A DNA stretch of 34,966 nucleotides from Longimicrobiales bacterium. GTDB lineage: Bacteria > Gemmatimonadota > Gemmatimonadetes > Longimicrobiales > Gaopeijiaceae. The first letter of the stretch is position 1, and every line of letters begins with the position of its first letter. Positions 1 through 34,966 of this stretch are shown here, one piece after another. The notes under the pieces are model-generated. The model was not told the DNA's origin, ran no database searches, and saw nothing but the letters and a program-made list of their open reading frames with translations. The position numbers were made by a program, and so were the translations under genes. The DNA is taken from NCBI GenBank assembly GCA_028278645.1, contig JANQDZ010000078.1, positions 1 to 34,966 of the forward strand, given 5' to 3'.

Positions 1-454
1 GACTCCGACCGTCTCGCCAACTGCTCGAGGCGAGATCAGGGCCGGTTGTCACGCCGATCGCTCGATACGAGACGGGCGCCGCTCGAGACGATTTTGGGCC
101 GCTGGTTACGCTTGGATTTCCGCTGAGAACTTCCGGACACCTCCTCCCTTCGTCAAAAAAGTCCTCTCTGAGAGCCCCTGAGTGCAACGTTTCAGATCCC
201 GGATTTTGTTTCTAACCGAGGAACGGATGTTCCCGGATCCAGGGGCGGCACACGCCTACCCAACAGCTCCGCCGCCGACTGGACCCCGCTGTTCACGCTC
301 TAAATCCCTCCCGGCAGCGGCCTTTTCCGAACGTGTCGTACAGCCGTTGCGAGGCCTATACGAAGAACGGTACATTTGTCTTTCAACACTGAATGTTTCT
401 GAGGTGCCGCAACCCACCCGCGTTTTCCACGGGTGTAGGTGAAGGGAGACGATC
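1..454. other. Left-edge non-coding stretch / leader of the HTH gene
   Basis: No convincing gene. A frame running in from the left edge stays open to a stop at 213-215 but resembles nothing I know, so it could be the tail of an upstream gene or chance. A short open frame at 182-442 has no protein-like character. Just upstream of the HTH gene there is a small inverted repeat (CACCCG at 415-420, CGGGTG at 430-435), between a possible promoter and the ribosome binding site. It could be an autoregulatory operator or a leader hairpin; this is inference only. Confidence 0.4.
347..376 (+). promoter_or_regulatory. Possible sigma70-type promoter for the HTH gene
   Basis: TTGCGA (347-352) and TACATT (371-376) are separated by 18 bases and lie about 80 bases upstream of the GTG at 455. 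The match to -35/-10 consensus is moderate, and the phylum's own consensus is not known to me. Confidence 0.25.
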
Positions 455-1063
455 GTGACACCGGCGAATCCGGTAATCCCCGAAGCTAAACGGTTAGAAC
501 ACTTGAGATTACACTACCTGGACGGAATTCCGCTGGCAGAATTCCACAGGTTGCTCACAAAAACAGATGATTACCAGATCAGCTATGCGGGGGTGAGGAA
601 TTACCACACAACCCGGAAGGCGCCGGTGGACTACTACGCCCAGGTCAGTCGGGTGTTTGGTGTCCGGCTGGAGTGGCTTCTGTTCGGCGACGGAGAAGTA
701 ACCTCTGCTGAGGCTGAAGCCAAAGAGGCTGGAATGGAGGCCCCCGATTGGGTAGCGATGCTTCCGCAGAGCGCCCCCACCGCTTGGGACCCAACCGATC
801 CGATTTCACAAGCGGCCTTCCTTGACTGTATGAGGCGCCTGGACCTTGCTCGCCCCGGTAGTCAGCCCCTCTCACTGGAAGAGCGAGAAAAGCTCGCAAG
901 GGTGTTGGATACGCTCATCGCCGGCGCCCTGTGGATCCTCAGAGGAGACAAGGTGGCACCGAAGGATTGTGTCCGATCCCTTCTTCTGGCTTTTTCCCAG
1001 GGACTCCCCGGGCCGAAAAAAGGGAGTACCTACCGGGATATCGTGAGGAAAATGAAGATATAG
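455..1063 (+). CDS. Cro/C1-like helix-turn-helix protein, 202 aa
   Basis: Probably a DNA-binding regulator in the cytoplasm. Residues about 10-80 look like an XRE/Cro-C1 domain that ends in VRLEWLLFGDGE, a typical end of phage-repressor-like HTH domains (family knowledge). The remaining 120 residues are helical, without a recognised fold, and the C-terminus is basic. It starts with GTG, chosen because a good ribosome binding site (GAAGGGA, 441-447) sits eight bases upstream. The stop at 1061-1063 is followed within ten bases by a decayed esterase fragment, so the gene sits at a recombination junction. Target and ligand are unknown. I am fairly sure it is a real gene and moderately sure of the HTH assignment. 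Confidence 0.7.
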   Translation: MTPANPVIPEAKRLEHLRLHYLDGIPLAEFHRLLTKTDDYQISYAGVRNYHTTRKAPVDYYAQVSRVFGVRLEWLLFGDGEVTSAEAEAKEAGMEAPDWVAMLPQSAPTAWDPTDPISQAAFLDCMRRLDLARPGSQPLSLEEREKLARVLDTLIAGALWILRGDKVAPKDCVRSLLLAFSQGLPGPKKGSTYRDIVRKMKI

Positions 1064-1070
1064 AAGTACA

Positions 1071-1395
1071 CTCCGACACTACTCCCATCTGCACTGGATT
1101 CTCCCTCGCCTGGGAGAATTCGTAGACCGGCCGGAAGACGCCCCTGTTGACTATGATGACCTCTTCTCCCTCATTGCACTAAGGGGGACGTTGGTCGTGG
1201 CACGAACCTTTGATCGGTACCATCCCGGTGGAGGACGTTCGATCGGTCGTGGAGAAGGCCCGACCCGCCTACGGGGTGTACGGAAGGGAGTCTGGTCTCG
1301 TGCTGGACACTCCGGAGGGTTTCAACGGTTTCGAATCGGAATGGGATCGGAGGATCCGGGTCATGGACTGGCTCGAAGAGAAATCCGGTAGATAA
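1071..1395 (+). pseudogene. Frameshifted remnant of an esterase C-terminus, partial copy of the neighbouring 806-aa protein
   Basis: Translation from 1071 gives LRHYSHLHWILPRLGEFVDR, then PEDAPVDYDD, matching LSHYTDLHGLLPRLARYEDR, then PEDIPVDYDE, at residues 699 onward of the hydrolase encoded at 1697-4117. After DRYHP (about 1207-1221) the match moves to another frame and continues as VEDVRSVVEKA to TPEGFNGFE and a TAG at 1393-1395. The aligned stretch of the intact gene is 3791-4117. The 325 versus 327 base lengths fit one inserted base and one lost final codon. No start codon or N-terminal part remains. It is either the relic of a tandem duplication or the tail of a second paralogue whose front was replaced by the HTH gene. 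Confidence 0.85.
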
Positions 1396-1696
1396 CCCCA
1401 AGCCCCTCTGTTCCTTTCGGACAAAACAGCAGGACCCCCGTTCGTTCCTTTTCTCCGCCTTTTCGGGCTATATGGCACGGAATTGGCGACTTCCCGGAAA
1501 CACTGCGGCCGTCGGCCGCCGGTCATAGATACGGGCCTGACCGCCAGGTAGCGGGAAAAGCCGCCGTGTCAGGGAGGTCGGCAAGTTTGACAATCGTTGA
1601 GATAAACCGTCACTTGTTGCCTTCCTGCATCATATACTGTGGCCCCGCCACCGTTTCATTCAATCAAGCAACAGAATCAATGCGAGCGAACCGCAT
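1396..1696. other. Intergenic, upstream of the two-domain hydrolase
   Basis: No gene seen. It contains a consensus TTGACA (1587-1592) and a TATACT (1633-1638), but they are about 40 bases apart and do not pair as one promoter. Either could belong to a promoter for the hydrolase. No terminator with a T-run was found after the pseudogene. Confidence 0.4.
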
Positions 1697-4117
1697 ATGG
1701 TGAGTCGGCGTCGGTTTATCGGGTATGGCTTCGGATCCCTGGTAGGGCTGCATCTGGACAGCGGGTCCCTCTTCGGGGACACAGGGGTTTGGAGTCCTCT
1801 CCTTCTTGGTCAAGCAGACTCGGAGCTCGAGAGGCGACGGGAGTACTTGGCCCTACTTCAACGAGTGTTGCGACCGAGTGCGCCCCCGGGTGAGGGACGC
1901 GAAGGGCGGATCAACGGCAGCGCCGATTCATGGGAGGAGTGGGTAGAACAATCCGGAGAGCTCCCGCCCGACTTCTCGCAGATGCCGTCTCAACCGCTTC
2001 TTCCTGACCCACTTCAAGACTTGACCGGATTAAAAGGCGGACCAATCGAAACACTTCAGGATTGGGACCGTCAGAAGGCCTGGATCCGGGAGGAATACCA
2101 GAAATGGGTTATCGGGCGGCTACCGCCGGCTCCTGATAATCTCGAGGCAGAGATCATCGAGACGAGACCCCACGGAGAAGCGACAATCCACGAAGTCGTT
2201 CTCCGGTTCGGACCGGAGATGCAAGGCACCCTCCGGATTGATATCCATGTCCCAAAAGGCAGAGGTCCATTCCCCGCATTTGTCACCCCTCAAAACAGAG
2301 GGACCGACTGGGTGAGGATCCCGTTTCGTAGGGGATATGTGGTGTGCATCGTCAAAGCTGCTGATCCGATACGGCACCAAGGAGACGACAGCGATGCTTG
2401 GATCGAACTCTACCCAGATTATGATTTCAGCGGCCTCGCACGGTGGGCCTGGGCGGTCATGCGTGCGGTAGACCACTTGGTCACCCTCCCCTACGTGAAC
2501 TCGGATCAGATAGCCACTGGTGGGAATTCGCGTTACGCGAAATCCACGCTGATCGCCGCTGCATTTGATGAGAGGATTGGAGCTGCCCTCCCGTCGAGGG
2601 GGAATTGCGGATGCGGGATTCCGTGGCGGTTCGCCACGGGCATGTTCGTGAACGAGAGTCTTGAAGAGTTGACACGACTGAATCGGTTCTGGTTCCACCC
2701 ACGCCTCAGGTTCTTCACCGGGCGCGAAGACAGGCTACCGGTTGACCAGAACCTTCTGGTGTCGCTGGTGGCTCCCAGGGGCTTACTCCTCTCCCATGCC
2801 TTTACAGAACACCAGGGTAACCCTTGGGCGATCGAGAGGTCCTACCGGTCAGCGAAGAGGGTTTATGAGTTCTTGGGAGCTGGGGAAAAGCTGGGGCTCA
2901 TCCAGAGGCCGGGAGAGCACACGGTGGCGGGTCCTGTCCTCGAGTTCTATATGGACTTCTGTGACGGGATCTTTGGCCGGGCCCCACTCCGGGAACACCA
3001 TGATCTTATCAACGGTTTTGAGTTCCAGCAGTGGGAGGACGCCCAAGAACGCTCTGCCTCTTCAATCCCTGCGCCACCTTTGCAGAGAAGAAGCTGGCTG
3101 CAGGACCTGGAATCCGGTGTCCCTTGGGCGACCATCAAAACCCGAAGCCGGCGGAGGATCCAATGGCTCCTGGGAGAGACCCCTCCAGCTCTCCGCCGTC
3201 CCTTGGACAACTGGGTGAACTTCCGGTCCGGCACCAGTCGGCGGCGCTCGATCGTGTACCCAAGGACCCTTTTCCAGCGTCCGATCCGAAGCAGGGTGAT
3301 GGGCGTTGCCACCCTCAACTTCGGTGATCGATTACAGGGTGATCTTTATCTAGCGTCCAAAAGAGAAGACGGGTTTCCGAAGTGGTATAGGGACCTGCCG
3401 ACGGTCATCTGGCTCCATCCGTATGCCTATGCGATCGGTTACTCGCGGTACAGCCAGTGGGCGTTCGAGCAGTTGACGGCCAGGAGGTTCGGAGTGATCG
3501 GCCTTGACTTGATCGGGTCTGGGACCCGAGTCGAGGCGATAAAGGGGTTTTACGATCGATACCCCGATCACTCCCTTCTCGGCAGGATGGTCACAGATCT
3601 GAGAGCCCTGATCACCGCCATACACGGCTTACGGGAAGTCAAGAACGATTCCATCTATGTCGTCGGCTCAGGCCTGGGTGCCAAGGCTGCACTCTTCCAC
3701 GCAGCGATGGATGACCGAGTACGGGGAGTAGCGGCGGTGAGCGGGTTCGGATCCCTCCGTGATCCCGACGCGTCCGAGTCTACAGAGGGCCTAAGCCACT
3801 ACACGGATCTACATGGCCTCCTCCCGAGATTGGCACGGTATGAAGACCGGCCTGAGGACATTCCGGTAGACTATGATGAGGTGCTCGCCATGATCGCTCC
3901 ACGGCCAACTCTGGTGATCGCCCCGGAACAAGACCGGTACCATCGGGTCGACTCGGTCCGTGCCTTGGTCGACCGATCCCGGAGCGCCTTTGCATTTCAC
4001 AAGGTCCCGGAAAAGCTGACCCTTGAAACTCCGGAGGGGTTTAACGGGTTTGAGACTGAGCGGGATCGACAACTCAGGGTATTCGATTGGCTTCTGGAAC
4101 AGGAGGGACGAGAGTAG
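1697..4117 (+). CDS. Two-domain alpha/beta hydrolase: CE15-like N-terminal half, degenerate second hydrolase half
   Basis: An 806-aa, probably exported protein. The N-terminus SRRRFIGYGFGSL resembles a Tat signal. Residues about 130-430 look like a glucuronoyl-esterase (CE15)-like hydrolase: TGGNSRYAKS places the likely nucleophile at Ser278 (CE15 enzymes have GCSRNGK), and RPGEHTVAG gives a candidate His408. Residues about 520-806 are a second alpha/beta hydrolase of acetyl-xylan-esterase type, but the nucleophile elbow reads GSGLG (657-661), with glycine where GxSxG needs serine. The segment expected to hold the catalytic histidine reads TPEGFNGFE. This half may be non-catalytic. The likely substrate is an ester on plant or algal polysaccharide, by family only. 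No strong ribosome binding site precedes the ATG; the start was chosen for the twin-arginine leader. The C-terminal 109 residues are duplicated in the upstream pseudogene. Confidence 0.8.
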   Translation: MVSRRRFIGYGFGSLVGLHLDSGSLFGDTGVWSPLLLGQADSELERRREYLALLQRVLRPSAPPGEGREGRINGSADSWEEWVEQSGELPPDFSQMPSQPLLPDPLQDLTGLKGGPIETLQDWDRQKAWIREEYQKWVIGRLPPAPDNLEAEIIETRPHGEATIHEVVLRFGPEMQGTLRIDIHVPKGRGPFPAFVTPQNRGTDWVRIPFRRGYVVCIVKAADPIRHQGDDSDAWIELYPDYDFSGLARWAWAVMRAVDHLVTLPYVNSDQIATGGNSRYAKSTLIAAAFDERIGAALPSRGNCGCGIPWRFATGMFVNESLEELTRLNRFWFHPRLRFFTGREDRLPVDQNLLVSLVAPRGLLLSHAFTEHQGNPWAIERSYRSAKRVYEFLGAGEKLGLIQRPGEHTVAGPVLEFYMDFCDGIFGRAPLREHHDLINGFEFQQWEDAQERSASSIPAPPLQRRSWLQDLESGVPWATIKTRSRRRIQWLLGETPPALRRPLDNWVNFRSGTSRRRSIVYPRTLFQRPIRSRVMGVATLNFGDRLQGDLYLASKREDGFPKWYRDLPTVIWLHPYAYAIGYSRYSQWAFEQLTARRFGVIGLDLIGSGTRVEAIKGFYDRYPDHSLLGRMVTDLRALITAIHGLREVKNDSIYVVGSGLGAKAALFHAAMDDRVRGVAAVSGFGSLRDPDASESTEGLSHYTDLHGLLPRLARYEDRPEDIPVDYDEVLAMIAPRPTLVIAPEQDRYHRVDSVRALVDRSRSAFAFHKVPEKLTLETPEGFNGFETERDRQLRVFDWLLEQEGRE

Positions 4118-4124
4118 CTCACCG

Positions 4125-4565
4125 TCACCTCCGCTTTTTGGCGGCCGCAGTACCCGGGACCGGCCCCAGGTCCCTCCACACCCCAACCTCGGTCTTGGTC
4201 ACGTACACGTGCCCCCCCTCGGTGACCACGTAAACCACGTCCTTCTTCTCATCCACGGCGATGGACACCGGTTTGTCCATTAGAGGCTCCTCTGGTTCGG
4301 TTGAGCTCCTGAAGCAGTTCCAACCATCAAGAAACGGGGAGGGCGTCATCGCCCACCCCGATGTCTTACCCCGCAGGCCGACAAGTTGCCGACCCTGTTC
4401 TATCCACACTGTCGGTTCGATGTCGGCTTTCAGCCGGAAGAGGTTGGTGGGATCATCGTTCATAAACCAACCCACATTTATCATCATATTCCCGCGGGAA
4501 TATCGATGGGAAAACGCGGTTTCTTCAGCAGCCACCCTCCCAATGGCTCCTCCGGCGATCATCAA
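4125..4565 (-). CDS. Hypothetical protein, 146 aa, with a propeller-blade-like segment
   Basis: I do not recognise the family. Residues about 98-125 (KPVSIAVDEKKDVVYVVTEG) alternate like one blade of a beta-propeller, and the protein ends in the basic tail AAAKKRR. There is no signal peptide. It follows the amidohydrolase on the same strand after 66 bases, so it may be the last gene of that unit. The start is uncertain: two adjacent ATGs sit at the 5' end, and an internal Met before DKPVSIAV is possible. Open frames on the other strand also cross this region, so the gene is plausible but not certain. It could be the tail of a larger propeller protein. Confidence 0.45.
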   Translation of the reverse strand: MMIAGGAIGRVAAEETAFSHRYSRGNMMINVGWFMNDDPTNLFRLKADIEPTVWIEQGRQLVGLRGKTSGWAMTPSPFLDGWNCFRSSTEPEEPLMDKPVSIAVDEKKDVVYVVTEGGHVYVTKTEVGVWRDLGPVPGTAAAKKRR

Positions 4566-4631
4566 CCCACCATCACAGAGGGCCAGTTATTTGTCGAACG
4601 AGGGGTCCAGGACTCGGTTCCGTCCCCTTCC

Positions 4632-6404
4632 CTACTCGCCTCTGCGGTAGACGATCTTCCCGTCGACGATGGTGAACTCAATCTCCATATCGAGGATCTC
4701 GGCCGGGTCGATCTCCAGGAGGTTCCGGTCGCAAACGGTGATGTCGGCGAGCTTCCCTGCCTTGAGGGACCCCCGAATGTCGTCCTCGAAGGCTGCGAAG
4801 GCGTTATTGATGGTATATGCCTTCAGCGCCTCGTGGACCGATATCTTCTGCTCGGGGAACCACCCTCCGTCCGGAGTATGGTTGAGGGTCGTCCGATTAA
4901 CGGCAGCGTGTATCAGATATTTCGGATGCATATGATATTCGGCTGCCGACGTGCCGGGCCAATCCGATCCGAATGAAAGCATCGTGTTGTATTCCAGCAT
5001 GGAAGCGAAGGCGTATGCGCCCTTGCTCCGCTCATAGCCGATGCGTTCTTCCATCCACCGCATGTCGTCGGAGATGTGATAGGGGTTCACCTCCGCGATG
5101 ACGCCTAGCTCGCTGAAACGTGGGAAATCCTCCGGGCGGACCACCTGGTTATGGATGACCCGGAACCCGGTCAGATCGATTCCTTCATTCTTGAGGCGCT
5201 CGTACATGTCGAGCATCAACGCCACACCCTTGGTCCCAATGGCGTGAACGTTGGGGACAAACCCCGCGTCGAGGCCTGCTTTGATCAGGGTGTACATCTT
5301 CTCCATGTCCCCGATCATCATCTGGGAATCGTTGCTGGTGTGCCTGCGATAGTGACCGTAGTTGCCCGGTTGGTCGTCGTAGGGCTCGAAGAAGAGTGCA
5401 CCGTGGGTCCCCATGATTCCGTCGATATACCCCTTTAGCGCTCCGTACCGGAGGAAGTTGTCGGGTGCCTTGGTCTGAGGGTGGAGCCCCATGGTAAGCC
5501 CTTGTGCGCCCAGATCCGCGCCCCGTGAGAGGTCGGGGCGGAGCCACACCCGGGCCGTCAGTTCCCCGTTCTCCTGAAGCTCGGCAAAACGGGCGGTCTG
5601 GTCGGGCCGGGCAATGTCGTGGACCTCCACGATCCCGGCTTCCCTGAGAGCCTTCAACGCCGCGCGATTCTCATCCAGGAGCCGCTGGTGGGATTTGGGC
5701 TTTTGGACACTCCTGAGCCGACTCAGGGCCGTTGAACCCCGGTAGATCAGTCCGGTGGGCGCACCTTCATCGTTCAACTTCATCCCTTCCACCGGCTCCT
5801 CTTCGAGGCCGGCGGCCTGGAGGGCTGCGGTGTTGGCCAGGTAGAGCTGACTGTCGAAGCTGTTCAGAAGGCAGGGGTAGTCCGCCGTGAGGTCGTCGAT
5901 GACCCAACGGTCGGGCTCCCAGCGGCTGTCTTTCTTCTCGTCGGCCGACTCGGCACCCAGGGACCACTCTTCATAGGCGCCCCAGAGGCCACCGGTGATC
6001 CATTCCCCTGGTTCCAGGATGGTCACCAGGCGAGCCATCTCCTCCACTAACCCCGGGTTGTCCGCCACGTCCATGAGGTTGGCATCGTTGATCAGGCCTC
6101 CTGCACCGTTGAAGTGCACGTGGCCGTCGATGAAGCCCGGAACGACGAACTTTCCTTCGAGGTCGATGACCTCCGTGTCGGGGCCACGGTATGCGTCGGC
6201 CTCCTCATCGGTGGCCAGGACGGCGGTGATGGTGTTTCCGGTGACCACCACCGCAGAGGCCGTAGGGTGATCCTCCTCCATGGTGTAAACGTCGCCGTTC
6301 AGGAGGATCAGATCGGCCGGATTGTCGGAGGTATAGGACGGTTCACAGGACGTGAGGCCGATGGATGCAAGGATAGCTATCAAAATCACGCGGGACTTTT
6401 GCAT
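4632..6404 (-). CDS. Amidohydrolase family protein (YtcJ/AepA type), lipoprotein, 590 aa
   Basis: A metal-dependent hydrolase of the amidohydrolase superfamily, substrate unknown. MQKSRVILIAILASIGLTSC is a lipoprotein signal with lipobox Cys20, so the enzyme is probably anchored in the envelope. The composite N-terminal strand region (ADLILLNGDVYTM) and GFIDGHVHF, with metal ligands His95 and His97, are typical. Later motifs include VHAIGTKGV and a near C-terminal FGSDWPGTSA carrying the conserved aspartate. The open frame extends about 70 codons further upstream, but the ATG at 6404 was chosen because a strong AGGGGG lies just before it and the signal peptide starts there. Family members act on N-substituted amides, hydantoins or formimides; nothing here fixes the substrate. 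Confidence 0.88.
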   Translation of the reverse strand: MQKSRVILIAILASIGLTSCEPSYTSDNPADLILLNGDVYTMEEDHPTASAVVVTGNTITAVLATDEEADAYRGPDTEVIDLEGKFVVPGFIDGHVHFNGAGGLINDANLMDVADNPGLVEEMARLVTILEPGEWITGGLWGAYEEWSLGAESADEKKDSRWEPDRWVIDDLTADYPCLLNSFDSQLYLANTAALQAAGLEEEPVEGMKLNDEGAPTGLIYRGSTALSRLRSVQKPKSHQRLLDENRAALKALREAGIVEVHDIARPDQTARFAELQENGELTARVWLRPDLSRGADLGAQGLTMGLHPQTKAPDNFLRYGALKGYIDGIMGTHGALFFEPYDDQPGNYGHYRRHTSNDSQMMIGDMEKMYTLIKAGLDAGFVPNVHAIGTKGVALMLDMYERLKNEGIDLTGFRVIHNQVVRPEDFPRFSELGVIAEVNPYHISDDMRWMEERIGYERSKGAYAFASMLEYNTMLSFGSDWPGTSAAEYHMHPKYLIHAAVNRTTLNHTPDGGWFPEQKISVHEALKAYTINNAFAAFEDDIRGSLKAGKLADITVCDRNLLEIDPAEILDMEIEFTIVDGKIVYRRGE

Positions 6405-6456
6405 GACGTGACCCCCTAGAGGAATAGAGACGTCGCAATACTCACCCGCGGACAGT

Positions 6457-6693
6457 TTATGGGAGGTTGAGGATCGGCGGCAACAGCGCCTGGAAATCCG
6501 CACGCTGCTCCAAGTGAGCGAACCTGGGATCCCTCTCCAACATCCGCCTCGTGTATGGCCCTGGGTCGGAGAGGAGCGACGCCAATGTTTCCGCCGCCTT
6601 CTCGTCTTCACCGACCATGCCGTAGATCCCGGCGAGGTCCTCTACCCGGTGGGAGCCTTTGAGGAAGGCAAGAATGTAGATCGGGAGAAACAT
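6457..6693 (-). pseudogene. C-terminal stub of a TPR protein (kinase- or TolB-associated type)
   Basis: About 78 residues starting MFLPIYILAF and containing HRVEDLAGIYGMVGEDEKAA, then LLSDPGP, then MLERDPRFAHL and ADFQALLP. This pattern, an LA-IY--GE repeat followed by LR-DP-W/F--L----FQALL, is the usual C-terminal end of large proteins with TPR repeats behind a kinase, TolB or winged-helix domain (family knowledge). The rest of such a protein is missing: 150 bases upstream the opposite-strand DUF1080 gene begins. It is therefore most likely a truncated relic. A small independent gene is possible but no ribosome binding site is evident. Confidence 0.5.
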
Positions 6694-6900
6694 CTGGGTT
6701 CCCGCCGCTGCTCCGTCACGGGAGCCTACAGGAGTGCTCCGAGAGGAAACATGATGCTGCGGATAAGGAGCGGGCAGGCCTTCCCTTGCAGGGCCCAACG
6801 CTACCAGCCACTCTACCCTGGCAACAGGGAGTTGTCAGGATTGAAAGTTCAAAACGGACCCTGAGCGATGAACCGAACTGACTCGATGCCGGAGATCCGG

Positions 6901-7791
6901 ATGAGCCGCTCCAATCCACCTGCCCTTTCCCCCCTCCGAACCGTCTTTTTTTTCCTCTTCCTGGGTTCCGGCCTCTGCGGCTGTACGCCTGGTTCCGAGG
7001 TTGAGGGGCGGTCAAAGGGTGCGGGCGACGGCTCAACCGGTGGAGCGTACCAGGGTGAAGAGGGATGGATCGCGCTGTTCAACGGTCAAGATCTCACGGG
7101 TTGGACCCTGAAGATCGCCGGCCAGGAGCCGGGGGTTGATCCGTGGGGAACAGTCCGCGTTGAGGACGGCCTCCTAACCGTCGGATACGAGAACTATGAC
7201 GGGTGGGAAGGCCGCTTCGGACACCTTTTCTACCACGAGCCCTATTCCCACTACCGGCTTCGGGTCGAATACAGGTTCATCGGGGAGCAGGTTTCCGGAG
7301 CGCCCGCCTGGGCGTTCAAAAACAACGGGATCATGTTCCACGCCCAGGCGCCTGAAACGATGCTCCTCGATCAGAGCTTCCCCCTCTCCATCGAAGCTCA
7401 ACTCCTGGGAGGGAACGGGACCGACGACCGACCCACCGGAAACGTCTGCACACCAGGCACGGACATCCTGATCGATGGGCAGATGGCGGAGGCGCATTGC
7501 ATCTCGGCAACGGCACCCACCTTTCACGGCGAGGAGTGGGTCACCTTTGAGATGGTGGTCCGAGGGGGGGAATCCGTGGTGCATGTCATGGGCGGTGACA
7601 CGGTAATGGCCTATAACGCCATGGTCGTAGGCGGAGCCACCGTCGAGGAATTTGGTGAGCTGGCCCAGGCCGAGGGACAACCCCTAACCAGCGGACACAT
7701 AGCCATCCAGAGCGAGAGCCACCCGACCCAGTTCAGGAAGATCCTCCTAAAACCCTTGCCGGCCGGCGGCGAGCATGGAGATGAGAAATGA
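6901..7791 (+). CDS. DUF1080 / 3-keto-glycoside hydrolase-type lipoprotein, 296 aa
   Basis: The first gene of a four-gene operon. The fold is a LamG-like jelly roll; characterised DUF1080 members hydrolyse or eliminate the glycosidic bond of 3-keto-disaccharides and 3-keto-glycosides after C3 oxidation (family knowledge). The hallmark GWIALFNGQDLTGWTLK begins the domain near residue 57, and a C-terminal GHIAIQSESHPTQFRKI closes it. The N-terminus is a signal peptide ending LCGC (Cys28), which predicts an envelope lipoprotein. I chose the ATG at 6901 because GGAG (6891-6894) lies six bases before it and the signal peptide then has normal length. An in-frame ATG at 6868 has no such site. The stop overlaps the next start as ATGA. 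Confidence 0.88.
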   Translation: MSRSNPPALSPLRTVFFFLFLGSGLCGCTPGSEVEGRSKGAGDGSTGGAYQGEEGWIALFNGQDLTGWTLKIAGQEPGVDPWGTVRVEDGLLTVGYENYDGWEGRFGHLFYHEPYSHYRLRVEYRFIGEQVSGAPAWAFKNNGIMFHAQAPETMLLDQSFPLSIEAQLLGGNGTDDRPTGNVCTPGTDILIDGQMAEAHCISATAPTFHGEEWVTFEMVVRGGESVVHVMGGDTVMAYNAMVVGGATVEEFGELAQAEGQPLTSGHIAIQSESHPTQFRKILLKPLPAGGEHGDEK

Positions 7792-8783
7792 CCATAAACC
7801 GAAGGCGATTCCTGGAAACTTCCAGCGGTGTCGTGGCCGCTGCCTCCCTGGGGAGTGTGGCCGGGTTGAGCGCGTGCGCCGAGGCTCCTCCGGACACTTC
7901 CCTCGCCTCCTCATCGGGCGGTCATGGCCAGGAACCGTTCGTCGGGAAACCGGGGATCGGGATTTGCGACTGGAATCTTGGCCCCATGTGCGATCCGGAA
8001 GAGATACAGAACGCGGCTGCCGCCGATCTCACGGGGATCCAGGTCAGCCTTGGCCGAGACCCGGACCAGATCCTTCTCCGAAACCCGGCCCTCCAGGAGC
8101 GATACCAGGAACTGGGGAGGGAGCATGGAGTCAGCTTTCATTCCATCGCTCTGGGCATGTTCAACACACACCCGTTGGCTGATGAGCCTCGCTGCGCCGT
8201 CTGGCTCGTTGATGCGATTGACGCCGCCGTTGCCCTGGGCGCTACCAACGTCCTCATGGCTTTCTTCGGTAACGGCGACCTGAGGTACAGGGATGCTCAG
8301 GGGGAGTTCGTAAATGAGTCCGCAGGTGAGTTCGCATCCTTCCGGCTTGACGAGGAGAAAGTCGGAAGCGTCGTGGACACTCTGAAGCAGGTCGTCCCAA
8401 GGGCGATGGACGCAGGTGTGGCCCTGGGCCTGGAGAACACCATCTCGGGGGCCCAAAACCTGGAGATCATCGAGAGGGTCGGATCGGAATGGCTAAAGGT
8501 CTACTACGACCTGGGGAACTCCACAGGGTACGGGTACGACGTTCCCACCGAAGTTCGGGAGATCGGGAACGACCGCATATGTGAGGTCCATCTGAAGGAC
8601 TGGAGCACCCCCCTTCTGGGGAGTGAAGGGTGCATGGTAGACAATGCTGCCGCCGCCGCTGCTCTAGCCGACATCGGCTACGACAAGTGGTTGGTCCTGG
8701 AGACCAGCGGCCGAGAAGGGCAGTTCATGGAAGACACCCGGGCCAACGTGGCGTGGGCGAAGGAGACTTTCAGAGTCGGATGA
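7788..8783 (+). CDS. Tat-exported sugar phosphate isomerase/epimerase-like TIM barrel, 331 aa
   Basis: An AP-endonuclease-2/xylose-isomerase-like barrel. The four expected metal ligands are visible: Glu216 (GLENT), Asp241 (YYDLGN), His268 (EVHLKDW) and Glu305 (LVLETS), so it is probably catalytic with a divalent metal. In 3-keto-glycoside pathways such proteins act as lyases or epimerases on the keto sugar (family knowledge; the exact role here is inferred). The N-terminus NRRRFLE is a Tat motif, followed by a hydrophobic stretch ending LSAC (Cys30), so it may be a Tat lipoprotein. That is unusual for a barrel whose relatives are often cytoplasmic, but it fits its exported partners. It is translationally coupled to the DUF1080 gene through ATGA. 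Confidence 0.87.
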   Translation: MTINRRRFLETSSGVVAAASLGSVAGLSACAEAPPDTSLASSSGGHGQEPFVGKPGIGICDWNLGPMCDPEEIQNAAAADLTGIQVSLGRDPDQILLRNPALQERYQELGREHGVSFHSIALGMFNTHPLADEPRCAVWLVDAIDAAVALGATNVLMAFFGNGDLRYRDAQGEFVNESAGEFASFRLDEEKVGSVVDTLKQVVPRAMDAGVALGLENTISGAQNLEIIERVGSEWLKVYYDLGNSTGYGYDVPTEVREIGNDRICEVHLKDWSTPLLGSEGCMVDNAAAAAALADIGYDKWLVLETSGREGQFMEDTRANVAWAKETFRVG

Positions 8784-8811
8784 TCGCACTGAACGGGTCG
8801 GGAGGCTGACC

Positions 8812-10377
8812 TTGAAGCTCATCCGGAAAGCCGGGAAGAGGTTGATGTCGGGCCTGAAGGCCTGGCTTCGCCCATCCCGGCTCCCATTCGTCTGGGGCTT
8901 GGCCGCCGGAGTCCTTTTTGTCCTGGCTGTCCGGACAGGAAACGCTGTAACGTCCACCGATTCGTTCTGCGAGTCCTGTCACGTTCACCCCCAAGCAACC
9001 ACCTCCTGGAAACAATCGACCCATTATGCGACCCAGAGTGGCATGGTGGTTCACTGCGTCGAATGCCACCTCCCCCCTGGCGGGTTCCCCTACGCGGTTC
9101 AGAAGGCCCGACTAGGGATACGGGATCTTTGGGGAAAGCTCACAAAGGACCCCGAGTCGTTCGACTGGGAGGCACGTTCTGACCTGGCTCACGCCCGGAC
9201 GTTCACCTTCCGGGAGTCGTGCCTGGATTGCCATCCGAATCTGTTCCCTCTCCAACTCTCCGACGAAGGGGAGGAGGCTCACTTCCATTATGAGCGACAG
9301 GCCGATGAGGTCCGTTGCTTGAACTGCCATCTCCACGTGGGCCACTTCGATCCCAACGCGACCAAAGAGATCAACTTCGGCATCGTCGCATCGACGGAAG
9401 AGGAGGTTTTCAACGAACCCGCCCAGGTCGAGGGCTTCGTCGACTACACAGAACAGATCCCCGGCACCTCGGTGAGCTTCGACATGATCGCGGTTCCCGG
9501 TGGCAGTTTCCGAATGGGCAGTCCGGAGACGGAAGGGTACCGAAAGGAGGACGAAGGACCTCAGCACCAAGTCACGGTGAGCCCCTTTTGGATGGCCAGG
9601 GTGGAGACCACCTGGGACGAGTTCGAAGCATGGTATCGGGCTACCCGTGCAGAGGGTAGAACCGACACGAGGAGTTTGGCAGGAGAAGCGGCCGTCGACG
9701 CCATCACCGGCGCCACCCCGCCTTACGTCCCGCCGGACCAGGGATGGGGTAAGGGTGACCGTCCGGCCATAACCATGACCCACCACGCTGCGGCTCAGTA
9801 CGCGCGGTGGCTCTCCCAGCAGACTGGGAAGAGGTACCGTCTACCGACGGAAGCAGAGTGGGAATACGCGGCCCGGGGAGGGACCGTCACTCCCTACTTC
9901 TTCGAGGGAGAACCCTCCGACTATGCCTCGGATCGGTTTTTTCACAATTGGTTTGGTCGCAACACAATTGTGTTAGACAGCTTCTCGGTTCATGCCGGAA
10001 ACAGTGGCGCCCGGACCCAGATCCCCTCTGAGTCCAAACCGAACCCGTTCGGGCTCGTGAACATGTTGGGGAACGTTAAGGAGTTCACCTCCGACTGGTA
10101 TGCTGAGGATACCTACCGAGGCCGGGTTGGCGCAGGACCAGTTTTGGATCCCCTGGGTCCGTCCAACGGAACGGAGCACGTGGTCCGCGGCGGGTCGTTC
10201 CGCAGCGGTCCGGCAGATTTGCGGGCCGCGGCAAGAGATCACACCCGAACGGGTGCATGTTTGGTGACTGACCCCCAGATTCCCAAGAGCATCTGGTGGT
10301 ATTCGGACTGCAACGACATCGGATTCCGCGTGGTCAGGGAATTCGAGAACTCGGAACAACAAGGAGCCGAAGGATGA
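8812..10377 (+). CDS. NapC/NirT-type tetraheme cytochrome c fused to an FGE/SUMF1-fold domain, 521 aa
   Basis: A rare-looking fusion. Residues about 25-42 form one membrane anchor. The domain behind it has four CxxCH haem sites: C53ESCH, C82VECH, C137LDCH and C169LNCH. This architecture matches the NapC/NirT/NrfH family, which takes electrons from quinol and passes them to periplasmic partners. Residues about 222-510 are a formylglycine-generating-enzyme/EgtB/PvdO-type domain (FDMIAVPGGSFRMGS, YRLPTEAEWEYAARGG, NMLGNVKEFTSDW, HVVRGGSF). The C-terminal GFRVV lacks the cysteines that bind copper in true FGE, so sulfatase maturation is unlikely. The start is TTG with GGGAGG six bases upstream. 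It lies 28 bases after the isomerase gene and overlaps the oxidoreductase start by ATGA. A redox or binding module for the operon is my inference. Confidence 0.9.
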   Translation: MKLIRKAGKRLMSGLKAWLRPSRLPFVWGLAAGVLFVLAVRTGNAVTSTDSFCESCHVHPQATTSWKQSTHYATQSGMVVHCVECHLPPGGFPYAVQKARLGIRDLWGKLTKDPESFDWEARSDLAHARTFTFRESCLDCHPNLFPLQLSDEGEEAHFHYERQADEVRCLNCHLHVGHFDPNATKEINFGIVASTEEEVFNEPAQVEGFVDYTEQIPGTSVSFDMIAVPGGSFRMGSPETEGYRKEDEGPQHQVTVSPFWMARVETTWDEFEAWYRATRAEGRTDTRSLAGEAAVDAITGATPPYVPPDQGWGKGDRPAITMTHHAAAQYARWLSQQTGKRYRLPTEAEWEYAARGGTVTPYFFEGEPSDYASDRFFHNWFGRNTIVLDSFSVHAGNSGARTQIPSESKPNPFGLVNMLGNVKEFTSDWYAEDTYRGRVGAGPVLDPLGPSNGTEHVVRGGSFRSGPADLRAAARDHTRTGACLVTDPQIPKSIWWYSDCNDIGFRVVREFENSEQQGAEG

Positions 10378-11714
10378 GCGAGGAGAAGGCGGGACCGAGC
10401 AGGCGCGACTTCATCGAAACCCTCGGCGTGATGGGTGCGGCAGGAGCGGTAGGCGCCGTGGTGGCCGGATGTGGCCCCGGCCAACAAGCGCTATACCCGG
10501 ACTACGCATACCCACCTCTGATGGAACAGGCGCCGGATGGCCCCGTGCTGAGAGCCGGCGTAATCGGGTGCGGAGGCCGGGGAACCGGCGCGGCCCAGCA
10601 GTTCCTTGATTCCGGCCCGAACCTGGAGATCGTCGCCTTGGCCGACTACTTCCAGGATCGCATAGACAACTGCCGGGCTACGCTCCTGGAGCAAAAAGGG
10701 GTGGAGATACCCGACGAGCACTGCTTCAATGGGTTCGACTCCTACCATCAACTCCTGGAAGTCGACCTGGACGTGGTCCTCATGGCCACCCCTCCCTACT
10801 TCCGCCCGGAGCACTTCGAGGCCTGCGTGGAGGCGAGGAAACACGTCTTCATGGAAAAACCGGTGGCCGTGGACCCGGTGGGGTGTCGGTCCGTCATGGC
10901 CTCGGCTCGGCAGGCTGACGGGGCCGGTCTTTGTGTTATCACCGGGACCCAGAGGCGTCACCAGGCAGACTATCTGGATGTTTTCCGTCAGGTGGCCGAG
11001 GGAGCCATCGGGGACATCGTCGGGGCGAACGTCTACTGGAACGGGGTTGTGCCTTGGTACAGGGACCGCCAGCCCGGATGGACGGATGTGGAATACATGC
11101 TGCGAGACTGGGTGAACTGGACGTGGCTCTCCGGCGATCACATTGTCGAACAACACGTGCACAACATCGACGTTGCCAACTGGTACCTGGGCGACGCCCA
11201 TCCCCAGAAGGCCGTGGGGTTCGGGGGCCGGTGGCGCCGGCCCACGGGTGACCAGTACGACTTCTTCAGCATCGACTACACATACGACGACGAGATCCAC
11301 GTCCACTCCATGTGTCGTCAGATTGCCGGGTGCGCCAACAACGTTTCCGAGTTCATCCGGGGCACTGCAGGCTACACCAACGCCGTGAACACGTTATGGA
11401 GCCCGGACGGGACCGAGCGGTTCACGTATCCCTACGGGGTGGACGAAGAGGGGAATCGGATCGGACCCCAACCCTACCTCCAGGAGCACATCGACCTCGT
11501 GACCGCCATCCGGTCCGGAGAGCAGGTGAACGAGGCTGCACGAACCGCCGAGGCGACCCTGACAGCCATCATGGGCCGAATCTCCTGTTACACGGGGCAG
11601 GAGGTCACCTGGGATCAGATGATGGAATCGGACCTGAAGCTTGGACCCGAAAACCTGAACTTTGGCGAGTCGGACCTCATCCGCGCTGTGGTGCCGGTGC
11701 CTGGAACGGACTGA
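10374..11714 (+). CDS. Tat-exported Gfo/Idh/MocA family oxidoreductase, 446 aa
   Basis: An NAD(P)-type sugar dehydrogenase fold. SRRDFIE with a hydrophobic stretch ending VAGC (Cys33) indicates Tat export of a folded, cofactor-loaded protein, probably lipid-anchored. The dinucleotide site is AGVIGCGGRGTG (61-72). The conserved EKP is at 161-163, and the active-site segment reads EQHVHNIDVANW. Family members of this exported type keep their nicotinamide cofactor bound and oxidise or reduce sugars at C3 (established for glycoside 3-oxidation systems). In this operon it is the best candidate for making or reducing the 3-keto sugar. The start at 10374 was chosen because it gives the Tat leader and overlaps the previous stop (ATGA). 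It is the last gene before the terminator. Confidence 0.9.
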   Translation: MSEEKAGPSRRDFIETLGVMGAAGAVGAVVAGCGPGQQALYPDYAYPPLMEQAPDGPVLRAGVIGCGGRGTGAAQQFLDSGPNLEIVALADYFQDRIDNCRATLLEQKGVEIPDEHCFNGFDSYHQLLEVDLDVVLMATPPYFRPEHFEACVEARKHVFMEKPVAVDPVGCRSVMASARQADGAGLCVITGTQRRHQADYLDVFRQVAEGAIGDIVGANVYWNGVVPWYRDRQPGWTDVEYMLRDWVNWTWLSGDHIVEQHVHNIDVANWYLGDAHPQKAVGFGGRWRRPTGDQYDFFSIDYTYDDEIHVHSMCRQIAGCANNVSEFIRGTAGYTNAVNTLWSPDGTERFTYPYGVDEEGNRIGPQPYLQEHIDLVTAIRSGEQVNEAARTAEATLTAIMGRISCYTGQEVTWDQMMESDLKLGPENLNFGESDLIRAVVPVPGTD

Positions 11715-11766
11715 TCCGGTACCGAAAAGTTCGGGTTCCAACGAGGAACCCCTCACAAAAAGAACC

Positions 11767-11796
11767 GGCCGACCCTGAAACGGGTCGGCCTTTTTT
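11767..11796 (+). terminator. Intrinsic terminator of the 3-keto-glycoside operon
   Basis: A perfect nine-base-pair stem (GGCCGACCC at 11767-11775, GGGTCGGCC at 11782-11790) with a six-base loop, followed directly by six T. It lies 53 bases after the oxidoreductase stop. This is the clearest terminator in the window. Confidence 0.92.
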
Positions 11797-11982
11797 CTTC
11801 CGTCCCAGCGTTCGGACCCCTCCCCTACTTCGAGGTTATTTGGATTTCAGTGCTCAGGATGACCACAGAAGCTTCGGAGGCAGCTTCGGTGAAGCCTTGA
11901 ACCCTCGGATGGGCCGGTCATGCCCCACCCAAGGCCCAACACACCCCGCAGCAAACCCGCACCAGGGAAACAGTTAACCCTC

Positions 11983-12011
11983 TTGCGCATCTAGCGTCGC
12001 CACCGGATATT
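11983..12011 (+). promoter_or_regulatory. Possible promoter of the small membrane protein
   Basis: TTGCGC (11983-11988) and GATATT (12006-12011) have a 17-base spacer. They sit 55 bases upstream of the ATG at 12066 and downstream of the operon terminator. Moderate consensus match. Confidence 0.3.
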
Positions 12012-12065
12012 CCCCCGAATTCTTCTGGGAAGCCAGAAAATCGATTACTCCGGGGAGATACCCCC

Positions 12066-12302
12066 ATGGGTTTCATTCTATTGGGCGGTGCCGTCATCTT
12101 TAGCCTTCTGGTGGTACTTCTGACGTTCCACTTCCTCCAGCATGCCGAGTCCGACTCCCCGTCGATCGACCTAGAGCTTTTTGATCCCCTGACCTACAGT
12201 CTCGACCAGTCCCAGATCGACGCCATCAGGACCAGAGACTCTTCACCCCCGCCTCCCTACGTTCCAGCTCAGGAAGAACTGGGCACCCTACAGATCCAGT
12301 AA
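12066..12302 (+). CDS. Small single-pass membrane protein, 78 aa
   Basis: No family recognised. Residues 2-25 (GFILLGGAVIFSLLVVLLTF) form one hydrophobic segment. The rest is acidic and then proline-rich (SSPPPPYVP), probably on the outer side. A GGGGAGA ribosome binding site lies about seven bases before the ATG, and a candidate promoter and an upstream terminator isolate it as its own unit. It is convergent with the Old Yellow Enzyme gene, with 22 bases between the stops. Function unknown; it could be a signal-anchored accessory protein. Confidence 0.6.
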   Translation: MGFILLGGAVIFSLLVVLLTFHFLQHAESDSPSIDLELFDPLTYSLDQSQIDAIRTRDSSPPPPYVPAQEELGTLQIQ

Positions 12303-12324
12303 AACGACAGGGCGCACCTCTCTC

Positions 12325-13440
12325 CTAGCTAAATGCGGTCTCCCCCACCCTGTCGTGGGGGCACTTGCAGGCAATCCCCACCCCCGGTCCTTCCGCCCAA
12401 CAGTTATTGGCCGAAAGGCACCGTGACTTCTCTTTCAGGCCCAACTCGAACTGCCTCGGCAGGTCTGGTTCGGAAATCAGAGGACGACAAAGGGAGACAA
12501 GGTCGGCCACCCCTTCTGCCAGGACCTTCTCCATAACCGACCGAGAGCGGAATCCTCCGACCAGGATGATGGGGAGGTCGGTCTGACGTCGGGCCTCCTG
12601 AGCCAGGTGGAGGAAGTAGGCTTCCTTCGCTTCCGACTTGATCCCTTTGCGAACGTTCAGGGTCTTGTTCATTCCCCCAAGGCCCCCGCTGATTTCCACC
12701 CCATCGATGCCCATGCCTTCCAGAGCCGCAACGATCTCGGCCCCTTCCCCGAGAGACAAACCGCCGTCAACGCCATCCTCCATTCCGAGCTTGATCAGAA
12801 CCGGGTAGTCGGCACCCACCTGATCTCTCACGGCGGAACAAACTTCACGCAGAAAACGCATCCGCTTTTCGGCCGTTCCTCCCCATTCGTCCGTCCTTTT
12901 ATTCACGAACGGTGAGAGGAACTGGCTGATCAGGTACCCGTGAGCGGTATGGATTTGGACCCCGTCGAACCCGGCCTCCCGGCACCTTCGGGCGGCATGG
13001 GCAAAAGCTTGGATGGCTGTCTCGATTTCCGTACCGGTCATCTCCCTCGCTGGGCGTGGAAGGAAGGGCTGGTCGATAGCGGAAGGTGCAATGGGCTCGG
13101 AGATCGACTCAGCCACGGAGTTCATCCCGCCGTGGTTGATCTGCGGGACGACCCGTCCGCCCAGATCGTGGACGGCTCGGGCCAGCCTGGCCAGGTCGGG
13201 GATCAGATCGTCGTCGTAGATCCCGGTCATTTCGTCGTGGGCTTTCCCGGCCGCATGCACATACATGTGGCCGGTGATGATCAGTCCCACCCCACCCTCA
13301 GCCAGGTCCTCATAGAGAGCCTCTAAAGTGGGAAGCGGCCGCCCGTCCTGATCGGCCATCCTCTCTGCCGTGGCCGACCGCACCAGTCGGTTGGCGGTCT
13401 GCAGGGACCCGATTGAAAAAGGCGAGAAAAGCAGGCTCAT
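12325..13440 (-). CDS. NADH:flavin oxidoreductase, Old Yellow Enzyme family, 371 aa
   Basis: An FMN-dependent ene-reductase or related dehydrogenase, cytoplasmic, in a single TIM-barrel domain without the C-terminal Fe-S/FAD half of the dienoyl-CoA reductase type. The barrel start NRLVRSATAERMA, the FMN-proximal PQINHGG, and the active-site HTAHGYLISQFLSP (His164, His167, Tyr169) are all present. The phosphate-binding end is visible as LVGGFRS and DLVSLCRPLISEPDL. The C-terminal tail is cysteine-rich (SRCLSANNCWAEG and ACKCPHD), which is common in this subgroup. It starts nine bases after the protease stop on the same strand, so the two are probably co-transcribed. The physiological enone or aldehyde substrate cannot be told from sequence. 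Confidence 0.92.
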   Translation of the reverse strand: MSLLFSPFSIGSLQTANRLVRSATAERMADQDGRPLPTLEALYEDLAEGGVGLIITGHMYVHAAGKAHDEMTGIYDDDLIPDLARLARAVHDLGGRVVPQINHGGMNSVAESISEPIAPSAIDQPFLPRPAREMTGTEIETAIQAFAHAARRCREAGFDGVQIHTAHGYLISQFLSPFVNKRTDEWGGTAEKRMRFLREVCSAVRDQVGADYPVLIKLGMEDGVDGGLSLGEGAEIVAALEGMGIDGVEISGGLGGMNKTLNVRKGIKSEAKEAYFLHLAQEARRQTDLPIILVGGFRSRSVMEKVLAEGVADLVSLCRPLISEPDLPRQFELGLKEKSRCLSANNCWAEGPGVGIACKCPHDRVGETAFS

Positions 13441-13449
13441 GGAAGGTCC

Positions 13450-16400
13450 CTATCCTCCGATCATCTTCATGATCTCCTCGATAGCTCGGTCGAGCTGTGG
13501 GTCTTCACCGCTGAGGTCATCATTGAGGTCGTTGATCACGAAGATATCCGGCACCACACCCCCGCTGGTCTCGAGGTTCTCACCATCCAGGGTCAGGCAC
13601 TTCCACCATGGCAGACGGATGGAGTTGCCGTTGATCAGTCGAGCGCTGGTGGTGAAGATCAGCCATCCGTAGGTGGTGTTCCCAACCACCGTCCCACGAT
13701 TCAGAGCCTTGAACCCACTTGTCGTCATCTCGCCATCGGAGAGCGTGACCTCATTGGTGATGACCACGATCGGTTTGTCGGCGAATCCGAAGGTGGACTG
13801 TTGGGTTTCGCTCAGTCCGCGTTGTTGCCACTTCGCGTAAACCGGCTGGGTCAATGCTTGGAGCACCCTATCGTGCACATTCCCGCCCATGTTGTACCTG
13901 AGGTCCAGGATCAGGCCCTCCCGGGGGACCGCGTCGCGATGGAGCTCGAGGAGGAACCGATCCAGATCACCCCTCCCCATGGCGGACATATAGAGGTACG
14001 CCACCTGGTCGTTGGTTTCCTGCTTGACCGTCTCACGGCGCTCCCTGATCCAGGTTTCCCGTTTCAGCCCGTTCTCGTTTCCGGATGAGATGGCCCTCAG
14101 AGGCAGAGTGATGTCCCGCCCCAATGCCCCACTTCGGATCGTGACTCGGACCCGACGGTTGGTCTTTCCAGCCAGGACTTTCCAGATGTTCTCCTCGGCA
14201 CTCACAGGCTCACCATCGATCTCGATCAGAGCGTCGCCTTCGGAAACCGAGTCCCGGTGCAACCAGAGGGGTCCGTCCTTCCAGATCTTCGTGATGGTGA
14301 CGGGGGTTTGAGAGAGGTCGAGGTCGATACCAAAGTGGGGGCTCGCCTTCTCAGTGGGCCGTGAGGTTCCGCCCCTGTATCCCGTGTGGGAGGAATTCAG
14401 GAACCCGATCATCTCATTCGCGAATGCCGCGAAATCATTCTCTTCCCGTACCTGGCTCAGGACCGGCTTGAAGCTCTCGTAGACTCCCTTCCAGTCCGTG
14501 TCGTGGTGATTGCTGTCATAGAAGTAGTGTTCGAGAATGTAGTAAACCTCGGACAGGGCCTGTTCGTAGTCGGCCACTCTATCCACCTCGATCCGGGTGT
14601 CGAAGGAGATGGATTCGCTCCTGCCGGAACTCATGTTGATCCTGCCGAGCCCACTGGTCTGGGAGTAGTAGAGGAACTTCCCCTCGGCGTCGAACTGGAG
14701 GTTCCTCGGGTTCGTCACGCTCTCAGCAAAGGCCTCGGGCCGACCCCATCGGCCGTCCTCGTACTCCGACCTCCAGAGGTGGCTGGTTCCGTGCCTGCTG
14801 GAAAGGAAGTAGACGGTTGTGGAGTCTTTCGGTGAGAGGAGCGGACTCCGTTCGCTGGTGAGGGAGTTCAAAATCTGTCGAGTTTGCCTGTCGATGTTGT
14901 CGAACTTGAACGTGACGACAACCGCCTCTTCCCCGTCTCCTTTATCCTCCGCGTCTTCTTCGTCTTCGTCGTCATCCTCTCCCTCATCTTCTTCCACGGC
15001 GAAGAGCCCTTCGAATTCGTCCTCGTCGAACTGTGGTGGTTCAGGATGGAAATGCACGCTGTAGAGATCCGACTTCCCTGTGAACTCAGGGAAGCTGTGG
15101 CCGTAACGGTTCGACGAGAACGCCAGGAATTTCCCATCCGAGGACCAAACAGGATCCTGTTCGTCGTATGCGGTGTTGGTCAGAGCCGTCTTCTCACCTG
15201 TCTCTACCTCCACGGCGAAGATGTCTTGGTTGGACGTCTGCGTGACGATGGCGATGTACTTGCTGTCGGGAGACCAGGAGAATCCGTCCGCGAACCGGCC
15301 GCCGAACTCGTCCTCGATAACGAGACGGTCGTCTGAACCGTCGGGTTTGATGATCCTCAGTTCCCGGGGCCCGGAGTAGTAGGCGATCCACTCCCCATCG
15401 GGGGACAGCTTCGGCTCGAGGACATCGCCCGGCGTGTTTGTCAGGCGGGTCGGGTCCTCGCCACCCAGGGCGGACATGCTGTAAAGGTCCGGGGTCGCTC
15501 CGGCGTCGGACACGTAGATGATCCGCGCGCTTTCCTTATCCCAAGCCAGGTCCCGCTCGTTCTCGCGGGACTTCGTGATGTTCCGGGCGTACCCTCCTTC
15601 AACCGAAAGAACGAAGATTTCGCCTCGGACGACCGCCGCGATCTTCTTCCCATCGGGCGAAACCTGGAACTCCGAGACGGTCCCGTCCTCCACGAAGAAC
15701 ACCGAGTTTTCTTCTGTCTCCGCAGGGGCATCGATCTGAACGGGAGACGAAGTCCCATCGGCCAAGTCCGTCACCCAAAGGCCGAAATCCCTCCGGAAAA
15801 CGGCTTTTGGGACGTTCCTCGCCACCGAAAACTCGATCACGTCCCCATCATCGGCGAAATCGGTGACGGCCCTTACGTCGGATCCATCAGGGTTCGCCGA
15901 CCAGATGTTCTTGGTTCCGGTCTGTCCGTCGCTCACGAAGAAAAAACGGGATCCGTCGTGGGCCCACGCGGGCCAGTAGGCGTTCGCATTATCGGCCACC
16001 AACCTCGATGCTTGGGGGGAATCGAACCGCTTCACCCAGATCTTTGCCGTGTTCGCACCCCTGTACCCGCGCCGCCATTTGTACCCGTTTTCCCAACCCT
16101 CCGAGAAGAGCACACTTTCACCGTCAGGGCTGACCTTGGGGTCGTTCGGCCGGCTCCAATAGGTGTCGAGGACGGGCAGCGCATTCCCGGTGCCATCGGT
16201 TTTGATCCTGTAGATCCCAGAAGACGAGGCTCGGGAGGACGTGAAATACACCCAAGCGCCGTCGGCAGAGAGATCGGTGGCGACGTCGTTCCCGGAGTGG
16301 TACGTCAGGCGCCTGGCCTCCCCACCCCTCACGGGCATGATGAAGATGTCGTTGGCCCCGAACCGGTTCGAGGAGAACACGATGCTCTGCCCGTCGGGGG

Positions 16401-16620
16401 ACCAGAGAGGCTGCATGTCATACGCGTCATGGTTCGTCAGCCGGACAGCCTTCCCTCCTGAAGTTGGCACGGTCCAGACATCGCCCATATAGGAGAAGGC
16501 AATCTGGGTCCCATCAGGTGAAAGGGCGGGATACCGCGCACCGATGAGCTGGTCCTGTTGGGCATGGACCGTCGCCGGCAGGGAGATGAACAGCAGAAAG
16601 ACGATCAGTCTCTTCATCAT
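13450..16620 (-). CDS. Tricorn-like S41 family peptidase with TolB-type propellers, 1056 aa
   Basis: An exported protease for oligopeptides. It has a signal peptide (MMKRLIVFLLFISLPATVHA). Residues about 25-560 hold repeated WD40/PD40 blades (SPDGTQIAFSYMGDVW, SPDGQSIVFSSNR and others), which in tricorn gate access. A highly acidic insert of some 35 residues separates the propellers from the tricorn-core region. A PDZ domain (GDALIEIDGEPVSAEENIW) precedes the S41 domain: GLILDLRYNMGG, nucleophile Ser961 in LSDGE, and the closing GGVVPDIFV. Domain order and length match tricorn-type S41 proteins. The start is at the first of two ATGs, behind GGAG at five bases; the frame is open further upstream but without a signal peptide. 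It is divergent from the AOR gene and is the first gene of a pair with the Old Yellow Enzyme. Confidence 0.92.
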   Translation of the reverse strand: MMKRLIVFLLFISLPATVHAQQDQLIGARYPALSPDGTQIAFSYMGDVWTVPTSGGKAVRLTNHDAYDMQPLWSPDGQSIVFSSNRFGANDIFIMPVRGGEARRLTYHSGNDVATDLSADGAWVYFTSSRASSSGIYRIKTDGTGNALPVLDTYWSRPNDPKVSPDGESVLFSEGWENGYKWRRGYRGANTAKIWVKRFDSPQASRLVADNANAYWPAWAHDGSRFFFVSDGQTGTKNIWSANPDGSDVRAVTDFADDGDVIEFSVARNVPKAVFRRDFGLWVTDLADGTSSPVQIDAPAETEENSVFFVEDGTVSEFQVSPDGKKIAAVVRGEIFVLSVEGGYARNITKSRENERDLAWDKESARIIYVSDAGATPDLYSMSALGGEDPTRLTNTPGDVLEPKLSPDGEWIAYYSGPRELRIIKPDGSDDRLVIEDEFGGRFADGFSWSPDSKYIAIVTQTSNQDIFAVEVETGEKTALTNTAYDEQDPVWSSDGKFLAFSSNRYGHSFPEFTGKSDLYSVHFHPEPPQFDEDEFEGLFAVEEDEGEDDDEDEEDAEDKGDGEEAVVVTFKFDNIDRQTRQILNSLTSERSPLLSPKDSTTVYFLSSRHGTSHLWRSEYEDGRWGRPEAFAESVTNPRNLQFDAEGKFLYYSQTSGLGRINMSSGRSESISFDTRIEVDRVADYEQALSEVYYILEHYFYDSNHHDTDWKGVYESFKPVLSQVREENDFAAFANEMIGFLNSSHTGYRGGTSRPTEKASPHFGIDLDLSQTPVTITKIWKDGPLWLHRDSVSEGDALIEIDGEPVSAEENIWKVLAGKTNRRVRVTIRSGALGRDITLPLRAISSGNENGLKRETWIRERRETVKQETNDQVAYLYMSAMGRGDLDRFLLELHRDAVPREGLILDLRYNMGGNVHDRVLQALTQPVYAKWQQRGLSETQQSTFGFADKPIVVITNEVTLSDGEMTTSGFKALNRGTVVGNTTYGWLIFTTSARLINGNSIRLPWWKCLTLDGENLETSGGVVPDIFVINDLNDDLSGEDPQLDRAIEEIMKMIGG

Positions 16621-16782
16621 TGTCGCTCCGATGGAGTCTCGAATTCCACAACCGACAGGCAATTGACGCGGGGGCGACGGACGGTGCAAGCGCCGTGGGG
16701 GTAGGCGCCTTTTTCCTGTCTAGCTCGGACCTCCCTCGGTATATTGCGGCCAGGCTGGAAACAAAATCCCAAGGAGGACGTC

Positions 16783-18603
16783 ATGCTCGGGGGTTACGCG
16801 AACAGGATCGGCTTTGTCGACCTGACGGCTGGGAGTGTCGACTACCAAGACTCACCGGAAGATTGGAAAAGGAAGTACATCGGAGGGCGGGGCTTGGGAG
16901 TGAAGTATGTCTTTGAGAACGGCCCCGACGTTGATCCCCTGGCGCCGGAGAACCTCCTCTGCTTCATGAACGGGCCTCTGACGGGCACCGAAGCAAACAT
17001 GAGCGGACGGATGGCGGTGGTCACCAAGTCTCCGCTAACCGGCACGGTCACGGATAGCCATCACGGTGGCTGGAGCGCTGCGAGGCTGCGCTGGTCCGGG
17101 TTCGACGGGCTGATCTTCAGCGGGAAATCCGAGACCCCGGTTTACGCGTTCGTCACCGGGGAAACGGTCGAGCTCCGCGATGCTTCGGACCTTTGGGGGA
17201 AGAACGTCCACGAGACGGTGAAGATTCTCCAGGGCCGGTACGGCGAGAAGGACCTGTCCGTCATCACCATAGGGATGGCCGGTGAGAAGCTTTGCCGATT
17301 CGCCAACTGGATGAACGAGGACGACCGAGCCAGCGGCCGCGGGGGAACCGGATGTGTCGGCGGCAGCAAAAACCTGAAGGCTATCGTCATCAAGGCCGAG
17401 AAGGCTTTCCCACCGACCCTGGATCGTGACACCTGGAAGGAAGCTCACAGGCGGGCCCTCTCCACGATCATGGCGGAAGAGAACATCACGAGCCCCAAGA
17501 AAGGCGGCCTCTCCGTCTACGGGACCAATGTCCTGATGAACATCGCCAACAGCATTGGGGCGCTGCCCACCAAGAACAGCCAGATGGCGGCCTTTGGCGA
17601 TGGAGCGGAGCCCACCAGCGGCGAGTTCGTAAAAGAGAACCTCCTGGTCAACGATCCCACCTGCCACGCTTGTCCGGTCGCATGCAAAAAAGAAGTGGAG
17701 GTCAAAGAAGGTCCGTGGAAGGGTCTACGGATGGAATCCATGGAGTACGAATCCGCCTGGGCCTTCGGTGCAAACTGCGGAAACAGCGACGCCAATGCCA
17801 TCGCCAAACTCATCGACCAGTGCAACGACTACGGATTCGACACCATCGAAGCTGGGAACGTCGTTTCCGTTTACATGGAAGCCTGCCAAAAGGGCTATGC
17901 TGACGGGGGATCGCTGGACTGGGGTGATGGCGAAGGCATGGTGGCCCTCCTGGACATGATCGGGAGCCGCGAAGGGATGGGAGACCAGCTGGCCGAAGGC
18001 ACGGCCCGGGCCGCCGAATCCTTCGGGCATCCGGAAATCGCCATGACCGTGAAGGGTCAGGCCATCCCGGCCTACGACCCCCGCGGACTCAAAGGAATGG
18101 GGATCGGCTACGCAACGTCCAACCGGGGCGCCTGTCACCTCCGCGCGTACACGCCGGCTGCCGAGTTGGGTGTGATGCCGTTCGGATCCCTGAAGGTTGA
18201 TCCCCTCGCCTGGGAAGGAAAAGGCGAGCTGGTCATGATCTTCCAGAACGTCCATGCGTTCTCGGACAGCCTGAACCTCTGCAAGTTCAGCGCTTTCGCC
18301 CAGGGCGTGGAAGAGTACGCCCAACAGTACTCCGCCATGGTGGGCGTCCCCTTTACAGGGGAGGATGTTTTGCAGACCGGGGACCGCGTGTACAACCTCG
18401 AAAGGCACTACAACAACCTGGCCGGCTTTTCCGAAGGCAGCGACACTCTGCCCACCCGGTTCACCGAGGAGCCCTCCGATCAACCTGGCTCGGAAGGTCA
18501 CGTGTGCGAGTTGGAGTTGATGCTGGGTGAGTACTACGAGAAGCGCGGATGGGTGGACGGGGTCGTGCCTGAAACGAAGCTGAAGGAATTGGAGATTATT
18601 TAG
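16783..18603 (+). CDS. Tungsten-type aldehyde:ferredoxin oxidoreductase, 606 aa
   Basis: A member of the AOR family, which oxidises aldehydes or acts on related carbonyls with a bis-tungstopterin and one [4Fe-4S] cluster. The pterin-binding N-terminal signature GGRGLGVKY, then GPLTGT and SGRMAVVTKSPLTG, are present. The cluster ligands are C294HAC297PVAC301, and Cys500 lies in the DSLNLCKF motif. No signal peptide, so cytoplasmic. The ATG at 16783 was chosen because a near-perfect AAGGAGG (16771-16777) stands five bases upstream. Its three probable maturation or cofactor neighbours lie on the opposite strand immediately downstream, convergent, with 16 bases between the stops. Substrate unknown; the ferredoxin partner is not in this window. 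Confidence 0.93.
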   Translation: MLGGYANRIGFVDLTAGSVDYQDSPEDWKRKYIGGRGLGVKYVFENGPDVDPLAPENLLCFMNGPLTGTEANMSGRMAVVTKSPLTGTVTDSHHGGWSAARLRWSGFDGLIFSGKSETPVYAFVTGETVELRDASDLWGKNVHETVKILQGRYGEKDLSVITIGMAGEKLCRFANWMNEDDRASGRGGTGCVGGSKNLKAIVIKAEKAFPPTLDRDTWKEAHRRALSTIMAEENITSPKKGGLSVYGTNVLMNIANSIGALPTKNSQMAAFGDGAEPTSGEFVKENLLVNDPTCHACPVACKKEVEVKEGPWKGLRMESMEYESAWAFGANCGNSDANAIAKLIDQCNDYGFDTIEAGNVVSVYMEACQKGYADGGSLDWGDGEGMVALLDMIGSREGMGDQLAEGTARAAESFGHPEIAMTVKGQAIPAYDPRGLKGMGIGYATSNRGACHLRAYTPAAELGVMPFGSLKVDPLAWEGKGELVMIFQNVHAFSDSLNLCKFSAFAQGVEEYAQQYSAMVGVPFTGEDVLQTGDRVYNLERHYNNLAGFSEGSDTLPTRFTEEPSDQPGSEGHVCELELMLGEYYEKRGWVDGVVPETKLKELEII

Positions 18604-18619
18604 GCCCGGAGCTTCTCCT

Positions 18620-18904
18620 TCATGCCCCGGCACGGAGCGTCTTGAGAGCGAAGCGGTCCATGAAGTCATCGGCGAGGTGCTCGTCGATCTCGAGCGTCAC
18701 CTTCGTTTGTCCGACAGATAGAGATCCGATCCGGAAGGGCTCCATCCTCTCCAGCTCCGCCCACCAGCCTGGGCCTTCCACTCGGCCCTCGCTGGAAACC
18801 GAGCCGCCCAGTTCCGCCAGGTATTCCTTGAGGAGGAAGAACGGAATCCCTCGAATCTCCCGGATGATGGTTCGCTTGGGACGACCCCCTGCTTCCGCGC
18901 CCAT
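18620..18904 (-). CDS. Small conserved-looking protein following MoaD, 94 aa, possibly DUF1952-like
   Basis: I do not recognise it with certainty. It begins GRPKRTIIREIRGIPFFLLK and has a strand-rich C-terminal half (SLSVGQTKVTLEIDEH). Size and position right after MoaD recall the C-terminal domain found fused to MoaD in some Thermus proteins (Pfam DUF1952); this comparison is from memory and unverified. A GGAGG ribosome binding site lies five bases before the ATG. It comes 23 bases after MoaD and ends 16 bases from the AOR stop. Its place in the AOR-MoaD-radical SAM cluster suggests a role in tungstopterin assembly or AOR maturation (inference). Confidence 0.7.
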   Translation of the reverse strand: MGAEAGGRPKRTIIREIRGIPFFLLKEYLAELGGSVSSEGRVEGPGWWAELERMEPFRIGSLSVGQTKVTLEIDEHLADDFMDRFALKTLRAGA

Positions 18905-18927
18905 GCCGGCCTCCGTCCCCCCCTGCC

Positions 18928-19215
18928 CTATCCGCCGCCCACCGGTGGGAAAATGTCCACGGTATCAGCCGGATCCAGAATGCTTTGAAACTGGTCTTCC
19001 AGGTAGACCACCTCACGCCCGTTGATGAACATCTTCAGGTAGCTATGGAGCTGCCCTTGTTCATCGAGCAGAGGCGTCTTCAGGGCCGGGTTCTGGGAGA
19101 CCAACAGGTCGATCAGATCCTGGGCGCTGGATCCCGATTCCACTTCAACATCCAACGACGGCCCCCCCACCAAGTCTCGCAGCGTGGCGTAGAATCTGAT
19201 CGTCATCACGGACAT
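18928..19215 (-). CDS. moaD: MoaD/ThiS family sulfur carrier, 95 aa
   Basis: A ubiquitin-like protein that carries sulfur as a C-terminal thiocarboxylate for building the dithiolene of molybdopterin/tungstopterin. The N-terminal strand MTIRFYATLRDLVG and the C-terminal DTVDIFPPVGGG are diagnostic; it ends in three glycines, as AOR-linked MoaD proteins often do. The ATG at 19215 was chosen because AAGGGA lies seven bases upstream. It overlaps the end of the radical-SAM gene by ten bases, so the two are translationally linked. The gene probably serves the tungsten enzyme next door; whether the genome also has a general MoaD is not visible. Confidence 0.9.
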   Translation of the reverse strand: MSVMTIRFYATLRDLVGGPSLDVEVESGSSAQDLIDLLVSQNPALKTPLLDEQGQLHSYLKMFINGREVVYLEDQFQSILDPADTVDIFPPVGGG

Positions 19216-20516
19216 TGGATGATCCCTTGTGCCCAAAGACATCCACCACAAACCGGGAATGTCGTATTCCCGATGCAGTCCTCCTCGTTGGCCTCGGAGA
19301 GGTCACACCCTCCACAAAAACTACACGGGGCGAAGGCGAAGTTGTGGAGCCGCTCTCGATAAGCCACATACTCAGGATCCAGCCAAAGTTCCCTGAGCGG
19401 GCGATCGGCCACGTTCCCGATGACATGTTTTCGGGAAAGACGCGGCTTCTGATGAAAGAAACTGGTGTGGGTATGCATCAGGGGCCAGCACGGGCTCACG
19501 TCCCCGTTCCATGCGATGGAGGTGGTCCCGCTCTCTACGAAGTTGCAGGTGTCATTGGCCCCACTCCAGTTATTCCCGGCGAACTCGATATTGAGCTGAC
19601 TGTTGAATGCCTCGAAAAGGGCGTCTCGGGTCCACTCGTCGAAGTCCATCCGGGGCAGTTTGAGCCGGGGAAGGTGGGGGGCCTCAAGGTAGGCGATGTC
19701 GTGAACGGTTTGACGAAAAACGGTCTCGGCCTGCATGTCCGCCGTGGCCGGCTGGAGGTTGCTCACTGAGAAGTGCTTCGCCTTGAAGGACCTCCCGAGT
19801 CGGATGACATGAGGCAGGTCGGCCATGTTCCGCCTCATGGCCACGAAGGCAACGCCGATCTCCGGCTTTGGGTGGTGATCGGCAGGCCGAAGGCGGGAGA
19901 ACCGTTTCATGTTTTCCTGAATCTGGGGGAGGTTGGCTCCCAGGCGAACATCGGCGAAGGCATCTGTTGACGCTCCGTCGAGGGAGACCCACAGCAGGTC
20001 CAAACCTGCGTCGATCAGTTGTATGGACAGGCCCTCTGTAAGAAGGGTGCCGTTGGTGATCAACTCGACCTTCGAACCCAGCGCTTTGGCCTGTGCCACC
20101 CAGGACGGAATTTTCCGATGATGCAGGGGCTCCCCGATCCCCCCGAAGTAGACGCTTGGGACCGGTTCGATCTCCTTCAACCCACCCAGGATGGCCGCGA
20201 AAGTCTCATCGGACATCTGGCCTGAAGGTTTCTCCCATTCGTTTCGGAAGCAGGTGATACAATCCAGATTGCACGCTACCGTCGGCTCCACATAGACCTT
20301 GGTCAACTGGCTGACCGGTCGATGCATGCGGAGATGGTTCCCTCCCTCGTCGAGTCGGACCTTCGCGCCGGGATGGAGGCCGAACCTCCTCACCACCTCG
20401 GGCGGAAGCACCAGCCGGCCGGCCTCATCGACTTGAGCCCATTCGGAAGCACCTTTGGCTGACATCGCATCTGGCGCCGGCCGATTGGGTCGCAAGAAAT
20501 GATCGATTAGGCTCAT
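19206..20516 (-). CDS. Radical SAM/SPASM protein with AbrB-like N-terminus, probable tungsten-oxidoreductase maturase
   Basis: A 436-aa iron-sulfur enzyme. Residues about 27-60 form a SpoVT/AbrB-like swapped-hairpin segment (VDEAGRLVLPPEVVRRFGL). The radical-SAM cluster motif is C82NLDC86ITC89, followed by VYFGGIGEP and ELITNGTLL. A SPASM-like C-terminal region has many cysteines (PCSFCGGCDL, FPVCGGCLW) for auxiliary clusters. The combination of AbrB-like front, radical SAM and SPASM beside a tungsten AOR matches the family named tungsten cofactor oxidoreductase radical SAM maturase (from memory). It is the first gene of the minus-strand trio with MoaD and the 94-aa protein. The start at 20516 is uncertain: no strong ribosome binding site, and a GTG at 20561 would add 15 residues. 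Confidence 0.88.
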   Translation of the reverse strand: MSLIDHFLRPNRPAPDAMSAKGASEWAQVDEAGRLVLPPEVVRRFGLHPGAKVRLDEGGNHLRMHRPVSQLTKVYVEPTVACNLDCITCFRNEWEKPSGQMSDETFAAILGGLKEIEPVPSVYFGGIGEPLHHRKIPSWVAQAKALGSKVELITNGTLLTEGLSIQLIDAGLDLLWVSLDGASTDAFADVRLGANLPQIQENMKRFSRLRPADHHPKPEIGVAFVAMRRNMADLPHVIRLGRSFKAKHFSVSNLQPATADMQAETVFRQTVHDIAYLEAPHLPRLKLPRMDFDEWTRDALFEAFNSQLNIEFAGNNWSGANDTCNFVESGTTSIAWNGDVSPCWPLMHTHTSFFHQKPRLSRKHVIGNVADRPLRELWLDPEYVAYRERLHNFAFAPCSFCGGCDLSEANEEDCIGNTTFPVCGGCLWAQGIIQCP

Positions 20517-20948
20517 GATTCTAGTCGGGGTGGAATAGGCCTTACCACGAAAAGAAGACACCTAGCCCGGGGCCTGGTTCCAGCCGAGGGACCAATGATC
20601 CACACCGCCAAGGTACTGGAGGCAACCATAGGCGTGAGAATGTCGGTGGGGTAAGGGACGGGCAAGGCGGTGAAGGTGGCTTCGTAGCGGTTCGCGGGTG
20701 GAAACCTCCGCATTCGAGAACCGTCTCCTTTCCAGTACACCTGGCGCTCAATCCGTCCCCACGAGTGGGCACCCTCGGGTTTTCAGAAGGAAGGGGTTTC
20801 TCACTTTCTCTTGCGATCATGGGGTTTTGGCCCCTGAGGCCGGAAGGAATGATCCTTGCAGATAAGATGTGTTTTAAAGTCCTCTGCTGAGCGGGTTTGT
20901 TGCACGTTTCGGGAGGGCGTGGAGCTTGGATAAAACCCGGAGATACCC
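20517..20948. other. Divergent intergenic region
   Basis: It lies between the radical-SAM operon (leftward) and the CarboxypepD_reg gene (rightward) and should hold promoters for both. I find TTGCAG (20856-20861) and TTGCAC (20900-20905), but neither has a good -10 at normal spacing. Open frames on the minus strand here are proline-rich and look like chance. No RNA gene or repeat was recognised. Confidence 0.4.
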
Positions 20949-21680
20949 ATGATAAAACGCTTAGGGTGGGTCTCGGTTTTTGGTCTCCTGGTGGGTTCTT
21001 CTGTAGTCGGAGCACAGGAACCGGAAACCGATGAAGCGAAGTTGCTGGGGAAAGTTACCGATGCCACGACCGGTAGTCCCGTCCTCGGCGCGTTCGTCGG
21101 GATCCAGGGAAAGAAATGGGGCGTCACCACGAACGATGACGGCCTGTTTCTCATCGAGGGCCTTTCCCCTGGGGAGGTGTCGATCTCCATCGAGCAGCTG
21201 GGGTATGTGGATATCCTTCAGACAGTTCAGGTAGGGAGGGATTCAGGCACGGTCGAATTCCTCCTCACTCCTGATCCAATCCTCATGGAAGGGATTCAGG
21301 TGGTCATGGACCGTTTCAAACGCCGCCGGCTGAGCTACCCCTATGCCCACCAACTCGTCGAAGCCGACGATCTGGCTCGGTCTCCCTACCCTGACCTGGT
21401 GGAACTCATCGCCTCCACCTCATTCCTCAGGCCGTTTCCTTGCCCGTGGAGAATCCTGGAGAACACCTGCGCCCGGGTCCGAGGTCAAACCGTACCGGTG
21501 ACCGTGTACATCGATGAGTTCCCTACCCCTGGGGGCCTGGATTACCTCCGCTCCGTTCAACCCCAGGAACTGCATCTGGTGGAGATCTTCCACTCGAAGA
21601 GCCATGTCCGAGCCTATACAAAGGCCTTCATGGAACGGACAGGAGAACGTCCTCGCGCTCTGATGCCCCTCTGGTACTGA
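20949..21680 (+). CDS. Exported CarboxypepD_reg-like protein with TonB-plug-like region, 243 aa
   Basis: An envelope protein without a transport barrel. The signal peptide ends near VVGAQ. Residues about 30-105 are a carboxypeptidase-regulatory-like beta-sandwich (GKVTDATTGSPVLGAFVGIQ, then TNDDGLFLIEGLSPGEVSI). The remainder resembles the plug part of TonB-dependent receptors, but the protein stops long before a barrel could form. Such short forms are frequent in Gemmatimonadota (family impression). A GGAG lies before the ATG. It stands alone on the plus strand, 143 bases before a PadR gene. A role as a surface binding or signalling protein is a guess. Confidence 0.78.
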   Translation: MIKRLGWVSVFGLLVGSSVVGAQEPETDEAKLLGKVTDATTGSPVLGAFVGIQGKKWGVTTNDDGLFLIEGLSPGEVSISIEQLGYVDILQTVQVGRDSGTVEFLLTPDPILMEGIQVVMDRFKRRRLSYPYAHQLVEADDLARSPYPDLVELIASTSFLRPFPCPWRILENTCARVRGQTVPVTVYIDEFPTPGGLDYLRSVQPQELHLVEIFHSKSHVRAYTKAFMERTGERPRALMPLWY

Positions 21681-21765
21681 GCTGGGGGCCTACGGCCCTC
21701 GCTCGTCTCGCGGTCAGCACACAGGTCGTGGGTGAGAGGTCAGGAAGGGCTATTGCACTAGCATC

Positions 21766-21800
21766 CCTACTTACATAGGTTGCAACCCTAGAATGTAGGG
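21766..21800 (+). promoter_or_regulatory. Candidate PadR operator pair upstream of module 1
   Basis: Two short palindromes, CCTA-N6-TAGG (21766-21779) and CCTA-N5-TAGG (21787-21799), begin 21 bases apart, that is two helical turns. Between and overlapping them is the perfect palindrome GGTTGCAACC (21778-21787). The second one contains TAGAAT, close to a -10 box. The PadR start codon is 24 bases downstream. PadR proteins usually repress their own operon by binding such sites. Confidence 0.45.
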
Positions 21801-21823
21801 AACCCCAGACCGGAAGACCTCAT

Positions 21824-22153
21824 ATGGCGGAGCGCCGGTATCTAGGAGAGTTCGAACACTTCGTCCTCGCCACCGCCCTCCGACTCGGGCGTGGCTACGG
21901 AACCGAATTGATCCGCGAGCTGGAAACGTGCACGGGCCGGCAGGTCCAAGGGGGCGCCCTCTACGCGACACTCGACCGGCTTGAGTCGAAGGGCTACTTG
22001 ATCAGCGAGATGGGCCCGCCCGATCCGCAACGGGGGGGCCGTCCCAAACGATTCGTTCGGGTGACCCCTGAGGGGTTGCGTGCCCTTGCGGATCAGCGTG
22101 AGGCCTTCCTCCGAGTATGGAATGGGATGGAAGCTAGGTTCGAGGACGCATGA
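21824..22153 (+). CDS. PadR family transcriptional regulator, module 1, 109 aa
   Basis: A winged-helix repressor of the short PadR-s1 type. The HTH region ALRLGRGYGTELIRELE and the wing GALYATLDRLESKGYLIS are typical, and the C-terminus is a single dimerisation helix. It overlaps the downstream permease start by ATGA (22150-22153), so the two are translationally coupled. It probably represses its own operon through the CTA/TAG palindromes just upstream. The inducing signal is unknown; PadR proteins often respond to small hydrophobic compounds. No other candidate identity. Confidence 0.9.
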   Translation: MAERRYLGEFEHFVLATALRLGRGYGTELIRELETCTGRQVQGGALYATLDRLESKGYLISEMGPPDPQRGGRPKRFVRVTPEGLRALADQREAFLRVWNGMEARFEDA

Positions 22154-24804
22154 GATCCGCACCCCCTTCGATCCTTCGGCGGCTCCTCGCCTGGCTGCTG
22201 ACACCTGGTCCCGCGCGGGACGGCCTGGTCGGGGATCTGGATGAGCTGTATGTGCAACGGCTTCGAGCCGGCCGAGCCACCGCCACCCTCTGGTATCTGC
22301 GGCAGGTGGCATCCACGGTGATTCACTATTCACCGCGTCGACTGCTGGCCTGGTGGAGACGACCTGACGGGACCGGAAAGACGGAGGAGCTCAGAACGAG
22401 TTTGGGATCCGCCCTGAGGGCGTTAAAGCGGAGGCCCGGATTCGCGGCCGTGGTGGTTCTCACGCTGGCGCTGGGAATCGGGGCGAACACTGCGGTCTTT
22501 AGCGTGGTGCGGTCGGTAGTCCTGCAACCCCTTCCGTTCCCGGAGGCCGACCGTTTGGCCGTTCTCCTACTCCGGATGGAGAGAGCTGGGTATCCGGAAG
22601 GGCACCCCTCAATACCCGAATACGTAACCTACCGCGATCAGCTGCGCTCGTGGGAGCAGCTCGCGGCGTATCGCATTTTCGAGGCCACGGTCACGGGAAG
22701 CGGCGGCTACGCTGAGCGGGTGTATGTCGCCGTCACCACCCGGAACCTCTTTGCGGCGCTCGGAGCAGAGGCGGTCCACGGGCGGACGTTTACCTCAGAT
22801 GAAGATCAGCCTGGATCGGATGCTGTGGCCCTGCTCAGCTACGGCTATTGGCAAAGCCGCTACGGGGCAGATCCCGGTGTGGTCGGCAAAGACGTCGTCC
22901 TGGAGGGTCGGACGCGCACGATCGTCGGTGTGATGCCGGCGGGGTTCGGCTTTCCAGACACCGACGTCCGCTTCTGGGTGCCGCTGGCCATCTCGTCGCA
23001 ACATCTCGCCGCGCGCGGCGTTCACCAGTATTCTGTGGTGGGACGGCTCCAACCTGGCGTCACCCTCGCTTCCGCGGAGACAGAGCTCGCTGCCGTCACG
23101 CAGCGCGTAACTGCCGACCCGGCCTTCAATTTTCACGACTGGCACCCGGCTTTCCTTCGCCCCTTGCGGGCTCAGATTGTGGGGGACGTTTCGCAGGCGC
23201 TCTGGATGATTTTCGCCGCCGTGGGCCTCGTGCTGGTGATCGCGTGTGCTAACGTCGCGAACCTCCTGTTGGTACGTTCCGAGGACCGGGCCCGGGAGAT
23301 GGCAGTGCGCAGTGCGCTCGGCGCGGGACGGGGCCGCCTTCTATTGCAGCTTCTCACCGAAAGTCTCGTCATGACGTCGGCAGGAGGGTTGGCCGGGGTA
23401 ATACTCGCTTGGATCGGCGTCGATGTGTTGCACGCGATGGCCCCCCCGGGGCTACCGCGCCTGGAGGAGATCTCGGTCGATGGCATCGTGCTCGCCCTCA
23501 CGGTGTTCATCACGCTGAGCGCCGCCCTGCTGTTCGGCGTCCTCCCGGCCCTTCAGGTCGGGCGTACCGACGTTCAGCGGAGGCTCCGCGAGGAAGGTGG
23601 GAGCACCACGGCGGGTAGGGCGCGAACCCGCCTACGCCATACTCTCGTGGTCTCCGAGACCGCCCTCGCGGTCGTGCTGTTGATCTCGGCGGGGCTACTA
23701 CTTCAAAGCTATCGGCGCGTTTCGAGCGTCGATCCCGGATACAGTACGGAGCAGGTGCTGACGGCGACCCTCGACCTGCCCGATGAACGTTACGCGGAGT
23801 GGGAGGACCCCGTGGCGTTCTACGAGTCGCTTCTGGCTCGCGTGAGGGGGCTTCCTGGTGTTACCGCTGCAGGAGCCGTCCGCCATGCGCCGCTCTCGGG
23901 CCCGGTCGGGCCGAGCAGCGTCGAAGTGGAAGGATGGGTCGAACTGCCCGATGCCTCTCCGCCCGTCGCCGTAATACAGGTCGCCACTCCCGGATACTTC
24001 GAGGCGATGGGGATCCCCGTGCTCGAGGGCCGGGCTCTGGACGCTGGCGACCGGGATGGGTCCACTCCGGTCGCCGTCGTAACGGAGTCGTTCGCGCGGA
24101 GCTACTGGCCGGGAAAGAGTGTGCTCGGCGGCCGGCTCCGATTGGACGACCCTGACCTCCCCTTCGCCAAGATCGTCGGCGTGGTGCCGGACATGCGCCA
24201 AAACCGCTTGGACCGTCCACCCGAACACGGGACAATGTTTCTGCCGCATGCGCAGGCGCCGGGGCGATCGATGACGCTTGCCGTCCGGTCGTCCGTCGAA
24301 CCCACCTCGCTGGTGAGCGCAATCCAAACCGAGGTCGCCGCCTTGGACCCGAGCATTCCAGTTTACGAAGTGCGCACCATGGAGGAAGCCCTCGCTGACA
24401 CCACAGCCTCGGAGCGCTTCACCGCGCTCCTCCAACTCCTCTTCGCGCTCGTGGCGCTCTCGCTTTCCGCGGTGGGGCTCTACGGGGTGCTTGCATTCAC
24501 GGTGGCGCGCCGCACGAACGAGATCGGGATTCGCATCGCCCTGGGTGCAGGGCGCCGCCGCGTGAGGCGCATGGTCATGCGACAGGGGATGGGCCTCGTC
24601 GCCCTGGCGATCGCTGTTGGATTAGTGGGAGCCCTCGCGGTTGGTCGGTCGCTCGAACGCCTCCTGTACCGCACCTCGGCTCTGGACCCGCTCACCTATT
24701 GCGTGGTCGTCGCCACTCTCCTCCTGGTCGCAATCCTAGCCTCCTGGATTCCGGCACGCCGCGCGAGCTCGGCAGACCCGATTCGTGCCTTGCGGGCCGA
24801 GTAA
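22150..24804 (+). CDS. ADOP-type MacB/FtsX-like permease, module 1, 884 aa
   Basis: An inner-membrane protein with two fused FtsX/MacB permease halves and no ATPase domain. Such ADOP proteins (acidobacterial duplicated orphan permeases) occur in PadR-linked families and may act in export or as mechanotransmission devices. A cytoplasmic prefix (about 1-80, GLVGDLDELYVQRL) precedes the first membrane segment at about 97-120 (LALGIGANTAVFSVV). A large periplasmic MacB-type domain follows, then three more segments. The pattern repeats from about residue 490 and ends ASWIPARRASSADPIRAL. The two copies of the EMAVRSALGAGRGR / EIGIRIALGAGRRR motif mark the two halves. It is convergent with module 2, with 43 bases between the stops. 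Confidence 0.9.
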   Translation: MRSAPPSILRRLLAWLLTPGPARDGLVGDLDELYVQRLRAGRATATLWYLRQVASTVIHYSPRRLLAWWRRPDGTGKTEELRTSLGSALRALKRRPGFAAVVVLTLALGIGANTAVFSVVRSVVLQPLPFPEADRLAVLLLRMERAGYPEGHPSIPEYVTYRDQLRSWEQLAAYRIFEATVTGSGGYAERVYVAVTTRNLFAALGAEAVHGRTFTSDEDQPGSDAVALLSYGYWQSRYGADPGVVGKDVVLEGRTRTIVGVMPAGFGFPDTDVRFWVPLAISSQHLAARGVHQYSVVGRLQPGVTLASAETELAAVTQRVTADPAFNFHDWHPAFLRPLRAQIVGDVSQALWMIFAAVGLVLVIACANVANLLLVRSEDRAREMAVRSALGAGRGRLLLQLLTESLVMTSAGGLAGVILAWIGVDVLHAMAPPGLPRLEEISVDGIVLALTVFITLSAALLFGVLPALQVGRTDVQRRLREEGGSTTAGRARTRLRHTLVVSETALAVVLLISAGLLLQSYRRVSSVDPGYSTEQVLTATLDLPDERYAEWEDPVAFYESLLARVRGLPGVTAAGAVRHAPLSGPVGPSSVEVEGWVELPDASPPVAVIQVATPGYFEAMGIPVLEGRALDAGDRDGSTPVAVVTESFARSYWPGKSVLGGRLRLDDPDLPFAKIVGVVPDMRQNRLDRPPEHGTMFLPHAQAPGRSMTLAVRSSVEPTSLVSAIQTEVAALDPSIPVYEVRTMEEALADTTASERFTALLQLLFALVALSLSAVGLYGVLAFTVARRTNEIGIRIALGAGRRRVRRMVMRQGMGLVALAIAVGLVGALAVGRSLERLLYRTSALDPLTYCVVVATLLLVAILASWIPARRASSADPIRALRAE

Positions 24805-24847
24805 GCGGCCGTGGGCGATCCGCTGGTCCTCACCCACACCATCCCAC

Positions 24848-27601
24848 CTACTCGCCCCGGAGCGCCTCGATTGGGTCGATAGCCGCCGCTTTGCGCGCAG
24901 GAAACGAGGTGGCCACGGCCGCCACGGCCACCAGCAGGAGTGAGACTCCGACGTACGTGATCGGGTCCGTCCGGGATACGTCGAAGAGGAGAGCGTCCAT
25001 CAGTCGGGTGAGCCCGTACGCCCCGCTCAGGCCAAGGCCGATACCGATCGTTGTCAGTGCGCCGCCCTGGCGTAGAACCATACGGTGGACCGTCGATGCA
25101 TCGGCTCCGAGAGCCATTCTGATGCCGATCTCGCCCCTGCGAAGGTTCACCACGTAAGCGATCACGCCGTAGATGCCAACACCACCGAGCAGCAGTGCCA
25201 CGAGCGCCGATATTCCCATAAGAACCATCGTGAATGCAGTCTGAGCTCGCGCGTCCGCCACGACGTCACCCATTGTACGGATGTGTGCCAACGCCAGGGA
25301 GCCGTCCATCGCCCCGACTTCGGCGCGAATAAGTCCGACGAGGTTCACTCCTTGCCCTGGTGCTCGCACGAGAACCGTCATCGAGTGGCTGGAGATCCCA
25401 CGCTCATCCTGGCTGGCCATGGCTTGGTAGATGAGAGGATCTGCTGGCCTGGAGACTGAGTTCGCGGGTACGTTGCCCACCACCCCAACGATGGTGTGCC
25501 ACCCTGACCTAACAGGGTTCGAGCTCGGATAGACACGCCGCCCTATTGGGTCCTCTCCTGGAAAGAACGTCTCGGCGAGAGCCGCACTGACCACCACCGA
25601 TCCGGTCCGTTCTTCGTGATCGGCTCGCTCCAGAACTCGTCCCCTAAGGAGGGGTATCCCCATCGCCTCGAAGTACCCTGGGCTGGCTCTCCTGATGGCC
25701 ACGACCTCGGGCAAGATCCCGGGCTTGAGTACCCTGCCCTCCACCTGTAACGGGTTGCCTGCACACCACCCGTCCAGTGGTATACAAGTGATGACCCCGA
25801 CGCTCTCGACGCCGGGGAGGGTTCCCAGTCGCTCGATGAGCTCTTGGTAGAAGGCGGCAGCGTCGGCGTTTGCCGGATAGGTGCCCTGAGGCAACCCAGT
25901 CTGAAAGGTCACCACGTCGTCGCGGGCGGTGAAGCCGGGATCCACGTTCTTGAGACGCCAGAAGCTCCTCAGCATCAGCCCGGATCCGACCAGCAGCACC
26001 AGCGTGAGGGCCACCTGGGTCGTGACCAGCGTGTTCCGGACGAGGAGTCGTCCATGTCCTGCGGTCGAGCCGCGCCCGACGTCGGTGAGGGTCTTCACCA
26101 CATGCGTTCCCCGCACGAGCGGAATGGCAGTGAAGAGAGCGCTCACGACGCTTGAAACTCCCCCAGTGAACGCTAGGACCTGACCGTTGATGGAAACCTC
26201 GCCCAACCGCGGAAGGTCCTCGGGGCCGAACGCAACGAGGGTTCGGACGCCCAAGTAGGCAAGGCCCAGGCCGAGGCCTGCGCCGGCTAACGTCAAGAGG
26301 CTGCTTTCGGTCAAGAAGAAACGGACGAGATCGGCGCGTTCTGCTCCCAGCGCCCTGCGCACCGCGACCTCATGTCGACGGCTCTCCGCCCGCACCAGGA
26401 GTAGGTTCGCAACGTTTGCGCATGCGATCAGAAGGACGAAGCCCACGGTCCCCAATAGGATCCAGAGCGTCTGGCGGACGTTGCCGACGACGTGCTCCTT
26501 GAGCGGTAGTACAATGGCGGAAAGCCTCGCGTCGTCCAGGATCTGGCGCGCCTGTTCGATCTGCCCTGGAAAGGCCTCGGGAAGCAGGGACAACAGGCCG
26601 TCCAACTCTCTCTGGGCATCCTTGGCGCTGACTCCCGGCTTCAGCCTCGCGATGCCGAGGGTCGTGAAGCTTCCAAGTGTTTGAGTCGCAGGGTCGATGA
26701 CGCTCGGGATCCACAGCTTCGTGTTCGCGCTGCTCCGGGCTAGCGCCCTCATCGCCTCATTGGGAAACGTGAAGGACGCGGGCATGATCCCCACAACTTC
26801 CAGGGGAAAGCCATTGAGCTGGATCGTGCGACCCAAAACCGCGGGATCTCCTCCAAAGTGGGACGTCCAAAGGCCAAAGCTGAGGACCACGACGCCCGTG
26901 CCGTCCGTGTATCGATCGTTCTCCGTGAACCAACGGCCCGCGAACGGCTGCACGCCTAGCACTGTGCCGAGCGTGTATGTGGCTCTGGTGGCCGTGACCC
27001 GTGTCGGATCGCCGTGGCCAGTCAGGGTCGCCTCCAGATCGCTCCACAAGGCGACCTCGGAAAGGGTTTGGCTTCGCCCGCGGTAATGAACGTAGAGACC
27101 GGGGGTCATCTGCAGACGGGTGTCCGGATTGAGGCCCGGAGCCGCATGGTCCAACCAGACCAGTTCCTCTGAGTCTGGATAGGGAAGCGCACTCAGAACG
27201 ACCGAGTTCACCACACTGAAGATGGCCGTATTGGCCCCAATGCCGAGGCTCAACGTGAGCACGGTAGCCAGCGTGAAGCCAGGGTTTTTCGCGAGGCGGC
27301 CAAGGGCATGACGGATCTCCTGGGACCATCCCGTCATGAGCCGGCTCCAGATTCCCTCCCGGCGCCGATTCTGTCGCCCCTCTGTGGAAACAACACCACG
27401 GATACGCTGGTCTGCCGCGCCGGCCAACAAACCCAACAGCTCCCGGCCTGTGAACCAAGCCAACCCCAGAGGACTCAACTGGGACCAGGCGTCCGCTGCG
27501 CGTGCCCCGAACATCTCCACCATGTCCCCACCGTAAGTCCGCCGGAAGCTGGCCGGGTACAGCTTCAGTAGACGCTCGTAAAGCCATGTCACGAATGTCA
27601 C
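24848..27601 (-). CDS. ADOP-type MacB/FtsX-like permease, module 2, 917 aa
   Basis: The same architecture as its convergent neighbour, but with a different prefix: YERLLKLYPASFRRTYGGDM (about 7-26) is the classical 'LYP..FR..YG..M' permease prefix, absent from modules 1 and 3. The first membrane segment carries LSLGIGANTAIFSVV, and the repeated half-marker is EVAVRRALGAER / EIGIRMALGADA. It ends AIDPIEALRGE. The start is GTG, supported by GGAGG six bases upstream (complement of 27608-27612). The gene lies 21 bases after its PadR gene on the same strand. Substrate unknown; the partner ATPase would be encoded elsewhere, if there is one. Confidence 0.9.
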   Translation of the reverse strand: MTFVTWLYERLLKLYPASFRRTYGGDMVEMFGARAADAWSQLSPLGLAWFTGRELLGLLAGAADQRIRGVVSTEGRQNRRREGIWSRLMTGWSQEIRHALGRLAKNPGFTLATVLTLSLGIGANTAIFSVVNSVVLSALPYPDSEELVWLDHAAPGLNPDTRLQMTPGLYVHYRGRSQTLSEVALWSDLEATLTGHGDPTRVTATRATYTLGTVLGVQPFAGRWFTENDRYTDGTGVVVLSFGLWTSHFGGDPAVLGRTIQLNGFPLEVVGIMPASFTFPNEAMRALARSSANTKLWIPSVIDPATQTLGSFTTLGIARLKPGVSAKDAQRELDGLLSLLPEAFPGQIEQARQILDDARLSAIVLPLKEHVVGNVRQTLWILLGTVGFVLLIACANVANLLLVRAESRRHEVAVRRALGAERADLVRFFLTESSLLTLAGAGLGLGLAYLGVRTLVAFGPEDLPRLGEVSINGQVLAFTGGVSSVVSALFTAIPLVRGTHVVKTLTDVGRGSTAGHGRLLVRNTLVTTQVALTLVLLVGSGLMLRSFWRLKNVDPGFTARDDVVTFQTGLPQGTYPANADAAAFYQELIERLGTLPGVESVGVITCIPLDGWCAGNPLQVEGRVLKPGILPEVVAIRRASPGYFEAMGIPLLRGRVLERADHEERTGSVVVSAALAETFFPGEDPIGRRVYPSSNPVRSGWHTIVGVVGNVPANSVSRPADPLIYQAMASQDERGISSHSMTVLVRAPGQGVNLVGLIRAEVGAMDGSLALAHIRTMGDVVADARAQTAFTMVLMGISALVALLLGGVGIYGVIAYVVNLRRGEIGIRMALGADASTVHRMVLRQGGALTTIGIGLGLSGAYGLTRLMDALLFDVSRTDPITYVGVSLLLVAVAAVATSFPARKAAAIDPIEALRGE

Positions 27602-27622
27602 GCCATGCCTCCGACCCCAAGC

Positions 27623-27982
27623 TTACGCTGAATCACCGAACAGCTTCCGCTCCCGCGCGACGGAAACCAGTTCGTTGAGACGACGAGCCTCCAACGTTGC
27701 CACCCGACGCCCCAGCGCCGTCAGACGAAAGTACTTTCGCCGAGAATCGGACGATCGTGAGTCCTGCTCCGGCGCGTGCTCCACCAGCCCATCCTCTACG
27801 AGCCGCTTGAGCGCTTGGTAGAGGCCCCCTGTGGTTGGGTTGAGTCTCCCGTCCGAGCGGCGCTCGATTTCTTTTCCGATCGCGTATCCGTGGGCCGGGG
27901 TGTCACCCAACGCCAGGAGGATATGAAACGAGAGATTGCTCAAAGGAAGGAATGGGGTTGGGTCTAGCCCGGTCGCGCTCAT
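27623..27982 (-). CDS. PadR family transcriptional regulator, module 2, 119 aa
   Basis: A winged-helix PadR repressor. FHILLALGDTPAHGYAIGKE is the recognition-domain start, and GGLYQALKRLVEDGLVE carries the wing. The ATG at 27982 was chosen for its GGAGG site about five bases upstream; longer in-frame starts lack one. It lies 21 bases before the permease gene and forms an operon with it. Its promoter -10 sits inside a perfect palindrome at 28045-28058, which suggests autorepression. Confidence 0.9.
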   Translation of the reverse strand: MSATGLDPTPFLPLSNLSFHILLALGDTPAHGYAIGKEIERRSDGRLNPTTGGLYQALKRLVEDGLVEHAPEQDSRSSDSRRKYFRLTALGRRVATLEARRLNELVSVARERKLFGDSA

Positions 27983-28011
27983 CTCGCCTCCACTCCGAAT
28001 CAGGTGCAGTG

Positions 28012-28040
28012 ACTCTATATAACTGAAAGACAACTAGAGT
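28012..28040 (-). repeat. Inverted repeat in the leader of module 2
   Basis: ACTCTA (28012-28017) and TAGAGT (28035-28040) are perfect inverted six-base arms 17 bases apart, just downstream of the predicted transcription start of the PadR gene. It may be a second, weaker operator or a leader hairpin. Confidence 0.35.
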
Positions 28041-28044
28041 GCTA

Positions 28045-28076
28045 ACTACTATAGTAGTGTCATGACTATGCCGCAA
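28045..28076 (-). promoter_or_regulatory. Promoter of module 2 with -10 box inside a perfect palindrome
   Basis: On the minus strand TTGCGG (complement of 28071-28076), a 17-base spacer and TATAGT (complement of 28048-28053) form a good promoter. The -10 box is the centre of the 14-base perfect palindrome ACTACTATAGTAGT (28045-28058). A dimeric PadR bound there would block RNA polymerase. The start codon is about 60 bases downstream. Confidence 0.6.
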
Positions 28077-28374
28077 GGAGAATCCAAACGACTTTTGAGG
28101 CTCCACGCCGGGGCGTTCGGGCGACGCCTTCGTCTGGTCGACACCGTCTCCGGGAGTAACGACGGCTGGACTACCACACTGTCAGGCCCCACAGTAGTTT
28201 TTGGCGTTCTACACCGCCCCGGGCAGGGGTCGGCCCCTTCTTCACCCCCGGCCCGCCGAGGCTTCGAGCCTTACACGCAAGAGAAACCAAATTTGTGTAC
28301 AGTGGCCGGGTCGACTACCCGGAATTCCCGCACTCGTGATCTATCGTACCACGGCACGCACTGATTCATAAGAA
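28077..28374. other. Intergenic between module 2 and the AraC-type gene
   Basis: No gene that I can support. A small inverted repeat, CCGGGT (28306-28311) and ACCCGG (28317-28322), with a five-base loop lies 50 bases before the AraC-type gene. It could be an operator or a weak hairpin. No clear promoter or ribosome binding site for the AraC gene was found. Confidence 0.4.
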
Positions 28375-29178
28375 ATGATCTACCAGGAATTTGAACCCGA
28401 GCCCGAACTCTCTCCTTACATCCAGCTTTTGTGGGGGATGGAGGGCGATGGGACTGACGACCATTTCGAAAAGGAGGTGATCCTTCCTGATGGGATTGTT
28501 GAAATGGTGTTTCATTATGCTGACCCGTTCTTCACCTATACAGCAAACGGTGACAGGTTCCTCCAGCCAAAGGGGTTCGCCATTTCCCAAATGCGGCAAC
28601 ACATCGCGATAGAATCCAATGGAACGGTTGGTTTTATTGCAGCTCGTTGTTTCCCGTGGGGCGCTTACCATTTCTTCACCGAGCCTATCGGGAATTTCCT
28701 GGATGATACGATCGACTCGCAAAAACTATGGCCAGAGCACAGCGGACGACTGCTCCACGACTTGCGCAGGGCCCAGAACCTCGGAGAACGGAAGGACCTG
28801 CTCCAGCGGTTCCTTCTGGCACGGATGGGAGAGGTAGGCGCCGACGGGTCCATAGATGAGGCGGTCAGACTGCTACGTGATTCGAGAGGGCAGCTCTCGG
28901 TAAAAGAACTTTGTGACCGAACGGGCCTCTCCTTTAAGCAGTTGGAGCGGAAATTCCTGGCTGCAGTTGGCACAACACCTAAGGTCCTCGCGCGGGTTTC
29001 CCGCTTCCTGCACGTGTGCCACAATCTCAGCGAATTCACGGACAGGACTCTTACGGAGTTGGGCTACGAATGCGGCTACTATGACCAAGCCCACTTCATC
29101 AAGGAATTCAGGGCCTTCAGCGGGTTCACGCCCAAGGAGTTCTTCGCCCGCAACGACGTGAAGTTTGCCGACATGTAG
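28375..29178 (+). CDS. AraC family transcriptional regulator, 267 aa
   Basis: A DNA-binding activator or repressor. Residues about 1-145 are a sensor domain of the DUF6597 type (YQEFEPEPELSPYIQLLWGM, then LPDGIVEMVFHY). Residues about 160-258 hold the two AraC HTH motifs: LSVKELCDRTGLSFKQLERK and TLTELGYECGYYDQAHFIKE, with the usual FSGFTPKEFF end. The DNA around it looks less GC-rich than the flanking permease genes by eye. It heads a set of three plus-strand genes, with 72 bases to the next, and may control one of them or a distant target. The start is weakly supported, as only AAGAA precedes it. Confidence 0.9.
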   Translation: MIYQEFEPEPELSPYIQLLWGMEGDGTDDHFEKEVILPDGIVEMVFHYADPFFTYTANGDRFLQPKGFAISQMRQHIAIESNGTVGFIAARCFPWGAYHFFTEPIGNFLDDTIDSQKLWPEHSGRLLHDLRRAQNLGERKDLLQRFLLARMGEVGADGSIDEAVRLLRDSRGQLSVKELCDRTGLSFKQLERKFLAAVGTTPKVLARVSRFLHVCHNLSEFTDRTLTELGYECGYYDQAHFIKEFRAFSGFTPKEFFARNDVKFADM

Positions 29179-29250
29179 CCTGTCTATTTCTTACAATCCT
29201 CATGGGCCTAGTGGTTTTACTCTCGATGAGACTCAAAATAAAAAGGTGCC

Positions 29251-30087
29251 ATGAGAACACGAACCGCTATTCTGATCGACTTGATCAACGACCACAGAGA
29301 CGAAGTACTGGCCGCGGTGAGAGCTACGCCTGACTGGAGTATCGCAGCCAACACCTTCGATGCACTATTCCAGCGTATGGCCAATCCGGCCGACATCCTC
29401 TGGACCAACGATACCATCACCAAACTCCGGGATGTTTACCACTCGGCCCGAGATGATGACAAGGAGTGCAAGAACATCACAGAGCGAACGGTGAAGGCGA
29501 TGCCGACGAAACTGGCCAATGACACCAAACTCATCTTTCTTCAAATCGCCAATGCCTGCCGCATCTTCAATGCCGCTCATAAGGTGAACTTTGATCCGGT
29601 TGAACTCCCGGAGGACTACCCTGAGATTCACATGAAGCCGGCTAAGAAGAGAGGTTCCCTGACCTACGCCCATGACATGCCAACTCTCTACCAGAAGATC
29701 AGTCTGACGTTTGACTACTGGGTTCCAAAGGTATTGGCATGGACAACGGAACTCCGGGAAAAGGGGCTGACGGAGTGGAAGGGGGAGAGGTCATTTGAGC
29801 ACGAGAGTTGCACCGACTTCTTGCGCATCGCTCTGTTGTTCCTGTCCGATCCGGAAAAGAACCTGCCCATCGCCAAGCAGGACGTCCGCCGGGTTCTGCT
29901 GGAGGATTTTTTCGGGGAGGAGTTCAGATGGATCAAGAAATCTGCCAAACGGGAAGATATCCTTCCTAACTCGGTCAGGCTGCAAACACACCTAGCCAAA
30001 CTCCCGATGGAAACAGGCATGGTTATTCCGAACGAGGCCTGGAATCGGGTCTTCGGCTTGAAATCAATCAAATCAAGTCTCAGTTGA
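29251..30087 (+). CDS. Hypothetical protein, 278 aa
   Basis: No family recognised. The protein is soluble and mostly helical, with no signal peptide or membrane segment. It begins MRTRTAILIDLINDHRDEVL. Notable segments are LPEDYPEIHMKPAKKRG near the middle and EDFFGEEFRWIKKSAKRED toward the end. Codon use and base composition resemble the AraC gene before it and differ by eye from the permease modules, which suggests shared acquisition. The ribosome binding site is weak (AAGGTG). It is followed by a secreted protein gene 34 bases later, so the two may be co-transcribed. The long open frame and protein-like composition make it a likely real gene. Confidence 0.65.
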   Translation: MRTRTAILIDLINDHRDEVLAAVRATPDWSIAANTFDALFQRMANPADILWTNDTITKLRDVYHSARDDDKECKNITERTVKAMPTKLANDTKLIFLQIANACRIFNAAHKVNFDPVELPEDYPEIHMKPAKKRGSLTYAHDMPTLYQKISLTFDYWVPKVLAWTTELREKGLTEWKGERSFEHESCTDFLRIALLFLSDPEKNLPIAKQDVRRVLLEDFFGEEFRWIKKSAKREDILPNSVRLQTHLAKLPMETGMVIPNEAWNRVFGLKSIKSSLS

Positions 30088-30121
30088 TCAACTTGGTGTT
30101 TACCTGACTCACAAGAGAGCG

Positions 30122-30730
30122 ATGAGAACTCGACTCCTGCTCCTATGGTTATTGCCCGGCCTTAGCTGGATTCAGGGAAGTGAGATTTCGCTGGAAAGTT
30201 TGGCGGAGTACTTCAATGGAGACTGGGTAAGTGTGCAGGAAGATTGTATCGGAGTAGGAACCGCCACCCGCAGCTATGAATGGATACTCGACAGGAACTT
30301 CGTGCACATCCGGAACCACAGCGAGACACCGTCAGCCGACACTGCCGAGGCGCCAAACGTTCACATGGATTGGGGTTTTCTGAGTTATGACCAAATCCGG
30401 AAGAAGGTCATCTTCCGGGAATTCCACAACGAAGCCTACGTGAACCAATATGTCTTGGACAGCATATCCTCTGATAAAAAGCATTTGGTCTTCAACTCAG
30501 AGGCCTTGGAGAACGTGCCGGCCGGATGGCGGGCAAGGGTAACAATAATCATCACCGGTGATGACACCTTTCTCGAATTCTTCGAATTGGCCCGGCCGGG
30601 AATGGGATTCGAGACCTACCTGAAAGGTACCTGGACGCGGAAACCTCGGCTCCCCCTTCCGCCAAATGCAGCACAAGCGGGCCTCCCAGCCCGTGATTCT
30701 CCACCTCCCTCTTTTTCATCATTGAGTTGA
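30122..30730 (+). CDS. Secreted lipocalin-like (DUF1579-like) protein, 202 aa
   Basis: A short signal peptide (MRTRLLLLWLLPGLSWIQGS) is followed by a beta-rich domain: LAEYFNGDWVSVQED, SYEWILDRNFVHIRNH, GFLSYDQIRKKVIFREF and FETYLKGTWTRKP. The order of a GxW-like opening, a meander and a closing strand resembles DUF1579 or nitrobindin-type lipocalin barrels (family resemblance only). The last 27 residues, rich in Pro and Ser, lie beyond the domain and may be a read-through of an older end. It lies 34 bases after the 278-aa gene. Ligand unknown. Confidence 0.65.
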   Translation: MRTRLLLLWLLPGLSWIQGSEISLESLAEYFNGDWVSVQEDCIGVGTATRSYEWILDRNFVHIRNHSETPSADTAEAPNVHMDWGFLSYDQIRKKVIFREFHNEAYVNQYVLDSISSDKKHLVFNSEALENVPAGWRARVTIIITGDDTFLEFFELARPGMGFETYLKGTWTRKPRLPLPPNAAQAGLPARDSPPPSFSSLS

Positions 30731-30912
30731 TCGCTTTTTCGACCTCATCGGCCCGTCTCCTCACGGTCGTCGGGGTTCTTCCCCGGAATTCCGGTCTTCT
30801 CAACCCGCGGGCCCTTGTAAGCATCCCTCGAATTGCCGTCACCGGATCAATCCCAAGAAAAGAAGGGTGACTGAGCCACGGCGCTCGATCCAGGAATGAG
30901 TCGATTTCAAAC

Positions 30913-30952
30913 ACTATATAGCTTGCTATTTACCTATATAGTATCCTATATT
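30913..30952 (+). promoter_or_regulatory. Promoter and two-site PadR operator of module 3
   Basis: ACTATATAG (30913-30921) and CTATATAGT (30934-30942) are perfect inverted nine-base arms with a 12-base spacer. Each holds the self-palindrome CTATATAG, and the two copies are 20 bases apart. TTGCTA (30923-30928) and TATATT (30947-30952), 18 bases apart, form a promoter between and beside the arms. The start codon is 33 bases after the -10 box. The layout predicts repression by a PadR dimer pair. Confidence 0.65.
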
Positions 30953-30985
30953 ATCTGACCACGGGAACGCAACGAAGGAACCTCA

Positions 30986-31309
30986 ATGCCAACGCTCAAT
31001 CTCACATACACCACCGGCATAGTTCTGCAGGCAATCGCCGAGGGATACCGCTACGGCTTCGACATTATGGAGGCGTCAGGTTTGGCCGACGGCACGGTGT
31101 ACCCGGCTCTGCGACGTCTCGAAGCGGCTGGATACCTCATCTCGGCGTGGGAGGAACCCTCTGAAGCAACAGCCGAGAAACGTCCCAAACGACGCTACTA
31201 CGAGTTGACCCCGGGTGGTCAGGAATTGTTGAGGGAGGCCCGAGCGAAGTTCACCCGGCTCGAGTGGTCAGTCCCGTCGAAAGACGGGCCCGAAGTGGAG
31301 CGTGCCTGA
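30986..31309 (+). CDS. PadR family transcriptional regulator, module 3, 107 aa
   Basis: A winged-helix PadR repressor. TGIVLQAIAEGYRYGFDIME opens the domain, and DGTVYPALRRLEAAGYLISA is the recognition and wing part. KRRYYELTPGGQELL is the typical wing strand pair. The C-terminal helix is short. Its stop overlaps the GTG start of the permease by eight bases. The inverted-repeat operator lies directly upstream. The three PadR proteins of the window differ clearly from each other, so they are not recent duplicates. Confidence 0.9.
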   Translation: MPTLNLTYTTGIVLQAIAEGYRYGFDIMEASGLADGTVYPALRRLEAAGYLISAWEEPSEATAEKRPKRRYYELTPGGQELLREARAKFTRLEWSVPSKDGPEVERA

Positions 31310-34022
31310 CACAATGCCAGGTACACCAGACACTCCCCGCTTCGCCAATCTCGCCTTGCGGGTGTGCGCGCGGTTGGTGAAACCCGCACAGCGTGGCCGC
31401 TGGCATGGGGAGTGGGCTGCGGAGTTGGCCCACTGGTGGGGAAAGCTGGAACCGGAGCAAAAGCGGGGGGCCTCCGGAGTTGCGCGACAGGGCTACCGAT
31501 CGCTGCTAGCGGCCATGGATGCGGTTCACGTCCGTCGCCTGGGTCCTGCGCTTGAAGGCCGAAACGGCGTCGGCAAACTCGGCAAACAGCGCTTCAAAGG
31601 GGGACGTGGCAGAATGTTGCGAGACCTGTTCCATGACGTGCGTTTTGCCGTCCGCACACTGAGGCGACAATCGGGCTTCGCCGTGGTCGCAGGGCTCACC
31701 ATGGGGCTGGGTATAGCGGTCACCACCACGATCTTCAGCCTGGTAAACGGCATCCTACTCAAGCCTCTTCCCTTTCCCGACCCGGAACGACTGGTCTCGG
31801 TGTGGCCCGACCGATGGTTCTCTCCCTCTCTCTTCGACTACGTGGAACGTGAGACGGATTCGTACGAGGCAATTGCCGGCGTGACCTGGCGAGGGCACGT
31901 GGATATCGGACCCGGTGGGGCGACGCGGTTGTGGGGCCCCATGACCACAGCGGGTTTCTTCAACGTGCTCGACCCTAACCCGATACTCGGCCGTACCTTC
32001 ATCCAGGGTGAGGATACGCCGGGAAACGACCACGTTGTGGTCATCTCCCATGGACTTTGGCAACGACGCTTCGGTGGAGACCGGGACGTGATTGGGATGA
32101 GCATCGACCTGCGCGGGGCGTCGCGAACGGTAATTGGGGTCATGCGTCCTGGATTCGACTTCCTAAGGGCCGGGACCGACCTCGTGCTACCCACTGTGAG
32201 GGATCCGGAGTCAGTCCGGTATCACGACTCCAGCTATAAAGTCATCGCCCGGTTGAAGCCTGGGGTGTCACGTACACAGGCAAACGCTGAGCTCCAACTC
32301 CTTGCTACCAGGATTCGTGATGAGAACAATCTCCCGGCAGATTGGGGGATGGATGCTGATGTCGTTCCTATGCGCGATTATTTGGTCGGGGATGTTCGCC
32401 CCACGTTACTGCTACTCTTCGGTGCCGTCGGCGTGCTCTTGCTCATAACCGCCGCGAATTTGGCGAATCTACTCCTTGCCCGGGCCCTATCCCGACAGCG
32501 GGAGGTCTTGATGCGCCTGGCTCTCGGGGCCAGTCGCGGCCGGTTGGTGCGCCAGATGCTCACCGAGTGCACAGTGTTAGGTCTGATCGGTGTGATCCTG
32601 GGCGTTGCCGGCGCTGCCGTTGGACTCGAGGGTGTGATGAGGCTCCTCCCGCCAGATACCCCTCGATTGGCTGAAGCGCAAGTGGACGTTCCAGTCCTCC
32701 TTTTCTCCTTGACGCTCGCTTTAGCGGTTGGATGGGTGGTCGGCTTGGTGCCGGCCCTGCGGGCGCACCGCACCGGTATCGGAGAGGGGTTGGCCGGCGG
32801 CGGAAGGACTTCCACTGGAGGGCGGACGTATCTCAGGGCGGCCATTGTCGCCGGAGAGGTCGCTCTGGCGGTGGCGTTGCTGGCTGGGTCCGGCGTGCTG
32901 ATCAAGAGTTTCTGGCGTGTTCATCGCGTCGATCCGGGCTTTCAGGCCGAGGGCCTGCTGACATTCGAGATGATTGCGCCGCCTGGGAGGCTCGGTTCGT
33001 TAACCGAGGCAACCGACTACTTCACGGAAGTGTCCCAGCGCTTGGGGCAGCTCCCGGGAGTGGAAACTGTATCCCGCACGACACGGAACCCTATGGCCCC
33101 CGATGGCAATGTGATCAATGTGCGGGCGGAGGGTCGGCCCAACCAGTCGGACGAAGAAGGGCTACTGGCAAGATGGCTGCGATCAACACCCAGCTACTTC
33201 ACGACCCTGGGGGTCCCATTACTCAAGGGCCGGTTGCTGGCGGATACGGACGTGGCTGGCGGCGACCCGGTTGCCGTGATTTCAGCCCAGGCAGCTAAAC
33301 GCCTCTTTCCGGGAGAGGACCCGTTGGGGAAGCGGATCCGCACCGGGTTTGAGAGCTTTCCGGTAGAGGTGGTCGGCGTGGTGGGCGATGTGAAACTGTT
33401 GAGCCTGGAACAAGATGCTCCGCTGATCGTCTACAGGCCCTATGTTCAGACGACCTCCGTCAGCGAACGGTTTGGCGTTAGCGCGCAACGCGCATTCCTG
33501 TTACGGACCTCCGTCGATCCGGGCAGCCTGATCGGGGCAGTTCGCCGTGAGTTGCGCACTTTCGACTCCAGGGCACTGGTCGAAGGTCTGCAGTCAATGG
33601 AAGAAACGATCTCCCAATCCACTACCGGCCGGCGAGTCATCTTGATATTGCTGTCGCTCTTCGCTTCTACCGCCGTGGCATTGTCTTGCGTCGGCATTTT
33701 TGGTGTGGCCGTGTACTCTGTTCAGCAGCGGCGCAGGGAAATCAGCATTCGGGTGGCCCTGGGGGCGTCCGCGCCTTCCATCGTCCGGTCAGTTCTCGCC
33801 GCGGGGCTAAGGATCGGCCTCTTTGGAGCAGTGGCGGGAGTAGGCTTGGCCGTCGCGCTATCGCGAGCTATAGATCGGTTCGCTTTCGAAGTGAGCGGTT
33901 CCGATCCCGCCGTTCTGGCAGGTGCGGCCGCTCTCGCCACCGTCGTGGCGCTAGTGGCTTCACTGCTACCCGCTTTGCGTGCAATCCGGTCGGATCCCAT
34001 GGAGGCGCTGGCGGCTGAGTAG
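31302..34022 (+). CDS. ADOP-type MacB/FtsX-like permease, module 3, 906 aa
   Basis: A third duplicated orphan permease. The cytoplasmic prefix (LALRVCARLVKPAQRGRWHG, then EWAAELAHWW) is of yet another type, and about 100 residues separate it from the permease body, which starts LRDLFHDVRFAVRTLRRQSG. The first membrane segment is LTMGLGIAVTTTIFSLVNG. The half-markers are EVLMRLALGASRGR and EISIRVALGASAPS. It ends AIRSDPMEALAAE. The GTG start inside the PadR gene is preferred over the internal ATG before LRDLF because it includes the prefix and couples translation. Function as for modules 1 and 2: unknown export or signalling role in the inner membrane. Confidence 0.9.
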   Translation: MPDTMPGTPDTPRFANLALRVCARLVKPAQRGRWHGEWAAELAHWWGKLEPEQKRGASGVARQGYRSLLAAMDAVHVRRLGPALEGRNGVGKLGKQRFKGGRGRMLRDLFHDVRFAVRTLRRQSGFAVVAGLTMGLGIAVTTTIFSLVNGILLKPLPFPDPERLVSVWPDRWFSPSLFDYVERETDSYEAIAGVTWRGHVDIGPGGATRLWGPMTTAGFFNVLDPNPILGRTFIQGEDTPGNDHVVVISHGLWQRRFGGDRDVIGMSIDLRGASRTVIGVMRPGFDFLRAGTDLVLPTVRDPESVRYHDSSYKVIARLKPGVSRTQANAELQLLATRIRDENNLPADWGMDADVVPMRDYLVGDVRPTLLLLFGAVGVLLLITAANLANLLLARALSRQREVLMRLALGASRGRLVRQMLTECTVLGLIGVILGVAGAAVGLEGVMRLLPPDTPRLAEAQVDVPVLLFSLTLALAVGWVVGLVPALRAHRTGIGEGLAGGGRTSTGGRTYLRAAIVAGEVALAVALLAGSGVLIKSFWRVHRVDPGFQAEGLLTFEMIAPPGRLGSLTEATDYFTEVSQRLGQLPGVETVSRTTRNPMAPDGNVINVRAEGRPNQSDEEGLLARWLRSTPSYFTTLGVPLLKGRLLADTDVAGGDPVAVISAQAAKRLFPGEDPLGKRIRTGFESFPVEVVGVVGDVKLLSLEQDAPLIVYRPYVQTTSVSERFGVSAQRAFLLRTSVDPGSLIGAVRRELRTFDSRALVEGLQSMEETISQSTTGRRVILILLSLFASTAVALSCVGIFGVAVYSVQQRRREISIRVALGASAPSIVRSVLAAGLRIGLFGAVAGVGLAVALSRAIDRFAFEVSGSDPAVLAGAAALATVVALVASLLPALRAIRSDPMEALAAE

Positions 34023-34060
34023 GGAAACGTCCTTGGTGGGCGCACATGGACTTCGTGTTC

Positions 34061-34100
34061 TCCGAGCCTGAACGGGAGGGCGGCATGGGCGAGGCTCGGA
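34061..34100. repeat. Inverted repeat downstream of module 3
   Basis: TCCGAGCC (34061-34068) and GGCTCGGA (34093-34100) are perfect eight-base arms around a 24-base loop, in the gap between the convergent permease and TPR genes. There is no T-run on either side, so it is not a classical terminator. It could still act as a transcript-end hairpin. Confidence 0.4.
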
Positions 34101-34156
34101 AAGGACCCGAACCGAAAGGAGGGTAAACTACCACGATGCTCCTCCCGTTCGTGGGA

Positions 34157-34750
34157 TCAGCTTCGGTGCTTGTACGGCGAATCCATCCGTCGGGTCGCCC
34201 ATTCCTCGGCATTGACTGGGCCAATCCTATATTGCGTCATAGTCACCTCCGTTGGATCCGTCTCACGCTGTAGGACCGCGCGGTAAGAGCGGATGGCGGC
34301 CTCCCGTTCACCCAGCATATCGTGTCCGTGCCCAATCCAAATCCTGGCCCAATCCCTCAACCACCTTTCCCCAGGGTCTTCTGGCACATGAGACTCCAAC
34401 TCCTCCATGGTTTGGATGGCTTCGGCGTAATACCCCAAGTCAAAGAGCGAGAGACCTAGATACCACTGGGCCTCGGCCGAGGCTCTCTCCTTCTGGAGCG
34501 CGATCCGGAAGAGCCTCACGGCTTCCGGGGTACCCCTTCCCCCAGCTTGGATGTAGGCCGCGAACCCCTCATCCGCCGCCACCGGCTTCCTATCTCGAAA
34601 CACTGAAAGGAGCCGGTTTGCCTCTTGGAGGTTCCTGCCAGAAAAAAGGACCTCGGGTATCGAAAAAAGGCCGGAATCATGAAGATCCTTAAGAACCTCG
34701 TAAGCGGTCTCATGTAGGAACACTGGTCTTCTCCCCGAAAACGGGTCCAC
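34157..34750 (-). CDS. TPR-repeat protein, 197 aa, probably lacking its 5' end
   Basis: Residues about 70-165 form tetratricopeptide repeats: AVRLFRIALQKERASAEAQW, YLGLSLFDLGYYAEAIQTM and GHGHDMLGEREAAIRSYRAV. Such repeats bind protein partners. The predicted N-terminus has no signal peptide, the GTG at 34750 has no ribosome binding site, and a stop codon precedes it directly. An IS3-family transposase begins some 75 bases away on the other strand. The most likely reading is that the insertion sequence cut off the original start. The end ATRRMDSPYKHRS looks natural. Partner and role unknown. Confidence 0.6.
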   Translation of the reverse strand: MDPFSGRRPVFLHETAYEVLKDLHDSGLFSIPEVLFSGRNLQEANRLLSVFRDRKPVAADEGFAAYIQAGGRGTPEAVRLFRIALQKERASAEAQWYLGLSLFDLGYYAEAIQTMEELESHVPEDPGERWLRDWARIWIGHGHDMLGEREAAIRSYRAVLQRETDPTEVTMTQYRIGPVNAEEWATRRMDSPYKHRS

Positions 34751-34966
34751 CTAGACTAGCGTTTTAGGGCAGGATTTAGGGCTGGGCCGAAGGCCCCTTT
34801 CGGGCCACAGAGGAGGCGGATTCGGATGCGGAAGAGTCGGTACACGGAAGAGCAGATTGTGATGGCTCTGAGGCAAGCGGAGGCGGGCACGGCGGTGCGG
34901 GAGATCTGCCGCAAGCTTCAAGTCTCCGAGCAGACGTTCTACCGGTGGAAGAGGAAGTATGCGGGG
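34751..34966 (+). mobile_element. Left part of an IS3-family insertion sequence, cut by the window end
   Basis: It contains the start of a transposase OrfA gene. The exact left end is not defined: I see no clear terminal inverted repeat, and the boundary at about 34751 is inferred from where the TPR frame breaks. A small hairpin, GGGCC-GAA-GGCCC (34784-34796), lies in the untranslated lead and may shield the element from outside transcription. Confidence 0.55.
34826..34966 (+). CDS. IS3-family transposase OrfA, partial (N-terminal 47 residues)
   Basis: The DNA-binding small subunit of an IS3-type transposase. It reads MRKSRYTEEQIVMALRQAEA, then GTAVREICRKLQVSEQTFYR, then WKRKYAG, a textbook HTH_Tnp_1 domain of the IS407/IS51-like group. 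AGGAGG (34811-34816) stands nine bases before the ATG. The frame is open to the last base of the window, so the leucine-zipper part and OrfB lie outside. In complete elements OrfB is made by programmed frameshifting or coupled translation. Confidence 0.93.
   Translation, partial: MRKSRYTEEQIVMALRQAEAGTAVREICRKLQVSEQTFYRWKRKYAG

Follow-up and report, generated by a model that had tools for sequence, protein, structure and literature searches.

Why should a multihaem cytochrome be encoded within a set of genes annotated for the breakdown of 3-keto-glycosides? The question arises from a 34,966-nucleotide stretch of a Longimicrobiales bacterium (Gemmatimonadota; contig JANQDZ010000078.1), hereafter the window, which an initial annotation had described as holding a four-gene, envelope-tethered operon of this kind with a built-in cytochrome. 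All four genes lie on the forward strand. Gene 1 (6901..7791, alternative start 6868) encodes a lipoprotein with the DUF1080/3-keto-disaccharide hydrolase fold (PF06439, 111 bits against a gathering score of 26.8), and gene 2 (7788..8783) a Tat-exported lipoprotein with a xylose-isomerase-like TIM barrel (PF01261, 89 against 31.1 bits), for which a sequence search of the PDB returned no matches. Gene 3 (8812..10377), here called CytFGE, fuses a NapC/NrfH-type tetrahaem cytochrome (PF03264 NapC/NirT, 100 against 24.1 bits) to an FGE-fold domain (PF03781, 144 against 23.3 bits). Gene 4 (10374..11714) encodes a Tat-exported Gfo/Idh/MocA oxidoreductase lipoprotein (PF01408, 56.6 against 24 bits). 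These Pfam scores, all above the gathering thresholds, bear out the four family assignments made at the outset, and the described layout is found at the positions claimed: ATGA overlaps at 7788 and 10374, a 28-base gap (8784-8811) with a Shine-Dalgarno-like GGGAGG (8800..8805) ahead of gene 3, which starts with TTG, and a strong intrinsic terminator (11767..11796; a 9-bp GC-rich stem followed by TTTTTT, fold z -4.9). Judged from their sequences, all four proteins would reside at the envelope, as was also proposed: lipobox cysteines were read by eye in genes 1 (LCGC), 2 (LSAC) and 4 (VAGC), as were Tat motifs in genes 2 (RRRFLETS) and 4, and gene 3 has a predicted membrane helix.

Other genes in the window include one upstream of the operon (1697-4117), whose product combines an N-terminal RRRF motif with a glucuronoyl esterase domain of the fungal type (PF22244), one for an aldehyde:ferredoxin oxidoreductase (PF02730/PF01314; 16744-18603), and three MacB_PCD/FtsX permease genes that are alike in length and lie in a span of about 12 kb (22150-24804, 24848-27601 and 31302-34022).

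The cytochrome part of gene 3 has a single N-terminal hydrophobic helix, predicted at about residues 26-43 (8887..8940; helix 25-45 in the model), and four CxxCH haem motifs: C53ESCH57 (8968..8982), C82-H86 (9055..9069), C137-H141 (9220..9234) and C169-H173 (9316..9330). Every one of the 52 aligned fusions has the four motifs, further histidines at 59, 71, 157 and 178, and the residues K98 and D105. In an alignment with NrfH (2j7a), K98 and D105, downstream of the second motif, correspond to Lys82 and Asp89, whose role in the NrfH quinol site has been described (PMC4683180), and H59, just downstream of the first motif, falls at the position of Met49. The quinol-site residues are thus retained and the haem-1 ligand position is changed, the axial methionine of NrfH being replaced by histidine in all 52 fusions. 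The cytochrome is therefore a genuine member of the NapC type, as first annotated, and its quinol-site residues are present. It misses the cut-off of the NCBIfam NrfH equivalog model (62.6 against 134.2 bits). In the AlphaFold model of the fusion, built without haems, the cytochrome is poorly predicted (mean pLDDT 63.7), and neither an interface nor a haem path was therefore taken from it.

The second part of the fusion (residues 224-478; 9481..10245) has the FGE/PvdO fold, as both its Pfam score and a Foldseek search indicate. None of the 52 aligned fusions has a cysteine at the copper-binding columns (GGSxxC...C), and FGE activity was rejected for this domain on that ground. The signature TDPQIPKSIWWYSDC (10267..10311) follows; its region was read from an alignment of 26 fusions, and residue invariance from the alignment of 52.

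Gene 4 belongs to the Gfo/Idh/MocA superfamily by its PF01408 match, a Rossmann GxGxxG and an EKP motif (161-163), with a best fold-search Z of 23.1; further features are RR at residues 10-11, the lipobox cysteine C33, H256 and H263. Its fold neighbours are mixed, comprising inositol, levoglucosan and sulfoquinovoside enzymes, YjhC, the aldose-aldose oxidoreductase 5a02 and NAD-dependent sulfoquinovosidases (8qc2, Z 22.7), and the reaction of gene 4 is accordingly not fixed by its fold. The C-terminal half of its structural model is of mixed confidence. Membership of the BT_2158 glycoside 3-dehydrogenase family was rejected, the protein scoring 19 bits with NCBIfam NF058561 against a cut-off of 750, and it did not match the GH109 C-terminal domain PF21252 at E 0.001.

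Given these assignments, the genomic neighbourhood shows which parts of the operon belong together. Relatives of the fusion were found in 28 loci, one genome per species, from Gemmatimonadota, KSB1, Calditrichota, Ignavibacteriota and Bacteroidota, and with few exceptions a homologue of gene 4 comes next. This recurrence in five phyla rejects chance or a local oddity as the explanation. The nearest fusions to CytFGE are 72-79% identical and come from Gemmatimonadota. A wider set comprised 73 fusion loci. In 62 of these the fusion is immediately followed by a same-strand Gfo gene, the ends of the two domains being a median of 68 nt apart, and in one of the 11 others (L010) the Gfo is cut off by the contig edge. 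Carriers include Labilibaculum, Marinifilum, Carboxylicivirga and Mangrovibacterium.

Co-occurrence across genomes follows the same pattern. In Bacteroidales (198 genomes), the fusion and the Gfo are each present in 23 genomes and together in 22 (Fisher p=6e-27). The KSB1-type phylum to which genome G253 belongs has 82 genomes, of which 21 hold both, two the fusion only and one the Gfo only (p=3e-16); of the two fusion-only genomes, G500 has an adjacent Gfo cut by a contig edge, and in G527 the fusion itself is so cut. The couple is rare in Gemmatimonadota, where the fusion model matched in 7 of 249 genomes and a Gfo orthologue was found in four, each adjoining a fusion or, in G198, a fusion remnant. 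Of 197 genomes in the class that includes the Melioribacteraceae genome, one has the fusion, together with its Gfo. The Mantel correlation between fusion and Gfo is 0.64, not near 1. One genome (G304) has seven Gfo copies for a single fusion, which suggests a shared redox partner.

Several loci depart from the common arrangement. Three Gemmatimonadota genomes of family f10 have a fusion without a gene 4-type Gfo beside it, and in two of the three the fusion is followed by another Tat-exported protein of about 315 residues with no Pfam match (L063:8181-9128 and L064:5334-6281). The fusion of G198 appears to have decayed, with only its C-terminal FGE part remaining (L066:7784-9767) and the Gfo intact with its lipobox. 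At L030:10001-11446 the fusion match breaks off about 27 residues early, without a Gfo behind it, and an opposite-strand transporter ORF overlaps; this is possibly a deletion junction. A Gfo paralogue of G304 (L112:6370-7461) adjoins a different multihaem cytochrome, with nine CxxCH motifs, on the opposite strand.

The other two operon genes are looser companions. A TIM-barrel gene lies within 3 kb of 29 of the 77 cytochrome loci, and a DUF1080 gene within that distance of only six, so a strict four-gene operon was rejected. This corrects the initial annotation: the cytochrome goes with the Gfo and not with a 3-keto/DUF1080 operon. The conserved unit is a two-protein couple, the CytFGE fusion followed by a Tat-exported Gfo, and not a 3-keto operon with an added cytochrome. 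The combination of DUF1080, TIM and Gfo does recur as originally supposed, together with the couple in Calditrichaceae (L015), Melioribacteraceae (L016) and the KSB1-type phylum (L148). Further loci carry SusC/SusD with a hybrid two-component sensor/regulator, sulfatases and GH2, and sulfatase genes lie near L011 and L025, the latter with a GH109 neighbour that matches PF21252. From these neighbouring genes, a predicted role of the couple in carbohydrate use is well supported; the presence of DUF1080 at few loci argues that C3 chemistry is not general.

A cytochrome-free relative of the couple also exists. Two KSB1 loci (L144, L145) have DUF1080, TIM, FGE and Gfo genes in the order of the window and no cytochrome, and at another locus (L143) these families are also present, but FGE and Gfo are separated by a gap. 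Among more distant Gemmatimonadota Gfo genes, an FGE gene adjoins every one at the loci examined, bar one at a contig edge. These free-standing FGE proteins share the signature of the fusion in the form DPQxPK/RxxWW. In the Gfo tree, fusion-linked sequences and their paralogues are separated from those linked to a free-standing FGE by a branch of length 0.78 with 100/100 support. Cytochrome-clade Gfo genes that have no fusion as neighbour come from genomes with a fusion elsewhere, except in G426; a further genome with the Gfo alone, G472, came to light afterwards and is not part of the tree. Absence of the cytochrome from most orthologous operons, an outcome that would have told against its membership, was therefore not what we observed, since a cytochrome-clade Gfo nearly always adjoins a fusion or shares its genome.

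The two clades also differ in their predicted anchoring. A Tat motif is present in 57 of 57 Gfo proteins near a fusion. In 54 of them the lipobox region holds a cysteine (the other three were unread), against 0 of 10 proteins that have only a free-standing FGE partner; L066 was left out of these ten because its fusion is decayed. One further high-scoring Gfo (L141) has no lipobox cysteine, and no fusion was found in its genome. As this is a difference between clades, the cases are not independent events. The existence of a cytochrome-free Gfo and FGE couple implies that the cytochrome is not indispensable to the Gfo chemistry.

How might the couple work? We regard it as an even call that CytFGE and the Gfo together make up a single periplasmic sugar dehydrogenase, tethered to the membrane and feeding electrons into the quinone pool. 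The Gfo would fold with NAD(P), be exported by Tat and then become lipid-anchored, and it would oxidise a hydroxyl of a sugar or glycoside to the keto form, likely at C3 where DUF1080 and TIM genes are present. The FGE-fold domain would dock the oxidoreductase, and the tetrahaem cytochrome would relay electrons from it to the (mena)quinone pool; because the cytochrome would drain electrons in this way, the Gfo would need no second sugar as acceptor for its turnover. The TIM and DUF1080 proteins, where present, would process the keto product. This reading draws on the adjacency and co-occurrence of the two genes, the one fusion for seven Gfo copies in G304, the retained quinol-site residues and histidines, the lipobox of the cytochrome-linked Gfo proteins and the sugar-related neighbours. 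Electron transfer from NADH to menaquinone is downhill, and the reverse is not. Against a sugar dehydrogenase stand the cytochrome-free couple, the small number of loci with DUF1080, the Mantel correlation of 0.64 and the three family-f10 genomes that have no such Gfo beside the fusion. In addition, no flavin or other converter of hydride to single electrons is encoded in the operon, which leaves the presumed hydride-to-haem step without an explanation, and NapC/NrfH proteins normally take electrons from the quinol pool and do not feed them into it.

This last property speaks for a reading with electrons flowing in reverse, from menaquinol through the cytochrome to a Gfo/FGE pair acting as periplasmic reductase of a keto-sugar or other acceptor in anaerobic respiration. 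Relatives of the cytochrome work from menaquinol, the quinol-site residues are kept, and several hosts are, to judge by their names, Bacteroidota of marine or sediment origin. We nonetheless consider it fairly unlikely, since the four-gene set holds no known cofactor site of a terminal reductase, and since Gfo/Idh/MocA enzymes use NAD(P), and an uphill step of about 0.25 V separates menaquinol from the reduction of NAD. A redox-neutral Gfo, cleaving glycosides with NAD in the manner of SqgA or GH109 and relying on the cytochrome only for rescue from the wrong cofactor state, is unlikely: sulfoquinovosidases and YjhC are among the closest folds by Z and the couple can exist without a cytochrome, but ordinary dehydrogenases score at similar Z, the GH109 C-terminal family is not matched, and a rescue role predicts less than the near-obligate link of cytochrome-clade Gfo to the fusion. 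Very unlikely is a role for the fusion in maturation, or as another oxidase of the FGE type, in which a quinone-linked cytochrome feeds a site that modifies exported proteins, for despite the PF03781 domain with its FGE/PvdO fold and the sulfatases near two loci, the copper-binding cysteine pair is missing throughout the fusions and it is a Gfo that adjoins them, not sulfatases.

Known systems resemble the proposed sugar dehydrogenase in part. LacABC is a flavin (GMC) enzyme with a cytochrome subunit; none of the four operon genes matched a GMC family in Pfam. In Caulobacter this lactose 3-dehydrogenase is accompanied by a DUF1080 hydrolase (PMC9007349). Both have a DUF1080 hydrolase close at hand, and the window may share the oxidation of glycosides at C3 by a membrane-bound enzyme in the periplasm; the difference is that the window has a Gfo/Idh/MocA oxidoreductase and a NapC/NrfH-type cytochrome bearing an FGE-fold domain. 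The 3-keto-disaccharide pathway BT2156-BT2160 of Bacteroides presumably includes a TIM-barrel protein, and we know of no cytochrome or FGE partner in that cluster. It comprises the DUF1080 hydrolase BT2157 and the periplasmic glycoside 3-dehydrogenase BT2158 (PMC9007349, PMC11300592). The window shares the hydrolase family, but gene 4 is far outside the BT_2158 family.

With NrfH and NapC, CytFGE has in common PF03264, the four CxxCH motifs, a single membrane anchor and the equivalents of Lys82 and Asp89, but it differs in the invariant histidine at the Met49 position, in its FGE-fold fusion and in having no nitrite or nitrate reductase partner. FGE/SUMF1, PvdO and GldK/PorK share its second fold and PF03781, whereas CytFGE is without the copper cysteines, carries the DPQxPKSxWW signature and has a Gfo/Idh/MocA protein as genetic partner. 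Glucose-fructose oxidoreductase is likewise a Tat-exported, periplasmic Gfo/Idh/MocA enzyme, and in glucose-fructose and aldose-aldose oxidoreductases a bound NADP is recycled by a second sugar; in the couple of the window, the cytochrome is the presumed acceptor instead. No literature joining NapC/NirT, FGE/SUMF1 and Gfo/Idh/MocA was found in a search largely of non-subscription papers, and the couple looks like an undescribed arrangement.

More tentatively, Gfo with an FGE-fold partner may be a general, undescribed periplasmic redox couple, of which one lineage would have gained a quinone-reactive tetrahaem cytochrome and a lipid-anchored Gfo. The result would be a flavin-free respiratory sugar dehydrogenase in which the electrons of bound NAD(P)H reach the quinone pool, and one cytochrome could serve several sugar-specific Gfo paralogues. 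With the couple, a subfamily of FGE-fold proteins in which the FGE active site is missing acquires a candidate function. The alternative, oxidation-based routes of glycan breakdown leave open the way in which exported, NAD-dependent Gfo/Idh/MocA enzymes regenerate their cofactor in the periplasm, and the couple suggests a concrete route for it, a quinone-linked tetrahaem partner, that is testable in named strains.
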